Assembly (NCBI GenBank): GCA_016197405.1 | Contig: JACPVR010000004.1 | Location: 421,487-485,486, forward strand | Source: Mycobacterium sp. | Lineage (GTDB): Bacteria > Actinomycetota > Actinomycetes > Mycobacteriales > Mycobacteriaceae | Direction: 5' to 3' | DNA length: 64,000 nucleotides | Part shown: piece by piece, positions 1 through 64,000 of the stretch | How positions within the stretch are numbered: position 1 is the first letter of the stretch | Layout: every line of letters starts with the position of its first letter | The notes under the pieces: generated by a model | What the model saw: the letters and a program-made list of their open reading frames with translations, nothing else | Databases searched by the model: none | What the model was told of the DNA's origin: nothing | Made by a program: the position numbers and the translations under genes

Positions 1-359
1 TCGGAGACCGCGGTGCCCTGCAGCAGCATGGCACCGAGGTCGCACAGGTTGCGCAGACCGGCCTGACAGGACGGGCACGCGCCGCACGACGGGATGAACG
101 ACAGCACGACGTGGTCGCCGGGCTCGAGGCCTTCGACCCCGGGGCCGACCTCGGTCACGATGCCGGCGCCCTCGTGGCCACCGAGGACCGGGAAACCGGC
201 CATCGGGATGTCACCGGTGACCAGATGGTGGTCGGAATGGCACATGCCCGACGCTTCCATCTGGATCTTGACCTCGTCTTTGACGGGGTCGCCTATCTCG
301 ATCTCCTCGATCGTCCACGGCTGGTTGAATTCCCAGATCAGAGCGCCTTTGGTCTTCAT
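1..359 (-). CDS. adhB: Zinc-dependent alcohol dehydrogenase, N-terminal part (AdhB-like)
   Basis: The gene runs off the left edge, so only about 119 N-terminal residues are visible. They form the GroES-like domain of a medium-chain alcohol dehydrogenase: Cys40 and the GHE triplet (His62, Glu63) would bind catalytic zinc, and Cys92/95/98/106 form the structural zinc lobe. The opening residues (MKTKGALIWEFNQPW) resemble the NDMA-dependent, mycofactocin-associated alcohol dehydrogenases, in which the nicotinamide cofactor is not freely exchanged; that assignment is from family memory. The ATG follows an AGGAGAG ribosome site. It is the first gene of the cyp51 locus, as Rv0761c is in M. tuberculosis. 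The likely role is oxidation of an alcohol to an aldehyde in the cytosol. Confidence 0.85.
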   Translation of the reverse strand, partial: MKTKGALIWEFNQPWTIEEIEIGDPVKDEVKIQMEASGMCHSDHHLVTGDIPMAGFPVLGGHEGAGIVTEVGPGVEGLEPGDHVVLSFIPSCGACPSCQAGLRNLCDLGAMLLQGTAVS

Positions 360-394
360 CTCTCCTGCTTTCGAAATAGAGCCACTAGCTCCAG

Positions 395-409
395 ACTAGA
401 GGCTCTAGT
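395..409. promoter_or_regulatory. Perfect palindrome upstream of adhB (operator candidate)
   Basis: ACTAGAG-G-CTCTAGT is a perfect 7-1-7 inverted repeat 36 bases upstream of the adhB start. A degenerate second copy (GAGCCACTAGCTC) lies between it and the gene. No other copy was seen in the window, so it probably serves a regulator specific to adhB. The binder is unknown. Confidence 0.45.
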
Positions 410-455
410 TAGCCACATCACAGTGCCCCCAAGCAACTGCTTGGCCGGGTGATTT

Positions 456-1007
456 TCACCAGATCGCGACGGGCGCCTCGCCGAGCGGGTAATAACCGGC
501 CAGCTTCTCCCCGGCCAGGCTGCGTTCGATGCGCTTCTGCATCGTCGGGGTCAGGTCACCGGACTCGATGAGCTTCATGAACGCCTTCTGCACATGCCCG
601 AAGTCGAAGAAGTCGCGCTGCCACTCGATCTTCAGATCCCCGTTGAGCCGGAACCAGCTGCCGCCGATGCCGTAGATCTCATCGCGTGCGCCATCGCTCT
701 TGTTGGCGATCTGCTTCCAGAACCCGACGATCTCCCCGAGCTTGTCGTCGATGAGCACCTTCTGGTACTCGTAGACCCAGTTCTCCAGGCCTTCCATCTC
801 CAGGCCCAGCGCGACATCGCGGATCTCCTCGCGACCGACGCACATGACATCTTCCTTGGGACCGATGTTCCAGCCGTAGGTGGCGTCCTCGGTGTAGAAA
901 TCGGCCAGGGGCTTCCAGTCACCGGCCGCCTCGGCATCCTTGTTGGCCTGCAGCCAACGGTCGACCCATGCTTCGTAGTCTGAGCGACTCGCCTTTGAAT
1001 CAGTCAC
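456..1007 (-). CDS. NTF2/SnoaL-like fold protein (Rv0762c-like)
   Basis: This 183-residue protein has the cystatin-like alpha+beta fold seen in SnoaL, ketosteroid isomerase and scytalone dehydratase relatives: an N-terminal helical part (ADFYTEDATYGW), then strands with many aromatic residues. No catalytic residue can be assigned with confidence. Its place at the end of the ferredoxin-cyp51-SDR-cyp123 operon, 12 bases after the ferredoxin stop, matches Rv0762c in M. tuberculosis, of similar length. It starts at GTG. It could bind or isomerise a hydrophobic product of the neighbouring P450s, but that is inference from context and fold alone. Confidence 0.75.
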   Translation of the reverse strand: MTDSKASRSDYEAWVDRWLQANKDAEAAGDWKPLADFYTEDATYGWNIGPKEDVMCVGREEIRDVALGLEMEGLENWVYEYQKVLIDDKLGEIVGFWKQIANKSDGARDEIYGIGGSWFRLNGDLKIEWQRDFFDFGHVQKAFMKLIESGDLTPTMQKRIERSLAGEKLAGYYPLGEAPVAIW

Positions 1008-1019
1008 AGTCCTTGCCTT

Positions 1020-2583
<1,564 letters not shown>

Positions 2584-2587
<4 letters not shown>

Positions 2588-3411
2588 TGGGCTGGCATCC
2601 CTTCCTCGCCGAGGGCGAGTTTCTGTCGATCTTTCTTGGTCGCCAACGGTGCTTCGGGCTGCAGTTCCATATTGGCGATGAAGCCGCCGCGGGGTGTCTC
2701 GGCGACGAACGTGATGGCACGTGCGAGGTCGGAGGCCCGCAGGAAATAGTCGTGACGGGCCTGTCCCCATTTCGCCCAGTCCTCCAGTGCGGGACCGATC
2801 GACTCGGCGGGCAGACTCCAGCCCATCGACGTCTTGGTGGGGCCGGGGTGCACGATCGACGCACGGACGCCGGTGCCTTCCAGCTCCATCTGGAAGTTGG
2901 TGACCATGGCCACCAGGGCAGCCTTGGCGGCGCCGTAGGCGCCCATGTGCGGGCGCTGGCGCAGGGCGACGTCGGAGCCGACGAAGATCAGATCACCGCG
3001 CTGGCGTTCGAGCATCCCGGGGAGGACGGCGGCGGCCAGCCGATTGGCGCCGACCAGGTGGATCTGCAGCTGTGAGTTGAAATCCTCGGTGCTGATATCG
3101 GCGAGCTTGCCGAAGTAGGTATCGCCCGCACCGGCCACCAACACCTCGATATCACCAAGTGCGTCAACGGCGTTGGCCACGAACGAGGTGACCGAGTCCG
3201 GGTCGGTGACATCGAGCCGGAAGCCGACGGCTTCGCCGCCGTCGGCTCGGATCTTGCCCACCAGGTCATCGAGCTTCTCCACGCGACGGGCGCCGAGTGC
3301 GACCGGGAATCCGCGCGCTGCGAGTTCGAGTGCGGTCGCCTCACCGATACCGGCCGACGCGCCCGCCACGATGGCCGGCCGTCGCTCGGGAAGGGGATCG
3401 AAGCGGGGCAT
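2584..3411 (-). CDS. Short-chain dehydrogenase/reductase (Rv0765c-like)
   Basis: This classical SDR of 275 residues has the dinucleotide-binding motif GASAGIG at residues 17-23 and a Ser146/Tyr159/Lys163 catalytic set (YGAAK). It lies between the two P450 genes: its ATG directly follows the stop of the CYP123-like gene and its own stop overlaps the cyp51 start. The arrangement suggests it oxidises an alcohol made by one of the P450s, or reduces a ketone intermediate. Cofactor preference and substrate are not visible. The same gene order occurs in M. tuberculosis (Rv0766c-Rv0765c-Rv0764c). Confidence 0.9.
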
Positions 3412-4626
3412 TTATACAACCTCCACGGTCATGGGTAGATGAGCGAATCCGCGGACGTTGCTGGAATGAACGCGGACGGCATTGGCCTCGTCGACCTCGA
3501 AGCCGCGGATTCGCTTGAACAACTCGGTCAGCGCAACCCGGGCTTCCATCCGGGCCAGGTGAGCGCCCAGGCAGAAATGTGCACCGCTGCCGAAACTCTG
3601 TAGCTTGGAGCCGATTTCGCGGCCGATGATGAACTCGTCCGGCTTCTCGAAGGCGCGCTCGTCGCGATGCGCCGACCCGGGAAGCAACAACAGCACGTCA
3701 CCCTCGGGTATCACCGTGCCGTAGAACTCCAGCTCGCCGGAAACCAGCCGGGCGAGGATCTGGCTGGAGGTGTCGTAGCGCAGGGTCTCCTCGACCCACA
3801 GCGGGATACGGCTCAGGTCTTCGTAGACCGGCGTCAGCTGTCCGGGATTGCGATGACCCCAGAAGGCGGCATTGGCAAGGAGTTTGGTGGTGGTCTCGTT
3901 TCCCGCGATGACCATCAGGAACATGAAACCGATGATCTCTTCGTCGGTGAGCCGGTCACCGTCGATCTCGGCCTCCAGCAGCGCGGAGGTCAGGTCATCG
4001 CTGGGCTTCTTGCGGCGTTCGGCGACCATGTCCTGGTAGTAGACGATCAGATTGAGCGAAGCCTCGATCGCCTCGGCGGGAACGTCGGTGACGCCGTCCT
4101 CACGGTGCATCACACCGTCGGCCCAGGCGCGCACCTGGTCGCGGTCGGACTGGGGGACACCCATGAGTTCGGAGATGACGTCCATCGGCAGCTTGCCCGC
4201 GAACTCGGCCACGTAGTCGACCGTCGAGCCGCCGTCGGCCTTCTCCATCATGACGTCCAGATGCTGCACGGCGATCTCGGTGACCCGCGGCTCCAGCTCG
4301 CGGATGCGGCGCGGGGTGAAGCCCTTGGACACCAGGGTGCGCAGCCGCAGGTGGCCGGGATCGTCCATCGCCAGGAACGACATGGTCTTGGAGGCGTGCG
4401 GCCCGCGCGAAACCGGATCCAGAGAGACACCTTCACGGTTGGACAGGGTGGTGCTGTTCCGGAATCCGGCGAGCACGTCGGCATGCCGGGACAGCGCCCA
4501 GAAGCCGAGGTCGGCGTTTCGGTACAGCGGCGCCTCGTCACGGAGCCGCTTGTAGTACGGGTACGGATCCTCGTGGAAGTCGTAGTCGTACGGGTCGAGA
4601 AGTGGCTTCTCGGTCTGGACTGTCAT
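3412..4626 (-). CDS. cyp123: Cytochrome P450, CYP123-like
   Basis: This 404-residue soluble bacterial P450 has the oxygen-binding I-helix motif AGNETT (241-246), ExxR in EETLR (Glu280, Arg283) and the haem motif FGSGAHFCLG with Cys352. It is the first structural gene after the TetR regulator, whose TGA overlaps its ATG. It corresponds in position to Rv0766c (cyp123) of M. tuberculosis, whose substrate is unknown. The family name rests on synteny and general similarity, not on a percentage identity I could calculate. Electrons probably come from the ferredoxin three genes downstream. Confidence 0.88.
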   Translation of the reverse strand: MTVQTEKPLLDPYDYDFHEDPYPYYKRLRDEAPLYRNADLGFWALSRHADVLAGFRNSTTLSNREGVSLDPVSRGPHASKTMSFLAMDDPGHLRLRTLVSKGFTPRRIRELEPRVTEIAVQHLDVMMEKADGGSTVDYVAEFAGKLPMDVISELMGVPQSDRDQVRAWADGVMHREDGVTDVPAEAIEASLNLIVYYQDMVAERRKKPSDDLTSALLEAEIDGDRLTDEEIIGFMFLMVIAGNETTTKLLANAAFWGHRNPGQLTPVYEDLSRIPLWVEETLRYDTSSQILARLVSGELEFYGTVIPEGDVLLLLPGSAHRDERAFEKPDEFIIGREIGSKLQSFGSGAHFCLGAHLARMEARVALTELFKRIRGFEVDEANAVRVHSSNVRGFAHLPMTVEVV

Positions 4627-5264
4627 CGGTCCCCCTTGGCGGTCGACTCGGACGGCGGGGCTTCGCCGTTCAATATCAGGTTGATCACGAAGGTCAGCCG
4701 GTCGGCGATCTGGTGGTAAGTGAATGCGCCGCTCCCGGCTTGGACGAGGGCGCCGAAGAATGTCATCTCCAGCGCCCCGACGGTGCGGGAGTCGGCGTCG
4801 GGCCCGAAGGCCGAGGTGATGCGGCGGTGGATCTCGGCGCCGATGCGCTCGCGAACCTTGGTGACCGCTTCGTCGTTGCCCGACATCAGGGCGGTGGTGC
4901 AGGCCGCGGCGACCTCGGGATAGTCGGCGACCACCAGGGCGAGACTGCGAACGACATTGTCGACACGGGTGAGTTTGGTGTCGTTGACGTCGGTGAAGAA
5001 CGGCACCTGCTTGATCAGGTCGAGGTAGACCTCGGCGACGAGATGGTTCTTCGACGAGAAGTAGGTGTAGGCAGTTGCCGGTGCGACATTGGCGCGTTTG
5101 GCGACGGCCCGAACCGTCAGGTCGGCATAGGAGCTCTCCCGCAGCATCTCCATGCCCGCAGTGAGCACTTTGCGGAACGTCTCCTCTTGCCGCCGATTGC
5201 GCGGCGCCGCATCGGTTGCGTGGTCGGGGTTCGAGGTGACAGTCACGATGGACTCACTGGACAC
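4623..5264 (-). CDS. TetR-family repressor of the cyp51/aldA locus
   Basis: An N-terminal helix-turn-helix (LTVRAVAKRANVAPATAYTYF) followed by a helical ligand domain marks a TetR regulator. It is divergent from aldA and its stop overlaps the cyp123 start, so it heads the cyp123-SDR-cyp51-ferredoxin-NTF2 operon. The start is uncertain. The longest ORF (229 residues) would run through a palindromic operator. A GTG inside that palindrome (5264) gives 213 residues, the length I recall for Rv0767c, and a GTG at 5246 gives 207. A start inside its own operator would fit a leaderless, autoregulated gene. Confidence 0.82.
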   Translation of the reverse strand: MSSESIVTVTSNPDHATDAAPRNRRQEETFRKVLTAGMEMLRESSYADLTVRAVAKRANVAPATAYTYFSSKNHLVAEVYLDLIKQVPFFTDVNDTKLTRVDNVVRSLALVVADYPEVAAACTTALMSGNDEAVTKVRERIGAEIHRRITSAFGPDADSRTVGALEMTFFGALVQAGSGAFTYHQIADRLTFVINLILNGEAPPSESTAKGDR

Positions 5265-5270
5265 GTGTCC
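5259..5270. promoter_or_regulatory. Palindromic operator 1 of the TetR/aldA divergent region
   Basis: GGACACGTGTCC is a perfect 12-base palindrome at the start of the TetR gene. A near-identical copy lies about 155 bases away in front of aldA. Two copies, each next to one of two divergent starts, fit autoregulation plus control of aldA by the TetR protein. Binding is inferred. Confidence 0.6.
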
Positions 5271-5369
5271 AAGGTATCCGACGGTGGCCGCTATAGGCAA
5301 GATCTGCGTCAATGATGGCTGTCAACTGCATGTACGGGGTATTGACGCCCGGTGACCGGCACCCGGGCC

Positions 5370-5399
5370 TTGTCATGGGCGCGGGTCTGCGGCTATGTT
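5370..5399 (+). promoter_or_regulatory. Possible aldA promoter
   Basis: TTGTCA and TATGTT are separated by 18 bases and lie about 50 bases before the aldA ATG, with operator 2 just downstream. They resemble -35 and -10 boxes of a housekeeping sigma factor. Mycobacterial promoters are loosely conserved, so this is tentative. Confidence 0.3.
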
Positions 5400-5414
5400 C
5401 GGACGGCAGTCATC

Positions 5415-5426
5415 GGACACATGTCC
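5415..5426. promoter_or_regulatory. Palindromic operator 2, upstream of aldA
   Basis: GGACACATGTCC differs from operator 1 by a single central base and lies 22 bases upstream of the aldA start. Its position, roughly at a transcription start, would block aldA transcription when the TetR protein is bound. Confidence 0.6.
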
Positions 5427-5448
5427 AGATAATTCGGGAGAGTCGCAC

Positions 5449-6918
5449 ATGGCGTTACTGGCCGGCAGGGAAAGTCAGCTGTTCATCGACGGCAAGCTCG
5501 TCGCGGGCGGCGGTGGTGCGTTCGCGACCATCAACCCCGCCACCGAGGATGTGCTCGGGACCGCGGCTGATGCCGACGCCGAGGACATGGGCCGGGCCAT
5601 CGAGGCCGCGCGCCGCGCATTCGACGACACCGACTGGTCGACCGATGTCGAGCTGCGCGTGCGCTGCATCCGTCAGCTGCAGCAGGCGATGCGCGACCAT
5701 GTCGAGGAACTGCGGGATCTGACCATCGCCGAGGTCGGAGCTCCGCGCATGCTCACCTCGGCCGCGCAGCTCGAAGGCCCGGTGGCAGACCTCAGTTTCT
5801 GCGCCGACACCGCCGAGTCCTATGCCTGGACCACCGATCTCGGTATCGCCTCGCCGATGGGCATGAAGACCCACCGCACCGTCGCACGTGAGGCGATCGG
5901 CGTCGTCGGCGCCATCACGCCGTGGAACTTCCCCCACCAGATCAACCTCGCCAAGATCGGTCCGGCGCTGGCCGCGGGCAACACCCTGGTTCTCAAGCCT
6001 GCGCCTGACACCCCTTGGGCGGCAGCAGTACTCGGCGAGCTGATCGCCGAACACACCGACTTCCCCGCGGGTGTCATCAATATCGTCACCTCCAGCGACC
6101 ACAGTGTCGGCGCGTTGCTGTCCAAGGATCCGCGGGTCGACATGGTGTCCTTCACCGGATCGACCAACACCGGCCGGATGGTGATGTCCGACGGGTCGGC
6201 GACGCTGAAGAAGGTATTCCTCGAACTCGGCGGCAAGTCGGCGTTCCTGGTTCTCGATGACGCCGACCTGGCGGGCGCGTGTTCGATGTCGGCCTTCACG
6301 GTCTCGATGCACGCCGGGCAGGGTTGCGCGATCACCACTCGCCTCGTCGTTCCGCGTGCACGGTATGACGAGGCCGTCGAGGCGGCGGCCAAGACCATGG
6401 CAGGGCTGCAGCCCGGGGACCCGAACGATCCCGGAACCATCTGCGGGCCGGTCATCTCCGCGCGACAGCGCGACCGAATCCAGGGCTACCTGGACTCGGC
6501 GATCGCCGAGGGCGGCACGTTCGCCTGCGGTGGCGGGCGTCCCGCCGGCCGAGACCGGGGTTTCTTCATCGAGCCGACCGTCATCGCCGGCCTGGACAAC
6601 AGCGCCACCGTTGCGCGCGAGGAGATCTTCGGTCCGGTGCTCACCGTCATCGCCCACGACGGTGACGACGACGCGGTGCGGATCGCCAATGATTCGCCGT
6701 TCGGACTGTCCGGCACGGTGTTCTCCGCCGACGACGAGCGTGCCGCAGGTGTCGCAGCCCGGATGCGCGTCGGCACCGTCAACATCAACGGCGGCGTCTG
6801 GTATTCGGCGGATATGCCGTTCGGCGGCTACAAGCAATCCGGCATCGGCCGGGAAATGGGCCTGGCAGGTTTCGAGGAGTACCTCGAGACCAAGGCGATC
6901 GCCACGCTGGCCAACTAG
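5449..6918 (+). CDS. aldA: NAD-dependent aldehyde dehydrogenase AldA
   Basis: This 489-residue class I/II aldehyde dehydrogenase has all main catalytic elements: Asn160 in TPWNF, Glu259 in LELGG, and nucleophile Cys293 in GQGCA. It oxidises an aldehyde to an acid with NAD(P). The ATG after CGGGAG gives the same length as Rv0768 (aldA) of M. tuberculosis; the longer ORF is rejected because it would include the operator. The SDR follows 17 bases downstream. A clear paralogue lies at 46826-48376: the segment ARRAFDDTDWSTDVELR is nearly identical in both. Confidence 0.95.
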   Translation: MALLAGRESQLFIDGKLVAGGGGAFATINPATEDVLGTAADADAEDMGRAIEAARRAFDDTDWSTDVELRVRCIRQLQQAMRDHVEELRDLTIAEVGAPRMLTSAAQLEGPVADLSFCADTAESYAWTTDLGIASPMGMKTHRTVAREAIGVVGAITPWNFPHQINLAKIGPALAAGNTLVLKPAPDTPWAAAVLGELIAEHTDFPAGVINIVTSSDHSVGALLSKDPRVDMVSFTGSTNTGRMVMSDGSATLKKVFLELGGKSAFLVLDDADLAGACSMSAFTVSMHAGQGCAITTRLVVPRARYDEAVEAAAKTMAGLQPGDPNDPGTICGPVISARQRDRIQGYLDSAIAEGGTFACGGGRPAGRDRGFFIEPTVIAGLDNSATVAREEIFGPVLTVIAHDGDDDAVRIANDSPFGLSGTVFSADDERAAGVAARMRVGTVNINGGVWYSADMPFGGYKQSGIGREMGLAGFEEYLETKAIATLAN

Positions 6919-6935
6919 GGATCAAGGGAGATCGA

Positions 6936-7697
6936 ATGGGACTTTACGGAGATCAGTTCAAGGACAAGGTCGCCATCGTCACGGGCGCCGGTGGCGGGAT
7001 CGGCCAGGCATACGCCGAGGCGTTGGCCCGTGAGGGCGCCGCCGTCGTGATCGCCGATATCAACACCGACGGTGCGCAGAAGGTCGCCGACGGGATCAAA
7101 GGCGAGGGCGGCAACGCCCTCGCGGTGCGCGTCGATGTATCAGATCCAGAGTCCGCCAAAGAGATGGCAGCTCAGGCGCTTTCGGAGTTCGGTGGAATCG
7201 ACTACCTGGTCAACAATGCCGCAATTTTCGGTGGGATGAAGCTGGACTTCCTGATCACCGTCGACTGGGACTACTACAAGAAGTTCATGAGCGTCAACCT
7301 CGACGGCGCACTGGTCTGCACGCGTGCGGTCTATCGCAAGATGGCCAAGCGTGGCGGCGGCGCGATCGTCAACCAGTCCTCCACGGCGGCGTGGCTGTAT
7401 TCCAACTTCTACGGGCTGGCCAAGGTCGGTATCAACGGCCTGACCCAGCAGCTGGCCACCGAACTGGGCGGGCAGAACATCAGGGTCAACGCCATCGCGC
7501 CCGGACCCATCAACACCGAGGCAAACCGGACCACCACCCCGCAGGAGATGGTCGCCGACATCGTCAAGGGAATCCCGTTGTCGCGCATGGGTGAGCCCGA
7601 GGATCTGGTCGGCATGCTGCTGTTCCTGCTCTCGGATCAGGCGAAGTGGATCACCGGGCAGATCTTCAACGTCGACGGCGGACAGATCATCCGCTGA
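6936..7697 (+). CDS. Short-chain dehydrogenase/reductase (Rv0769-like)
   Basis: This 253-residue classical SDR has the cofactor motif TGAGGGIG (16-23), NNAA in the central strand and Tyr159/Lys163 (YGLAK). It would interconvert a secondary alcohol and a ketone using NAD(P)(H). An AGGGAGA ribosome site precedes the ATG. It is second in the aldA operon, in the same place as Rv0769. The substrate is unknown; the neighbouring aldehyde and beta-hydroxyacid dehydrogenases suggest a short oxidation pathway. Confidence 0.92.
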   Translation: MGLYGDQFKDKVAIVTGAGGGIGQAYAEALAREGAAVVIADINTDGAQKVADGIKGEGGNALAVRVDVSDPESAKEMAAQALSEFGGIDYLVNNAAIFGGMKLDFLITVDWDYYKKFMSVNLDGALVCTRAVYRKMAKRGGGAIVNQSSTAAWLYSNFYGLAKVGINGLTQQLATELGGQNIRVNAIAPGPINTEANRTTTPQEMVADIVKGIPLSRMGEPEDLVGMLLFLLSDQAKWITGQIFNVDGGQIIR

Positions 7698-7736
7698 TGC
7701 CGAGTGAGGGACGAGCGATGAGGAGAAGTGGCGGAT

Positions 7737-8612
7737 ATGACGCGTCCATCGGCTGAGAACATCAAGGTCGGTTATATCGGCCTGGGAAACCAGGGCGCGC
7801 CGATGGCCAAGCGGCTCGCCGACTGGCCGGGCGGCCTCATCGTCTTCGATGTGCGTGCCGATGCCATGACCCCGCTCGTCGAGCTCGGCGCCACGCCGGC
7901 CGACAGCGTGGCCGAGGTCGCGCAAGCCGATGTCATCAGCGTGACCGTGCTCAACGATGCGCAGGTGCGTGATGTGGTCACAGAGCTTGCGGCACACGCC
8001 AAGCCGGGCACGGTGATCGCGATCCATTCCACCATCGAGCCCGGCACCGCGGGTGAGCTGGCCGAGCAGTTGCGGGCCGGCGGTATTCGCATCGTCGACG
8101 CTCCGGTCAGCGGGGGCGCCGGCGCGGCGGAAAAGGGTGAGCTGGCCGTCATGGTCGGCGCCGACGACGAGGCCTACGAGCTGGTCAAGCCGGTGTTCAA
8201 AGCGTGGGCCTCGATGGTCGTCCGCGCAGGTGCGCCCGGCGCGGGAACCCGGATGAAACTGGCCCGCAACATGCTGACCTTCATCGGCTTCGCCGCGGCC
8301 TGCGAGGCGTCCAAGCTCGCCGAGGCCGCCGGTATCGATCTGCAGAAGCTCGGCCGGGTGGTGCGCCACAGCGACGCGCAAAGTGGTGGCCCGGGCGCGA
8401 TCATGGCGCGCGACGACACCAAACCGCTTGAGCCGGATCACTTCTTGTACGACATGTTCGTCCACACCCGCGGGCTGGCCGAAAAGGATCTGCGGTTGGC
8501 ACTCGGACTTGGCGAGGCCACCGGTGTGGAACTTCCATTGGCCGAGATCGCGTTGCGTGACCTGGCCGACGGACTCGGAGTGCCGCACACCGCGGCAAGC
8601 ACGAAGGAGTGA
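7737..8612 (+). CDS. Beta-hydroxyacid dehydrogenase family (HIBADH-like, Rv0770-like)
   Basis: An N-terminal Rossmann domain with GLGNQGAPMA is followed by the signature DAPVSGGAGAAEKG and an all-helical C-terminal domain, as in 3-hydroxyisobutyrate and related 3-hydroxyacid dehydrogenases. The enzyme would oxidise a 3-hydroxyacid with NAD(P). The start chosen is the ATG of MTRPSAEN because the AGGAGA site lies 10 bases upstream of it; the GTG three codons earlier sits only one base after that site. The gene has the position of Rv0770. It is followed 2 bases after its stop by the carboxymuconolactone-decarboxylase-like gene. Confidence 0.88.
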   Translation: MTRPSAENIKVGYIGLGNQGAPMAKRLADWPGGLIVFDVRADAMTPLVELGATPADSVAEVAQADVISVTVLNDAQVRDVVTELAAHAKPGTVIAIHSTIEPGTAGELAEQLRAGGIRIVDAPVSGGAGAAEKGELAVMVGADDEAYELVKPVFKAWASMVVRAGAPGAGTRMKLARNMLTFIGFAAACEASKLAEAAGIDLQKLGRVVRHSDAQSGGPGAIMARDDTKPLEPDHFLYDMFVHTRGLAEKDLRLALGLGEATGVELPLAEIALRDLADGLGVPHTAASTKE

Positions 8613-8614
8613 CG

Positions 8615-9058
8615 ATGGACGAGCTGCGCCGCACCGGCCTGGAGAAGATGAACGAGGTCTACGGCTGGGAGATGCCCGATATGGAGGGCGACCCATACTT
8701 CGACCTGACCGTCGATCACCTCTTCGGCACCATTTGGAACCGGCCGGGCCTGTCGATGCGCGACAAGCGGATCATGACCCTGGTTGCGGTGACCGCGGTC
8801 GGACGCGCCGACCTCGCCGAGATCCAGGTGAACGCCGCCCTGCTCAACGAGGAACTCAGCGACGTCGAGCTCAAGGAGATGGCGGTCTTCCTGACCCATT
8901 ACCTGGGCTTCCCCCTGGGCTCGGCACTCAACGGTGCCGTCGACAAGGTCGTCACGAAGCGCAAGAAGGCCGCGGCGCGGGGTGAGGGCGAAAACAAGAA
9001 GGCCAACGTCGACGCCGCCGTCCGGATGCACAGCGGGAAGTCTCTCGACTCGGACTGA
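8615..9058 (+). CDS. Carboxymuconolactone decarboxylase/AhpD-fold protein (Rv0771-like)
   Basis: This 147-residue all-helical protein of the CMD family includes the typical MRDKRIMTLVAVTAVGR and LTHYLGFP segments. It has no CxxC pair, so an AhpD-type peroxidase role is unlikely. In protocatechuate degradation this family decarboxylates gamma-carboxymuconolactone, but most mycobacterial members have no assigned reaction. The ATG with AAGGAG five bases upstream was chosen over the earlier GTG. It matches Rv0771 by position. Confidence 0.85.
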   Translation: MDELRRTGLEKMNEVYGWEMPDMEGDPYFDLTVDHLFGTIWNRPGLSMRDKRIMTLVAVTAVGRADLAEIQVNAALLNEELSDVELKEMAVFLTHYLGFPLGSALNGAVDKVVTKRKKAAARGEGENKKANVDAAVRMHSGKSLDSD

Positions 9059-9063
9059 AGTTC

Positions 9064-9084
9064 ATACCGTATCGGATACGGTAT
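9064..9084. promoter_or_regulatory. Perfect 10-1-10 palindrome overlapping the next start codon
   Basis: ATACCGTATC and GATACGGTAT form a perfect inverted repeat around one base. The final AT is the start of the ATG at 9083. The 17-base core at 9066-9082 (ACCGTAT-CGG-ATACGGT) matches the operator class found upstream of other operons in this window. A protein bound here would lie on the start codon itself, which suits a leaderless message or a roadblock. Confidence 0.65.
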
Positions 9085-10135
9085 GGATGTGATCCGAGTC
9101 ATCCAGTGGGCCACCGGCACGGTCGGACGCCAAGCGGTGCGGGCTGTGGCAGCGCATCCCGAACTCGCGATCGTCGGCGCCTACGTCTACAGCGATGCCA
9201 AGGCCGGTCGCGACATCGGTGAGATCTGCGGTATCGGCCCGACCGGGGTCATGGCGACCTCGGATGCCGACGAGATCCTCGGGACCGCCGCCGATTGTGT
9301 GCTGTACATGCCGCAGGGTGAGATGAATCCGATGGGTGCGCTCGACGATATCTGTCGGCTGTTGGCATCCGGTAAGAACGTCATCTCGACGGCCGTCACC
9401 GCTTTCATCTACCCGAAGAGCTGCGGGCCTGAGGTCGTGGAGCGGCTGGAGGCGGCGTGTGCGCAGGGCCGAACATCGTTCCACGGCACCGGAATCGAGC
9501 CCGGGTGGGCCGCCGTGGTGCTACCCCTGACGATGTCGGGTCTGTTCGCTCGCATCGACTCCCTACTGGTCCGGGAGCTGCTGGACTACTCCACCTACGA
9601 CAGCGCTGTGATGCTGTTCGACATCATGGGTTTCGGCAAGCACCCCGACGAATCGGTGATCATGGCCGACCCGATCGCACTCGGCGCGACCTTTCGCGCA
9701 CCGTTGATGCTGTTGGCCGACGGCCTCGGCGCGGTCATCGAGGATTTCGAACACCACCGCGAGGTAGCGATCACCGACCATCCCGTCGAGGTCACCGCGG
9801 GCCGCGTCGAAACGGGTACGGTGGCGGCGCAACGCTTCGGTTTGAGCGCCGTGATCGGCGGACGCCGGGCGCTCACCCTTGAGCACATCACCCGGTTGGG
9901 TCCGGATCAGGCCCCGGACTGGCCCACTGGACGCGGGTGGACGGTACAGGTCGAAGGCGCACCGTCGATGGTGCTGGAATCCCGCATCGCGACCCACGGC
10001 GAGGACGAAACCGACCAGGGCTGTCTGGGAACGGCGATGCACGCCGTGCACGCCATCGCGCCGGTGTGCGCCGCGGCGGGGATCGCCACCTTCCTGGACC
10101 TCCCACTGATCACCGGTAGGCACGCGCTCGGTTGA
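9083..10135 (+). CDS. DapB-N-like NAD(P)-binding dehydrogenase
   Basis: This 350-residue protein begins with [14 protein letters not shown], the Rossmann start of the dihydrodipicolinate-reductase/2,4-diaminopentanoate-dehydrogenase-like family that is widespread in mycobacteria. The motif HGTGIEPGW in the middle is typical. The real substrate is usually unknown; reduction of an imine or oxidation of an amine or alcohol would fit the fold. It begins 24 bases after the preceding operon and its start codon lies inside a strong palindrome, so it probably has its own repressed promoter. I do not recall it between Rv0771 and purD in M. tuberculosis, so it may be an insertion. Confidence 0.82.
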
Positions 10136-10178
10136 CCTGCGCCGCTACCGAGGCCGAGCGGCCCGATACAGTGCTTGC

Positions 10179-11447
10179 GTGCGCGTCCTCGTGATCGGAT
10201 CCGGTGCCCGTGAACATGCGTTGTTGTTGGCGTTGCGCCGCGATCCACAGGTGCAGGCGCTGGCCGTGGCACCGGGTAATGCCGGCACCGCCGCGATCGC
10301 CGAACAACACGATGTCGACGTCAGCTCTGCGGACGCCGTGGTCAAGCTTGCCCGCGATTTCGGTGCCGACCTCGTCGTCATCGGCCCCGAGGTCCCACTG
10401 GTGCTCGGTGTCGCGGATGCCCTACGGGCCGCTGGGATCGCCTGCTTCGGACCGTCGCGTGCGGCGGCCCGTATCGAAGGTTCGAAGGCGTTCGCCAAGG
10501 ATGTGATGACGGCTGCCGGCGTGCGCACGGCGGGCAGTGAGATCGTCGACAACCCGGCACACCTGGACGCCGCGCTCAACCGGTTCGGTCCGCCCGCCGG
10601 CCAGCGCGCCTGGGTCGTCAAGGATGACGGGTTGGCCGCGGGTAAGGGTGTGGTCGTCACCGAAGACCGCGACGCCGCCCGTGCCCATGCCGCGGCGCTG
10701 CTCGACGGCGGCCATCCGGTCCTGCTGGAGTCCTTCCTGGACGGTCCCGAGGTATCGCTGTTCTGCGTCGTCGACGGTGAGACCGTCGTTCCGCTGCTGC
10801 CCGCGCAGGATTTCAAACGCGTCGGCGACGGCGACAGCGGTCCCAACACCGGTGGTATGGGCGCCTACGCCCCATTGCCCTGGCTGCCCGACGAGATCAC
10901 CGCGAGCATCGTCGACGATATCGTGAAACCTGTTGCCGCTGAGATGGTTGCCCGCGGCAGCTCGTTCTCCGGGCTGTTGTACGCAGGCCTGGCGATCACC
11001 TCTGCCGGCCCGTCTGTGGTGGAGTTCAACTGCCGGTTCGGCGACCCGGAAACCCAATCGGTGCTGGCGCTGCTGGACTCACCGCTCGGTCAGCTGTTGT
11101 CGGCGGCGGCCACCGGCACGCTCGCGGACTTCGAAGCGCTGCGCTGGCGACCCGGCGCGGCCGTCACCATCGTCATCGCCGCCGAGAACTATCCCGGGCG
11201 CCCGCGGGTCGGCGATGTCATCACCGGATCCGACGCCGACGGCGTCCTGCACGCCGGCACGGCCCGCCGTGAGGACGGCGCGGTGGTCTCCACCGCGGGC
11301 CGGGTGCTCTCGGTGGTCGGAACCGGGGTCGACCTCGCCGCTGCCCGTGCCGATGCGTATGCCATCGCCGCTTCGGTTCGGTTGCCGGGCAGCCATTTTC
11401 GTTCCGATATCGGCTTGGCGGCCGAACGCGGCGAGATCAGCGTCTAG
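10179..11447 (+). CDS. purD: Phosphoribosylamine-glycine ligase PurD
   Basis: This 422-residue ATP-grasp enzyme catalyses the second step of purine synthesis, joining glycine to phosphoribosylamine. Visible elements are the N-terminal [12 protein letters not shown], the ATP-grasp region [15 protein letters not shown], the signature RFGDPETQ, and the C-terminal domain with [12 protein letters not shown]. It starts at GTG. It is the last gene of the conserved block and marks the junction with the accessory region. Confidence 0.97.
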
Positions 11448-11449
11448 AC

Positions 11450-11463
11450 CGAACCCCGGTTCG
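11450..11463. terminator. Small hairpin after purD
   Basis: CGAACC-CC-GGTTCG forms a 6-base stem two bases after the purD stop. There is no T run, so it is only a weak candidate for a terminator. Confidence 0.3.
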
Positions 11464-11508
11464 TCCCGGCCTGGTGTAACGGGCTTGGTCAAAGCGCTCT
11501 GCGGTATT

Positions 11509-11525
11509 GCCGAATGACTTACAGT
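11509..11525. promoter_or_regulatory. Degenerate copy of the 17-bp operator
   Basis: GCCGAAT-GAC-TTACAGT has a perfect right half-site and a left half with two mismatches to ACYGTAN. It lies 30 bases upstream of the ATG at 11556, the same placement as the perfect sites elsewhere in the window. Confidence 0.45.
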
Positions 11526-11555
11526 TGACCGAACAATTGGGTCGATGGGAGTCAT

Positions 11556-12329
11556 ATGTCGCAATCCGGTGCAGAGCGGGTGGCGGTCGTCGTGGGCGGA
11601 GCCTCGGGCATCGGGTCGGCCGTCGCAGGTGGCCTCGCCGCTGAGGGATACCGCGTCGTCGTGGCCGATCTCAACGCCGACGCCGCCGCGGCCCGGGCCG
11701 CCGAGCTGGGCGCGCCGCACAGCTCGGCACCGGTGGACGTCACCGACGAGGACACCGTCGCCGAGCTGTTCGACCAGGCCGGGGCCGTCGACGTGGTCGT
11801 CAACACCGCCGGCTTCGGTGACTTCGGCCGGATCACCGAACTGGATATGGACCGGTTCCGCGCGGTGATCGACTGCTGCCTGACCGGTGCCGTCATCGTG
11901 GCCAAATATGCAGGCCGACGGCTGCGCGACGGTGGGTCGCTGGTGTCCAGCACGTCGCTGAACGCCCGCCAGGCTGCCACCGGCATGAGCGCGTACTGCT
12001 CGGCCAAAGCGGGATTGGCGATGTTCACCCAGGTGGCCGCTCTGGAATTCGCGCCGCGGCGAATCCGGGTCAACGCGGTGTCACCGGGATTCGTGCACAC
12101 CCCGCTGACGGAGCTGGTCACCCTGGCACCCGGAGTCCTGGAGGACTACCTGGAAAACTCGCCGATCGGTCGCGTCGGCACCGCACAGGACGTCGCCGAC
12201 GCGGTGCTCTTCCTGTGTTCGGACAAGGCCTCCTGGTTGACCGGCGAGGTGCTCGACCTCAACGGTGGGGCGCATCTCAAACGCTATCCCGACGTGCTCG
12301 GGCACATCGAACGCATGGCGCTGTCTTGA
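11556..12329 (+). CDS. Short-chain dehydrogenase/reductase
   Basis: This 257-residue classical SDR has the cofactor motif GGASGIG (14-20) and catalytic Tyr147/Lys151 (YCSAK). It is the first gene of a five-gene operon with a second SDR, an APH-type kinase, a flavin monooxygenase and an alpha/beta hydrolase, each overlapping or closely following the last. The expected reaction is oxidation of a secondary alcohol or reduction of a ketone. GGGAG precedes the ATG, and an operator-like repeat lies 30 bases upstream. Confidence 0.9.
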   Translation: MSQSGAERVAVVVGGASGIGSAVAGGLAAEGYRVVVADLNADAAAARAAELGAPHSSAPVDVTDEDTVAELFDQAGAVDVVVNTAGFGDFGRITELDMDRFRAVIDCCLTGAVIVAKYAGRRLRDGGSLVSSTSLNARQAATGMSAYCSAKAGLAMFTQVAALEFAPRRIRVNAVSPGFVHTPLTELVTLAPGVLEDYLENSPIGRVGTAQDVADAVLFLCSDKASWLTGEVLDLNGGAHLKRYPDVLGHIERMALS

Positions 12330-13165
12330 AGGCGACGTCTTGGCACGGCAAACAGGCCGTCGTCACCGGCGCGGGGTCGGGCATAGGCGCCGCTTTGTGC
12401 CGGGCGCTGGTCGGCGCGGGGGCCGAGGTGTTGTGCACCGATATCGACGGCGCCGCCGCCGAACGCACCGCCGTGGCGCTGGGTCCGGCTGCCCGGGCTG
12501 CCCGTGTCGATGTCACCGATGCCGCCCAGGTACAGGCCGCCGTGGACGATGTGGTGACCCGGACAGGGCGCATCGACTTGATGTTCAACAACGCCGGAAT
12601 CACCTGGGCAGCCGATACCGAGCTGCTCACTCTGGCGCACTGGAACGCGATAATCGACGTCAACATCCGCGGCGTGGTTCACGGGGTTGCCGCCGCCTAC
12701 CCGCAGATGGTCCGGCAAGGCCACGGTCACATCGTCAACACCGCATCGATGGCGGGTCTGGCCGCCGCCGGCCAGATCACCAGCTATGTGATGAGCAAGC
12801 ATGCCGTCGTCGGATTGTCACTGGCACTGCGATCCGAAGCTGCCGCGCACCATGTCGGCGTGCTGGCCATCTGTCCGGCCGCGGTCGAGACACCGATCCT
12901 CGACAAGGGGCTGATAACCGGTATCAACGGCCGCGAGTTCTACCGGATGGGCCAGCGCAGCAGCACCTTCTACGATCCCGATCGGCTCGCCGCCGACACC
13001 TTGCGCGCCATCTCGCGCAACAAGGCACTGCTGATCGTCCCGCGACGGGCCTACCTCGGCTGGCTGCTCGCCCGGTTCACCCCGGGTCTGATGAACCGTA
13101 TGGCAATACATTTCGTGGCCCGCCAGCGTGCGGCCCAAAGTGTCTCGGAAGGAAGTCCGCAGTGA
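12326..13165 (+). CDS. Short-chain dehydrogenase/reductase, TTG start
   Basis: This SDR of about 279 residues has TGAGSGIG (14-21), NNAG and Tyr154/Lys158 (YVMSK), plus a longer C-terminus (YLGWLLARFTPGLMNR) that may contact a membrane or a hydrophobic substrate. The start chosen is TTG at 12326, which overlaps the preceding TGA. The ORF-track start at 12215 lies deep within the previous gene and adds a low-complexity Arg-rich leader, so it is rejected. Its stop overlaps the GTG of the kinase gene. A similar C-terminal extension is seen in the SDR at 61706. Confidence 0.85.
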   Translation: MKATSWHGKQAVVTGAGSGIGAALCRALVGAGAEVLCTDIDGAAAERTAVALGPAARAARVDVTDAAQVQAAVDDVVTRTGRIDLMFNNAGITWAADTELLTLAHWNAIIDVNIRGVVHGVAAAYPQMVRQGHGHIVNTASMAGLAAAGQITSYVMSKHAVVGLSLALRSEAAAHHVGVLAICPAAVETPILDKGLITGINGREFYRMGQRSSTFYDPDRLAADTLRAISRNKALLIVPRRAYLGWLLARFTPGLMNRMAIHFVARQRAAQSVSEGSPQ

Positions 13166-14241
13166 ACGCACCGGCTTTGATCCCGCGCTATCCCGATGAC
13201 GTGACGGCCGGCTGGCTCGGTGGCGTGCTGCCGGAGGGAACCCAGATCGACGATGTGGCGATCACCGCCGTCGGTACCGGGCAGACCGGCGCGACCTACC
13301 GGATCACCGCACGCTACGCGGCCAACCCCGCCGGGTTACCGCACACCTTCGTCGTCAAGCTCCCTGCCAACGACGACACCGTGCGTGACCGCGTCGTGCT
13401 GGGCTATCGCAGCGAGTGCGCGTTCTACACGTCGGTGGCCGACCGGGTGAAAGTGCCTATCCCCGAATGCTTTCATTGCGAGATCTCCGAGGACGCATCG
13501 GACTATGCGCTGCTACTCAGCGATCAGGCGCCGGCGCGACAGGGGGATCAGATTGCCGGGTGCGCAGAAGACGAGGCGCGGTTGGCCGCGACTGCCATCG
13601 CCGGGTTGCACGGACCCACGTGGGGTCAGCGCGAGTGGCTGACCTTTTCTGGACTGGCGATGTCACTGCTCGACGACGCAGCCAAGAAGGGCCTCGGCGA
13701 TGTCGCGGTGATGAGCGCCGATATCACCGTCGAGAAGCTGGGGTCGAAGCTCAGCACACAGGACGGCGCGACATTCACCGAGGCGATGAGTCTGGTGACA
13801 CCCTGGCTGTCGAACGATTTCGGCCGGTTCAGCCTCATCCACGGCGACTACCGGCTCGACAACATGCTGTTTCATCCCGCAGGTGACCGGGTGTGGGTTG
13901 TCGACTGGCAGACCCTGGGTGTCGGCCTGCCGGCGCGCGACCTGTCCTACTTCGCTGCGACCAGCCTGGAGCCAGGACTGCGCGCGACACTCGAGCGTGA
14001 CCTGGTGGCCGAATACCATCGCGCCTTGGGTGGTTACGGAGTCAGCGACTACGACCTCGAATCCTGTTGGCATGACTATCGGTACGGGATGATCCAGGCG
14101 TTGCTGATATCCGGTCTGGGCTTTGCGTTCGCAGTGGGAACCGACCGTGGCGACGATATGGTCGCCACCATGCTGCGCCGCGGCTGTCAGGCGGTCCGTG
14201 AACTCGGCACCCTGGACCTGGTCCGTGCGGAGATGCCATGA
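13162..14241 (+). CDS. APH-fold phosphotransferase (acyl-CoA/alcohol kinase type)
   Basis: This 359-residue kinase-fold protein has the nucleotide lysine in VVKLPA (Lys66), the catalytic loop HGDYRLDN (His227-Asp229) and the metal-binding aspartate in VVDWQ (Asp248). It belongs to the aminoglycoside-phosphotransferase superfamily, but its operon partners are SDRs and a flavin monooxygenase, not resistance genes. Relatives in catabolism (the kinase domain of ACAD10/11, LvaA in levulinate degradation) phosphorylate 4-hydroxyacyl-CoAs so that the hydroxyl can leave. A similar role is inferred here. It starts at GTG, overlapping the SDR stop; the 658-residue ORF is a read-in artefact. A second copy is at 56086. 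Confidence 0.8.
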   Translation: MNAPALIPRYPDDVTAGWLGGVLPEGTQIDDVAITAVGTGQTGATYRITARYAANPAGLPHTFVVKLPANDDTVRDRVVLGYRSECAFYTSVADRVKVPIPECFHCEISEDASDYALLLSDQAPARQGDQIAGCAEDEARLAATAIAGLHGPTWGQREWLTFSGLAMSLLDDAAKKGLGDVAVMSADITVEKLGSKLSTQDGATFTEAMSLVTPWLSNDFGRFSLIHGDYRLDNMLFHPAGDRVWVVDWQTLGVGLPARDLSYFAATSLEPGLRATLERDLVAEYHRALGGYGVSDYDLESCWHDYRYGMIQALLISGLGFAFAVGTDRGDDMVATMLRRGCQAVRELGTLDLVRAEMP

Positions 14242-15581
14242 CCGGGCGCTACCCCAACACCGCGATAATCGGCGCCGGTATCAGTGGTCTGACGGCGGGC
14301 AAGATGCTCAAGGACTACGGGGTGCCATACACCACCTTCGAGACCTCCGATCGCATCGGCGGGAACTGGGCGTTCGGCAATCCCAACGGACATAGCAGCG
14401 CCTATCGCTCGTTGCATATCGACACCTCCAAACATCGGTTGGCGTTCAAGGACTTTCCGGTTCCCGAGCATTACCCGTCCTTTCCGCACCACTCCGATAT
14501 CAAGGCCTATCTCGATGACTACGCCGCGACATTCGGGCTGCTGGACAATATCGAGTTCGGCAACGCGGTGGAGCACGCCCGGCCCGAGGGCGATGGCTGG
14601 GCCATCATCGACCAGCGCGGGCAGACAAGGCATTTCGATCTACTCGTCGTCGGCAACGGCCATCACTGGGATGCACGGCTGCCGGAGTTCCCCGGCACAT
14701 TCACCGGGGAGAGCATCCATTCGCATCACTACATCGACCCGCACACCCCGCTGACACTCACCGGTAAACGTATCCTGGTCGTCGGAATCGGGAACAGCGC
14801 CGCCGATATCACAGTCGAGCTCTCATCGAGGACGCTGCAGAACGACGTGACATTGTCCACCCGGTCCAGTGCCTGGATCGTCCCCAAATACCTTGCCGGA
14901 CAGCCGGGTGACAAGTTCTTCCGGACCTCACCGCATATCCCGCTGGCCTGGCAGCGCAAGGCCGCTCAATTGTTCGCGCCGCTGGTCGGCGCCGACCCGA
15001 CCACCTACGGACTGCCACCGGCCAACCACAAGCTATTCGAAGCCCACCCGACGCAGTCGGTGGAACTGCCATTGCGGCTCGGCTCCGGTGACGTCACCCC
15101 GAAGCCCAATGTCGCACGACTCGACGGCGACGCCGTGCATTTCGATGACGGCACCAGCGCGGTCTTCGACGCCATCGTCTACGCCACCGGCTACAACATC
15201 ACTTTCCCGTTCTTCGATCCGGAGTTCATCAGCGCACCCGACAACCACATCAGGCTCTACAAGCGCATATTCAAACCCGGAATCGACAACCTGGCCTTCA
15301 TCGGCTTCGCCCAGGCCATACCCACGCTGTTCCCCTTCGTGGAATGCCAGGCGCGACTTCTTGCCGCCTACGCGGTGGGCCGCTACGCACTGCCTCCGGT
15401 GGACGAGATGGAGCGCGTCATCGACGCCGACCAGCAGCTGCACGCCGGTCACTGCACCGACCGGCCGCGGCACACCCAGCAGGTCGACTACTTCTACTAC
15501 GAGCACGATGTACGCACCAAGGAGATCCCCGCGGGTCTCAAGCGGGCAGCGACGCCACGACATCGAGTGGCAGCGCGGTGA
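14238..15581 (+). CDS. Flavin-containing monooxygenase (class B)
   Basis: This 447-residue FMO has the FAD motif GAGISG (12-17), the NADPH motif GIGNSA (183-188), an intact FMO fingerprint FTGESIHSHHY (155-165, FxGxxxHxxxY) and the later VYATGYN. It would insert one oxygen atom into a substrate, either as a heteroatom oxygenase or as a Baeyer-Villiger oxidation of a ketone produced by the two upstream SDRs. Its ATG overlaps the kinase stop (ATGA). The enzyme is likely soluble. A different, larger flavin monooxygenase lies at 53762. Confidence 0.9.
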   Translation: MTGRYPNTAIIGAGISGLTAGKMLKDYGVPYTTFETSDRIGGNWAFGNPNGHSSAYRSLHIDTSKHRLAFKDFPVPEHYPSFPHHSDIKAYLDDYAATFGLLDNIEFGNAVEHARPEGDGWAIIDQRGQTRHFDLLVVGNGHHWDARLPEFPGTFTGESIHSHHYIDPHTPLTLTGKRILVVGIGNSAADITVELSSRTLQNDVTLSTRSSAWIVPKYLAGQPGDKFFRTSPHIPLAWQRKAAQLFAPLVGADPTTYGLPPANHKLFEAHPTQSVELPLRLGSGDVTPKPNVARLDGDAVHFDDGTSAVFDAIVYATGYNITFPFFDPEFISAPDNHIRLYKRIFKPGIDNLAFIGFAQAIPTLFPFVECQARLLAAYAVGRYALPPVDEMERVIDADQQLHAGHCTDRPRHTQQVDYFYYEHDVRTKEIPAGLKRAATPRHRVAAR

Positions 15582-15601
15582 ACTCCTCAGGAGGAGCGGA
15601 C

Positions 15602-16540
15602 ATGGTCTACCGGGACCTGACGTTCGTCTCGGCCGGCAGCGCCTGCAGCAGCTGGCATTTCCCGGCGCAGGGCGATCATTTCACCACCGGATCCGGGCGG
15701 CCCGCCGTGGTGATGGGACACGGTTTTGCCGGCACCAAGGACTCCGGGCTGCTTCCGTTCGCCGAGAAGTTCCAAGCCGCCGGTCTGGACGTGCTCGCCT
15801 TCGACTATCGAGGATTCGGCACATCCGAAGGGCTTCCACGGCAGCATATCTCGATCGATCGGCAGGTCGAGGACTACCAGGCGGCCGTTGCCGCCGCGCA
15901 GCGCCTGCCCGACGTCGACCCCAGTCGCATCGTCTTGTGGGGTTCGTCGTTGTCCGGAGGTCACGTGCTGCGGGTGGCCGCGGGCCGCGACGACATCGCC
16001 GCGGTCATCGCGATGACGCCGATGACGAATTCGCTTGCCACCGGTCGCCAGGTCGTGTCGCAATACGGTGTGGGCACGGCCCTGCAGCAGACGGCGCACG
16101 GGTTTCGCAGCCGCATCGCCACGGCCCGCGGTCGTGCCCCGGTGATGACGCCGGTGGTGGCACGTCCCGGACAACCCGGGTGCCTGACGTTGGAGGGCGC
16201 CTACGAGAGTTACCTGTCGATGGCGGGCCCGAGCTGGCGCAACGAGGTCGACGCATCCATCGGTATCGAACTGTCCCGCATCAGCACCGCGCGATACGCC
16301 AAGGCGCTACGCGCGAAACTGCTGGTACAGATCGCCGATTTCGACCGCTACGTCCCCGCCGCCGCCGTGGCCAAGACCGCCGTGCACGGACGCGCAATCG
16401 TGCACCATTACCCGTGTGACCACTTCGACGTCTGGCCGGGGCACGAACTGTTCGGGCAGGCCTGCGCTGATCAGGTGAACTTCTTGCGGAGGTCGCTGAC
16501 GTCGGTGGAGGATCCGGTGCGAATCCGATCGGAGTCATAG
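15602..16540 (+). CDS. Alpha/beta hydrolase
   Basis: This 312-residue alpha/beta hydrolase has the oxyanion loop HGFAGTKDSG, nucleophile elbow GSSLSGG with Ser116 and a C-terminal histidine in PCDHFDVW. The elbow has Ser in place of the usual Gly two residues after the nucleophile. A strong AGGAGGAGC site precedes the ATG. As the last gene after a flavin monooxygenase it could hydrolyse an ester or lactone formed by Baeyer-Villiger oxidation (inference). Its last 70 bases overlap the 3' end of the ligase gene on the opposite strand. Confidence 0.85.
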   Translation: MVYRDLTFVSAGSACSSWHFPAQGDHFTTGSGRPAVVMGHGFAGTKDSGLLPFAEKFQAAGLDVLAFDYRGFGTSEGLPRQHISIDRQVEDYQAAVAAAQRLPDVDPSRIVLWGSSLSGGHVLRVAAGRDDIAAVIAMTPMTNSLATGRQVVSQYGVGTALQQTAHGFRSRIATARGRAPVMTPVVARPGQPGCLTLEGAYESYLSMAGPSWRNEVDASIGIELSRISTARYAKALRAKLLVQIADFDRYVPAAAVAKTAVHGRAIVHHYPCDHFDVWPGHELFGQACADQVNFLRRSLTSVEDPVRIRSES

Positions 16541-18006
16541 AGCGCGGCGACGGCGTCGAGACGGACCTTCATCGCCGCATTGCGTGGTAGTTGCTCGACC
16601 ACATGGATCGCGACCGGGACATTGTGAGCCGGAAGCAATTCGCGCACGATGTCTTTGAGCTCATTTTCGGACGGTGCCCGCCCTGCGGTGCGGATCTCGA
16701 CAGCGGCGAACGGCACCTGGCCCAGCCGGGCATCGGCCACCGGCACCACGCAGGCGTCCCGCACATCTGGATGGGCCAGCAGGGCCGCGCGGACCCGATC
16801 GGGCAATATCTTGAATCCGCCGCGGTTGATCGCGCCGTCGGCACGACCGTGCACGGTGATGAAACCGTCGGCATCCATCGAGGCGATATCGGTCGTCTCG
16901 ATCCAGTCCGGTCCGAGGATGTCGAGCCGGGCCGTCAGTAGCCCCCGGCCGGATGTGGGCACCGGCAGCCGGGTTTCGGGATCCACGATGCGGACCTGCA
17001 CGCCGGGAAGTGTCCGCCCGACACTGCCGGGTTTGGTGTCACCGAACTCGTGTCGGAGATCCGGCGTCCAGCTGCACACCGTTCCGGCGAATTCCGTTGC
17101 ACCGTAACCCCACAGCAGCGGTATGCCGTACTTGTCCTCGAAGGCCCGCTGCAGTTCGGGCTCCAGCGGACCCGATCCGCCGGGCAGGTATTCCAGCGAC
17201 GCCAGATCGGAGCGCGGGACGTCGGCCTCCAGCAGCATCCGGACCACCGTCGGCTGCACACCGGTCCAGCGGATCCGGTGGGTGCGCACCGCCGCCACCC
17301 ACTCCTGCACCGTGAACTTCTCCAGCAGCACGATGCGCTGCCCGCTGTAGGCGCCGGCCAACAGTTGGCACACGCCCACACTGCCGAACGGCCAGAACAC
17401 CAGTGCGGGGGGATCATCGGCTGCGGCGGCCCGCCCCAGCGTCATGCTGGCAACCGTGTGCCGCAGCACCGCGGTGGGGATGGGCATGCGTTTGGGTGGG
17501 CCGGTGGTACCGCTGGTGAGCAGGCTCAGGCCCGGTTGAGCGGTGGTAGCGTCGATGGCGGGGCCCCTGCCGGCCACACACTGCACCGTCGGCCCCGATG
17601 ACGAAAAAGCCACTGCAGCACAACCGGTTTCGCGAACAGCCTGCAGAAGTGGCGGGGTGAAGTCCTCGATATCGGCGAGAATGGCCGGCGGTCGCAGCGC
17701 GCGGATGTCGGCGGCAATTGCCTGTGCTGACTGGTATGAGTAGATCATCGACACCGGCCGCCGCCTGGCGACGAAATCCAACACGGCGGCGGCGTGCGGC
17801 ACCCGGTTGCGCACCACCAGGCCGACCGGCCCGGTCGGCCCGACCCCGGCGTCGCGCAGTGCTCTGTTGATCGCGCTGCGGTAGCGATCGATATCGTGCC
17901 CGGTGTGCCAGGTCCCGGCGAACTCGATGCACTGGCCGGCACCGTAGCCGGTCAGTCGGGCCGCCAGTGTCTCGGCGAACCCGTCGTCGGATGACGGTGC
18001 GGACAT
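16471..18006 (-). CDS. AMP-forming acyl-CoA ligase
   Basis: This 511-residue member of the ANL superfamily has the P-loop LLTSGTTGPPK (about 162-172), WGYGATEFAG, the hinge region and the C-terminal GGFKILPD. The lysine of the A10 motif is present in NAAMKVR although the usual Gly before it is Met. It would activate a carboxylic acid with ATP and transfer it to CoA. It begins 5 bases after the mycofactocin-type SDR. It is clearly paralogous to the ligase at 29416 (shared GGFK-[IV]-LPD-x-VRAAL and RGSVGR/PGSVGR). Start: ATG of MSAPSSDDG; the 28-residue longer ORF is rejected. Confidence 0.88.
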   Translation of the reverse strand: MSAPSSDDGFAETLAARLTGYGAGQCIEFAGTWHTGHDIDRYRSAINRALRDAGVGPTGPVGLVVRNRVPHAAAVLDFVARRRPVSMIYSYQSAQAIAADIRALRPPAILADIEDFTPPLLQAVRETGCAAVAFSSSGPTVQCVAGRGPAIDATTAQPGLSLLTSGTTGPPKRMPIPTAVLRHTVASMTLGRAAAADDPPALVFWPFGSVGVCQLLAGAYSGQRIVLLEKFTVQEWVAAVRTHRIRWTGVQPTVVRMLLEADVPRSDLASLEYLPGGSGPLEPELQRAFEDKYGIPLLWGYGATEFAGTVCSWTPDLRHEFGDTKPGSVGRTLPGVQVRIVDPETRLPVPTSGRGLLTARLDILGPDWIETTDIASMDADGFITVHGRADGAINRGGFKILPDRVRAALLAHPDVRDACVVPVADARLGQVPFAAVEIRTAGRAPSENELKDIVRELLPAHNVPVAIHVVEQLPRNAAMKVRLDAVAALYDSDRIRTGSSTDVSDLRKKFT

Positions 18007-18011
18007 CGCGT

Positions 18012-18833
18012 TCAGTACTGCGTCGAGCCCTGGTCCACCGGAACCGCCGCCGCAGTGATGAGTTTCGACTCGTCGGTGGCGAGCCAGCACACGGTGTCGG
18101 CGATGTCTTCCGGCTGCGCGACCCAGGTCGGCAGGAACGGTGTCATCATGTGGCCGAGCTGGGGGTTGCTCTCCGCGGTCCGGCCGATCGCGGTGACCAT
18201 ATCGCCGGTGCCCATATCGGTCAGTACCGGCCCCGGGTGCACGCTGTTCACCCGGATCGAATGCTTGCCCAGTTCGGCGGCGAACGCCTTCGCCATACCC
18301 GCGACCGCGTGCTTACTGGCGGTGTAGTGAATCATGAACGGCTGCAGCTTGATCCCGGCCGCCGAGCTGATCAGGATGATGGATCCGCCGCGACCGCCGT
18401 CGATGATGTGCTGTGCGCCGGCCATCACGGCGTTCCAGGTCCCGGTGACGTTGATATCCATGACATCGCGGAAATCCTTCGGGGAGATCTCATTCCAGAT
18501 CTGTGGTGCGGCCACCCCGGCGTTGGCGACGATGATGTCCAGCCGTCCGAGCTCGGCCACACCCGCGTCGACCGCTGTCTTCAGCGCGTCGTGATCGCGG
18601 GTGTCGACGACGGAGGCCAGGATGCGCCTGCCAGTCTTCTCGACCAGCCGCACCGTCTCGGCGAGATCATCCGGGGTGGCCGGGTTGTAGGGCACGCACG
18701 GTGGCAGCGGGCCGGCGATGTCGACGGCGATGATGTCGGCGCCCTCGTCGGCCATCCGGACGGCGTGTGCCCTGCCCTGGCCGCGCGCCGCTCCGGTGAT
18801 GAATGCGACCCGGTCGGACAATCGGTCGGCCAT
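18012..18833 (-). CDS. Mycofactocin-coupled SDR
   Basis: This 273-residue SDR has TGAARGQG (13-20), the insertion ADIAVDI...CVPYNPATPDDL typical of the carveol-dehydrogenase-like subgroup linked to mycofactocin, and Tyr170/Lys174 (YTASK). Such enzymes keep NAD bound and pass electrons to mycofactocin. It would oxidise an alcohol in the pathway. A GAGGAG site precedes the ATG. A 69-base gap with a large inverted repeat separates it from the upstream ACAD, so it may have its own promoter. A second member of this subgroup is at 48419. Confidence 0.88.
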   Translation of the reverse strand: MADRLSDRVAFITGAARGQGRAHAVRMADEGADIIAVDIAGPLPPCVPYNPATPDDLAETVRLVEKTGRRILASVVDTRDHDALKTAVDAGVAELGRLDIIVANAGVAAPQIWNEISPKDFRDVMDINVTGTWNAVMAGAQHIIDGGRGGSIILISSAAGIKLQPFMIHYTASKHAVAGMAKAFAAELGKHSIRVNSVHPGPVLTDMGTGDMVTAIGRTAESNPQLGHMMTPFLPTWVAQPEDIADTVCWLATDESKLITAAAVPVDQGSTQY

Positions 18834-18856
18834 GATTCTCCTCGGTCGGCGCTAAT

Positions 18857-18896
18857 GGTGTCCGCCACTGTAATGCATTCGGTAGTGACGGACACC
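18857..18896. repeat. Long inverted repeat between ACAD and SDR
   Basis: GGTGTCCGCCACT and AGTGACGGACACC are 13-base arms with one mismatch around a 14-base loop. The repeat contains an operator-like core (18867-18883). It could act as an extended operator, or fold in RNA to weaken read-through from the ACAD gene. No T run is present. Confidence 0.55.
18867..18883. promoter_or_regulatory. Near-match of the 17-bp operator
   Basis: ACTGTAA-TGC-ATTCGGT has a perfect left half-site and a single mismatch in the right half. It lies 33 bases upstream of the SDR start at 18833. Confidence 0.5.
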
Positions 18897-18902
18897 GCCG
18901 GA

Positions 18903-20072
18903 TCAACGCTTTCGCTGGGCCGCCTTGACCAGTCCGCCACCGATGATGAGCCGCTGGATCTCGCTGGTGCCCTCGTAGAGCCGCAGTAATCGGACGTCGC
19001 GGTAGATCCGCTCCACCGGGACTTCCCGCATGTACCCGGTGCCGCCGTGGATCTGAACCGCCAGATCTGCCACCTGCCCGGCCATTTCGGTGCAGAACAG
19101 CTTTGCCGCCGACGGCGCGATCCGGCGGTCCTCGTCGGTGACCCATTTGCGTGCGGTCTCGCGGACCAGCGCCTGGCCTGCCAGTACACCGGTCTGCTGG
19201 TCGGCGAGCATGGCTTGCACGAGCTGGAACTCGCCGATCGGTGTGCCGCCCTGGGTTGCGGTGGCGGCATAGGCGACCGATTCGTCAAGGGCGCGTTGGG
19301 CGGCGCCGACGGCGAGGGCCGCGATGTGGACCCGTCCCCGGGCCAGCGACGTCATGGCGGCGCGGTAGCCGATGTCCTCGCTGCCGCCGACCAGCGTGCC
19401 GTGTGGGACGCGCACGCCGGTGAAGTTGACGTCGGCGGTCCAGGCGCCTTCCTGGCCCATCTTCTTGTCCTTCACCCCGACCTCGACGCCCGGGGTGTCG
19501 GCGGGCACCAGGAAGACCGCGATGCCGGCGCCCTTGTCGTCGGCGGGCCTGCTGCGCGCGAACACCACGAAGAGATCGGCGGTCGGAGCGTTGGTGATGA
19601 ACCGTTTCTGTCCGTCGATGATCCAGCTGTCGCCGTCGCGCACGGCTTTGGTGCGCAGGCCCGCCGGGTTGGATCCGGCGCCGGGTTCGGTCAGCGCGAA
19701 CGAGGCGACGACATCACCGGAGGCGATGCCCTCGAGCCATGCCGACTTCTGTTCCTCGGTACCGAAGCCCACCAGTACCTGGCCCGCGATTCCGTTGTTG
19801 GTGCCGAACATCGACCGCAACGCCAGCGATGTGTAGCCCAATTCCATTGCCAGTTCGACATCCTGGGCCAGGTTGAGGCCGAGGCCGCCCCACTGCTGCG
19901 GGATCGCGTAGCCGAACAGGCCCATCTTCTTGGCGTGGTCGCGGATGTCGTCGGGCACCTTGTCCTCGGCGAGGATCTCTGACTCCCGTGGGACGACCGT
20001 GGTGCGCACGAAGTGACGCGTCTGCTCCAGGATCTCGGCGAAATCCTCTTCGTTGACTTCTGCGGCGGTCAT
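18903..20072 (-). CDS. Acyl-CoA dehydrogenase
   Basis: This 389-residue ACAD has all usual parts: the FAD-binding [15 protein letters not shown], the middle beta-domain, and C-terminal [10 protein letters not shown] with the catalytic base at about Glu367. It oxidises an acyl-CoA to the 2-enoyl-CoA and passes electrons to ETF. Two ATGs lie in tandem (ATGATG); the second, at 20072, has the better distance from GGAGG. It is divergent from the SDR at 20219 across a 146-base promoter region and begins the operon ACAD-SDR-ligase. Confidence 0.92.
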
Positions 20073-20218
20073 CATTTCCTCCCTTGTGCGGTGACCTGTG
20101 GACTTCTGCCACAGATCGCCGATCGGACCCCTGCGCGGTCCGAACATCATATATGAAATACGATATTGCCAATCGCGGTGGGTTATCCGCACACGCAGGC
20201 AAGAAAGATGGTGATCAG

Positions 20219-20959
20219 GTGTCATTGTTGGCGGGACGGACGGCAGTCGTCACAGGTGGAGCGCAGGGCCTCGGCTTGGCGACGGCAAAGCGCTTCGTCG
20301 CCGAGGGGGCGCGGGTGGTGCTCGGCGATCTCGACCTGGCGGCGACTCAAGCCGCCGCTGCCGAGATCGGCGGTCCCGACCTCGCCGTCGCGGTGCGCTG
20401 CGATGTCACCTCGGCCACCGATGTCGACGCGTTGGTCGATGCCGCGGTACAGCGGTTCGGCGGTCTGGACATCATGGTCAACAACGCCGGTATCACCCGA
20501 GACGCCACCTTGCGCAAGATGACCGAGGAGCAGTTCGATCAGGTCATCGCCGTACATCTCAAGGGCACCTGGAACGGTCTGCGATCGGCGACGGCGATCA
20601 TGCGGGAGAACAAGCGCGGCGCAGTCGTCAACATGTCGTCGTTGTCGGGCAAGGTCGGCCTGATCGGACAGACCAACTATTCGGCGGCCAAGGCCGGCAT
20701 CGTCGGAATGACCAAAGCCGCGGCCAAGGAACTGGCGCATCTCGGCGTGCGGATCAACGCCATCCAGCCGGGCCTGATCCGCTCGGCGATGACCGAGGCC
20801 ATGCCGGAACGGATCTGGGAACAGAAGCTCGCCGAGGTGCCGATGGGGCGCGCAGGCGAACCCGACGAGATCGCCAATGTGGCGCTCTTCCTGGCCTCCG
20901 ATCTGTCGTCGTATATGACCGGCACGGTTCTGGAAGTCACCGGCGGACGGTTCATGTGA
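20219..20959 (+). CDS. FabG-like SDR (probable 3-hydroxyacyl-CoA dehydrogenase)
   Basis: This 246-residue SDR has TGGAQGLG near the N-terminus, NNAGITRD, and YSAAKAG; the last two resemble FabG and type II 3-hydroxyacyl-CoA dehydrogenases. Followed by a thiolase and an ACAD it most likely performs the third step of a beta-oxidation round. It starts at GTG ([11 protein letters not shown]); the 291-residue ORF would start within the divergent promoter region. No strong ribosome site is visible. Confidence 0.85.
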
Positions 20960-20978
20960 GAGAGAAAGAGACCGACAT

Positions 20979-22214
20979 ATGAGCACCACACGCACCGCTG
21001 TCATCTGTGAACCCGTCCGGACGCCGATCGGGCGTTACGGCGGCATGTTCGCCCCGCTGACCGCGGTCGAACTCGGAGTGACCGCGCTCAAGGGGCTGCT
21101 GGAGCGCACCGGTGTGGCACCGGATGCCATCGAGGACGTCATCCTGGGGCACTGCTACCCCAGTAGCGAGGCACCCGCAATCGGACGGGTGGTGGCCCTG
21201 GATTCCGGACTGCCGGTGACGGTTCCGGGTATGCAGCTCGACCGCCGTTGCGGGTCGGGGCTGCAGGCCGTCATCCAGGCAGCGATGCAGGTGGGTAGCG
21301 GGCAGAACGAACTCGTCGTCGCGGGCGGCGCCGAGAGCATGAGCAATGTGGTGTTCTACTCCACCGATATGCGCTGGGGCGGGAGCCGCGGCGGTGTGCG
21401 TGTGCACGACGCGCTGGCCCGGGGCCGCAGTACCGCGGGCGGTCGGGACTACCCGGTGCCCGGCGGCATGCTGGAGACCGCGGAGAACCTGCGGCGCCAG
21501 TACGGGATCAGCCGGGTCGAGCAGGACGAGCTCGCGGTGACCTCCCATCAGCGCGCCATCGCCGCGCAGCAGGCCGGCGTGCTCGCCGAGGAGATCATCC
21601 CGGTGACCGTCCGCACCCGTAAAGGGCAGGACGTCATCGACACCGACGAGCATCCGCGCGCCGATACGACGGTCGAGTCCCTTGCCAGGCTCAAACCCGT
21701 TCTCGGCAAGGATGATCCGGACGCGACTGTCACGGCCGGCAACGCCAGCGGGCAGAACGATGCGGCGTCGATGTGCATCGTCACCACCGAGAGCAAGGCC
21801 GCCGAACTGGGCCTGCGCCCCCTGGTAAAGCTGGTGTCCTGGGGTGTCGCCGGCGTGCCCCCGAACATCATGGGTATCGGTCCGGTTCCGGCCACCGCGC
21901 TGGCACTGGAGAAGGCCGGCCTGACCCTGGCCGATATCGACCTCATCGAACTCAACGAAGCATTCGCTGCGCAGGCGCTTGCAGTGATGCGGGAGTGGAA
22001 GTTCACCCCGTCTGATCTGGAGCGCACCAATGTGCACGGATCGGGTATCTCCCTGGGACATCCGGTGAGCGCCACCGGCGGCCGGATGTTGGCGACGCTG
22101 GCTCGTGAACTCACCCGGCGCCAGGCGCGCTACGGTCTGGAGACCATGTGCATCGGCGGCGGCCAGGGATTGGCCGCGGTCTTCGAGCGTGTTTCCGGAG
22201 GGGTAGACGCATGA
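20979..22214 (+). CDS. Acetyl-CoA acyltransferase (thiolase)
   Basis: This 411-residue type II thiolase has a full active site: nucleophile Cys91 in RRCGSG, His361 in SLGHPVSATG and Cys391 in CIGGGQG. It cleaves a 3-ketoacyl-CoA, or condenses two acyl-CoAs. It sits between a FabG-like SDR and an ACAD with which it overlaps by four bases, so it completes a beta-oxidation set. It contrasts with the thiolase-fold protein at 45450, whose His and second Cys are missing. Confidence 0.94.
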   Translation: MSTTRTAVICEPVRTPIGRYGGMFAPLTAVELGVTALKGLLERTGVAPDAIEDVILGHCYPSSEAPAIGRVVALDSGLPVTVPGMQLDRRCGSGLQAVIQAAMQVGSGQNELVVAGGAESMSNVVFYSTDMRWGGSRGGVRVHDALARGRSTAGGRDYPVPGGMLETAENLRRQYGISRVEQDELAVTSHQRAIAAQQAGVLAEEIIPVTVRTRKGQDVIDTDEHPRADTTVESLARLKPVLGKDDPDATVTAGNASGQNDAASMCIVTTESKAAELGLRPLVKLVSWGVAGVPPNIMGIGPVPATALALEKAGLTLADIDLIELNEAFAAQALAVMREWKFTPSDLERTNVHGSGISLGHPVSATGGRMLATLARELTRRQARYGLETMCIGGGQGLAAVFERVSGGVDA

Positions 22215-23407
22215 CCCGCTTGGCGCAGACCCTCGGTCTCACCGAGTTCCAGACCGAAATCGTCTCGACGGTACGGCAGTTCGTCGACAAAGAGATCATC
22301 CCGGCGGCCCAGGAACTGGAGCACGCCGACACCTATCCGCAGGCCATCGTCGACCAGATGAAAGAGATGGGCCTCTTCGGCCTGATGATCCCGGAAGAGT
22401 ATGGCGGGCTGGGGGAATCGCTGCTCACCTACGCGCTGTGCGTGGAGGAACTGGCACGCGGCTGGATGAGTATCTCCGGGGTCATCAACACCCACTTCAT
22501 CGTGGCGTACATGGTGCGCCAGCACGGCACCGATGAGCAGAAGCGTTACCACCTCACCAAGATGGCCACCGGAGAGTCTCGCGGCTCGTTCTCGATGTCC
22601 GAACCGGAATTGGGTTCCGACGTCGCGGCCATCCGCACCCGGGCCCGTCGCGACCCCGATGGCACCGGTTATGTCATCGACGGTCAGAAGATGTGGCTGA
22701 CCAATGGCGGCAGCTCGACCCTGGTCGCGGTGCTGGTGCGCACCGACGAGGGTGCCGACAAGCCGCATCGCAATCTCACCGCCTTCTTGGTGGAGAAGCC
22801 TTCGGGCTTCGGGGAAGTTCTTCCGGGACTGACCATTCCGGGCAAGATCGACAAGCTCGGTTACAAGGGTATCGATACCACCGAGTTGATCTTCGACGGC
22901 TTCCGGGCCAGGGCCGACCAGGTACTCGGTGAGCGACCCGGGCAGGGCTTCTTCCAGATGATGGATGGTGTCGAGGTGGGCCGGGTCAACGTCTCGGCAC
23001 GCGCCTGCGGTGTCGGTATCCGGGCCTTCGAGCTGGCGGCGCGCTATGCGCAGCAGCGTTCGACATTCGGCAAGCCCATCGCCGAGCATCAGGCCATCGC
23101 CTTTCAGCTCGCCGAGATGGCCACCAAAGTCGAAGCGGCACATCTGATGATGGTCAACGCGGCCCGTTTGAAGGACTCCGGCGAACGCAACGATGTCGCG
23201 GCGGGGATGGCGAAGTATCTGGCCAGCGAGTTCTGCGCCGAGGTCACCCAGCAGAGTTTCCGGATCCACGGCGGATACGGGTATTCCAAGGAGTACGAGA
23301 TCGAGCGGCTCATGCGCGATGCGCCGTTCCTGTTGATCGGCGAGGGAACCAGCGAGATCCAGAAGCAGATCATCAGCCGCAGACTGCTCGACGAGTACCG
23401 GATCTGA
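22211..23407 (+). CDS. Acyl-CoA dehydrogenase
   Basis: This 398-residue ACAD has SFSMSEPELGSDVAA in the FAD/acyl region, RSTFGKPIAEHQ and the catalytic base in GEGTSEIQ (about Glu378). It introduces the 2,3-double bond in an acyl-CoA. Its ATG overlaps the thiolase stop, and the longer ORF from 22148 lies within the thiolase gene. The GntR gene begins one base after its stop, so regulator and enzymes share a message. Confidence 0.93.
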   Translation: MTRLAQTLGLTEFQTEIVSTVRQFVDKEIIPAAQELEHADTYPQAIVDQMKEMGLFGLMIPEEYGGLGESLLTYALCVEELARGWMSISGVINTHFIVAYMVRQHGTDEQKRYHLTKMATGESRGSFSMSEPELGSDVAAIRTRARRDPDGTGYVIDGQKMWLTNGGSSTLVAVLVRTDEGADKPHRNLTAFLVEKPSGFGEVLPGLTIPGKIDKLGYKGIDTTELIFDGFRARADQVLGERPGQGFFQMMDGVEVGRVNVSARACGVGIRAFELAARYAQQRSTFGKPIAEHQAIAFQLAEMATKVEAAHLMMVNAARLKDSGERNDVAAGMAKYLASEFCAEVTQQSFRIHGGYGYSKEYEIERLMRDAPFLLIGEGTSEIQKQIISRRLLDEYRI

Positions 23408-23408
23408 C

Positions 23409-24086
23409 GTGAGCGTGCCGGATTTCGGCTCCCGCCCGCAGCTCGCCGAAGATGTGGCGCAGCTGATCCGCCGCCGGATCTTCGACGGCAGCTACCGCGC
23501 CGGTAGCTATATCAGGCTCGATCAGTTGGCGGCCGAGCTGGGTATCAGCGTCACGCCGGTGCGCGAGGCACTGTTCGGCCTGCGGGCCGAAGGGCTGTTG
23601 ACCCAGCAGCCGCGCCGGGGATTCGTCGTGTTACCCGTGACGCGCCGCGATATCGCCGACGTCGCCGAGGTGCAGGCGCATATCGGTGGTGAGCTCGCCA
23701 ACCGCGCGGCCGAACACATCACCGATGGTCAGTTACGTGAGCTCGAACAGATCCAGCAGCAACTCGAAGCGGCCCATGCGGCCGGCGATCACGAGCGCGC
23801 CGTGCGACTCAACCATGAGTTCCACCGCGGGGTGAACGTGGCGGCGGATTCACCGAAACTCGCCCAACTGATGGCACATACCACCCGATACGCCCTGGAA
23901 TCGGTGTTCCCGACGGTGGACGGCTGGTCGAAGCAATCAGCACGTGATCATCGCCGGGTGCTGGCGGCGTTGAAGAAGGGTGATGGTGAACTCGCGCGGG
24001 CCGCGATGGCCGAGCATCTGTGCGCGGGCGCCAAACCCCTCATCGATCACCTGACCCGGCTGGGTGTCGTGGAAGACGCGCAGTAG
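23409..24086 (+). CDS. GntR-family regulator (FadR/FCD subfamily)
   Basis: This 225-residue protein has an N-terminal winged helix (LDQLAAELGISVTPVREAL, about 37-56) and a C-terminal helical FCD domain with the metal-binding type residues in HEFH. It begins at GTG one base after the ACAD stop, as last gene of the SDR-thiolase-ACAD operon. A perfect 17-bp inverted repeat lies 15 bases after its end, in front of the CoA-transferase gene. It is therefore one candidate for the protein that binds that repeat, though no such site is seen in front of its own operon. The effector is probably an acyl-CoA or acid intermediate (family knowledge). Confidence 0.88.
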   Translation: MSVPDFGSRPQLAEDVAQLIRRRIFDGSYRAGSYIRLDQLAAELGISVTPVREALFGLRAEGLLTQQPRRGFVVLPVTRRDIADVAEVQAHIGGELANRAAEHITDGQLRELEQIQQQLEAAHAAGDHERAVRLNHEFHRGVNVAADSPKLAQLMAHTTRYALESVFPTVDGWSKQSARDHRRVLAALKKGDGELARAAMAEHLCAGAKPLIDHLTRLGVVEDAQ

Positions 24087-24100
24087 CTGTTGTGTAGCAT

Positions 24101-24117
24101 ACTGTAAGTCTTACAGT
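24101..24117. promoter_or_regulatory. Perfect 17-bp operator upstream of CoA-transferase
   Basis: ACTGTAA-GTC-TTACAGT is a perfect inverted repeat that ends 18 bases before the ATG at 24136. The same half-sites recur at 46758 and 46631. Confidence 0.72.
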
Positions 24118-24135
24118 CCCCAGTGAAAGTTGGTC

Positions 24136-25320
24136 ATGGGCGTCCTCGACGGTATGCGTGTGCTCGACTACGGCCGGTTCATCGCCGCTCCCTGGTGCAC
24201 CGCGATATTGGCCGATATGGGAGCCGACGTTCTGCGGGTGGAAAAGCGCGAGGGTGGCGAGGACCGCTGGGTGCAGGCCGTCACCGCGAACGGCGAGGGC
24301 GGCACTTTCCTGCAGTGCAACCGCAACAAGCGCTCGCTGACGTTGGATTCCACCACGCCCGAGGGAGCCGAGATCACCCGCCGGTTGGTGGCATCCGCCG
24401 ATATCGTGGTCGCCAATATGCCTGCCGCGGGAATGCGCGCCAGCGGACTCGACTACGAATCGCTTCGGGCCGTCAAACCGGACATCATCCTCGCAAGCGC
24501 CACCGCATACGGCGAAGGCGGACCCTACAGCGACAGAATCGGATTCGACGGTGCGGGACAGGTGATGTCGGGGGCCACCTACCGACAGGGCCTGCCCGAA
24601 AAACCCATCCGGACCGTGGTGCCCTACGCCGACTTCGGCACCGCACTGACCCTGACCATCGGTGTCATGATGGCGGTGTTACACCGGGAACGCACCGGGG
24701 TGGGGCAGCACGTGGAGAGTGCGCTGCTGCCGACCGCGCTGATGCTGTCGAACGCCTTTCTGATCGAACGTGACCTGCTCGGAGTCGACAAGCCGCGCAT
24801 GGGTAATCGGGGTACCTCGGTGGCACCCTGCGACCTGTATCGCACCAAGGACGATGGCTGGGTGTTGCTGCAGATCGCCGGGCAGCCGATGTTCAAGCGT
24901 TGGTGCCGCATGGTGCACCAACTCGATCTTTTCGACGATCCGCGCTTCGCCGACGACGACCTGCGCTGGCAGAACGGCGATGTGCTCAACGACCTGATGG
25001 CGCACTGGTGCGCCGACAAGACCAAGGCTGAGGTGCTTGCGCTACTGGAAGCCGCGAAACTGCCTGCCGCCCCGATGCATTCCACACAGGATGTGCTCGA
25101 CGATCCGCACATTCAGGCGATGGGGTATCTCCAGCGCGTCGCGTTCCCCGGTGCGGCGCACGACGTTCCGATCATCGAGACACCGTTCCGGATGTCGGCG
25201 ACACCAGGGACAATCCGTCGACGTGCCCCGTTACTCGGCGAACACACCGACGAGGTCCTCGGCGATATCGGCTACAGTGCAGCCGATATCGCCGGCTTGC
25301 GGGAACGCGAAATCATCTAG
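24136..25320 (+). CDS. Class III CoA-transferase (CaiB/BaiF family)
   Basis: This 394-residue family III CoA-transferase has the N-terminal LDGMRVLDYGRFIAAPWC, ADVLRVEKREGGED, and the probable catalytic aspartate in PYADFGTA (Asp166). These enzymes move CoA from one acyl-CoA to another acid, or isomerise (alpha-methylacyl-CoA racemase type). ATG 24136 is preferred to the TTG two codons earlier. It follows a perfect operator and is the only gene between it and the convergent operon: its TAG stop and the TAG of the opposite gene overlap in the palindrome CTAG. Confidence 0.9.
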   Translation: MGVLDGMRVLDYGRFIAAPWCTAILADMGADVLRVEKREGGEDRWVQAVTANGEGGTFLQCNRNKRSLTLDSTTPEGAEITRRLVASADIVVANMPAAGMRASGLDYESLRAVKPDIILASATAYGEGGPYSDRIGFDGAGQVMSGATYRQGLPEKPIRTVVPYADFGTALTLTIGVMMAVLHRERTGVGQHVESALLPTALMLSNAFLIERDLLGVDKPRMGNRGTSVAPCDLYRTKDDGWVLLQIAGQPMFKRWCRMVHQLDLFDDPRFADDDLRWQNGDVLNDLMAHWCADKTKAEVLALLEAAKLPAAPMHSTQDVLDDPHIQAMGYLQRVAFPGAAHDVPIIETPFRMSATPGTIRRRAPLLGEHTDEVLGDIGYSAADIAGLREREII

Positions 25321-26318
25321 GCCACCGAGTCCCGCGGTGTGGCACGAATCCTGATGACCTCCATGGTCGACCAGGATCTCGCCGGTCTCGGGCGACCCAC
25401 CTCCCGAACCGCACCGTGCATCCATGCGATGCCCAGCGAGACTGCCGCGGCGGCGGCATTGTGGGTGGCCTCGAACTCGAAGGTGCGTCCGCCGAAAGCC
25501 AACGTCGCCCGGACCGGCTGGCTGACGCCGTCGCGGGTCTCCCAGGTCACCGTCGATTTCACGTCGTCGTTGGTTGCGATGACGGGACCCTGCCCTTGGC
25601 TGTTGAATGTCGCGGTGGCGTAGTTGCCCGCCCCGAGCATCGCATTTCCCGTCTCCCAGTGACCATCGGCGTCGACGACACCCCAGACGAACCAATAGTG
25701 TTCGAGTTCGGCAATTTTCGACACCTGCGCGCTCAATCCCGGTAGACAGTACATCCGATCGAGCCCGCCATAACCGCCGGTGATCGCCGAGCCGTCGATA
25801 CTGCCTGACACCGTGCACCCGGTACTGGTGTAACCCACGTCATCCGGGAGCCCGGGAACGTAGATCGTGGTGACGTTCATCGGCAGCGGTGTGAGGACGA
25901 CATCGATGACGTTATCGTCCTTCCAGACGTACTTGTCGCGTCCAAGAACCACTTTGATGGGATGTCGGGCGTGCACCGTGGTATTGCCGGCGAACAGTGC
26001 TGAGCTGTGCTCTCGGTCCGACCAGAACAGCGGCCCCCAGTACATATCGTGCTCACCGGGAAACCGTAGGGTCCTCGGGTGCGACCACAGATCCGTCGAG
26101 CATTCGTGCAGGATGAAATCGAACGCCGCGCTCGCTGACATCGTCCTGATCAACTCGTACCGTTTGCCATCGGCAGTATCCACCATGGCCCACAGGAAAT
26201 TCAGATCGTTGTGCAACCCGGGGAACTGTTTGTCTCTTGTCGAATGATCCTGAATGGATGCATCCGCCATCGAGACGTACGGCACGATGTTGACTTTTGC
26301 GATGTCGAAATCAGTCAT
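25317..26318 (-). CDS. Protein of unknown function, predicted beta-rich
   Basis: I do not recognise this 333-residue protein. It has no signal peptide or membrane helix. It is rich in Trp, Tyr and Gly with short alternating segments (FWSDREHSSALFAG, AELEHYWFVWGVVD) that suggest a beta-barrel or beta-sandwich, and it contains several His/Asp-rich spots (EHDMYWGPLFW). It is the last gene of a seven-gene minus-strand operon with three crotonases and three CoA ligases, overlapping the preceding ligase by 8 bases, so it should act on or bind a pathway compound. A lipocalin/CrtC-like hydratase or a binding protein is conceivable, but nothing in the sequence proves it. Confidence 0.7.
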   Translation of the reverse strand: MTDFDIAKVNIVPYVSMADASIQDHSTRDKQFPGLHNDLNFLWAMVDTADGKRYELIRTMSASAAFDFILHECSTDLWSHPRTLRFPGEHDMYWGPLFWSDREHSSALFAGNTTVHARHPIKVVLGRDKYVWKDDNVIDVVLTPLPMNVTTIYVPGLPDDVGYTSTGCTVSGSIDGSAITGGYGGLDRMYCLPGLSAQVSKIAELEHYWFVWGVVDADGHWETGNAMLGAGNYATATFNSQGQGPVIATNDDVKSTVTWETRDGVSQPVRATLAFGGRTFEFEATHNAAAAAVSLGIAWMHGAVREVGRPRPARSWSTMEVIRIRATPRDSVA

Positions 26319-27873
26319 GCGATTCTCCCTGGAGAGTGGCTATGGGCGTGGTTGCGAGCAATTCACGGAGTCGTCGGGTGTCCACCTTCCCGGTCGGCCC
26401 GCGGGGGACGATGGCATCGGTATCGGACAACAGCCACACCGTCGGAATCTTGAAGGAGCTCAGCACGGATTTGGCCGCTGCGCGCAACTTCCCGACGTCG
26501 TGGACGGCGGTGTCGCAGACCACCACGGCGCCTACTTCCTTGCCGCCCTGCGCACCGGCGACATCTGTGGCGAATGCCGCCCGCACCCCGTCGATATCGC
26601 GCAGGCCCTGCACGACCTCGGCCGGGTAGACCGTGGCCCCGTTGACCTTGAACATGTCATCGGATCTGCCGCGGGAGAAGAGATAACCGGCAGAATCGAG
26701 GTAGCCGAGATCGCCGGTGCGGTAGTAGCCGTCGGTGGTGAACACCTGCTCGCGGCTGCGCCGGCAGATGCCGCGCATCAAGTGCGGCCCGCGGACCTCG
26801 ATCTCGCCAACCTCACCTGCCGGCAGTGTCGTCCGGTGATCGGTGTCGACTATGCGAACTGTCATGCCGGCAAACGGTTTACCGCAGCTGCCCCATGCCG
26901 TTCGCGGCATATCGGAGTCGGCGGGGAATCCGCAGTACGGCCCGAAGGTCTCGGTCATACCGAACAGGCTGGCCCTGGCCCCCGGTGCGGCCCTCATATC
27001 CGCCGGGAGCAGTGCTTCGAGGCTGCCGGGCCGCAGGGCACTCAGGTCCGCACCGACCGAATACTGATGCCGGGCCAACACATCCGCCTGGTCGGGCCAA
27101 CCTCGAAACAGGGTGACCCGCTCCCGCTCGAGCAGGCGCAGTGTGCGCGCAGGTTCCGGAATCGGTTCGGTGATCAGGGTCGCCCCCGCCGACAATGCGG
27201 ACAGTATCCCGGCGCCGAATCCGCCCACCCAGAAGAACGGCATCGGCAGATAAAGCCGGGTGTCACGTCCGATGCACCGCGCAGAAAGTCCGGAAGCTAC
27301 TGCACTCAGGGCATTCCCATGCGAATGTATGACGCCTTTGGGTGCCGCGCTGCTACCGGAGGTGAAGATGATCGCCATCGGATCACTCGGGGTGACAGCC
27401 CTGCACAGAGCGTCGACCAGGCCGCGGGCGGCGTGGTCGACGGGCAATGCCGCGGCCTCGTCGTCGGTCCAGACTTCTCGCAGGGCCGGCAGGTCCGATG
27501 CCATCTCCTGTAGCTTGGCCAGGTGATGGTGACCGCGGAACTGCGGCACTGTGATGACGTACTGGACCGACGCCACCCGCAGCTGTTCGGCCAATTCGCG
27601 CGCGGCCAACAACGTACTCAGCGGAACCAGGACGGCTCCGATACGGGTCAGTGCGAGCGCGATGAGCACCCACTGCGCTCCGTTGGGCATGATCAGCCCT
27701 ACCCGGGTGCCCTTGGCGACGCCCGCGTTGACGAAACCGGCTGCCAGTGTTCGGCTCCGGTTCTCCAGTTCGGTGTAGCCGATCCGGCTCGTGGGGTCGA
27801 CGACCATCGGCTTGTCGCCCTCGGTGCCGGCGCGCAACCGGATCACGGCATCGACGGTTCGCGGCTCAGTCAT
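26311..27873 (-). CDS. AMP-forming acyl-CoA ligase
   Basis: This 520-residue ANL enzyme has a P-loop slightly off consensus (TSGSSAAPKG), the FGMTETFG motif, GYYRTGDLGYLD and a C-terminal GPTGKVD with the catalytic lysine. It activates a carboxylic acid as its CoA thioester. It is the third of three CoA ligases in a row, overlapping its neighbours by 8 bases on each side. Together with the ligase at 27866 it forms a pair with the same layout (for example FFW-x-GGF), suggesting duplication. The acid substrate is unknown. Confidence 0.88.
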   Translation of the reverse strand: MTEPRTVDAVIRLRAGTEGDKPMVVDPTSRIGYTELENRSRTLAAGFVNAGVAKGTRVGLIMPNGAQWVLIALALTRIGAVLVPLSTLLAARELAEQLRVASVQYVITVPQFRGHHHLAKLQEMASDLPALREVWTDDEAAALPVDHAARGLVDALCRAVTPSDPMAIIFTSGSSAAPKGVIHSHGNALSAVASGLSARCIGRDTRLYLPMPFFWVGGFGAGILSALSAGATLITEPIPEPARTLRLLERERVTLFRGWPDQADVLARHQYSVGADLSALRPGSLEALLPADMRAAPGARASLFGMTETFGPYCGFPADSDMPRTAWGSCGKPFAGMTVRIVDTDHRTTLPAGEVGEIEVRGPHLMRGICRRSREQVFTTDGYYRTGDLGYLDSAGYLFSRGRSDDMFKVNGATVYPAEVVQGLRDIDGVRAAFATDVAGAQGGKEVGAVVVCDTAVHDVGKLRAAAKSVLSSFKIPTVWLLSDTDAIVPRGPTGKVDTRRLRELLATTPIATLQGESHD

Positions 27874-29419
27874 CGAACAGCATTGTCAGCACGCGGATAT
27901 CGACCTTTCCGCTGGACATCAACGGCACCTCGGACCGGCTGATCGCCAAGATCTTCCGGGGGATCTTGTATGCCGAAAGCTCGGCAGACAGCAGGGCGCG
28001 CAGCCCGGATGGGTCGAAATCGGCGGCGTCATCCACGGCGATGACCGCGGCGACCAGCTGGCCGCGGTCCCGGTCGGGCAGACCCACGACATGTGCGGAA
28101 CCGCCGGTGAGTCTGGCCAGCACCTTCTCCACCTCGGCCGGCGAGACGTTGGCGCCGGCCGTCTTGATCATCGAACCGGCACGGCCGAGGAAGTAGTAGA
28201 AGCCCTCACCGTCGACGCGCACCATGTCGCCGGTGTGGAACCAGCCGTCGGCGTCGAAACAGTCCTCCCGGCTGTGCCGATGGTATCGCTGCATCAGATA
28301 AGACCCCCTAAGCCACAATTCACCGACGGTGTCGAGTTCGACGTCGGTTCCATTCGTCGGGTCGACGACCCGGGTCTCGAATCCGGGAGCCGGCCGGCCG
28401 AAGGACCCCCGCCGATGCTCAGGCTGGTCGGACTCGTCAGCGCAGATCAACACGACGCTGCCGGCCTCGGTCAGTCCGAGCATGTTGTGCCGCAGCTCGG
28501 GATCCGCCGGTCGTGCGTCGGCGGCCATGATGGGATACAGGTTGCCGCGCCGCACCATTGACAGGTCACGCCCGCGGAAGCTCGGGTGGTTGGCCAGGTG
28601 CGTCACTCCGGCGGCGAAACCATTGGTGATCGTCGGTCTTTCTGCCTCCAACAGGTCGAGGGTGTCGGCCGGGTCGAGTGCGCTGGAGCACAACAACGTC
28701 GAGCCTGCGACCAGGGTGGCCAGCAGGCTGAACGCGAACCCGCCGATCCAAAAGAACGGCGAATTGCTGAACAGAACGTCGTCGGATCGCAGGCCACGGA
28801 TCTCATTGAGGTTGGCCTGGTGTTCGAGCAATGCCGCATGGGTGTGCACCGCCCCTTTGGGCGTGCCCGTCGAACCGGATGTGTAGACGATCGTGAGTGG
28901 GTCACAACCGTCGACATCGGCCTCCATGGCTGCGAGTGTCGCGGCGTCGGCACACTCGGTGTGCTCGGTACGGTCCGTGGCGTCGAAGAGAATATGACGT
29001 AATTGCGGTGTAGCGCTGGTGAACACGTCTAGGTCGAGCTGGTGCACCTGCAAGGCTTCGGCGAGTCGGTGCGCGTAGTCGTGCGAGCGGTAGCGGCGGG
29101 TGGCCAGCAGCACGGCGACATCGGCGTGTGCGAGCTGCCAGCACAGTTCGCGGGCAGTGGAGAAGGTCGAGAACGGCACCACGACCGCTCCGATCCGCGC
29201 CGCGGCGAGCATCGCCACCACGAAGTCCGGGCCGTTCGGGTACAGCACGCCGACGTGCGTGTTCTTGCCGACGCCGAGCGCGATGAGCCGGCGTGCCAAG
29301 ATCGCCGACCGGTCCGCAGCCTCGGCATATCCGATCCGCGCGCCATCGCAGACGAGCAGCGGATGTCCGGCCCGGTGCCTGCGGCGCGCCAGCAGCGCGG
29401 CGATGGTGTCGGCGGTCAT
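27866..29419 (-). CDS. AMP-forming acyl-CoA ligase
   Basis: This 517-residue ANL enzyme has the canonical P-loop YTSGSTGTPKG, LGLTEAGS, WFHTGDMVRVDGEG and the C-terminal SSGKVDIR with the adenylation lysine. It is the middle gene of three tandem ligases, with an 8-base overlap to the next and a 4-base ATGA overlap with the one before. It shares the SPFFWIGGFAFS segment with PMPFFWVGGFGAG of the following ligase, which points to a common origin. It should activate a pathway acid; which one is not visible. Confidence 0.88.
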   Translation of the reverse strand: MTADTIAALLARRRHRAGHPLLVCDGARIGYAEAADRSAILARRLIALGVGKNTHVGVLYPNGPDFVVAMLAAARIGAVVVPFSTFSTARELCWQLAHADVAVLLATRRYRSHDYAHRLAEALQVHQLDLDVFTSATPQLRHILFDATDRTEHTECADAATLAAMEADVDGCDPLTIVYTSGSTGTPKGAVHTHAALLEHQANLNEIRGLRSDDVLFSNSPFFWIGGFAFSLLATLVAGSTLLCSSALDPADTLDLLEAERPTITNGFAAGVTHLANHPSFRGRDLSMVRRGNLYPIMAADARPADPELRHNMLGLTEAGSVVLICADESDQPEHRRGSFGRPAPGFETRVVDPTNGTDVELDTVGELWLRGSYLMQRYHRHSREDCFDADGWFHTGDMVRVDGEGFYYFLGRAGSMIKTAGANVSPAEVEKVLARLTGGSAHVVGLPDRDRGQLVAAVIAVDDAADFDPSGLRALLSAELSAYKIPRKILAISRSEVPLMSSGKVDIRVLTMLFDD

Positions 29420-30882
29420 CTCATCGAATCGAGGGCGTGCAGTCGTTCCCGTACGGCGGTCAGGTCCGGTTTGCCCGACGGCGTCCGGGGAATGGCATCC
29501 ACGACGGCGATCTCGGTGGGAATCTCGTAGCGAGCCAACCGGCTTCGCAGATAGTCGGTGAGTTCCCCGGCATCGGTCGTCAGGCCGGCACGCAGTTCGA
29601 CCATCGCCACCGGTGTCTCGCCGAGACGCTCATCCGGATTACCGATGACGGCGGCGCCCGCCACCGCCGGATGGCTCTCCAGTGCCGCGCGGACGTCATC
29701 GGGGAGCACTTTGAAGCCGCCCCGGATGATGGCCTGGTCGGCGCGGCCGAGGATCCAGAGGAACCCGTCGGCGTCGATGCGGGCCAGGTCTGTGGTGCGA
29801 ATCCACTCCGCGTCGGGTCCGAGCTGCGCCGGTTTCACCTCCAGGAGGCCGGGCTGGTCGGCGTCGAGGGGGCGGCCGTCGTCAGCGACGACCCGCAGCT
29901 GGGCGCCGGGATTGGCGCGTCCGACGCTGCCACGCTTCTGCAGCCAGTACTGCTTGTGGTCGGCGAGCGTCCACGCGGCCACCCCGCCACCGAATTCCGT
30001 TGCCGCGTAAGAGGTGAGCACCGGTATGCCGAACTTCTCGGTGAAGGCATCGGCGTCGTCGGCTGACAGCGGCGCGGTGCCCGAGGTGACCGCAAGGACG
30101 CCGTCGAGGTCGTCGCGGGTCAGATCGGAATGCAGGACCATTCGCAGGGCCGCGGGTACCAGTGAGACGGCGCGGGGCCGGTGTTCGCGCACGGCCGCCG
30201 CCCACTGCGCAAGCTCGAATTTGGGCAACAGAACAAAGGCGCGGGCCTCGGCGATGCACAGCAATACCCGGAAGACACCGCCGACGTGTACCAGTGGTGA
30301 GTTCACGATGGCGACGCCACGGCGCAACGCGGTTGGTGTTCGCGTGTCGGAGATGACGCTGCGAGCCAGCATGTCGTAGGTCAGATCGACCCGTTTCGGC
30401 GCTCCGGTGGTCCCGCTGGTCAACATCCAGACCGCAACCCCGGGCCGTCCCGGATCGTGGGTCGGCGCAGACGCCGCCCGCACCTGCGCGGGTGAGTCCA
30501 GATCACCGATGGTGACCACGGTGGTGGCGGGCGCGGGTGTCACGAGGGCCGAGACATCCTGTGCGGCACCGATGACGACCGGCAGCGCCAAAGCGGCGAG
30601 ATCCTCGCGCGTCCGGGCGTCGCCACGGGCCGGATTGACCACGACGACGGTGCCGCCGGCACGCAGGACACCGAGCAACGCTGCGACATGAGCGGGACTG
30701 TTGCGCAGCAGGATTGCGACCCGGGGATGTTCGCCACCATGGGCGACCGCGAGCTCACCCAACTGGGTCGCCAGGTGGTCGATGTCGGCCCAGCTGGACC
30801 AGCGCCCGTCGTACTGGATTGCCGGTTTCTGGGGATCCAGCGTGAGGACATCGGCGATCCGGCGGCTCAACGGATGCGTCAT
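29416..30882 (-). CDS. AMP-forming acyl-CoA ligase
   Basis: This 488-residue ANL enzyme has the P-loop LTSGTTGAPK, SYAATEFGGG, the RGSVGR segment, GGFKVLPDDVRAAL and the C-terminal PSGKPD with the adenylation lysine. It begins with the ATG of MTHPLSRR, which shares one base with the stop of the crotonase upstream; the 656-residue ORF is an artefact of reading through that gene. Its closest relative in the window is the ligase at 16471. It is the first of three consecutive ligases, possibly serving successive acids or stereoisomers of one pathway. Confidence 0.88.
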   Translation of the reverse strand: MTHPLSRRIADVLTLDPQKPAIQYDGRWSSWADIDHLATQLGELAVAHGGEHPRVAILLRNSPAHVAALLGVLRAGGTVVVVNPARGDARTREDLAALALPVVIGAAQDVSALVTPAPATTVVTIGDLDSPAQVRAASAPTHDPGRPGVAVWMLTSGTTGAPKRVDLTYDMLARSVISDTRTPTALRRGVAIVNSPLVHVGGVFRVLLCIAEARAFVLLPKFELAQWAAAVREHRPRAVSLVPAALRMVLHSDLTRDDLDGVLAVTSGTAPLSADDADAFTEKFGIPVLTSYAATEFGGGVAAWTLADHKQYWLQKRGSVGRANPGAQLRVVADDGRPLDADQPGLLEVKPAQLGPDAEWIRTTDLARIDADGFLWILGRADQAIIRGGFKVLPDDVRAALESHPAVAGAAVIGNPDERLGETPVAMVELRAGLTTDAGELTDYLRSRLARYEIPTEIAVVDAIPRTPSGKPDLTAVRERLHALDSMR

Positions 30883-31688
30883 CAGCGGATCCGGGGCGCC
30901 CCGGTGGCAGCACCGCCGCCGGCTTTGAGTTCGGCCTGACCAAGGGGATTGCCCAGGCGGGTGTAGATCAGGCCTTGGTCGAGCGCGGCCCGGTAGGGCT
31001 TGTCCAACGACTCCCAGATGGCTTTGACGGTGCCCTGAGTCGCCGACGGTGGTTTGGCTGCAATGATTTTGGCGATCTCGTGGGCACGGCTCCAGAGGTT
31101 GTCGGTCGTGACGACCTCGGTGACCAGACCGATCCGCAGGGCTGTCTGTGCGCAGACGCGTTCGTCGTTTCCCATCAGGGCCATGCGCAATGTGTCGCCG
31201 AGGCCGATGCGGCGCATAAGCCCGATCGGCTCCAGGGCCGACACCAGGCCGGCCGAGACGTGCGAATCGAAGAAGGTGGCATCCTCGGAGCACAGCACGA
31301 CGTCGGCTTCGTTGACGAAATACAGCGCGCCGGCGGTGCACATCCCCTGAACCGCGCAGACCACCGGTTTCCACATCTTCTGCCACTTAGGGCTGAGCAA
31401 CTCACCGGGGTCCTCGTGGTTCCAGACATTGTCGGGTTGTCCGTAGGACGACTTGATGTCCAGCCCCGCGCTGAACGCGCGGGTCCCCGCGGCGCGCAGC
31501 ACGACCGCGTTGGTGGCTTCGTCGAGTTTGACGATGCGCCAGGCCGCCTGCATCTCCTCGCACATGGTCCGATTGAAGGAGTTCAGTCGGTCGGGGCGAT
31601 TCAGTGTGATGGTGGCGACGTGATCGGAGCGGTCGAACTGCAGCTCGATGGTTTCGAACGGCTGTGCCGCGGTGCGTGATTCGGGCAT
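30882..31688 (-). CDS. Crotonase-family protein without the hydratase glutamates
   Basis: This 268-residue crotonase-fold protein has the oxyanion-hole segments FSAGLDIKS and GMCTAGAL. At the positions of the two catalytic glutamates of enoyl-CoA hydratase it has Tyr (AGALYFV) and His (DSHVSAG). It may be an isomerase, hydrolase or ring-cleaving enzyme, or use a His in place of Glu. The ATG of MPESRT lies one base after the stop of the next crotonase gene upstream. The neighbour at 31690 shares the D-x-HVS-x-GL segment, so the two are probably duplicates that could form a mixed complex. Confidence 0.82.
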   Translation of the reverse strand: MPESRTAAQPFETIELQFDRSDHVATITLNRPDRLNSFNRTMCEEMQAAWRIVKLDEATNAVVLRAAGTRAFSAGLDIKSSYGQPDNVWNHEDPGELLSPKWQKMWKPVVCAVQGMCTAGALYFVNEADVVLCSEDATFFDSHVSAGLVSALEPIGLMRRIGLGDTLRMALMGNDERVCAQTALRIGLVTEVVTTDNLWSRAHEIAKIIAAKPPSATQGTVKAIWESLDKPYRAALDQGLIYTRLGNPLGQAELKAGGGAATGAPRIR

Positions 31689-31689
31689 G

Positions 31690-32511
31690 TCAGCGGCACT
31701 TCCAGTTCGGTGCGCGCTTCTCGACGAAGGCCATCGGCCCCTCGGCGGCATCCTCGGTACGGACCACCCGCTCCCGGAACGTCTCGGCCAGGATCTCGCC
31801 TTCCAGTAGCGGGAGATCCAGTGTCTTGTGGATGGCCAGGCGGGTCCCGCGTACTGCCAGCGGCGCGTTCGAGTTCACGATGTCGGCGATCTCGTGAGCG
31901 CGTTCCAGTAGCCGGTCGTGTTCGATGATCTCGGTGATCATGCCGAGTTCGTAGGCGCGCTCGGCGCCCATGCGCTCATGCTTGCCCATCAGCGCCATCC
32001 GCAGGGCAACCGATCGAGGTAGCGCCCGGGCCAGCCGTACCATCTCACGGGCAGCGACGAGACCGATGCTGACATGTGGGTCGAAGAACGTCGCGCGCTC
32101 GGAGGCGATGACGATATCGCCGGTCGTCACCCAGTCCAGGCCGGCGCCGCAGCAGATTCCGTTGATGGCTGCCAGCACCGGTTTGGCCATTCGGCGAAAC
32201 GGTGGGGTGCCTTCCTGCGGAGCTTCCCACTGGTCGTAGGTGGACAGGTACGGCCGCTCGTAGATGACCTTGCCATCCTCGGGAATCTCCGTGACATCGG
32301 CGCCGGTACAGAAGGCCCGCCCGGTCCCGGTGACGATCATCAGCCAGATGTCGTCGTTGTTCTCGACCTCGTCATAGGCCGCGCGCAACTCGGCGACCAT
32401 GTGCGGGCTCAATGCGTTGAGGGCTTCGGGCCGATTCAGCGTGATGGTCGCAGTGTGTCCGTCGACCTCGTAGGTGATGGTGTCGTACGTCGTCGACGCC
32501 GTGGTGGCCAT
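31690..32511 (-). CDS. Crotonase-family protein
   Basis: This 273-residue crotonase-fold protein has FCTGADVTE and GICCGAGLDWV as oxyanion-hole elements. It carries Asp/Trp rather than Glu at the first catalytic position and His in DPHVSIG at the second. The fold binds an acyl-CoA, but classical hydration is doubtful. It starts at the ATG of MATTASTT, preceded by GAAGGGA. It is second in the operon that begins with the crotonase at 33367. Confidence 0.84.
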   Translation of the reverse strand: MATTASTTYDTITYEVDGHTATITLNRPEALNALSPHMVAELRAAYDEVENNDDIWLMIVTGTGRAFCTGADVTEIPEDGKVIYERPYLSTYDQWEAPQEGTPPFRRMAKPVLAAINGICCGAGLDWVTTGDIVIASERATFFDPHVSIGLVAAREMVRLARALPRSVALRMALMGKHERMGAERAYELGMITEIIEHDRLLERAHEIADIVNSNAPLAVRGTRLAIHKTLDLPLLEGEILAETFRERVVRTEDAAEGPMAFVEKRAPNWKCR

Positions 32512-32548
32512 GGGTGTCCCTTCGATTTTGTTCGGTTCGGCAGGACCG

Positions 32549-33367
32549 TCAGCGGCCCTGGAAGTCCGGGGAGCGACGCTCGCGGAATGCGGCCAGGCCT
32601 TCTTTGAAATCACCTGTGCGTGCCGATAATTCGAGATTGAACAACTCCTGTGTCATCGACTGGACCAGGCTGTTGTGCGCGGCGGCTCCGATGGCCTGTT
32701 TGGTCAGCCCCATCGCGACGGTCGGCGCCGCGGCCAGCCGTGTCAGTAGGGCGTCGGAGGTCGCATCGAGGTCGGCGGCCGCGACGGCCTGGTGGATCAG
32801 GCCCCAGTCGGCCGCGGTGTCGCCGCTGACCCGCTCTCCGAGCAGTAACATCCGTCTGGCGCGGGTCAGCCCGATGAGCCTGGGCAGCAACCAGGTGGCA
32901 CCCGAATCCGGGCTGAAGCCCCGGTCCAGGAACGGCTCCCAGAACACCGCTTCGCTGTCGGCGACGGTGAAGTCCGCCGCCAGCGCCAGGTTGCAGCCGA
33001 GGCCGACGGCCCAGCCGCGCACGGTACATACCACCGGCAGTGCGATGGTCGTGAGGAGTTCGACGACGCGATGGGCGGTGTGAGGGATCCGCCGTACCAG
33101 ATCACCGGTGCGGGGACGCCGGTCACCGGAATTGGTCGCCACCCAGTCGGCCCCCGTGCAGAAGTCGTCACCGGCGCCTCGGATGCCGATGGCCCGCAGC
33201 GCGTCGTCGGTTGCCGCGGCGGTCAAGATCGACACCAACTGATCGATCATGGCGTGGTCGAGGGAGTTGCGGCGCGCTGGGCGGTCGAGGGTTATCCGGA
33301 GGATCGCCCCGTCGTGGACCGCCGTGACCGAACCGGCTGGGGTGTCGCGACGTTCGGTGTCGGCCAT
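32549..33367 (-). CDS. Crotonase-family protein, isomerase-like active site
   Basis: This 272-residue crotonase-fold protein has FCTGADWVA and GWAVGLGCNLAL, where Asn replaces the first catalytic Glu. The second Glu is also absent, but an Asp occurs in RGFSPDSGATW, the position used by dienoyl-/enoyl-CoA isomerases such as PaaG. Double-bond shift is therefore more likely than hydration. It is the first gene of the long minus-strand operon and is divergent from the GntR gene at 33507. Confidence 0.85.
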   Translation of the reverse strand: MADTERRDTPAGSVTAVHDGAILRITLDRPARRNSLDHAMIDQLVSILTAAATDDALRAIGIRGAGDDFCTGADWVATNSGDRRPRTGDLVRRIPHTAHRVVELLTTIALPVVCTVRGWAVGLGCNLALAADFTVADSEAVFWEPFLDRGFSPDSGATWLLPRLIGLTRARRMLLLGERVSGDTAADWGLIHQAVAAADLDATSDALLTRLAAAPTVAMGLTKQAIGAAAHNSLVQSMTQELFNLELSARTGDFKEGLAAFRERRSPDFQGR

Positions 33368-33388
33368 CTGCGCACCCCTTCCGTACTC

Positions 33389-33430
33389 GTATGGACAGTC
33401 GTATAGATAGCCATACAGTAGACGATACGA
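33389..33430. promoter_or_regulatory. Imperfect dyad of GTAT/ATAC half-sites in a divergent promoter
   Basis: The region between the crotonase and GntR genes holds CGTAT, GTAT, ATAC and ATACG elements arranged symmetrically over 42 bases. One 17-base stretch (ACAGTAG-ACG-ATACGAT, 33416-33432) is a two-mismatch relative of the window-wide operator. The local GntR protein or the common regulator could bind here. Confidence 0.4.
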
Positions 33431-33506
33431 TTTCTATCCTGTACAAGTTAGCAAGGAAAGGCCGCGCACGGAACACGCGGCGAAGAGTCGACAATTGGGG
33501 GCCGGG

Positions 33507-34349
33507 GTGGTGGCATACCGCATCCGTCAACCCCGCGTCGCCGATATCGTGGCGTCCCGCCTTCGTGACGACATCCTGTCGGGCCGGCTCAAGGAGGGCG
33601 ATGTGCTGCCCACCCAGGAGAGTCTGTTCCACCAATTCGGTGTCAGTCCGCCTGCTCTGCGGGAAGCCATCCACCTGCTGGAGACCGACGGACTGGTGTC
33701 GGTGCGCCGAGGCAATGTCGGTGGCGCCGTGGTGCATCTGCCGACCGCCGAGCGGACCGCGCAGATGATCGGCATGGTGTTGCAGGCCCGAGCAGCAACA
33801 CCTTCCGATGTCAGCGGCGCGTTGATGCACCTCGAACCGGTGTGTGCCGGTATGTGTGCGGCCAGGCCGGACCGCGACGCCGAAGTGGTTCCGGTCCTGC
33901 AAGCCGAAATCGACCGGCAAACAGCAGAATTCGACGATGTCTCGGCCTATGTCCCCAACGCGCGGCGGTTTCACGAGCAGCTGGTCGCACGGTGTGGCAA
34001 CGAACCGATGATCCTGTTGATCGGGTCACTGGAGTTGATCTGGTCGGCGCACGAGTCGTCGGTGTGGAGCGGTGACGGGGACAGGGCGGCGGCCGACGGA
34101 ACGGCCGCGGCCGGGCTGAGGACCCGCCGGGCCGCACTGCGTGATCATCAACGGCTGCTGGAGGCGATCCGCGCCGGAGATACCGCTCTCGCGATTCGGA
34201 TCGCGAGCGATCACGTCTCGGCGGCCAGGACCAACACACTTGCCCGTGGGACGGATGATTCCGGCGCGGCACAGAAAACCATTGAGGCACGGCTGATCTC
34301 GAATCTGGATCGGCGGCCATGGCAGACCGGAAGGATCGATGAACGATGA
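33507..34349 (+). CDS. GntR-family regulator (FadR/FCD subfamily)
   Basis: This GntR regulator of about 280 residues has a winged helix (QESLFHQFGVSPPALREAIHL) with the following wing RRGNVGGAVV, then an FCD-type helical domain. It is divergent from the three-crotonase/three-ligase operon and overlaps the next crotonase gene by four bases. It likely regulates the divergent pair in response to an acid or acyl-CoA. The start is uncertain: GTG at 33507 or 33510, or TTG at 33495; no clear ribosome site is visible. The C-terminal part contains an Ala-rich stretch after about residue 190. Confidence 0.84.
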   Translation: MVAYRIRQPRVADIVASRLRDDILSGRLKEGDVLPTQESLFHQFGVSPPALREAIHLLETDGLVSVRRGNVGGAVVHLPTAERTAQMIGMVLQARAATPSDVSGALMHLEPVCAGMCAARPDRDAEVVPVLQAEIDRQTAEFDDVSAYVPNARRFHEQLVARCGNEPMILLIGSLELIWSAHESSVWSGDGDRAAADGTAAAGLRTRRAALRDHQRLLEAIRAGDTALAIRIASDHVSAARTNTLARGTDDSGAAQKTIEARLISNLDRRPWQTGRIDER

Positions 34350-35242
34350 CCACATCGGACAGCGGCGACGATCGAGTGCTCTTCGAGGTCGACCGGGAAT
34401 CCCGGATAGCGACCATCACGCTGAACAACCCGCAACAGCGCAACTCCTATGACGCCGGGATGCGCGAACTGCTGGCCCGCTACCTGGATCAGGTGGCCGA
34501 GGATGACGATCTCACCGTCGTACTACTGCGTGGTGCGGAAGGGGTCTTCTCGACCGGAGCCGATATGAACAACGCCTACGGCTGGTACGGCGAGAAGGCA
34601 CCGGACTCGGAGAAGCCGGCAAAGAGCAGGCCGAGTCAGCGCAGGCGGCTCACGGTGGATCGCAAGTCGTTCGGCTTCTACCACAACCTGATGGGTTTCC
34701 CGAAGGTCACCGTCGGCGAGATCTCGGGCTATGCGCTGGGTGGAGGCTTCGAGATGGCCCTGATGATGGATATCTCGGTGATCGCCCGCGACACCCGAAT
34801 CGGTATGCCCGCCACCAGATTTCTCGGACCCGCCTTGGGCAGTCTGCACATGTTCTTCCACCGGCTCGGCCCCGTGCAGGCCCGACGCTTACTGCTCACC
34901 GGCGACATCGTCGAAGCGGGCACCGTCGAGCACCTCGGTATCTTCACCGAGACATGCTCGGCGGCAGCGGTGTCGGCACGTGCGCGGTATTGGGCGGAGA
35001 AAGCGGCCAAGATGCCCGCCGACGGTGTCGTCATCGCAAAGGAGGCGTTCCGTCTCGTCGAGCAGAGCCAGGCCTACCAGGGTGAGGAGGTCGCCAGCTA
35101 TATCTTCCACGCCTACGGAACCAACCTCCAGTTCGCACCGGGGGAGTTCAATTTCGTCAAGACCAGGGCGCAGGTCGGAACGAAAGAGGCCTTCCGGCTC
35201 CGCGACGAACACTTCGCGATTCCCGAGCCCGCGGAGCAGTAA
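34346..35242 (+). CDS. Crotonase-family protein
   Basis: This 298-residue crotonase-fold protein has STGADMNNAYG as first oxyanion element and YALGGGFEMAL, which keeps the first catalytic Glu. At the second site it has Thr (PATRFLG). It has a long insertion (WYGEKAPDSEKPAKSRPSQRR) after the first oxyanion loop, which could shape the substrate pocket. One retained Glu allows hydratase or hydrolase chemistry with altered base/acid. Its ATG overlaps the GntR stop. It is convergent with the TetR gene, 7 bases apart. Confidence 0.84.
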   Translation: MTTSDSGDDRVLFEVDRESRIATITLNNPQQRNSYDAGMRELLARYLDQVAEDDDLTVVLLRGAEGVFSTGADMNNAYGWYGEKAPDSEKPAKSRPSQRRRLTVDRKSFGFYHNLMGFPKVTVGEISGYALGGGFEMALMMDISVIARDTRIGMPATRFLGPALGSLHMFFHRLGPVQARRLLLTGDIVEAGTVEHLGIFTETCSAAAVSARARYWAEKAAKMPADGVVIAKEAFRLVEQSQAYQGEEVASYIFHAYGTNLQFAPGEFNFVKTRAQVGTKEAFRLRDEHFAIPEPAEQ

Positions 35243-35249
35243 TGCGTGC

Positions 35250-35990
35250 TTACTTGGCTTTACGACGTTGCCGGGGAGAGGCTTTCGCCGCGGTCTGGCC
35301 GATGAGGCGCTCGGCATGATCCAGGATGCACTCGAGCCCGTACTCGAAATTGGTCTCGTCGGCCGCGCCGATGCGATGCCCCTCCTGGCTGACCTGTGCC
35401 AGCAACGGAGTGGTCTCCGGGTCGATGACCATGGTCTCTTCGAAGTCGCCAGGCCCGCCGTCGGTGGCCCGGTTCTTCTCGTAAAGCCGTTGCAGGACCA
35501 CCGAACCGCGCACGTGGACCGAGACCGCCGAGTAGGTGTCGAAAGCGGCCTCCGGGGAGAGCCCGGCCTCGACGAGGCTGGCGATCGACTTCTCGACTTC
35601 GAGGACGCCGACACGGGCGGCGCGGGGCGGCAGCGCCGAGCGGATCAGGATGAGATCACACAGGATCGGGCTGCCGAGGAAGGTCTTGCGCATGGCGCGT
35701 GCATGGTTGCGCAGCGTCTCACGCCAATCGGCGGCCTCGATATACGGCGTCGCAAAGACATACTGACGCAGCGCACGCTCCGTCATGGCGTTGAGCAGGT
35801 CGTCCTTCTTGCGGAAGTACCAGTAGATACTGGTGACGCCGACACCGAGATGCTTGCCGAGCAACGGCATGCTGAGATTGTCGATCCCCACCTGTTCGGC
35901 GAGGTCGAAAGCGCCGTTGATGATGTCGTCGGGATTGATGGACCCGCGCTCGCGTCGCTGCCGCTTCTCCGCGGTCGCTTGCTTTGCCAC
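35250..35990 (-). CDS. TetR-family regulator
   Basis: This 246-residue TetR protein has the helix-turn-helix MPLLGKHLGVGVTSIYWYF and a TetR C-terminal helical domain, with a charged Lys/Arg-rich tail (SPRQRRKAK). It starts at GTG with GAGGTG upstream. It is divergent from the SDR at 36271 across 280 bases; that stretch holds a TACCGGTA palindrome (about 36114) but no copy of the 17-bp operator. It could be the common regulator or a local one; there is no sequence proof. Confidence 0.85.
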   Translation of the reverse strand: MAKQATAEKRQRRERGSINPDDIINGAFDLAEQVGIDNLSMPLLGKHLGVGVTSIYWYFRKKDDLLNAMTERALRQYVFATPYIEAADWRETLRNHARAMRKTFLGSPILCDLILIRSALPPRAARVGVLEVEKSIASLVEAGLSPEAAFDTYSAVSVHVRGSVVLQRLYEKNRATDGGPGDFEETMVIDPETTPLLAQVSQEGHRIGAADETNFEYGLECILDHAERLIGQTAAKASPRQRRKAK

Positions 35991-36270
35991 TGGGCACCTC
36001 CGTCAAGATCGGGCCTGGATCGTCAGACCCCGCGCTGCGGCGAGCGGTGGATGAGAATCTACCGGCAAACAACTGGGGAAAGATTGCTCCGCTCGCGTGT
36101 CGCCGACAACCTTACCGGTAGCCATCCCATTTGCCGCACTGCACCGCAGGTGCCGACCGCCGGCGCCCCCTCGTCGTCTTCACTAGCGTGATGGTCATCG
36201 TTGGCGTTTCCGCAGGAGCAGCAGTGTTCACGAGCCGGGGTCGACGACCTCAGACGGGGGGTGATCGGCC

Positions 36271-37068
36271 ATGGACCTCGGTCTTCGGGACGCCGCCGCG
36301 GTAGTGGTGGGCGGTGGGCGCGGTATGGGACTGGCCTCGGCTCGCTGCCTGGCCGATGACGGAGCCCGGGTTGCGGTGGTGGCACGCACCCGGACCGATA
36401 TCGATCAGGTGGTCGAGGAACTGGCTCTCCGGGGCAGCCCCGACGCGGTCGGGCTGATCGCCGACGCCGCCGATGAATCCCAGGTCGAAGCGGCATTCGC
36501 GCAGCTGGGACAGCGCTGGGGCGGCGAACTCAACATCCTGGTCAATGCCGTGGGGCCATCGGTTCAGGGGCGCTTCGATGATCTCAGCGACGACCAATGG
36601 CGGCAGGCGATCGACCAGGGCGCCATGGGCATGGTGCACTGCGTGCGTGCGGCGCTACCACTGCTGCGCAGCGCGCAGTGGGCGCGCATCGTGAACTTCT
36701 CCGCGAGTTCCACTCAGCGGCAAGGGATCACACTTGCTGCCTATACCGCGGCGAAGGCCATGGTGACGAGCGTCTCCAAGAATCTGTCGCTGTTGCTGGC
36801 TCCCGACGAGATCCTGGTGAACGTCGTATCACCGGGCAGCGTCGCCTCCGATTCCATGAAGGCCTGGGCCACGTCGGTCGGCGTCGACGGCGGTGATCCA
36901 TACGCCGTGATGGACGCGATCACCCGACACTTCGGCCATCCGGCGCACCTGCCGCGCGCCGGCCTGCCCGAAGAGATCGGTCCCGTCGTCGCATTCCTTG
37001 CATCGCAACGCAACTCGTATATGACCGGAGCGAACGTCAACGTCGACGGTGGCTCGGACTTCACCTGA
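36271..37068 (+). CDS. Short-chain dehydrogenase/reductase
   Basis: This 265-residue SDR has GGGRGMG as cofactor motif and catalytic YTAAKAM. The final segment (MTGANVNVDGGSDF) is the usual SDR C-terminus. It stands alone between two promoter regions and is divergent from the TetR gene. The reaction is oxidation or reduction of an alcohol/ketone pair; the substrate is unknown. GGGGGGTGA precedes the ATG. Confidence 0.88.
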   Translation: MDLGLRDAAAVVVGGGRGMGLASARCLADDGARVAVVARTRTDIDQVVEELALRGSPDAVGLIADAADESQVEAAFAQLGQRWGGELNILVNAVGPSVQGRFDDLSDDQWRQAIDQGAMGMVHCVRAALPLLRSAQWARIVNFSASSTQRQGITLAAYTAAKAMVTSVSKNLSLLLAPDEILVNVVSPGSVASDSMKAWATSVGVDGGDPYAVMDAITRHFGHPAHLPRAGLPEEIGPVVAFLASQRNSYMTGANVNVDGGSDFT

Positions 37069-37084
37069 GACATACCGATTCGAC

Positions 37085-37150
37085 GAGCCCGCGGGCTGCC
37101 TGAAAACCATTAGCGGAGTGGCATTTCAGGGCATGACCCGAGCCCGCGGG
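37085..37150. repeat. Repeat cluster downstream of the SDR: palindrome, direct and inverted repeats
   Basis: AGCCCGCGGGCT (37086-37097) is a 12-base palindrome whose GAGCCCGCGGG part recurs 55 bases later (37140-37150). Between them CCTGAAA and TTTCAGG form an inverted repeat (37099-37105 and 37124-37130). The cluster lies after the SDR stop and before the next promoter, so a transcription terminator is the simplest reading. Confidence 0.4.
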
Positions 37151-37170
37151 GGACGGTTGCGGAATGCGCT

Positions 37171-37187
37171 ACCGATAGGTATACAGT
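37171..37187. promoter_or_regulatory. Degenerate copy of the 17-bp operator
   Basis: ACCGATA-GGT-ATACAGT has a right half that matches the consensus and a left half with two mismatches. It lies 54 bases upstream of the crotonase start at 37242, which begins a six-gene operon. Confidence 0.4.
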
Positions 37188-37241
37188 AAGAGCCGCACAA
37201 GCCCGCATCAAGCGGCCGAATATCGAGGAAGGATCAACTCG

Positions 37242-38102
37242 ATGAGTGCTGCCGACGGACCCGTCGTCGCCGAGACCGCGCAGTCCCCGACCGAGTCGAG
37301 TCCCGCGGTTCTCTACGAGGTCCGCGACTCCGGGGTGGCGGTCTTGACCTTCAACCGGCCCGAACGGATGAACGCCTGGGGCGGTGAGCTCGCCGCGGGC
37401 TTCTACGCCGGCATCGCGGCCGCGGAAGCGGATCCTGATGTCCGCGTCATCGTGATAACCGGCCGAGGTAGGGCATTCTGCGCCGGGGCTGACATGGGAG
37501 GCCTGAGCACCATCTCGACGGTGACCGTCGAGTCGGCCAACCAGACCGATGTGAGCGCGCTCGTCGCGGGCAAGCACCCTTATTTCCTGACCCAGCTGGA
37601 CAAGCCGGTCGTCGCGGCAATCAACGGCTCGATCGCGGGCATGGGGTTGTCGCAGGCCTTGATGGCCGATGTGCGGTTCGCCGCGGCGGGCGCGAAGTTC
37701 ACCACGTCGTTCGCTCGCCGCGGACTGATCGCCGAGTACGGCATCTCCTGGATACTGCCGCGGCTCATCGGCTGGGGTGCCGCGACCGACCTGTTGCTCA
37801 GCGGCCGGACATTCTTCGCCGAGGAAGCCGCGGCGCTGGGTCTGGTGAAGGAGGTCGTGCCCGCCGAACAACTCATGGAGCGCACGTTGGCCTACGCCGA
37901 GGAGATGGCCGCCAACTGCGCACCCAGTTCGTTGGCGGTGATGAAGCGTCAGCTCTACGCCGACGCCGGACTACCGCTGGTGGAGACCAGTGCCAAGGCC
38001 GAGAGGCTCATGCACGACTCGATGCAGCGGCCCGACTTCATCGAGGGCATCACCGCATTCTTCGAGAAGCGCCCCCCGAATTTTCCGCCTTCGAGCGTAT
38101 GA
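37242..38102 (+). CDS. Crotonase-family protein, isomerase-like
   Basis: This 286-residue crotonase-fold protein has FCAGADMGG and GSIAGMGLSQAL, where Ser replaces the first catalytic Glu. The later RRGLIAEYGISW supplies an acidic residue at the position used by enoyl-CoA isomerases. It leads the operon with two amidohydrolases, a CoA ligase and two ACADs. A GAAGGA site precedes the ATG. A double-bond shift or a C-C hydrolysis reaction fits better than simple hydration. Confidence 0.85.
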   Translation: MSAADGPVVAETAQSPTESSPAVLYEVRDSGVAVLTFNRPERMNAWGGELAAGFYAGIAAAEADPDVRVIVITGRGRAFCAGADMGGLSTISTVTVESANQTDVSALVAGKHPYFLTQLDKPVVAAINGSIAGMGLSQALMADVRFAAAGAKFTTSFARRGLIAEYGISWILPRLIGWGAATDLLLSGRTFFAEEAAALGLVKEVVPAEQLMERTLAYAEEMAANCAPSSLAVMKRQLYADAGLPLVETSAKAERLMHDSMQRPDFIEGITAFFEKRPPNFPPSSV

Positions 38103-38133
38103 AGCCGATGCACAGCTCCTGAAAGGACTCAGA

Positions 38134-39342
38134 ATGACGCTTGACTATCGCGCCATCGACGTGGACAACCATTACTACGAGCCGATCGATTCGTTCACCC
38201 GCCACCTGCCCAAGGAGTTCCGCCGGCGCGGTGTGCAGATGTATCAGGACGGCAAGCGCACCTGGGCGGTGATGGGTGGCCGGGTCAACACCTTCATCCC
38301 GAACCCCACGTTCGACCCGATCATCGAACCCGGTTGCCTGGACCTGTTGTTCCGCGGTGAGATTCCCGAGGGTGTCGACCCGGCCTCACTGATGAAGGTC
38401 GACCGGATCGGCGACCATCCCGAGTACCAGAACCGCGAGGCCCGGGTGAAGATCCTGGACAAGCAGAACCTGGAGACGGTGTTCATGCTGCCGACATTCG
38501 CCTGCGGTGTCGAGGAAGCGCTCAAGCGCGATATCGAGGCGACCATGGTGTCGGTGCATGCCTTCAACCTGTGGCTCGACGAGGACTGGGGATTCGATCG
38601 TCCCGACCACCGGATCCTGTCGGCGCCGATCATCTCGCTTGCCGATCCCGAAAAGGCCGTCGAAGAAGTCGAATTCGTCCTCGCGCGCGGAGCCAAGGTG
38701 GTCCTGGTACGGCCCGCACCCGTGCCCGGTCTGGTCAAGCCGCGGTCACTGGGCGATCCGCTGCACGACCCGGTCTGGGCGCGGTTGGCCGAGGCCGGTG
38801 TGCCGGTGGTCTTTCATCTGTCCGACAGCGGCTATATGGCAGTTCCAGCCCTCTGGGGCGGCAAAGACACGTTCGAGGGTTTCGGCAAGCGTGACCCTCT
38901 GGACATGGTGCTGATGGACGACCGGGCGATACACGACACCATGGCCTCCCTGATCGTGCATCAGGTCTTCACCCGGCACCCCAAGCTCAAGGTGGCCAGC
39001 ATCGAGAACGGTTCGTACTTCGTCTACCGGCTGATCAAGCGGCTCAAGAAGGCGGCCAACAGCGATCCGCGCTACTTCCGCAACGATCCCGTCGAACAGC
39101 TGCGCGACCACGTCTGGATCGCCCCGTACTACGAGGACGACGTCAAGGTGCTTGCCGACACCATCGGCGTCGACAAGATCCTGTTCGGCTCGGACTGGCC
39201 GCACGGAGAAGGGCTGGCCGATCCGATGAGCTTCACTGCCGACATCCCGCAATTCCCCGAGTTCAGCGCGGAGGATACCCGGAAAGTGATGCGCGACAAC
39301 GCCTTGACTCTCATCGGCGCAGACGTCCACGCGTCGGTCTAG
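38134..39342 (+). CDS. Metal-dependent amidohydrolase-family protein
   Basis: This 402-residue TIM-barrel amidohydrolase has the N-terminal DVDNHYYEP, a central HLSDSGY, and the C-terminal FGSDWPHGEG with the catalytic aspartate. The family includes ACMSD-type decarboxylases and hydratases as well as hydrolases. In this operon, beside a crotonase, CoA ligase and ACADs, decarboxylation or hydrolysis of a ring-opened acid is plausible. It starts at the ATG of MTLDYRAI after GAAAGGA. It is clearly related to the amidohydrolase at 44128 (FIPNPTF is found in both). Confidence 0.85.
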   Translation: MTLDYRAIDVDNHYYEPIDSFTRHLPKEFRRRGVQMYQDGKRTWAVMGGRVNTFIPNPTFDPIIEPGCLDLLFRGEIPEGVDPASLMKVDRIGDHPEYQNREARVKILDKQNLETVFMLPTFACGVEEALKRDIEATMVSVHAFNLWLDEDWGFDRPDHRILSAPIISLADPEKAVEEVEFVLARGAKVVLVRPAPVPGLVKPRSLGDPLHDPVWARLAEAGVPVVFHLSDSGYMAVPALWGGKDTFEGFGKRDPLDMVLMDDRAIHDTMASLIVHQVFTRHPKLKVASIENGSYFVYRLIKRLKKAANSDPRYFRNDPVEQLRDHVWIAPYYEDDVKVLADTIGVDKILFGSDWPHGEGLADPMSFTADIPQFPEFSAEDTRKVMRDNALTLIGADVHASV

Positions 39343-39350
39343 GTGTCCGG

Positions 39351-40970
39351 GTGAGTGAATGGACGGTAGGCGCGGTCCTGGACGCGGTGGCCGATGTCGT
39401 CGGGGACCGCGTCATGACGGTCTGCGGTGAGCGGCGCAGCACCTTCGCCGAATCCGCCGAGAGAACACGGCGTATCGCCAACTACCTTGCGGCGCAGGGG
39501 TTCGGCGCACACACCGAACGCGAGGCGCTCGGCAACTGGGAGTGTGGGCAGGATCGCGTTGCGCTGATCATGCACAACGACCTCTACCCCGACCTGGTCA
39601 TCGCGTGTCTGAAGGCTCGGGTGGTTCCGGTCAACGTCAACCACTACTACACACCCCGCGAGGTGGCCGACCTACTGGCCTACGTCAAACCGCGCGGCGT
39701 GATCTACCACCGGTCACTCGGCGCCAAATTCGCCGACGTTCTGCCCTGTGACGGCGCCGAACTCCTGATATCGGTCGACGACGGCACCGACTATCCGGAA
39801 CTTCCCGGAGCGGTGCCCCTCGACGATGTCCTGACTCAGAACCATCCCGATCACGGCAGCACACCCTCGCCCGATGATCTGTTGATGATCTGTACCGGTG
39901 GCACGACCGGGCGGCCCAAGGGTGTGCTGTGGCGCCAGAGCGATATGTACGTGTCGTCGATGAACGGTGACGACCACGCTGGTGTCGAGCAGATCCACGA
40001 GAAGGTGCGCGGCGGTGGAGCACCGTGGTTTGCGGTATCGCCGCTCATGCACGCGGCCGGCATGTGGACGGCGTTCTCCGGCATCCTGTCCGGCCTGACC
40101 GTCGTGTTGTCCGATACCCAGCGCCGGTTCGATCCGGCGACGGTGTTGGCGACCGCCGAACGGGAACGGGTCGGGCTCATGACCATGGTCGGTGATGCCT
40201 ACGCCGCACCCATCGTCGAAGAACTCGGACGTGGCAACTACGACCTCTCCTCGCTCTTCGCCATCGGCACCGGGGGTGCGGCGACCAATGTCAAACATCA
40301 GCAAGCCCTGTTGGAACACCTGCCGCAGATCACCCTGATCAACGGATACGGGTCGTCGGAGACCGGGAACATGGGCTTCGGGCACAGTCAGCGCGGTACA
40401 CGCTCCGACACGTTCATGTTCCGGACCGGTGGGTTGGTGCTGTCGGAGGACTACAGCCGATTCCTCGATCCCGGTGATCCGGAAGTCGGCTGGGTGGCGC
40501 GCACCGGGCGGATTCCGTTGGGCTACTACGACGATCCGGTGGCCACCGCCAAGACTTTTCCGGACGTGCAAGGTCGACGAGTGGTGGTATCGGGTGACCG
40601 GGCCACCGTGGAGGCCGACGGCACACTCCGGCTGTTCGGCCGAGATTCCCTGGTGGTCAACACCGGAGGCGAGAAGGTCTTCGTCGAGGAGGTAGAAGAG
40701 GTGCTGCGTGCCCATTCCGGTGTCGCCGACGCCCTGGTGGTGGGCCGCGACAGCGATCGGTGGGGCCAGGAAATCGTGGCGCTGGTGGCACTGCACGACG
40801 GCGTCGACGTCGGCCACGATCCACTACGCACGCACTGCGCGTCGGAGCTGGCGCGGTTCAAGGTACCCAAAGAGTTCATCATCGTCGATTCGGTTCGCCG
40901 GCTCGGCAACGGCAAGGCCGACTATCGCTGGGCGAAAACAACAGCCATGCAGTCGGTCACGGCGGGATAG
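39351..40970 (+). CDS. AMP-forming acyl-CoA synthetase (FadD-like)
   Basis: This 539-residue FadD-type ligase has the P-loop CTGGTTGRPKG, INGYGSSETG, the hinge region LFGRDSLVVNTGGEKVF and the C-terminal GNGKADYRW with the adenylation lysine. It is longer and of a different subgroup from the other four ligases, with NHYYTPREVADLL as in mycobacterial long-chain/steroid-side-chain FadD enzymes (family memory). It would activate an acid for the two ACADs downstream. It starts at GTG 8 bases after the amidohydrolase stop. Confidence 0.88.
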   Translation: MSEWTVGAVLDAVADVVGDRVMTVCGERRSTFAESAERTRRIANYLAAQGFGAHTEREALGNWECGQDRVALIMHNDLYPDLVIACLKARVVPVNVNHYYTPREVADLLAYVKPRGVIYHRSLGAKFADVLPCDGAELLISVDDGTDYPELPGAVPLDDVLTQNHPDHGSTPSPDDLLMICTGGTTGRPKGVLWRQSDMYVSSMNGDDHAGVEQIHEKVRGGGAPWFAVSPLMHAAGMWTAFSGILSGLTVVLSDTQRRFDPATVLATAERERVGLMTMVGDAYAAPIVEELGRGNYDLSSLFAIGTGGAATNVKHQQALLEHLPQITLINGYGSSETGNMGFGHSQRGTRSDTFMFRTGGLVLSEDYSRFLDPGDPEVGWVARTGRIPLGYYDDPVATAKTFPDVQGRRVVVSGDRATVEADGTLRLFGRDSLVVNTGGEKVFVEEVEEVLRAHSGVADALVVGRDSDRWGQEIVALVALHDGVDVGHDPLRTHCASELARFKVPKEFIIVDSVRRLGNGKADYRWAKTTAMQSVTAG

Positions 40971-40977
40971 GGAAGAG

Positions 40978-41817
40978 ATGACGCAGCAGGCCATCGATTG
41001 TCTGGTCAACGTGCACTTCGGCGAGACCGAACACCAGCCGCAGTTCATGACGAAGGTACGCGACGACTACTTCAAAGGTCCCAAGTCGATGTTCGACCCG
41101 GTCGATCTGGGTGAACTCCTCGACGAGATGGACTCTCAAGGTGTGGCCAAGGCGATCCTCATGGACAACATCGCCAAGCCGTCGGTCACCGCTCGCAAGT
41201 TCGTCGAGGCACATCCGGATCGGTTCGCGCTCGCGATGGGTGGTCTCAATCTGTTGCGGCCCGTCGCATCCCTGCGTGAGTTGACCGCGCTGGTCGCTGA
41301 TCTTCCGATCGCCTACACCGTAGTGGGGCCCAGTTTCTGGGCGGACGGCCAGTACCCACCCAGCGACGCGGTGTACTACCCGTTGTACGCCAAGTGCGCC
41401 GAGATCGACCTGCCGTTGTGCGTCAACACCGGGATGCCGGGCCCGCCCATCCCCGGCGAGGTGCAGAACCCGATACACCTGGACCGGGTATGCGTGCGGT
41501 TCCCCGAATTGCGACTTTGCATGATCCACGGGGCCGACCCGTGGTGGGACATCGCAATCCGGATGTTGATCAAATACCAGAATCTGCGGTTGATGACATC
41601 GGCGTGGTCCCCGAAGCGGCTGCCCGATTCGCTGTTGCACTACATGCGAACCCGCGGACCCGACAAGGTCATATTCGCATCCGACTGGCCCGTGCTGCGG
41701 CAGAGCCGAGTCATCCCCGAAGCCAAGGCTCTCGACCTTCCCGCCGAGGTCCTCGACAACTACCTCTACAACAACGCAGAAGAATTCTTCTTCGGAAATC
41801 GGGAGCTGGCACGCTGA
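40978..41817 (+). CDS. Metal-dependent amidohydrolase-family protein
   Basis: This 279-residue amidohydrolase_2-type protein is shorter than its two relatives nearby. It starts with LVNVHFGETE where the usual DxH pair is altered, and retains CMIHGADPWW and FASDWPV with the C-terminal catalytic aspartate. Loss of the first Asp-x-His suggests changed metal binding. It may decarboxylate or hydrolyse an intermediate made between the ligase and the ACAD pair. GGAAGAG precedes the ATG; its TGA overlaps the ATG of the following ACAD by one base. Confidence 0.82.
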   Translation: MTQQAIDCLVNVHFGETEHQPQFMTKVRDDYFKGPKSMFDPVDLGELLDEMDSQGVAKAILMDNIAKPSVTARKFVEAHPDRFALAMGGLNLLRPVASLRELTALVADLPIAYTVVGPSFWADGQYPPSDAVYYPLYAKCAEIDLPLCVNTGMPGPPIPGEVQNPIHLDRVCVRFPELRLCMIHGADPWWDIAIRMLIKYQNLRLMTSAWSPKRLPDSLLHYMRTRGPDKVIFASDWPVLRQSRVIPEAKALDLPAEVLDNYLYNNAEEFFFGNRELAR

Positions 41818-42890
41818 TGGATCGCTACGAGCTGCGTCGGCTGGACTACAGCCTCAACGACGACCACAAAGACCTGCAGGCCGCGTACCGTCAACTGTTG
41901 ACCAGCCACTGCCCGATCGAAGTCGTCTGGGCCGCACAGGAAACCGGGTTCGACAAGAGCCTGTGGGAACGGTTGTGCGGTATGGGTGCCGCCTCGATGG
42001 CCATCGGTGAGGCGGCCGGCGGCGATGGTGCGTCGTTGGTCGATCTCACCCTGGTGGCCGAGGAACTGGGCCGGGCGCTGGCACCGGTGCCGTGGATCGA
42101 CCACGTTTGCGCCGCGCGACTGTGGGAACGGTTGGGCGGAATCGACGACGAAGTGGTGGCCGGCACCCGGATCGTGGCATTCGACCCCCGATTGGACGCC
42201 ACCGGCGCCGTGCGTTTGATCCCGTCGGGATCGGTCGCCGACCGGATCATCATGCGCGACGGTGAGCAGGTCGTGCTGCTGGGCTTCGCGAGCCGTCCCG
42301 ATCGGATCGACAACCTCGGGAAACTTCCGATGGCGTGGGTCGACACCGACACCGCCGAGAATCGGACGGTTCTGGCATCAGGCACCGAAGCAGTGGCTGC
42401 CTACGACCGTGCGCTCGACGAGTGGCGTGTCCTCACCGCGGCGGCGCTGAGCGGACTGGTCGATCAGACGATGACGATCGCCGCCGAGTTCGCCAAGTCG
42501 CGTTACACCCTGGGTGTACCGATCGGTACGCTGCAGGCGATCTCGCATCCGTTGGCCAATATGGCAATCGCCGTCCAGGGCGGGCGCAACCTGTCCCGAC
42601 GCGCGGCGTGGTTCCTGGACAACGAACCCGATGAGCGGCCCGAGCTGGCAGGCTGCGCTTACGTTTTCATGGCCGAAGAGGCCGCCAGGGCAGCGACGAT
42701 GGCGGTGCACATCCAGGGCGGACTCGGTGTCTCCGCGGAAGCCGCGGCAACCGCATACCTGGTCCGTGCCCGCGGCTGGCCGCTGGCCGGCGGTGATCCC
42801 GGTGCCACCGCCAAACGGGTCGGCGAGATCGCGGCCGCGCGGGAGAGCGCCCAAAATGCAACGTTGTCAACCGAACCCGTTTCGGTGTAG
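41817..42890 (+). CDS. Acyl-CoA dehydrogenase-like subunit (non-canonical)
   Basis: This 357-residue ACAD homologue is shorter than usual, with weak N-terminal similarity (GEAAGGDGASLVDLTLVAEELG) and the C-terminal HIQGGLGVSAEAAAT. It lacks the typical TEPxxGSD flavin-binding motif and the C-terminal catalytic Glu. The next gene, 12 bases downstream, is a fuller ACAD. This matches the alpha2beta2 heterotetrameric ACADs of actinobacterial steroid catabolism (FadE26-27, FadE28-29), in which each partner supplies part of the active site. The substrate would be a bulky or ring-bearing acyl-CoA. Confidence 0.82.
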   Translation: MDRYELRRLDYSLNDDHKDLQAAYRQLLTSHCPIEVVWAAQETGFDKSLWERLCGMGAASMAIGEAAGGDGASLVDLTLVAEELGRALAPVPWIDHVCAARLWERLGGIDDEVVAGTRIVAFDPRLDATGAVRLIPSGSVADRIIMRDGEQVVLLGFASRPDRIDNLGKLPMAWVDTDTAENRTVLASGTEAVAAYDRALDEWRVLTAAALSGLVDQTMTIAAEFAKSRYTLGVPIGTLQAISHPLANMAIAVQGGRNLSRRAAWFLDNEPDERPELAGCAYVFMAEEAARAATMAVHIQGGLGVSAEAAATAYLVRARGWPLAGGDPGATAKRVGEIAAARESAQNATLSTEPVSV

Positions 42891-42902
42891 GAGGTAGAAC
42901 AC

Positions 42903-44099
42903 ATGGACTTCACCCGCGTCGCGCTCGATGACGACGACAAGGACTTCTTCGACGAGGTCCGGGCATTCCTGGCTGAGCACGTGACCGATGAGGTCCGCCG
43001 CCGCGACCGCGAGACCGGCGACAACTTCGACGAGGGTGTGCATCTGGCGCTCGGTGCGGCGGGCTATCTGGAAGCCGAGTGGAAACCCGAGAGCGAAGGC
43101 GGCTTCAGCCGGGTCCGGCGCCGAATCTGGGAGCTGGAGAAACGGCGTGCGCACGTGCCGTGGGTGACTTGGGGCACCACATCGATGGTCGCCCGGTCGG
43201 TGGCCGCGTTCGGCAAACCGGAACTCGTCGAAGAGGTGCTGCCGAAGGTCTTCAGCGGACACGTCCGGATGTGTCTGGGCTACACCGAGCCCGAGGGCGG
43301 TTCGGACATCGCCACCTGCAAGACCCGGGCGGTACGCGACGGGGCGGGCTGGATCATCAACGGGTCCAAGATGTTCACCACCGGCGCGCACAACTGCCAG
43401 TACACGTTTCTCATCACCAACACCGATCCGCAGGCGCCCAAGCACAAGAGTTTGACGATGTTCCTGCTGCCGCTGGACTTGCCCGGCATCGAGATCCAGG
43501 GCATCCGCACCGTCGACGGTGATCGCACCAACATCGTCTACTACAGCGATGTACGGGTCTCCGACAAGTACGTGCTCGGCGAGGTCAACGGCGGCTGGAC
43601 GGTTCTGCGCGGTCCGCTGGACGCCGAGCACGGCGCCGTCTCCGCACCCGAGGACGGCCTGGGCGACGTGGCGATCATGGCGCATCAGGCGGGTTTCATG
43701 TCGGCCGCCGCCGATGCTGTGGCGCTGCATGTCTCGCGTCCTGACCCCGCTGGCGACCGACCCATCGACGACGCGTCCATCGCTTACCGGCTGGGCCGCA
43801 GTATCGCCCGGATGGAGGCGGCTCATTCCACGCCCAGCATCTTCGGGCGGGTGGCTCTGGCTCAGACCATGCGCGACATCGGCCCCGACCTGATGGATGT
43901 CCTGGGCTCGGCGTCCGTGCTGCCGATCGAGACGGCGGGAGCCCCGGACGACGGTGCGTCCGAATACATCTACCGGTTCGCCCCGCTCGCCGGGATCTAC
44001 GGCGGGACACTGGAAGTGTTCCGCAACATGATCGCCCAACACGTGCTGGGGCTGGGAAAGCCGAACTATTCGCCGCCCGTCCAGAAGGTCTCCCGGTAA
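42903..44099 (+). CDS. Acyl-CoA dehydrogenase, probable partner of the preceding gene
   Basis: This 398-residue ACAD has the flavin motif GYTEPEGGSDIATC and the C-terminal IYGGTLEVFRN, in which Gly stands where many ACADs carry the catalytic Glu. Both subunits of a heteromeric ACAD typically show such complementary losses. A GGAGG site precedes the ATG. It closes the six-gene operon and is convergent with the amidohydrolase at 44128, the 28-base gap holding a short CTGAG-CT-CTCAG stem. Confidence 0.88.
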   Translation: MDFTRVALDDDDKDFFDEVRAFLAEHVTDEVRRRDRETGDNFDEGVHLALGAAGYLEAEWKPESEGGFSRVRRRIWELEKRRAHVPWVTWGTTSMVARSVAAFGKPELVEEVLPKVFSGHVRMCLGYTEPEGGSDIATCKTRAVRDGAGWIINGSKMFTTGAHNCQYTFLITNTDPQAPKHKSLTMFLLPLDLPGIEIQGIRTVDGDRTNIVYYSDVRVSDKYVLGEVNGGWTVLRGPLDAEHGAVSAPEDGLGDVAIMAHQAGFMSAAADAVALHVSRPDPAGDRPIDDASIAYRLGRSIARMEAAHSTPSIFGRVALAQTMRDIGPDLMDVLGSASVLPIETAGAPDDGASEYIYRFAPLAGIYGGTLEVFRNMIAQHVLGLGKPNYSPPVQKVSR

Positions 44100-44127
44100 G
44101 CGATGAGTCTCGCTCGACGCTGAGCTC

Positions 44128-45366
44128 TCAGATCTGCGCGAAGGCGGGCGGCTCTGCCGCCGCCGGGTCTGGGTTGGCCAGCGGCAGGCCCATGAACCGA
44201 CGGGCGTTGTCGCCCATGAAATCGTATGTGCGCCGGACATCCATACCCTCGGCGTACTTCCAGTAGCCCTTGGGCTCGGGCAGGCCTTCCGGATGCGGAT
44301 AGTCCGAACCGAACATCACCTTGTCCCATCCGACGGTGTTCACCACGTCGGACACACAACCCTCCCAGAACGGGCTGACCCAGATATTGCGCCGGAAGAC
44401 CTCATGTGGATGTTCGGGGAAGTTCTGCGGCATCTTCTTCTGCAGGTCTTCGAAGTCGTTGAACAGTGGGAAGATCCAACCGCTGCCATTCTCGACGCTG
44501 GCGATGCGCAGCTTGGGGAATCGGGTCAGGGTGCCATGGCAGATCAGGCTGGTGATCATATCGGCGATCTCCCGATGGCCGAGCGCCATCCAACGGAATG
44601 CGCTCTGTTTCATGAAGTTCTGGGTGTGCGGCGGCTCCCACTTGGCGATGTAGCTGTCCAGGGGTGGGAAGCTCGCGTGCAGCACGATGGGCAGCCCGGC
44701 AGCCTCGACGTCACGCCAGAACGGGTCGAACTCGGGTAACGCCGGCGAGCGCCACCCGTGCAATCCGTTCACCGGACCGGGCTTGATCAGTGCGACTTTC
44801 GCCCCGTTCTCCAGGATGTAGGCGAGTTCACGTTGGGCGGCTTCGACTTCGGACAGGTTGATGATGGGCGTGGAGTACACCCGATCGGCGTAGTTGAACG
44901 TCCAGTGCTCAGCCATCCACTGATTGAGGGCGTGAATGATCGCCAGCGTGAGCTCCGGATCGTCCGCGGAGGCGTGTTCGATGAGGCTCGCCAGCGTCGG
45001 ATAGTTGAGTGCTTCGGCCACGCCCTGGCGGTCCAGCTCGGCGACCCGGTCCTGCGGGGTCCGTGTCGCCGCGGGCGCCTCGATGGCCGCACCCTGCATC
45101 TCACGCAGCGTCTGCCCCTCGGTGTTCTCACCCGCGAAGAACTTCTCGTGCGCGCCCGGTGCTGCCACTCGTTCGAAGGTGGGGTTGGGGATGAAGTCGC
45201 TGACCTTGTTGTTGATCACGATCCGCGTCTGCTTGCCGAAACTGGCGTACTGCACGGCGTAGCGGTAGCGCTCCGGGAGGAATTTCGTCAACGCGTCCGC
45301 GGTCTCGTACATGTGCTGGTCGGCGTCGAAGATGGGCGCGTCCCGGAAGGTCTCGGTCTCGTTCAT
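44128..45366 (-). CDS. Metal-dependent amidohydrolase-family protein
   Basis: This 412-residue TIM-barrel amidohydrolase has DADQHMYE at the N-terminus, HASFPPLD in the barrel, and FGSDYPHPEG with the catalytic aspartate. It is a paralogue of the protein at 38134. The start is the ATG of MNETETF, five bases after AGGAAG; the GTG one codon earlier is less well placed. The gene follows the thiolase-fold gene after an 83-base gap that holds a long inverted repeat, so it may be read both from the thiolase promoter and from its own. Confidence 0.86.
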   Translation of the reverse strand: MNETETFRDAPIFDADQHMYETADALTKFLPERYRYAVQYASFGKQTRIVINNKVSDFIPNPTFERVAAPGAHEKFFAGENTEGQTLREMQGAAIEAPAATRTPQDRVAELDRQGVAEALNYPTLASLIEHASADDPELTLAIIHALNQWMAEHWTFNYADRVYSTPIINLSEVEAAQRELAYILENGAKVALIKPGPVNGLHGWRSPALPEFDPFWRDVEAAGLPIVLHASFPPLDSYIAKWEPPHTQNFMKQSAFRWMALGHREIADMITSLICHGTLTRFPKLRIASVENGSGWIFPLFNDFEDLQKKMPQNFPEHPHEVFRRNIWVSPFWEGCVSDVVNTVGWDKVMFGSDYPHPEGLPEPKGYWKYAEGMDVRRTYDFMGDNARRFMGLPLANPDPAAAEPPAFAQI

Positions 45367-45389
45367 CACGGCTTCCTTTCTTGGGCGAG

Positions 45390-45440
45390 CAGACGCTTAG
45401 GGCCACGTGCTCACCACGTTTTGGGGGTCGTAAGCGTCTG
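45390..45440. repeat. Inverted repeat with 10-base arms upstream of amidohydrolase
   Basis: CAGACGCTTA (45390-45399) and TAAGCGTCTG (45431-45440) are perfect inverted copies 31 bases apart. The repeat lies 23 bases upstream of the amidohydrolase start. It could be a pair of half-sites for a looped regulator, or a stem that separates the two genes. It does not resemble the 17-bp operator. Confidence 0.5.
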
Positions 45441-45449
45441 TTCGGCGGA

Positions 45450-46595
45450 TCAGGTGGTCAGGATCGTCGCGGCCGCTGTGCCGGGTGCGCCGTAGAGCTG
45501 GGCGAAGCCGACCTTGGGGGCACCGGGAACCTGGCGTTCACCGGCCTCACCGCGCAGTTGACGCACCAGTTCGTGGATCTGACGCAGCCCCGATGCGCCG
45601 ATCGGTTCGCCGTTGGCGATCAGGCCGCCGTCGGTGTTGATCGGTAGTGACCCGCCGATCTCGGTCGCGCCTTCGGCGAGCAGCTTCTCCTGGTCGCCGT
45701 CGGCGCAGAACCCGCACTCGGCCATGTGGATTATCTCTGCTCCGGCATCGGTGTCCTGCAGTTGCACGACGTCGACATCGCCGGGTGCTACGCCGGCCTT
45801 CTCGAAAGCCGCACGGGCGGCGTAGACGGTAGGCGAGACGTCCTCCTCGACGGGGGCGAATGTGGTGTTGACCTCGTAGGCACCGTAGCGGCGCGTGCGC
45901 ACCTCCACCGCGCGCAGGTAGACCGGCTTCGAGGTGTACCGGTGCGCGATGTCTGCCCGGCACATCACCACCGCGGAAGCACCCTCATCCGGAGTGCAGA
46001 ACATGTACTGCGTCAGTGGGTAGTTCAGCATCGGCGCGTTGAGAATGTCGTCCTCGGGGATCGGCTTGCGCCGGAAGGCATTCGGGTTCAATGCGCCATT
46101 GCGCAGATTCTTGTTGACCACTTTGGCCAAGGTGCGGTGCGAGATGCCGTGCTCGTGGGTGTAGCGGTTGGCTTTCATGCCGAAGAACTGGGTGGTCAGG
46201 TATTGGCCGTTCTCGGCGTACCAGGACGGCATCCCGACCAAGCTGGGATCCTCGGTGAAGGCACCGCGCGGGTGCTTGTCCAGGCCGACGGCGATCCCGA
46301 TGTCGTAGTCGCCGGTCCTGATGCCGTCGGCGCACGCCCGGGCCGCGCTGGCGGCGGTCGCGCACGCGTTGAAAACGCTGGTGAACGGAATACCCGAGAG
46401 TCCGACCATGCTGACGATGGCGTCCGGGTTGGCCACCGTCCAGCTGCCGCCGACGGCGAACTGGACATCGCTCCACTGCACGCCGGCATCCGCGACGGCG
46501 GCGAGAATTGCGTCGACACCCATCTGCATGGCGGTCTTGCCTTCGAATCGACCGAATGGGTGCATGCCCACGCCGATGATGGCCACATCGTGCAT
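45450..46595 (-). CDS. Thiolase-fold lipid-transfer/SCP-x-like protein, possible retro-aldolase
   Basis: This 381-residue thiolase-fold protein keeps a cysteine at the nucleophile position (Cys78 in NACATA). The His of the usual GHPxGATG is replaced by Glu330 (GEPIGASG), and the second Cys by a Tyr-containing stretch (QLYGAPG, Tyr368). Such changes are known from Ltp2-type aldolases that cleave steroid side chains together with a DUF35 protein (family knowledge). No DUF35 gene is seen here. The start is the ATG of MHDVAI; the ORF-track start lies inside the operator. A perfect operator lies 35 bases upstream. Confidence 0.82.
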   Translation of the reverse strand: MHDVAIIGVGMHPFGRFEGKTAMQMGVDAILAAVADAGVQWSDVQFAVGGSWTVANPDAIVSMVGLSGIPFTSVFNACATAASAARACADGIRTGDYDIGIAVGLDKHPRGAFTEDPSLVGMPSWYAENGQYLTTQFFGMKANRYTHEHGISHRTLAKVVNKNLRNGALNPNAFRRKPIPEDDILNAPMLNYPLTQYMFCTPDEGASAVVMCRADIAHRYTSKPVYLRAVEVRTRRYGAYEVNTTFAPVEEDVSPTVYAARAAFEKAGVAPGDVDVVQLQDTDAGAEIIHMAECGFCADGDQEKLLAEGATEIGGSLPINTDGGLIANGEPIGASGLRQIHELVRQLRGEAGERQVPGAPKVGFAQLYGAPGTAAATILTT

Positions 46596-46630
46596 ATCGG
46601 GAGTCCTCGATTCTCCGGCTGGCCGGTGCA

Positions 46631-46647
46631 ACTGTAGCGCTTACAGT
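46631..46647. promoter_or_regulatory. 17-bp operator upstream of thiolase-fold gene
   Basis: ACTGTAG-CGC-TTACAGT matches the consensus at all informative positions. It is the left-hand site of a divergent promoter region (46596-46825) that contains two operators, one for each direction. Confidence 0.7.
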
Positions 46648-46757
46648 ATCGTATCTAGTGCTCGTGAATACCGACGGGGAAGACGGGTTTACGCACGGCG
46701 CCGAGTCGGGGCCGGGGAAACGTGCGACCCACTTCCGACCAGCCGATGGATTAGGTT

Positions 46758-46774
46758 ACTGTAACTATTACAGT
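46758..46774. promoter_or_regulatory. Perfect 17-bp operator upstream of ALDH operon
   Basis: ACTGTAA-CTA-TTACAGT is a perfect 7-3-7 inverted repeat 51 bases upstream of the GTG at 46826. Both arms are identical to those of the site at 24101; only the central three bases differ. Confidence 0.72.
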
Positions 46775-46825
46775 TGGGCAGCCCAGATGTGGCGGCGGAA
46801 TCGGTGTGAGCGCGGGAGGTGGCAG

Positions 46826-48376
46826 GTGAGCGAGATCCTGGCGGATCAATCGGCGCCCAGCGTGGACCTGGGACGCCGTGTGGCCCAGCGCGCCGAGGTG
46901 CGCATGCTCATCGACGGCCTACTCGTGGAATCGGCTAGCGGTGAGCGATTCGACAATGTCAGCCCGGCAACGGGTCTGCTGTTGGGATCGACCACGGCCG
47001 CGGGCCCCGCCGATATGGACCGGGCCATCGGGGCGGCCAGGCGGGCCTTCGACGACAGTGATTGGTCGACCGATGTCGAACTCCGCAAACGATGCCTGCA
47101 ACAGCTGCAATCGGCTCTGGAAGCCGAGCAGGAGGACCTTCGTGAGGAGCTCATCGCCGAGGTGGGCTGCCCGGCGATGACAACGCAGTCGGCGCAGCTG
47201 GATTGGCCGCTGGCCGCCGCCCTGCGTTATCCGACAGGCCTGATCGACGAGTTCGCCTGGGAACGAACACTCGACGGTGGGGGTCTGTTCGGCGACCGGA
47301 ACGTGCGCACCGTCGTCAAGGAGCCGGCCGGCGTGGTCGCCGCGATCACCCCGTCGAACTTCCCGATAGAGGTCATCCTCAACAAACTCGGGCCCGCCCT
47401 GGCCACCGGTAACACCGTGGTGCTCAAGCCCGACCCGAACACGCCATGGAATGCCACCCGGTTGGGACGTCTGATCGCCGAACACACCGACATCCCGGCA
47501 GGCGTGGTCAATGTGGTGCCGACACCGTCCAACGACGTCGCCGCGCGTCTGGGCGCCGATCCCCGGGTCGATCTGATCTCGTTCACCGGATCGACCGCCG
47601 TGGGCAGGGCATTGATGCGTCAGGCCGCCGACACCATGAAACGCACCTTCCTGGAGCTCGGGGGGAAGTCGGCCCTCGTGGTCCTCGACGATGCCAATCC
47701 GGCCGCCATCATCCCCAGCGCCGTGGGGGTTTGTGTCCATGCCGGCCAGGCGTGTGCGTCGACGACCCGCATGCTTGTGCACCGTTCGCTGTTCGATGAA
47801 GCGGTCGCCGGCGTCACAACGGTTTTCGCCAACGTCCCGGTCGGTGATCCGGTGCATGCCGACACCCTCGTCGGGCCGCTCATCAGCGCTGCACAACGGC
47901 AGAAGGTTCTCGACGCCTGCGACCAGGCACGCGGCAGCGGAGCCGAAATCACCACGGGCGGTGCCGCATACGGCAAGTCCGAAGGCCTCGCCGAGCATCT
48001 GTTGGACGGTCACTTCGTACAACCCACCGTGATCGTGGGCGTGGACAATTCCGCACCGATCGCTCGGCAGGAGATCTTCGGCCCAGTGCTGGTCATCATG
48101 CCCTTCGATGATGACGACGACGCAGTCCGGCTGGCCAATGACAATCCATTCGGGTTGGCCGGCGCAGTGTTGTCGCGCTCCACCGAACGCGCCATGAGTG
48201 TCGCTCGTCGAATCCGGACCGGTGCCGTTGGTGTCAACGGCGGCATGTACTACGGCGCCGACGCGCCCTTCGGCGGTTACAAGAACAGCGGGGTGGGTCG
48301 GCAGTGCGGTATCGAGGGTTTCGAGCAGTACCTCGAGACCAAGACGATCGGTGTCCGGATGCCGCGTCGAAAATGA
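46826..48376 (+). CDS. NAD-dependent aldehyde dehydrogenase, paralogue of AldA
   Basis: This 516-residue ALDH has a complete active site: Asn178 in TPSNF, Glu277 in LELGG and nucleophile Cys310 in GQACA. It is longer than AldA by an N-terminal extension of about 25 residues. The segment ARRAFDDSDWSTDVELR is almost identical to AldA of this window, so one gene likely arose by duplication of the other. It starts at GTG six bases after GGGAGG. It begins the operon ALDH-SDR-ALDH-P450. Confidence 0.93.
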   Translation: MSEILADQSAPSVDLGRRVAQRAEVRMLIDGLLVESASGERFDNVSPATGLLLGSTTAAGPADMDRAIGAARRAFDDSDWSTDVELRKRCLQQLQSALEAEQEDLREELIAEVGCPAMTTQSAQLDWPLAAALRYPTGLIDEFAWERTLDGGGLFGDRNVRTVVKEPAGVVAAITPSNFPIEVILNKLGPALATGNTVVLKPDPNTPWNATRLGRLIAEHTDIPAGVVNVVPTPSNDVAARLGADPRVDLISFTGSTAVGRALMRQAADTMKRTFLELGGKSALVVLDDANPAAIIPSAVGVCVHAGQACASTTRMLVHRSLFDEAVAGVTTVFANVPVGDPVHADTLVGPLISAAQRQKVLDACDQARGSGAEITTGGAAYGKSEGLAEHLLDGHFVQPTVIVGVDNSAPIARQEIFGPVLVIMPFDDDDDAVRLANDNPFGLAGAVLSRSTERAMSVARRIRTGAVGVNGGMYYGADAPFGGYKNSGVGRQCGIEGFEQYLETKTIGVRMPRRK

Positions 48377-48418
48377 AAAACCGCAACAACATTCGCCAGC
48401 ACGTGAAAGGTCAGATAC

Positions 48419-49267
48419 ATGGGCAAACTGGATGACAAGGTCGCCGTGGTATCGGGTGCTGCTCGCGGGCAGGGCCGTTCACACGCGGTGAACCTCGCCG
48501 CGGAAGGCGCGAGCATCATCGCCCTTGACATCTGTGCGGACCTGGCCGGAAACACCTATCCGCTGGCGCGGCCCGAGGATCTCGACGAGACCGCACGGCT
48601 TGTCGAGAAGGAGGGTGTGCGGGCCCACACCGTCATCGTGGATGTGCGTGAGCGCGCCGCGGTGTGGAAGGCCGTCGAAGACGGTGTCCGCGAACTCGGC
48701 CGGCTCGACGTGGTGGTCGCCAACGCCGGGATCTGTGCCATGGGCACAGGGCAGACCATCCAATCGTGGTCAGACACCATCGATACCGACCTGGTGGGGG
48801 TTTTCAACGTGATCCAGGCGAGCCTGCCGCATGTCAACGACGGCGGCTCGATCATCGCGACAGGCTCTCTGGCCGCGTTGCTCGGCAGTTCCACCAGCCA
48901 GGGACCGGGCGGCGCCGGGTATAGCTTCGCCAAACAGGTCGTCGCACATTACGTCAATGATCTGTCTATCCAGTTGGCCAAGAGAATGATTCGGGTCAAC
49001 GCCGTCCATCCGACCAATGTGAACACCGACATGCTGCACAACGAGGGCATGTATCGGGTTTTCCGGCCCGATCTGAAATCCCCGACCCGCGAAGAGGCCG
49101 AAGCCTCCTTCCCGGCGATGCAGGCCATGCCGGTTCCCTATATCGAACCGCAGGATGTCTCGAACGCGGTGGTGTTTCTTGCCAGCGACGATGCCCGCTT
49201 CATCACCGGTACGCAGCTGCGGGTCGATGCGGGCGGATTCGTCAAGGCCAAGCCGTACAAGGCCTGA
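48419..49267 (+). CDS. Mycofactocin-coupled SDR
   Basis: This 282-residue SDR has SGAARGQGRSHAV at the N-terminus and the insertion ALDICADLAGNTYPLARPEDL, characteristic of the mycofactocin-associated SDR subgroup. The catalytic Tyr/Lys lie in YSFAKQ. It would oxidise an alcohol and pass electrons to mycofactocin. With aldehyde dehydrogenases on both sides and a P450 downstream, the operon forms a hydroxylate-to-acid route (alcohol, aldehyde, acid). GAAAGG precedes the ATG. Confidence 0.9.
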   Translation: MGKLDDKVAVVSGAARGQGRSHAVNLAAEGASIIALDICADLAGNTYPLARPEDLDETARLVEKEGVRAHTVIVDVRERAAVWKAVEDGVRELGRLDVVVANAGICAMGTGQTIQSWSDTIDTDLVGVFNVIQASLPHVNDGGSIIATGSLAALLGSSTSQGPGGAGYSFAKQVVAHYVNDLSIQLAKRMIRVNAVHPTNVNTDMLHNEGMYRVFRPDLKSPTREEAEASFPAMQAMPVPYIEPQDVSNAVVFLASDDARFITGTQLRVDAGGFVKAKPYKA

Positions 49268-49272
49268 CGGCG

Positions 49273-50793
49273 GTGAGCATCGAACAGGCTGCAGTCGACG
49301 ACGTGGTCGGGGGACCCGCGGGCCTCGGCGATATTCTGGCGTCGCAGCGCCGGGCGTTCGTTGCCGAGGGGCCGCCTGATGTCGATGTTCGGCGTAACCG
49401 CATCGACCGACTGCTCGCATTGCTGTTGGACAACACCGATGCCTTCCTCGACGCCATGGCAGCCGATTTCGGTACCCGCTCCCGGGCCGCATCGTTGTTC
49501 ACCGAAGTGGTGGGAATCATCCCCGTCATCGAGCACACCAGATCCCATGTCGCGCAATGGATGAAGCCAACCAAACTGATGCGAGCCGCTCGGATTCTGG
49601 GCTTCAAGGCTGATGTCGAACCGACGCCGCTGGGTGTGGTGGGCATCATCGGCCCGTGGAACTTTCCGGTGAACCTGGTGGTCCTGCCTGCCGCCGCGGC
49701 CTTCGCCGCGGGTAACCGCGTGATGATCAAGATGTCGGAGATCACCTCTGCCACAGCTGAACTGATGCGTAAGCTGGCGCCGAGATACTTCACGTCCGAT
49801 GAGCTCTATGTCGTGACCGGTGGGCGCGATGTAGCGGCGGAATTCACCAGGCTGCCGTTCGACCACCTGTTCTTCACCGGGTCGCCCGAGATCGGAGTTC
49901 TGGTGCAGCGCGCCGCGGCTGACAATCTGGTACCGGTCACCCTGGAACTCGGCGGTAAGAACCCGGTGGTGGTGGCACCGGACGCCGATATCGCGCAGGC
50001 GGCGCGACGTGTCGCGGCGGCCAGGATGGTCAACGGCGGGCAGGTCTGCGTGTGCCCCGACTACGTCTTCGTTCCCGAGGCGCAGCTCCCGACATTCCTT
50101 GAGGCCGCTCGTCGCACCTGGCAGGCCATGTTTCCCGCCGTGCTGACCAATGACGACTACTGCTCCTGTGTCAACGAACCGAACTATGACCGCGTGCTCG
50201 GTTTGATCGACGACGCCTACGTCAAGGGCGCCACCGTCGAGACGGTCGCCCCGGCAGGTGAGCTACTGCCCGACCGCGCCACCCGCAAGATCGCTCCGAC
50301 CATCGTCCACGGCATCGAGCCACACATGAGGATCAGCTCCGAGGAGATATTCGGACCCGTCCTGATGGTCATGGGGTATTCGCGGCTATGCGATGTGATC
50401 GACTACATCAACGACCGACCGGCTCCATTGGTGGCGTACTGGTACGGACCCGATGGCGACGATTTTCGCACCTTCGTGACTCACACCCGCAGCGGCGGTG
50501 TGGCCCGTAATGACTTTGCCGCGCAGATGATCCCGTCGGCGGCGCCGTTCGGCGGCGTGGGACACAGCGGGATGGGTGCCTATCACGGCAAGGCCGGTTT
50601 CGACGCGTTCACGCACTACCGGTCGGTGGTCGGATCCGATCTGCCGTTCAGCATCACCGGCACGGCTTCGCCCCCTTTCCGCACTCCGATGAAGGTCTAC
50701 GCGAACGCTTCCCTGCGGATGGCTCGCAACCGGACGCACCGTCGGCTACGGCGAAAACAATCAGCTCACGTCGTTGAGGGGAGATCGAGATGA
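49273..50793 (+). CDS. Aldehyde dehydrogenase (coniferyl-aldehyde/class 3-like)
   Basis: This 506-residue ALDH of a different branch from AldA has GPWNFP, TLELGG (Glu225) and GQVCVCP (Cys259), as in class 3 and coniferyl-aldehyde dehydrogenases. The C-terminal tail is basic (RMARNRTHRRLRRKQ) and may bind membranes or nucleic acid by charge. It starts at GTG five bases after the SDR stop. The P450 gene overlaps its stop by four bases. A second ALDH in the same operon suggests two aldehydes or two stereoisomers. Confidence 0.9.
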   Translation: MSIEQAAVDDVVGGPAGLGDILASQRRAFVAEGPPDVDVRRNRIDRLLALLLDNTDAFLDAMAADFGTRSRAASLFTEVVGIIPVIEHTRSHVAQWMKPTKLMRAARILGFKADVEPTPLGVVGIIGPWNFPVNLVVLPAAAAFAAGNRVMIKMSEITSATAELMRKLAPRYFTSDELYVVTGGRDVAAEFTRLPFDHLFFTGSPEIGVLVQRAAADNLVPVTLELGGKNPVVVAPDADIAQAARRVAAARMVNGGQVCVCPDYVFVPEAQLPTFLEAARRTWQAMFPAVLTNDDYCSCVNEPNYDRVLGLIDDAYVKGATVETVAPAGELLPDRATRKIAPTIVHGIEPHMRISSEEIFGPVLMVMGYSRLCDVIDYINDRPAPLVAYWYGPDGDDFRTFVTHTRSGGVARNDFAAQMIPSAAPFGGVGHSGMGAYHGKAGFDAFTHYRSVVGSDLPFSITGTASPPFRTPMKVYANASLRMARNRTHRRLRRKQSAHVVEGRSR

Positions 50794-51995
50794 CGACGAC
50801 AACTGTGGTGTTCGACCCGTTCTCCGAGGACTTCTTCAACGGCCCGTACGAGACGTACCGCCGGATGCGCGAAGAGGCGCCGGTCTATTACAGCGAGCGG
50901 TACGACTTCTACGCCATAACCCGGCATCAGGATGTGGCGGCGGCCTACAAGGACTACGAGTCCTATTCGTCGGCGCGCGGCGTTGACCTGGCGATGGTGC
51001 GCAAAGGTGAGGTCACCGAACACGGATCGATCATCACGATGGATCCGCCGAACCACCGTCACATGCGCAGCCTGCTGAACAAGGTCTTCACCCCACGCGC
51101 CATCCAGGCGCAGAAGCCGATGGTCGGTGCGCTCGTCGACAAGTACCTGTCGGCCGTCGACCGCAACGGTTTCGATATGGTGCAGGACTTTTCGGCGCTA
51201 TTCCCCGTCGAGGTGATCACCACCATGCAAGGCGTCCCGGAGGGAGACAGTCAACGCGTCCGGAACTGGATCGATGAGCTGCTGCACCGCGAGGCCGGTG
51301 AGGTCGACATGACCGAGAGCGGTCAGCGGGCTGCGGTCGAGATGGCCATCTACTACTACAAACTGATCAAGCAGCGCCGCGGGGAGCTCGGTGACGATCT
51401 GCTGAGCAAGCTCATCAATTCCGAGATCGAGCGCGAAGACGGTGAGATGGGTCCACTGTCGAATATCGAGATAACGGAATTCGCAACGCTATTGGGTGGT
51501 GCCGGCGCCGAGACGGTGACCAAATTGCTCGGCAATGCGGCGGTGGTTTTCGCCCAGAATCCCGACCAGTGGCAGAAGCTGCTCGACGATCGCAGCAAGA
51601 TTCCGTCGGCCGTGGAAGAACTGCTGCGTTATGAGGCGCCCGCACAGTACAACGTGCGGTGCTCGCTGCGGGACATCACGCTGCACGGCGTCACGATACC
51701 GGCCGGCAAACCGGTATTCCTGGTCGGCGGCGCGGCCAATCGCGATCCCGAAGCATGGACGGAACCGGACACTTTCGACATCGACCGGGATCGCACCGAG
51801 GCGCAGAACCTGGGGCTGGGCTACGGCATCCACAGTTGCCTCGGCGCCGCCCTGGCCAGAATGGAAAGTGCCATCGCGCTGGACAAGATGCTCGATTTCA
51901 TGCCGCGCTTCGAAGTCGATTTCGCCGGGTGCCGACGGGTGAACATGCAAAACGTCGCGGGTTGGAGCAATGTGCCGGTCCGGGTGCTCGACTGA
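50790..51995 (+). CDS. Cytochrome P450 with altered haem-loop signature
   Basis: This 401-residue bacterial P450 has the I-helix GGAGAET (Thr242), ExxR at Glu277-Arg280 and Cys350 as haem ligand. The haem loop reads LGYGIHSCLG, so the invariant Phe seven residues before Cys is Leu343. That Phe modulates haem potential and the Fe-S bond. The enzyme is the last gene of the ALDH-SDR-ALDH operon and may catalyse the first hydroxylation of that route. No ferredoxin is adjacent. Confidence 0.9.
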   Translation: MTTTTVVFDPFSEDFFNGPYETYRRMREEAPVYYSERYDFYAITRHQDVAAAYKDYESYSSARGVDLAMVRKGEVTEHGSIITMDPPNHRHMRSLLNKVFTPRAIQAQKPMVGALVDKYLSAVDRNGFDMVQDFSALFPVEVITTMQGVPEGDSQRVRNWIDELLHREAGEVDMTESGQRAAVEMAIYYYKLIKQRRGELGDDLLSKLINSEIEREDGEMGPLSNIEITEFATLLGGAGAETVTKLLGNAAVVFAQNPDQWQKLLDDRSKIPSAVEELLRYEAPAQYNVRCSLRDITLHGVTIPAGKPVFLVGGAANRDPEAWTEPDTFDIDRDRTEAQNLGLGYGIHSCLGAALARMESAIALDKMLDFMPRFEVDFAGCRRVNMQNVAGWSNVPVRVLD

Positions 51996-51996
51996 C

Positions 51997-52620
51997 TTAC
52001 CGCCAGGCCTCGATGAGTTCGTCGGTGGTGGTGACGGTGGCCAGCAATGCCAGGGTGTTTTCGATGATCGCGGTGCCGTAATCGGCCGGGATTCCGGCCA
52101 CCGCGTCGCGGGGGAGTACCACTCGATAACCGGCGTTGACGGCGTCCATCACCAGGTTGGGAATGGCGATGTTGAGCGACACTCCCACCGCCACGATCGT
52201 CGTCACGCCCATGTTGCGCAGTATCGCGTTCAGATCGGTACCGCCCATCGGGCCCAGGCCGTGCCAGCGGTGCAGCACCAGGTCCTGCGGCTCTGGTCCG
52301 AACTCCGGCAGGAGGGTGGCGCCATCGCTACCGGGCAGAATCGCGACGTCCTTTCGGCCGATCGCGAACAGCGTGGCATTGCGATTGGAGCCCAGACCAT
52401 CGGCGCGGCGCTGGACAAGGCAGTGCACCAACGGAACCGACGCCGATCGCGCCACCGGTAGCAGTCGGGCGATATTCGGCAACGCTTCCCGGCGGGCCTC
52501 ATCTGCCAACGCCGCCAGGCCGGCGTTCGGGCCGACGACAGCACCCTGGAGCTCCTGGGTGATCACGGCGGTGTGACCCGGTGCCACCAGGCCCACCAGC
52601 TTGTCGCGAGGCACCGTCAC
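51997..52620 (-). CDS. Isochorismatase-fold protein lacking the catalytic triad
   Basis: This 207-residue protein has the isochorismatase/cysteine-hydrolase fold, with the recognisable MGVTTIVAVGVSLNIAIPN and DAVNAGYRVVLPRDAVAG. The catalytic Asp is Thr21 (VITQELQ), the Lys position is His/Arg (VLHRWH), and the Cys is Ala152. It should not be active as a cysteine hydrolase and may act by another mechanism, or as a binding or structural partner. Its ATG overlaps the stop of the Rieske oxygenase gene, which implies joint function. Confidence 0.82.
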   Translation of the reverse strand: MTVPRDKLVGLVAPGHTAVITQELQGAVVGPNAGLAALADEARREALPNIARLLPVARSASVPLVHCLVQRRADGLGSNRNATLFAIGRKDVAILPGSDGATLLPEFGPEPQDLVLHRWHGLGPMGGTDLNAILRNMGVTTIVAVGVSLNIAIPNLVMDAVNAGYRVVLPRDAVAGIPADYGTAIIENTLALLATVTTTDELIEAWR

Positions 52621-53627
52621 GCCGAGGTGCTCTCGTGCGCGGGAACCTCATAGAATCGGGTGGCCCACTTCCGCATGGCCATATACGGTTTCGCGTCGAT
52701 CTTGGACAGCGCCGGGTGCTCGACGTACTTCTGGTAGCGCCAGATCTCGACATCCTCCCAGACCGTCTTGAGGAATTGGCGTTCGACTTTTTCCCGGACA
52801 TGCTCGGGCGGAACATCGGAGGTCTCGCCGGCGATCTTGGGCCACCAGATCGAATAGAACATGTCGGAGACCTCGTCGTCGACCGGGGTGCAGGCGAATA
52901 TCAGCCGATGGTTTGACGTGCCTTCGAAGACACTCATCGCGAACCCGAGCCCGGAGAAGTGGCTGTGGATGCGCAGCGCCATCGCATCCGGATCCTCGCT
53001 GCGGGCATCGGGCCAGCCCGTGAGGAACCGCCACTCCTCGTCGACGTGCTCCCAGTGCAGACATACCGGCGTCACGCTTGCGCCGTGTACGTAGCGGAAG
53101 TGAGCGCTGTCGGGTCCGTTCTCGGCGACGATCTGCGGGTGCACCGGTATGGCATCCGCGCGGCTGGAGAACTCCGGGTAGGGCCGGTAGTAGGCATCGG
53201 CGTCGGTCTCGAACTGCGGGAACTTCCAGAAGATGTCGGGTAGCTCCCATTGCGGTTCCTTGCCCTCGGGCTGGAACCACATGAAGATGCAGCCGTACTG
53301 CTCCTTGACGGGGTAGGAGCGCAGACGCAGACCGCGGTTCGGTTTGTCGGGTTGGTACGGGATGAACCGGTTCGAGCCGTCCGGACCCCAGCGCCAGCCG
53401 TGGAAAGGACATTCGACGCAGTCTCCGACGACCGTGCCGCCGTGTCCGATATGGGCGCCGAGATGTTTGCAGTGCGCTTCCAATAGGTGCAACACGCCGG
53501 CGGTATCGCGGTAGGCCACCAGATCCTCACCGAAATACTTCAGCGCCCGGACGTCGCCGACCTGGTATTCCGCCGACCAACCGATCATGAACCACCCGGT
53601 GACCTTCCAGGTGAACGGCACCTTCAT
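52617..53627 (-). CDS. Rieske non-haem iron oxygenase (KshA-like)
   Basis: This 336-residue oxygenase subunit has a Rieske [2Fe-2S] motif CKH-x17-CPFH (Cys53, His55, Cys73, His76) and a catalytic iron site NGPDSAHFRYVH (Asp173, His176, His181). It resembles KshA-type terminal oxygenases that hydroxylate polycyclic alicyclic substrates such as 3-ketosteroids; they need a reductase such as KshB, absent here. GGGAG precedes the ATG of MKVPFTW. An operator lies 30 bases upstream in the region shared with the flavin monooxygenase. Confidence 0.9.
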   Translation of the reverse strand: MKVPFTWKVTGWFMIGWSAEYQVGDVRALKYFGEDLVAYRDTAGVLHLLEAHCKHLGAHIGHGGTVVGDCVECPFHGWRWGPDGSNRFIPYQPDKPNRGLRLRSYPVKEQYGCIFMWFQPEGKEPQWELPDIFWKFPQFETDADAYYRPYPEFSSRADAIPVHPQIVAENGPDSAHFRYVHGASVTPVCLHWEHVDEEWRFLTGWPDARSEDPDAMALRIHSHFSGLGFAMSVFEGTSNHRLIFACTPVDDEVSDMFYSIWWPKIAGETSDVPPEHVREKVERQFLKTVWEDVEIWRYQKYVEHPALSKIDAKPYMAMRKWATRFYEVPAHESTSA

Positions 53628-53657
53628 CGCGTGCTCCCTTTTTTCGTTGCCAGGCTC

Positions 53658-53674
53658 ACTGTATCCCTTACGGT
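53658..53674. promoter_or_regulatory. 17-bp operator between Rieske and BVMO genes
   Basis: ACTGTAT-CCC-TTACGGT matches the consensus at all informative positions and combines one half-site of the ACTGTA type with one of the ACCGTA type. It lies 30 bases from the Rieske start and 87 from the BVMO start, so it could control both. Confidence 0.65.
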
Positions 53675-53761
53675 ATAAGTTTCTGCAGGAACCGCACGTG
53701 CGGTGTCCGCCGGTGACCGGCGAACGTGCAGCGCAACGGCCCCGAGGAAAGGTGTGCACTC

Positions 53762-55387
53762 ATGACCGTCGAAAACGCCGACCGCTACGACGTTTTGATC
53801 ATCGGCGCCGGTTTCTCCGGGCTCTATGCACTGCACCGGTTGCGGGAAGCCGGACTGGTGGTTCGGGTGCTGGAGAAAGACGACGCCGTGGGCGGAACCT
53901 GGCACGTCAACCGCTATCCCGGTGCGCGCTGTGATATAGAGAGCATCGAATACTCCTACAGCTTCTCCGACGAGATCCAGCAGGAGTGGGAATGGACGGA
54001 GACGATGCCCGCCCAGCCCGAGATCGAGGCATACCTGAACTTCGTGGCGGACCGGCTCGACCTGCGCCGCGATATCGCCTTCGGCGCCGAGGTCGTTGCC
54101 GCGACGTTCGACGAGGACGCGGCCGAATGGAGGTTGCGTACCGCTGCCGGCTCCGAACTGGTCGCCGCCTTCGTCGTCGCGGCGTCCGGAATCCTGTCGG
54201 TACCGCTGGAACCCGATATCGCCGGTATCGATTCGTTCACCGGGACATCACTTTTCACCAGTCGCTGGCCCGCCGAGGGATTCGATCTGACCGATAAACG
54301 TGTCGGTGTCATCGGTACCGGCTCGACCGGTGTGCAGCTCATTCCCGTCGTTGCCCGCCAAGCCGGGCAGCTGTGCGTGTTCCAGCGTTCGGCGGCCTAC
54401 ACACTGCCGTGGCACGTTCGCAAATTCGAGCCCGGTGAGCTGGACGGACTGAAGGCGAACTATGCCGAGATCCGCGCCGAGCAGCGGGCACACCAGGTCG
54501 GGGCCGCGCGCCTGAGCGCCTTCTCGGTGCTGTTCGACATGCTCGCAAAGCTGCCACTGAAGACGGCGCCGCGGGCCGATCAGCTGCGTGCCGTCGAGGA
54601 TGGCGGAGTGCTGGGCGCGCTGAGCTGGGGTGACATCTTCTTCGATATCGAGGCGAATCGGATGGCGGCGAAACTGTACGGCGAGGCGGTGGCCCGCATC
54701 GTCAAGGATCCTGATACCGCCGCATCGTTGGTGCCCACCCACCCGTTCGCCTGTAAGCGGCCCATCATCGACCAGGGCTACTACGAGACGTTCAACCGCG
54801 ACAACGTCACCTTGGTCGATCTGCGGAAGAACCCGATCCGCGAGGTTGCCCCGACGGGTATCCGCACCGAGGACGGGATGTACGAACTCGACGTCATCAT
54901 CTTTGCGACCGGGTTCGACGCCATGACAGGTGCGTTGAGTCGCATCGACATTCGGGGACGGGGCGGTGCGCTGCTGCGTGACGTGTGGGCCGACGAGGGT
55001 CCGGTGTCCTATCTGGGACTGCAGGTCGCCGGTTTCCCGAACCTCTTCACCATCCAGGGGCCCGGTGCACCGGCAGCCGCCACGAATTTCGTCGCGGCAC
55101 TGGAACAGCACGTGGAATGGATCGCCGACTGCGTCGTGGATCTGCGGGCACGTGGTGTCCGCACCATCGAAGCGACGCCGGCAGCGCAGGCCGACTGGAT
55201 CGAACACACCACCTCGCTTGTCGAGCCGACGGTCATGCTGCACCCGTCCTGCAATTCCTGGTACAACGGCGGCAATGTGCCGGGCAAGAAGCGGATGTAC
55301 ATGGGCTATGTCGGCGGCATACCGGAGTACCGCCGCCGCTGCGACGAGATCGCCATGGGCGGCTACACCGGTTTCGAATTGCGCTGA
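53762..55387 (+). CDS. Baeyer-Villiger-type flavin monooxygenase with altered fingerprint
   Basis: This 541-residue flavoprotein has FAD motif GAGFSG (15-20), GGTWHVNRYPGARCD, NADPH motif GTGSTG (185-190) and KRPIIDQGYYETFNRDNV, as in class I BVMOs. The BVMO fingerprint FxGxxxHxxxWP reads FTGTSLFTSRWP (159-170), so its central His is Phe165. The enzyme would turn a ketone into an ester or lactone, but the substitution may change catalysis. It starts at the ATG of MTVENAD, nine bases after GAAAGG. It is divergent from the Rieske gene and convergent with a TetR gene. Confidence 0.88.
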   Translation: MTVENADRYDVLIIGAGFSGLYALHRLREAGLVVRVLEKDDAVGGTWHVNRYPGARCDIESIEYSYSFSDEIQQEWEWTETMPAQPEIEAYLNFVADRLDLRRDIAFGAEVVAATFDEDAAEWRLRTAAGSELVAAFVVAASGILSVPLEPDIAGIDSFTGTSLFTSRWPAEGFDLTDKRVGVIGTGSTGVQLIPVVARQAGQLCVFQRSAAYTLPWHVRKFEPGELDGLKANYAEIRAEQRAHQVGAARLSAFSVLFDMLAKLPLKTAPRADQLRAVEDGGVLGALSWGDIFFDIEANRMAAKLYGEAVARIVKDPDTAASLVPTHPFACKRPIIDQGYYETFNRDNVTLVDLRKNPIREVAPTGIRTEDGMYELDVIIFATGFDAMTGALSRIDIRGRGGALLRDVWADEGPVSYLGLQVAGFPNLFTIQGPGAPAAATNFVAALEQHVEWIADCVVDLRARGVRTIEATPAAQADWIEHTTSLVEPTVMLHPSCNSWYNGGNVPGKKRMYMGYVGGIPEYRRRCDEIAMGGYTGFELR

Positions 55388-55389
55388 GT

Positions 55390-55403
55390 CCCCGGCCGCG
55401 GGG
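55390..55403. terminator. GC-rich hairpin between convergent BVMO and TetR genes
   Basis: CCCCG-GCCG-CGGGG forms a stem directly after the BVMO stop and just before the end of the TetR gene on the other strand. The symmetrical stem could serve both directions; it lacks a T run. Confidence 0.45.
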
Positions 55404-55406
55404 CTG

Positions 55407-56018
55407 TCATGCGCCGTAGTCCCGGACTATGCGATCCCGCACGTATTGCAGCTCGCGGGCCAGATCGTAGTGTTCGGACATCACGATCCAGTGGAAAGCG
55501 ATACCGAACGCCGAAGCGCTGATGTCGTTGACGGCCCGATCGACGTCGATATCGGGTCGGACCGATCCGTCGGCGATACCGTTGCGCAGCCCCACCTCGA
55601 CGGCTTCGACACCGCGCTGGAACCAGGCCTGTAACCGGGATCGCACCGGTGAAGTGGTCTTGACCGCTTCGAATGTCATGACGAACATCGCCCGCAGGAA
55701 GTCGCGATCCTGGGCGTGCAACTCCAGGACCCGGCCGAAGTGGGCCACGGCGTTCTCCATGCCGGTGGCATCCGGTTGAGGGCCGGGCAATACCTGTTGG
55801 ACGTATCCGTGCTCGAAGAACGCGTCGAGGATGGCGTCCTTACTGCCGTAACGGGCATGCACCATTGCCCGGCTGTAGCCGGCTCGCCGTCCGATCTCTG
55901 CCGCCGTGGTCGCTTCCCAGCCTTTTTCGGTGATGAGTTCGGCGGCAGCCTCGACAAGACGCCGACTCGACGCCTCGACACGCTGCGGTTGGGTCAGTCC
56001 ACGGGCGGGTGACGGCAC
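55407..56018 (-). CDS. TetR-family regulator
   Basis: This 203-residue TetR protein has the helix-turn-helix AAEIGRRAGYSRAMVHARYG and a helical effector domain. It starts at GTG. It is divergent from the kinase-SnoaL-luciferase-like operon, with a CAACT-A-AGTTG palindrome in the 67-base gap, so it probably regulates itself and that operon. It ends 19 bases from the BVMO stop. It is also a candidate for the common regulator, but its own promoter lacks the 17-bp site. Confidence 0.86.
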   Translation of the reverse strand: MPSPARGLTQPQRVEASSRRLVEAAAELITEKGWEATTAAEIGRRAGYSRAMVHARYGSKDAILDAFFEHGYVQQVLPGPQPDATGMENAVAHFGRVLELHAQDRDFLRAMFVMTFEAVKTTSPVRSRLQAWFQRGVEAVEVGLRNGIADGSVRPDIDVDRAVNDISASAFGIAFHWIVMSEHYDLARELQYVRDRIVRDYGA

Positions 56019-56039
56019 CCTTGCATATTAGACGTCCGA

Positions 56040-56050
56040 CAACTAAGTTG
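56040..56050. promoter_or_regulatory. Palindrome in the TetR/kinase divergent promoter
   Basis: CAACT-A-AGTTG is an 11-base inverted repeat, with imperfect extension (ACAA...TTGT), centred between the TetR GTG and the kinase ATG. It is the natural candidate for the operator of the adjacent TetR protein. Confidence 0.45.
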
Positions 56051-56085
56051 CTTGTTCAGCGTCAAATAACGCGATGAGGGGTGTG

Positions 56086-57162
56086 ATGAAGAGTCCGGCA
56101 GCGGAGGCCCCTGCCGGAATCGGCGCGATCGATCCCGAGTGGCTCACCGACGCACTGCGCGAACATCATTCGCTTCCGGACGATCTCGTCGTTGCCGATC
56201 TTCGCACCGAACAGATCGCCCAGGACAGCGGGTTCTCGTCACTGCTGTACCGGTTGCATCTCACCGGTACCGGAGTGCCGCCGACCGTCATCGTGAAACT
56301 GCCCGCACAGTCCGAGGCGCGCGGCGCGATGGAGATGCTGGGCGGCTACACCCGCGAACTGAACTTCTACCGCAAGGTAGCCGATCGCGTACCGTTGGCG
56401 ACACCTCGGGTGTATTCGGCTCGCATGGCGCAGGATTCGATCGACTTCGTGCTGGTGATGGAAGACCTGCAGAACTGGCACAACGCCGATCATCTTGCCG
56501 GACTGTCGCTGCGGCAGGCCCAGGTGTGCATCGAGCAACTCGCCGGTCTGCACGCATGGTCGACGCTGCACGAGACCGAAGTGCCCGAGGACTTTCCGAG
56601 TATCGACACCGCGATCGCCCGTGAGGTCTTCCTTCCCGTGTTCGCGCTGGGCTGGCAGGTATACCGCGACCATTCCGCGGCCTCGGTCCCGCCCACGGTG
56701 CAACGATATGCCGAGAGATTCACCGAACTGGCGCCACAGGCCCTCGACGCGTTGAGTCGACGTTCGATGCTGCTACATGGCGACATCCGGGCCGACAACA
56801 TGTTCTTCGACGGAGACCAGCTCAAGGTCGTCGACTTCCAATTCGTCTGCCGTGGAGCCGGGCTCGCGGATATCGGCTATCTGATCAGTCAAGGTCTACC
56901 GACCGGGGTCCGTCGCGGAAAAGACGAGTCGCTGGTGCGGCAATATCTGAGACAGCTTGCCGACTTCGGGGTGACCGATTACGGCTTCGACGAAGCATGG
57001 CGGCAGTACCGATTCGCCGTCGGCTACCTGATGGTTCTGCCCGTCATAACGCTGGTGGGCTGGGACGCGTTACCAGCGCGCTCGCGTGCGCTGTGCATCG
57101 CGCTCGTCGATCGGGCGGTCGCCACCATCGAAGACATCGGTGCGGTGGAGGTTTTCCAATGA
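56086..57162 (+). CDS. APH-fold phosphotransferase (second copy)
   Basis: This 358-residue kinase-fold protein has Lys71 in IVKLPA, the catalytic loop HGDIRADN (231-238) and the metal-binding Asp250 in VVDFQ. Like the protein at 13162 it lies in a catabolic operon, here with a SnoaL-like protein and a luciferase-like enzyme. Phosphorylation of a hydroxylated intermediate, as in ACAD10/11 or LvaA, is more plausible than antibiotic modification. The second ATG (56086) follows GAGGGG at five bases, so it is preferred to the one four codons earlier. Confidence 0.8.
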   Translation: MKSPAAEAPAGIGAIDPEWLTDALREHHSLPDDLVVADLRTEQIAQDSGFSSLLYRLHLTGTGVPPTVIVKLPAQSEARGAMEMLGGYTRELNFYRKVADRVPLATPRVYSARMAQDSIDFVLVMEDLQNWHNADHLAGLSLRQAQVCIEQLAGLHAWSTLHETEVPEDFPSIDTAIAREVFLPVFALGWQVYRDHSAASVPPTVQRYAERFTELAPQALDALSRRSMLLHGDIRADNMFFDGDQLKVVDFQFVCRGAGLADIGYLISQGLPTGVRRGKDESLVRQYLRQLADFGVTDYGFDEAWRQYRFAVGYLMVLPVITLVGWDALPARSRALCIALVDRAVATIEDIGAVEVFQ

Positions 57163-57533
57163 GCAGGACCGCGCGTGAGGTGGTCGAGCTGTACAACCTC
57201 GTCGTCTGGAACGAACGGGACTTCGCTCTGGCCGAGGAGCTGATGGGTGAGACCGTCATACGGCACGAGGTGGGGGAAGCTACGGTGCTCACTCACGCGC
57301 AGGCGGTGGCACGTATCGTCGATCACTGGGCGATGTTCGAGACCATCCGCTTCGAGCTCAATCTGGTGGTGGCCGGAGACGACGGCGAACATGTCGCGAT
57401 CGTCTATCAGTCACCCATGGAGCTCAAGGACGGCACCACGACAACGGTCGGCAGCATGGAGATCTTCCGCGTGGTCGACGGGAGAATCACCGAAGTCTGG
57501 AATTGCGGCTACAAACAAGGAGTTTGGGCGTGA
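57159..57533 (+). CDS. SnoaL/NTF2-like small protein
   Basis: This 124-residue protein has a cystatin-like NTF2 fold (VVELYNLVVWNERDFALAEELMG, then VAGDDGEHVAIVYQ and ITEVWNCGY). Such proteins act as cyclases, isomerases, dehydratases or hydrolases on small hydrophobic molecules. It overlaps the kinase stop (ATGA) and its own stop overlaps the next start (GTGA), so three proteins are made together. In the levulinate pathway the kinase LvaA needs a small partner LvaB; whether this protein plays such a part is speculation. Confidence 0.84.
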   Translation: MSRTAREVVELYNLVVWNERDFALAEELMGETVIRHEVGEATVLTHAQAVARIVDHWAMFETIRFELNLVVAGDDGEHVAIVYQSPMELKDGTTTTVGSMEIFRVVDGRITEVWNCGYKQGVWA

Positions 57534-58579
57534 CACGAGTACTCGACGAACTGGGCTACTACCTGCTCGCCGGTGCAGGCGGTGAAGGACCGGCCGGTCT
57601 TATGGACGAGGCGCGGCGTGGTGAGGACCTCGGCTTCGGCACCGCCTTCATCTCCGAGCGGTGGAACGTCAAGGAGGCGTCGTCGCTCACCGGGGCGGCC
57701 TGCGCAGTGACCGCGAGGATGCAGATCGCCACGGCCGCAACGAATCACAACACCAGGCATCCGTTGATAACCGGGTCCTGGGCGACCACCATGCATCGGC
57801 TGTCGCGGGGACGGTTCACCCTGGGCATCGGCCGCGGTATCGCCGCGATGTACAACGCCTTCGGGGTGCCGGCGGTGACGACGGCCCAGATGGAAGACTT
57901 CGCGCAGGTGATGCGGCGGCTCTGGCAGGGCGAACTGATCTTCAACCACGACGGGCCGATCGGCAAGTACCCGGTGCTGTTCCTGGATCCCGATTTCCGG
58001 GAGGACATCCGGCTGGCGATCGTCGCGTTCGGGCCGCAGACGCTGGCGCTGGGTGGACGAGCCTTCGACGACGTCATCCTGCACACCTACTTCACCCCGG
58101 AAACGCTGCAGCGCGCGGTGAAAACCGTCAAGGACGCCGCCGAGCAGGCGGGCCGCGATCCGGACAGCGTAAAGGTGTGGTCGTGCTTCGCAACCGTCGG
58201 CGACCACCTGCCCGAGGAGCTGCGGCTCAAGAAGACCGTCGCCCGGCTGGCCACCTATCTGCAGGGCTACGGCGACCTGATGGTCAGCACGAACGGCTGG
58301 GATCCCGCTGTTTTAAAGCGGTTTCGGGAAGATCCGGTGGTGACGGCCATTCCCGGCGGCATCGATCACAAGGCCAGCGCCGAACAGATCGAACACATCG
58401 CCACCTTGATCCCCGAGGAGTGGCTGGAACCTTCGGCGACCGGGTCGGCGGCCCAGTGTGTCGACCGCATCCGGCAGGAGTTCTCCTACGGCGCCGACAA
58501 GGTCATCATGCACGGGGCAACCCCGGACGAACTCGAACCGATCGTCACCCGGTACCGGGACACCGATCCGGGGAGCTGA
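57530..58579 (+). CDS. Luciferase-like (probably F420-dependent) oxidoreductase
   Basis: This 349-residue TIM-barrel protein of the bacterial-luciferase-like family has LGFGTAFISERWN, a HRLSRGRFTLGIGRG segment and the C-terminal GADKVIMHG. In mycobacteria most members use coenzyme F420, but FMN-dependent monooxygenases occur. It could reduce a double bond or ketone, or hydroxylate. It starts at GTG, seven bases after AAGGAG, overlapping the SnoaL stop. Confidence 0.87.
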   Translation: MTRVLDELGYYLLAGAGGEGPAGLMDEARRGEDLGFGTAFISERWNVKEASSLTGAACAVTARMQIATAATNHNTRHPLITGSWATTMHRLSRGRFTLGIGRGIAAMYNAFGVPAVTTAQMEDFAQVMRRLWQGELIFNHDGPIGKYPVLFLDPDFREDIRLAIVAFGPQTLALGGRAFDDVILHTYFTPETLQRAVKTVKDAAEQAGRDPDSVKVWSCFATVGDHLPEELRLKKTVARLATYLQGYGDLMVSTNGWDPAVLKRFREDPVVTAIPGGIDHKASAEQIEHIATLIPEEWLEPSATGSAAQCVDRIRQEFSYGADKVIMHGATPDELEPIVTRYRDTDPGS

Positions 58580-58601
58580 ACGCACCGGATAACGTTGTCC
58601 G

Positions 58602-59018
58602 TCAACGGCTCTCCGGCGGATCGGGCCGTTGCCAGACCAGGGTGCTGTGGGTGGTCGATCCGTCTTCGGCGGTCATGGTCGCCGAGAGCACCAACCGGTC
58701 TTCGACGAAGGAGACGTGGCGGATCTGGGTCTGGGTCAGTAGGTCCGGCATCGTGGCCATCTGCACGTCATGGCGAACGGTGGACTCCAGCTCGTCGACC
58801 TGGAACGGACCGCCATAGGCGATGTAGTCACCGATTTCGGTGTGCGTCGAGGCGACTTCCGGGGCCAGCTGCGCAGACATGAATCCATCGGCGGTGTAGA
58901 GGATCAGGCCACGCGGCTGCCGGCCCAAGGGGTGCCGGGCAGCTCCGGTTCGGCTATCGCGGGCCTCGAAAGACACCAGTTCCCAGCCGCCGAGGATATC
59001 GGTGCGTTTGAGTGCCAT
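58602..59018 (-). CDS. Lipocalin-like domain protein
   Basis: This 138-residue small beta-barrel protein begins with DILGGWELVSFEARD and has PRGLILYTADGFMSAQL, the typical opening of the lipocalin-like domain common in catabolic clusters. It may bind or act on a hydrophobic ligand. GGAG precedes the ATG. It follows the carboxyltransferase gene by 15 bases on the same strand. Confidence 0.82.
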   Translation of the reverse strand: MALKRTDILGGWELVSFEARDSRTGAARHPLGRQPRGLILYTADGFMSAQLAPEVASTHTEIGDYIAYGGPFQVDELESTVRHDVQMATMPDLLTQTQIRHVSFVEDRLVLSATMTAEDGSTTHSTLVWQRPDPPESR

Positions 59019-59033
59019 CGAGACTCCAGATGC

Positions 59034-60527
59034 TCAGGGGACTATCGCGGTGCGGCTGACGGGTGCTGCCGCGGACTGCCTGCTCAGCAAGCCGCGCTGC
59101 AGGGCCGCTATGAGGGCGTCCCGTGTCTCGCGGGGATCGATGAGTTCGTCGAAACCCAGGTTCTCCGCCGAGTTGAACGATGCCTGCAGTTCGGCGTCGC
59201 GCATCGCGCTGCTGGCGTCTTCGTCGGCGTTCGATGCGCGGCTGAGCGCCGCGGCGCTCATGGCGCCCATCGTCGCACCGGGGTATCCGAAGGTGGCGAC
59301 CTGGTCGTCGAATCCCAACAGCGACATCACCATCGAGCCGAATCCGTAGGCCTTTCGCAAGGTCAGATGCAGCTTGATTGTTGTCGCCATCGTCTGAGCG
59401 GTGAACATCCGTGCACCGCTGCGCAGGATCCCGCTGCGTTCTGACCGGCTGCCCGGCAGCATCCCCGGATTATCGGCCAGGAAGATGATCGGCAGGTGGA
59501 AGGAATCGGCGACCATGATGAAATGTGCCGCTCTGTCGGCGGCGTCGTTGTCGATGGAACCGGCCATCACATTGGGCTGGTTGGCCACCACGGCGACGGG
59601 ATGACCGCCGAGATGAGCCAGGGCGCAGACGATCGCGCGGCCGAACCGTGGTGCAACCTCGAACCAGCCGGCGTCGTCGAAGACCACGTCGAGCACGGCG
59701 CGCATGTCATACACCCGCCGGTTGTCCCGTGGGACGATATCGAGCAGCTCGGGTGTGGCGCGCTCCCGCATCGACGCCGAGGCGGTGCGGGCAGACGGAT
59801 ACGACCACGCACTGGACGGAAAGTACGACAGATACCGGCGGATCTCGTCGATGACGGCACCGTCGTCGTCGGCCACATTGTGGATCACCCCGCTGCGGAT
59901 AGCGACATCGGGACCGCCGAGATCCTCCTTCGAGATGTCCTCTCCGGTCGACTCTTTGACCACCGGTGGGCCTGCGGTGAATATCGCGCCCTGGCGACTC
60001 ATGATCCGGAAATCGCAGACCGGCGCGACCAGTGCCCCGTGACCCGCCGACGGCCCGAGGACCGCCGCCACCGTCGGTACCAGTCCTGAGCATCTGGCCT
60101 GAGCGATCAGGTCGGTCGGCGACCGGCCGCCGTGCTTGCCGGGCCGAAACCCCGCTCCTTCCAGGAGCATCACCAACGGGATCCGGTTGCGCAGCGCCAG
60201 TTCGGCCAGCCGGTAGCGCTTGGCGTTGCTACCCGATCCGATGGTTCCGGCGATGGTGGTGAAATCCTCGGCACCGACCATCACCGGGTGGCCGTCGACG
60301 TGACCCGAGCCCGCCACGATTCCGTCGGCCGCGACCTCACCGCCGACCAGGGTGCCCAGTTCGTGGAAGCTGCCGGCATCCAGAAGTCTGTCGATGCGGG
60401 CGCGGGCGTCGAGCTTGTCCTTGGCCCGGTGCGCGGCCAGTCGTTCGGTGCCGCCCATGGCGCGTGAGCGCTGACGTCGTCGGTCCAGGTCGGCCAGCGT
60501 GTCCTGCCAGTCCTGCGCCCCTGCCAT
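59034..60527 (-). CDS. Acyl-CoA carboxylase carboxyltransferase (beta) subunit
   Basis: This 497-residue AccD-type carboxyltransferase has the two crotonase-like halves: VAADGIVAGSGHVDGHPV and LLEGAGFRPGKHGG in the first, PVAVVANQPNVMAGSIDNDAADRAA and the end GFDELIDPRETRDAL in the second. It would transfer CO2 from carboxybiotin to an acyl-CoA; the relative length and PTDLIAQARCSG suggest a methylcrotonyl/geranyl-CoA-like rather than ACC role. No biotin carboxylase or biotin carrier gene is in the window. ATG 60527 lies four bases after AGGAG and is preferred to the upstream ATG at 60539. Confidence 0.9.
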   Translation of the reverse strand: MAGAQDWQDTLADLDRRRQRSRAMGGTERLAAHRAKDKLDARARIDRLLDAGSFHELGTLVGGEVAADGIVAGSGHVDGHPVMVGAEDFTTIAGTIGSGSNAKRYRLAELALRNRIPLVMLLEGAGFRPGKHGGRSPTDLIAQARCSGLVPTVAAVLGPSAGHGALVAPVCDFRIMSRQGAIFTAGPPVVKESTGEDISKEDLGGPDVAIRSGVIHNVADDDGAVIDEIRRYLSYFPSSAWSYPSARTASASMRERATPELLDIVPRDNRRVYDMRAVLDVVFDDAGWFEVAPRFGRAIVCALAHLGGHPVAVVANQPNVMAGSIDNDAADRAAHFIMVADSFHLPIIFLADNPGMLPGSRSERSGILRSGARMFTAQTMATTIKLHLTLRKAYGFGSMVMSLLGFDDQVATFGYPGATMGAMSAAALSRASNADEDASSAMRDAELQASFNSAENLGFDELIDPRETRDALIAALQRGLLSRQSAAAPVSRTAIVP

Positions 60528-60608
60528 ACGACTCCTCATGCGACGGTCGCTCGATAGTAGCGCTCGGTATCAAGCCCAGCCGGTCACGTTGACCTTACGG
60601 AATTGCTT

Positions 60609-60625
60609 ACTGTAGCGTCACCGGT
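60609..60625. promoter_or_regulatory. Degenerate copy of the 17-bp operator
   Basis: ACTGTAG-CGT-CACCGGT has a left half identical to that of the site at 46631 and a right half with two mismatches. It lies 42 bases upstream of the luciferase-like gene start at 60668. Confidence 0.38.
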
Positions 60626-60667
60626 TATGGCCGGTACCGACCCGGGCGCGACGCGCTGCCCGCAGCG

Positions 60668-61705
60668 ATGAGTGGATCGCCGGCCACCGGGTTGAAGATC
60701 GACCGCGGTGTTCCCAGCCAGCTCGAGCGTGTGCCCGCGGTGGCGCGTGAACTCGAAGAATCGGGCTATGACGGTTGCTGGACCGGCGAGATCAACCACG
60801 ATCCGTTCCTGCCGATGTTGCTTGCGGCAGAACACACCTCCCGTATCGAGCTGGGCACCAGCATCGCGGTGGCGTTCGCGCGCAACCCGATGACGGTGGC
60901 GCAGCTGGGCTGGGATCTGCAGGCCTATTCGCAGGGGCGGTTCATCCTGGGTCTCGGCACCCAGGTGCAGGCACATGTCGAGAAGCGGTTCGGCATGCCG
61001 TGGAGCCACCCGGTGCCGCGGATGCGGGAGTTCGTCGCCGCCCTGCGTGAGATCTGGTCCTGCTGGCGTACCGGCGAGAGACTTCGCTTCGAAGGCCGGT
61101 TCTACAACCACACGTTGATGACACCGATGTTCACACCTGAGCCCGTCGACGTGCCCGCACCCAGGATCTTCCTCGCCGCGGTGGGTGAGTCGATGACCGA
61201 GATGTGCGGAGAGGTCGCCGACGGCCTGTTGGCGCATGCTTTCAGCACCCGGCGCTATCTGGAGGAAGTCACCGTGCCCGCTCTGCAGCGGGGGCTGTCT
61301 CGCAGTGGCCGCGGCCGTGCGCAGATCCAGGTATCCAGTCCGGTCTTCGTGGTCACCGGGCGCGACGAAGACGAACTCGCCGCGGCCGCCGGGGCCTTCC
61401 GCAAGCAGATCGCGTTCTACGCGTCGACCCCGGCCTACCGTCCGGTACTGGACCTGCACGGCTGGGGTGACCTGCAACCCGAACTACGCAGGCTGTCGCT
61501 CGACGGCGACTGGGATGCCATGACCGATCTGATCGACGACGAGGTGCTGTGTGCCTTCGCCGTCGTCGCACCCGTGGACGATGTAGCCGACGCTCTCCGG
61601 CAGCGCTGCGCCGGCGTGATCGACCGGGTGCTACCAGGTTTCGGGGCGGGCACACCCGAGCCGGTGATCACCGCGGTACTCGACGATGTTCGCAGGGGGC
61701 ACTGA
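60668..61705 (+). CDS. Luciferase-like F420-dependent oxidoreductase
   Basis: This 345-residue TIM-barrel protein has LEESGYDGCWTGEINHDPF, SRIELGTSIAVAFARNPM and YSQGRFILGLGTQVQAHVEKRF, typical of the mycobacterial F420-dependent luciferase-like family. It is the first gene of an operon with an SDR and a P450. The reaction could be double-bond reduction or alcohol oxidation. It is only distantly related to the luciferase-like protein at 57530. Confidence 0.88.
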   Translation: MSGSPATGLKIDRGVPSQLERVPAVARELEESGYDGCWTGEINHDPFLPMLLAAEHTSRIELGTSIAVAFARNPMTVAQLGWDLQAYSQGRFILGLGTQVQAHVEKRFGMPWSHPVPRMREFVAALREIWSCWRTGERLRFEGRFYNHTLMTPMFTPEPVDVPAPRIFLAAVGESMTEMCGEVADGLLAHAFSTRRYLEEVTVPALQRGLSRSGRGRAQIQVSSPVFVVTGRDEDELAAAAGAFRKQIAFYASTPAYRPVLDLHGWGDLQPELRRLSLDGDWDAMTDLIDDEVLCAFAVVAPVDDVADALRQRCAGVIDRVLPGFGAGTPEPVITAVLDDVRRGH

Positions 61706-62572
61706 ATGGACAACATCACCGGCAAGACCGTCGCCATCACCGGCGCGGCGCGCGGTATCGGCTACGCCACGGCCACGGCGTTGTCGACCCGCGGCGCCCG
61801 CGTCGTGATCGGCGATCGTGATGTGGTGCAGCTTGATTCGGCGGTGAAAACACTGGCCCAGCGGGGGCAGGTTACGGGGCATCCGCTCGACGTCAGCGAT
61901 CGCCGATCCTTCGCCGACTTCCTGGACCGGGCCAGATCCGACGGCGCCGGACGGATCGACGTGCTGATCAACAATGCCGGTGTGATGCCCGTCGGCCCCT
62001 TCCTGGACCAGCCCGAGCAGGCGTTCCGATCGGCGATCGAGGTCAATTTCTACGGTGTGCTGACCGGTTGCCAGTTGGTGCTGCCCGAGATGGTCGCGCG
62101 CGGCTGCGGACACATCGTCAACATCGCGTCGATGGCAGGTGTGATGGCGATCCCCGGCCAGGTGCTGTACGCCGGAACCAAGTACGCCGTCGTCGGGCTG
62201 AGCACGGCGCTCGCCGACGAATTCGCGCCGCACGGAGTCGAAGTCAGCGTCGTCATGCCACCGTTCACCCAGACCGAGCTGATCGCCGGTACCGCGTCCA
62301 GCGGTCTGGGTAAACCGGTGCAGCCGGACGCCATCGCCGACGCGATCGTCGCGGTGTTGAACCGGCCCCGGACGCATGTTGCACTACCGCAGGTGACGCG
62401 GCATTTCGGCCCGCTGGTGTCGATGCTCGGCCCGCGGGCCCGACGCTGGGTGAACCGGCGGGTGGGCGCTGACCGACTCTTTCTCGACTTCGACGTCGAA
62501 GCTCGTAAGTCCTATGAACAACGTGCGCAATCCGCGACCGGTGTCGTCTGTGATTCGGAGGAAGCGAAATGA
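61706..62572 (+). CDS. Short-chain dehydrogenase/reductase
   Basis: This 288-residue SDR has TGAARGIG at the N-terminus, NNAGVMP and the catalytic YAGTKYA. It has a C-terminal extension (MLGPRARRWVNRRVGADRLF), like the SDR at 12326. Its ATG follows the luciferase-like gene's stop without a gap and its stop overlaps the P450 start by four bases, so it probably oxidises the alcohol made by that P450. Confidence 0.9.
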   Translation: MDNITGKTVAITGAARGIGYATATALSTRGARVVIGDRDVVQLDSAVKTLAQRGQVTGHPLDVSDRRSFADFLDRARSDGAGRIDVLINNAGVMPVGPFLDQPEQAFRSAIEVNFYGVLTGCQLVLPEMVARGCGHIVNIASMAGVMAIPGQVLYAGTKYAVVGLSTALADEFAPHGVEVSVVMPPFTQTELIAGTASSGLGKPVQPDAIADAIVAVLNRPRTHVALPQVTRHFGPLVSMLGPRARRWVNRRVGADRLFLDFDVEARKSYEQRAQSATGVVCDSEEAK

Positions 62573-63804
62573 CCGAACTGGTAATGGACCCCGCTGCAGC
62601 GGTTTTCACCGACCCACAGGCCTACGCCGATGAGACACGGCTGCATGCGGCGCTCGCACACCTGCGTGTCACCGAACCGGTGGCGTGGGTCGACGTTCCC
62701 GGCTACCGGCCGTTCTGGGCGATCACCAAGCACGACGACATCATGTCGATCGAACGGGACCACACGATCTTCACCAACTCGCCGCGGCCGGTGCTGACGA
62801 CCATCGAGGGGGACGAACAACAAGCGGCGATGGGCATCAGCACGCTGATTCACATGGACGGTCGGCGCCACCGCGTCGTCCGCGCGATCGGGGCCGACTG
62901 GTTTCGGCCGAAAGCCATGCGCGCATTGAAAGTTCGCGTCGACGAGCTGGCCGAGAAGTTCGTCGACCGGATGGCCGCAACCGGCGGCGAATGCGATTTC
63001 GTCCAAGAAGTGGCGGTGAATTTCCCGCTCTACGTCATCATGTCGTTGCTGGGGATACCCGAGTCGGACTTCCCGCGCATGCTGACCTACACGCAGGAGC
63101 TCTTCGGTAACGACGACGAGGAGTTCCAGCGTGGCGCCACGATGGAGGAGCGAGGGATGGCGCTCTTCGAGATGTTCAGTTACTTCAACGACATAACGGC
63201 CGCGCGTCGGGCCAACCCGACCGAGGACCTGGCATCGGCCATTGCCAACGCGCGTATCGACGGCGAACCCCTGTCCGATATCGACACGGTGTCCTACTAC
63301 GCGATCATCGCGACCGCCGGACACGACACCACCAGCGCGACGATCTCCGGGGGATTGCATGCGCTCATCGAGAATCAGGACCAGCTGGCCCGGTTGCAGG
63401 CCGAACCGGCGCTTATGCCGTCGGCGGTCGAGGAGATGATCCGCTGGGTGACACCGGTCAAGGAGTTCATGCGAACCGCGCAACAGGACACCGTGGTGCG
63501 GGACATCTCCATTGCCGCGGGCGATTCCGTGCTGCTTTCCTACCCGTCCGGCAACCGCGACGAGGAGATCTTCGCCGATCCGTTCCGGTTCGACATCTCC
63601 CGCGACCCCAACAAGCACGTGGCATTCGGCTACGGCGTGCATTTCTGTCTCGGCGCGGCGCTGGCGCGCATGGAGATCAACAGCTTCTTCTCCGCGCTGT
63701 TGCCGCGGCTGCGTTCGATCGAGCTCGACGGGCGTCCCGAGTACGTCGCGACGACATTCGTGGGCGGACTCAAACACCTGCCGATCCGCTTCCAGCTCGG
63801 CTGA
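62569..63804 (+). CDS. Cytochrome P450 (CYP124/125/142-like clan)
   Basis: This 411-residue P450 has I-helix AGHDTTS (250-256), ExxR at Glu289-Arg292 and a canonical haem loop FGYGVHFCLG (Cys360). The general sequence (GYRPFWAITKHDDIMSIERD, TLIHMDGRRHRVVR) resembles mycobacterial P450s that hydroxylate the end of branched or steroid side chains (CYP124, 125, 142). The exact family cannot be fixed by eye. It ends the luciferase-like-SDR-P450 operon and is followed by a hairpin. Confidence 0.92.
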   Translation: MTELVMDPAAAVFTDPQAYADETRLHAALAHLRVTEPVAWVDVPGYRPFWAITKHDDIMSIERDHTIFTNSPRPVLTTIEGDEQQAAMGISTLIHMDGRRHRVVRAIGADWFRPKAMRALKVRVDELAEKFVDRMAATGGECDFVQEVAVNFPLYVIMSLLGIPESDFPRMLTYTQELFGNDDEEFQRGATMEERGMALFEMFSYFNDITAARRANPTEDLASAIANARIDGEPLSDIDTVSYYAIIATAGHDTTSATISGGLHALIENQDQLARLQAEPALMPSAVEEMIRWVTPVKEFMRTAQQDTVVRDISIAAGDSVLLSYPSGNRDEEIFADPFRFDISRDPNKHVAFGYGVHFCLGAALARMEINSFFSALLPRLRSIELDGRPEYVATTFVGGLKHLPIRFQLG

Positions 63805-63811
63805 ATTCGGC

Positions 63812-63845
63812 TCTGCGCTCGGCCCTCGGCGCGAGCGTGCGCAGA
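63812..63845. terminator. Imperfect hairpin after the P450 gene
   Basis: TCTGCGC (63812-63818) and GCGCAGA (63839-63845) form a 7-base stem with additional inner pairing (CTCG/CGAG). It lies 8 bases after the P450 stop. No T run is visible. Confidence 0.4.
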
Positions 63846-63867
63846 ACACGCAATGGCGTCGGGCGGT

Positions 63868-64000
63868 TTCAAGGGGTGGTTGCAACACGTCTGTGAAGGA
63901 GTGTTGCAGTGCCTGGTGTTGCGTTGTTGAAGGTTCGTCAGTTCTGGGTTCATGTTCGTGCTGGGATGTCGGTGGCTGATGCCGGTGTGGCTGTTGGCGT
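63868..64000 (+). mobile_element. Left end of an IS30-like insertion sequence (partial)
   Basis: From about 63868 the composition changes to a GT-rich style and a TTTCAAGGGGTGGTTGCAAC segment appears, similar in character to IS30-family termini. The inverted repeat TGCAACAC/GTGTTGCA (63881-63888 and 63901-63908) precedes an open frame that resembles an IS30 transposase N-terminus. The exact left end and target duplication cannot be fixed because the element continues beyond the window. Confidence 0.5.
63909..64000 (+). CDS. IS30-like transposase, N-terminal fragment
   Basis: The frame from GTG 63909 reads VRQFWVHVRAGMSVADAGVAVGV and is open at the window end. The FW-x5-G-x-S-x2-DAGVAVGV pattern matches the N-terminal helix-turn-helix of actinobacterial IS30 transposases (FW...G.S...AA..VGVS). 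GAAGGAG lies upstream. Only about 30 residues are visible, so the family call is moderate. Confidence 0.55.
   Translation, partial: MPGVALLKVRQFWVHVRAGMSVADAGVAVG

Follow-up and report, generated by a model that had tools for sequence, protein, structure and literature searches.

A mycobacterial thiolase-fold protein from a separate DUF35-partnered clade whose adjacent partner gene has repeatedly been lost

The window, a stretch of 64,000 nucleotides from Mycobacterium sp., encodes a thiolase-superfamily protein (THL, Table 1) in which part of the usual thiolase active site is replaced. The original prediction was an Ltp2-type enzyme with a DUF35 partner either absent or encoded elsewhere. 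The gene is encoded by the minus strand; when 45450-46595 is read on the plus strand, it is interrupted by stops. The thiolase fold itself is well supported, with matches to Pfam Thiolase_C_1 (9e-33), Thiolase_N (1e-11) and Thiolase_C that place the product in the thiolase superfamily. No NCBIfam cut-off is passed, the best scores being about 229 bits versus curated values of 400 or more. Among solved relatives, phmmer ranks SCP2-thiolase type 1 (8.8e-42) and BbsB (1e-41) far above Ltp2 (1.8e-28), an order that runs against the proposed Ltp2 kinship. A fold search with the AlphaFold model of THL returned 6esq (acetoacetyl-CoA thiolase/DUF35), SCP2-thiolase and BbsB first, followed by Ltp2, with Sal at rank 41; the model (pLDDT 61, pTM 0.70) is too weak for active-site geometry.

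Table 1. Coordinates of THL, its active-site codons and neighbouring features in the window
Feature	Position	Strand	Remark
THL (P0001), thiolase-superfamily protein, 381 aa	45450..46595	-	ATG start at 46595
Cys78 codon (FNACAT), thiolase nucleophile position	46362..46364	-	invariant 89/89
Q280-D281-T282-D283 codons	45747..45758	-	in place of HDCF (SCP2-thiolases), YDHF (Ltp2), YDCY (Sal)
Glu330 codon (GEP)	45606..45608	-	position of thiolase GHP His and Ltp2 Tyr344
Tyr368 codon (LYGAPG)	45492..45494	-	alignment with paralogs and relatives
AMH_C, PF04909 'amidohydrolase'	44128..45366	-	co-directional, 83 bp downstream of THL
AMH_A, PF04909	38134..39342	+	same dinuclear ligand set as AMH_C
FadE_b, acyl-CoA dehydrogenase of conserved neighbourhood	42903..44099	+	
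Operator-like palindrome before THL	46632..46646	.	one mismatch to CTGTAANNNTTACAG
Perfect operator palindrome, facing divergent aldehyde dehydrogenase gene	46759..46773	.	
Rv0768-like aldehyde dehydrogenase, divergent	46658..48376	+	longest ORF; true start probably near 46827

THL was aligned with the thiolase paralogs from the same genome. Cys78 and the glutamate that replaces the GHP histidine are where the original prediction had put them. The loss of the last cysteine near Tyr368 was also read correctly, but it is not diagnostic, since the SCP2-type paralogs of the same genome lack the CxG cysteine too. The most telling change had been overlooked: the HDCF motif is QDTD at positions 280-283. 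The protein has the nucleophilic cysteine of the SCP2 type, with both the HDCF motif and the GHP histidine absent, and Cys78, Gln280, Asp281, Thr282, Asp283, Glu330 and Tyr368 are invariant in all 89 aligned relatives. The SCP2-type thiolases of the same genome have HDCF and GHP, its Ltp2 has YDHF, a glycine at the cysteine position and a tyrosine at the GHP position, and its Sal-like protein has YDCY and a glycine at the cysteine position. TcLtp2 relies for catalysis on Tyr344 and on Tyr294 in its YDHF motif, and CtSal, which has a glycine at the thiolase nucleophile position, on Tyr302 and Cys304 in YDCY (PMC12329534); none of these four is present in THL.

The proposal of an Ltp2-type protein with similar losses is contradicted at several points. 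The sites of the Ltp2 tyrosines 294 and 344 (PMC12329534) are occupied by Gln280 and Glu330, Cys78 is kept, and THL falls into a separate clade. Membership among the Sal bile-acid aldolases was likewise rejected, with the YDCY dyad replaced by QDTD and Cys78 kept, not lost. Retro-aldol activity of THL is not supported at the level of these residues. In the tree, THL groups with its C9 paralog and with 11 homologues further removed, at a node with 100/100 support that unites it with relatives having a DUF35 gene upstream. The C10 paralog, which has GEA and likewise pairs the cysteine with a glutamate, is a weakly supported neighbour of this group; Ltp2 and the Sal-like protein are placed elsewhere (98/97), and forcing the THL group together with them is rejected by the AU test (p=1.4e-5). 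The tree has several long branches, and its deeper branching order is not trustworthy.

The cysteine, QDT, GEP and YG[AS]PG are also kept in homologues from Rhodococcus, Novosphingobium, Croceicoccus and Sphingobium at 49-61% identity. The residue pattern persists in relatives of only about 50% identity and is not a product of chance. Within the SCP2-thiolase superfamily, THL belongs to a separate DUF35-partnered clade that is marked by C / QDT / GEP / YG[AS]PG and ranges over mycobacteria, rhodococci, Streptomyces and sphingomonads. The clade is apparently uncharacterised: full-text literature searches yielded nothing beyond the known DUF35 enzymes and no characterised member, and we know of no member that has been assayed. 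Its active site, with the cysteine kept, histidine changed to glutamate and HDCF changed to QDTD, offers a testable further solution beside those of the thiolases, Ltp2 and Sal.

In sphingomonads (L143, L144, L145, L148), an acyl-CoA dehydrogenase gene comes after the DUF35-thiolase pair, and after it, in four of the five sphingomonad records, a set of genes for E1 alpha, E1 beta and E2 of acetoin-dehydrogenase-like type; therefore, the clade probably serves several pathways. The DUF35 proteins of these four loci have lost the zinc-ribbon cysteines.

To our knowledge, the eukaryotic SCP2-thiolase has not been described as DUF35-partnered. SCP2-thiolase type 1 (zebrafish, PDB 6hsj/6hrv) has its fold, nucleophilic cysteine and overall alignment in common with THL, but contains HDCF and GHP where THL has QDTD and GEP. 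The benzoylsuccinyl-CoA thiolase BbsAB (PDB 7pxp), which ranks high in the fold search, is a DUF35-partnered cysteine thiolase like the THL clade, yet it retains HDAF and GHP and belongs to an anaerobic toluene pathway. The top fold match, 6esq, is also a cysteine enzyme with DUF35; unlike THL, it is anabolic and belongs to a three-protein complex. Both the steroid retro-aldolase Ltp2-ChsH2 (PDB 6ok1) and the bile-acid side-chain aldolase Sal-Shy (PDB 9myr) combine a thiolase fold with a DUF35 partner, as does the THL clade. However, catalysis in Ltp2-ChsH2 depends on YDHF and Tyr344, whereas Sal-Shy has the YDCY dyad and a glycine at the cysteine position; the Ltp2 of this genome lacks the nucleophilic cysteine, and both it and the Sal-like protein sit in clades apart from THL. 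A continuous frame of about 600 amino acids elsewhere in the genome (G000:C21:85586-87016; L005, L015) is an apparent fusion of DUF35 with an Ltp2-like thiolase paralog, and may be useful as an interface template.

The explanation preferred here, held with about even confidence, is that THL would be a DUF35-dependent Cys/Glu enzyme that cleaves (or makes) carbon-carbon bonds by Claisen-type chemistry, with its partner borrowed in trans. The bond broken (or made) would lie beside the acyl-CoA carbonyl. From what is known of the superfamily, Cys78 would hold the acyl group as a covalent acyl-enzyme, Glu330 is the candidate base in place of the lost histidine, and Gln280 is a candidate oxyanion-hole donor. 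The strict conservation of Cys78 argues for such a Claisen or retro-Claisen acyl-enzyme and against the Ltp2 mechanism. With HDCF and GHP both exchanged, the capacity for thiolysis could be gone altogether. THL would form a complex with DUF35; the DUF35 gene once upstream of it would have been deleted, and the homologue beside the C9 paralog (G000:C9:107422-107832) would serve it in trans. Its role may be the degradation of branched or polycyclic acyl-CoA.

The gene that adjoins THL does encode an amidohydrolase-family protein, AMH_C, as originally noted. Numbered from the GTG at 45369, its ligands are D17, H19, H231, E293, D356, H359 and E361, with at most one gap or one exception at each position in 35 aligned sequences. 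The AibH2 ligands are Asp25, His27, His211, Glu265, Asp337 and His340, and binuclear members are marked by an acidic residue, Asp342 or, in PtmU3, Glu313 (PMC7782822). All seven positions are present and nearly invariant in AMH_C and AMH_A, so that both carry the full metal-ligand set of the PtmU3/AibH2-type dinuclear monooxygenases. AMH_C shares the PF04909 fold and all metal ligands with these enzymes, although its similarity to the AibH1H2 chains and PtmU3 is only about E=1e-12. This suggests that an acyl-CoA may be hydroxylated with O2, either ahead of the step taken by THL or following it. No gene for a small Rieske ferredoxin or reductase was recognised near AMH_C among the family-scanned window ORFs, a subset of the ORFs. 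The third PF04909 protein of the cluster, AMH_B (40978-41817, start approximate), has lost most of its metal ligands (NVH, Asn150, SDWPVL), but its conservation across 65 aligned sequences is strong; it may be metal-free, or a partner that is non-catalytic. Annotations of THL-type proteins as thiolase or lipid-transfer protein, and of their neighbour as amidohydrolase, probably misguide pathway prediction.

These neighbours allow another reading, in which THL is a retro-aldolase like Ltp2 and Sal that uses other residues: AMH_C would beta-hydroxylate an acyl-CoA, and THL with DUF35 would split the beta-hydroxyacyl-CoA, Glu330 acting as acid/base. Such a scheme fits the six metal ligands and extra acid of AibH2/PtmU3 in AMH_C and AMH_A (PMC7782822), the nature of PtmU3 as a beta-hydroxylase taking CoA-linked substrates, the close spacing of the AMH_C and THL genes at about 35 of the 80 orthologous loci, seen also in three further genera (L122, L124, L131), and the alignment of Ltp2 Tyr344 with Glu330. 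It is nevertheless rather unlikely, given that the catalytic tyrosine of YDHF/YDCY is Gln280 in THL, and glutamine is incapable of the base role; that the cysteine lost in Ltp2 and Sal is strictly retained; and that a common origin with them is excluded by the tree.

The DUF35 partner of the preferred Claisen-type reading is, as the original prediction had it, absent locally: two HMMs and a six-frame tblastn detected no DUF35 in the window, and a remnant looked for in front of the window THL gene was not found. It is most likely encoded elsewhere, at G000:C9:107422-107832. The genome has nine DUF35 domains, each, by its coordinates, beside or fused to a thiolase paralog; among the paralogs, only THL and those of SCP2 or classical type (C23, C29, C16) lack a DUF35 neighbour. 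The closest THL paralog (C9:107853-108986, 73%) has its DUF35 gene about 12 bp upstream. In a set of 151 family genomes, 20 regions around THL homologues outside the genus were opened; DUF35 is directly upstream in 19 of them, the exception (G045) having a trans copy only. An OB-fold (DUF35) gene is likewise upstream in all six plasmid homologues opened, including one in AP027331 annotated as 'hypothetical' and recognised as OB-fold from its sequence. DUF35 adjacency is thus ancestral for the THL clade.

Within the genus, the arrangement varies. A complete DUF35 gene is directly upstream in 21 of the 80 orthologs fetched (84-91% identity), and in two more a DUF35 end is found at the contig edge. 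In four of the remaining orthologs, pieces of DUF35 survive in the interval from operator to start codon: 32 codons still in frame, MQKALAPEISTWPEENPQLI-ITFAFTPQGTDK, in M. wolinskyi (L041), ...ITFAFASRGA in M. houstonense (L037), the first codons and ...VTFAFRPV in L047, and the C-terminal third in L053. A tree of 89 genes requires nine changes of DUF35 presence, at least seven of them forced by well-supported branches; taken together with the remnants, the changes are read as repeated in-place losses. Where it is recognisable, the operator palindrome precedes THL by about 460-560 bp if DUF35 is present at the locus, and usually by 33-74 bp if it is not, as expected if deletion of DUF35 moved the operator next to THL. 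In M. wolinskyi, an internal in-frame deletion of DUF35 has left the 32-codon ORF directly under the operator (L041:8903-9001). THL remains under strong purifying selection after the loss, with omega about 0.05-0.08 in DUF35-less groups versus 0.04-0.07 in groups with DUF35, and 0.02-0.08 in close pairs; the window THL itself is somewhat faster (about 0.09-0.13). Such repeated loss amounts to a natural experiment that asks if the DUF35 subunit is obligate and interchangeable.

THL is carried by 126 of the 219 genomes sampled in the genus. The cis DUF35 is intact in 24 of these and has an internal TAG in one (G305), and the other 101 have trans copies only. A DUF35 homologue of the THL partner family (E <= 1e-45) is found in 126/126 carriers versus 43/93 non-carriers (Fisher p 8e-24, kinship uncorrected). 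The cis DUF35 is dispensable where a trans copy is present. The carrier data fit the borrowing of a trans DUF35 by THL, and carriers with a cis copy hold a trans copy too; because every carrier holds one, cis or not, the sample cannot show that the trans DUF35 is needed. The original prediction had looked to a DUF35 gene under operator control, but the C9 gene is not under the THL operator, and its expression may therefore not match that of THL.

The same losses could mean that, in the lineages from which the gene was lost, THL has ceased to depend on DUF35 and functions simply as a dimer. About 100 genomes of the genus with no cis DUF35 retain THL, purifying selection persists in the DUF35-less loci examined, and the protozoan relative TbSLP has no associated DUF35 (PMC12329534). 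Against this stand the close DUF35 homologue in every carrier genome and the behaviour of segment 44-70, whose assignment to the partner side is guessed by position, and which after the loss is not faster than the protein average (ratio 1.34 vs 1.59); DUF35 independence is thus unlikely. That THL has degenerated into a non-catalytic thiolase-fold protein serving as a carrier or regulator, as the replacement of two usual catalytic positions might indicate, is very improbable in view of its seven invariant active-site residues (89/89) and the extension of the pattern to alphaproteobacteria.

A more far-reaching reading is a module for carbon-carbon cleavage of a kind so far undescribed, in which a PtmU3-like dinuclear monooxygenase annotated as an 'amidohydrolase' would beta-hydroxylate a branched or polycyclic acyl-CoA, the Cys-Gln-Glu protein THL would cleave the product, and one DUF35 would serve two paralogs after repeated loss of the dedicated copy. 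This larger scheme seems unlikely.

The 'perfect operator' originally placed over THL requires correction: the palindrome before the gene (CTGTAGCGCTTACAG) has one mismatch, and the perfect copy that does exist faces the divergent aldehyde dehydrogenase gene. Another perfect operator-like site (24102-24116) is found just before a CoA-transferase-like ORF (24130-25320). Four sites are present in the window versus 0.22 expected, and none of 100 shuffles reached four; this clustering is beyond chance. Only five sites with at most one mismatch exist genome-wide, none of them near C9, and a reversed control pattern gives an equal count, making the genome-wide counts uninformative and the window clustering informative. 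A TetR repressor (35250-35990), with homologues at 51-58% identity beside an aldehyde dehydrogenase and operator in many relatives, is a candidate regulator of the palindrome.

In most orthologs, THL is surrounded by genes for an acyl-CoA synthetase, an enoyl-CoA hydratase, two acyl-CoA dehydrogenases, proteins of the amidohydrolase family and an Rv0768-like aldehyde dehydrogenase. The window also encodes a Rieske oxygenase (52617-53759), whose KshA-type C-terminal domain suggests that the substrate handled by the region resembles a steroid or terpenoid.
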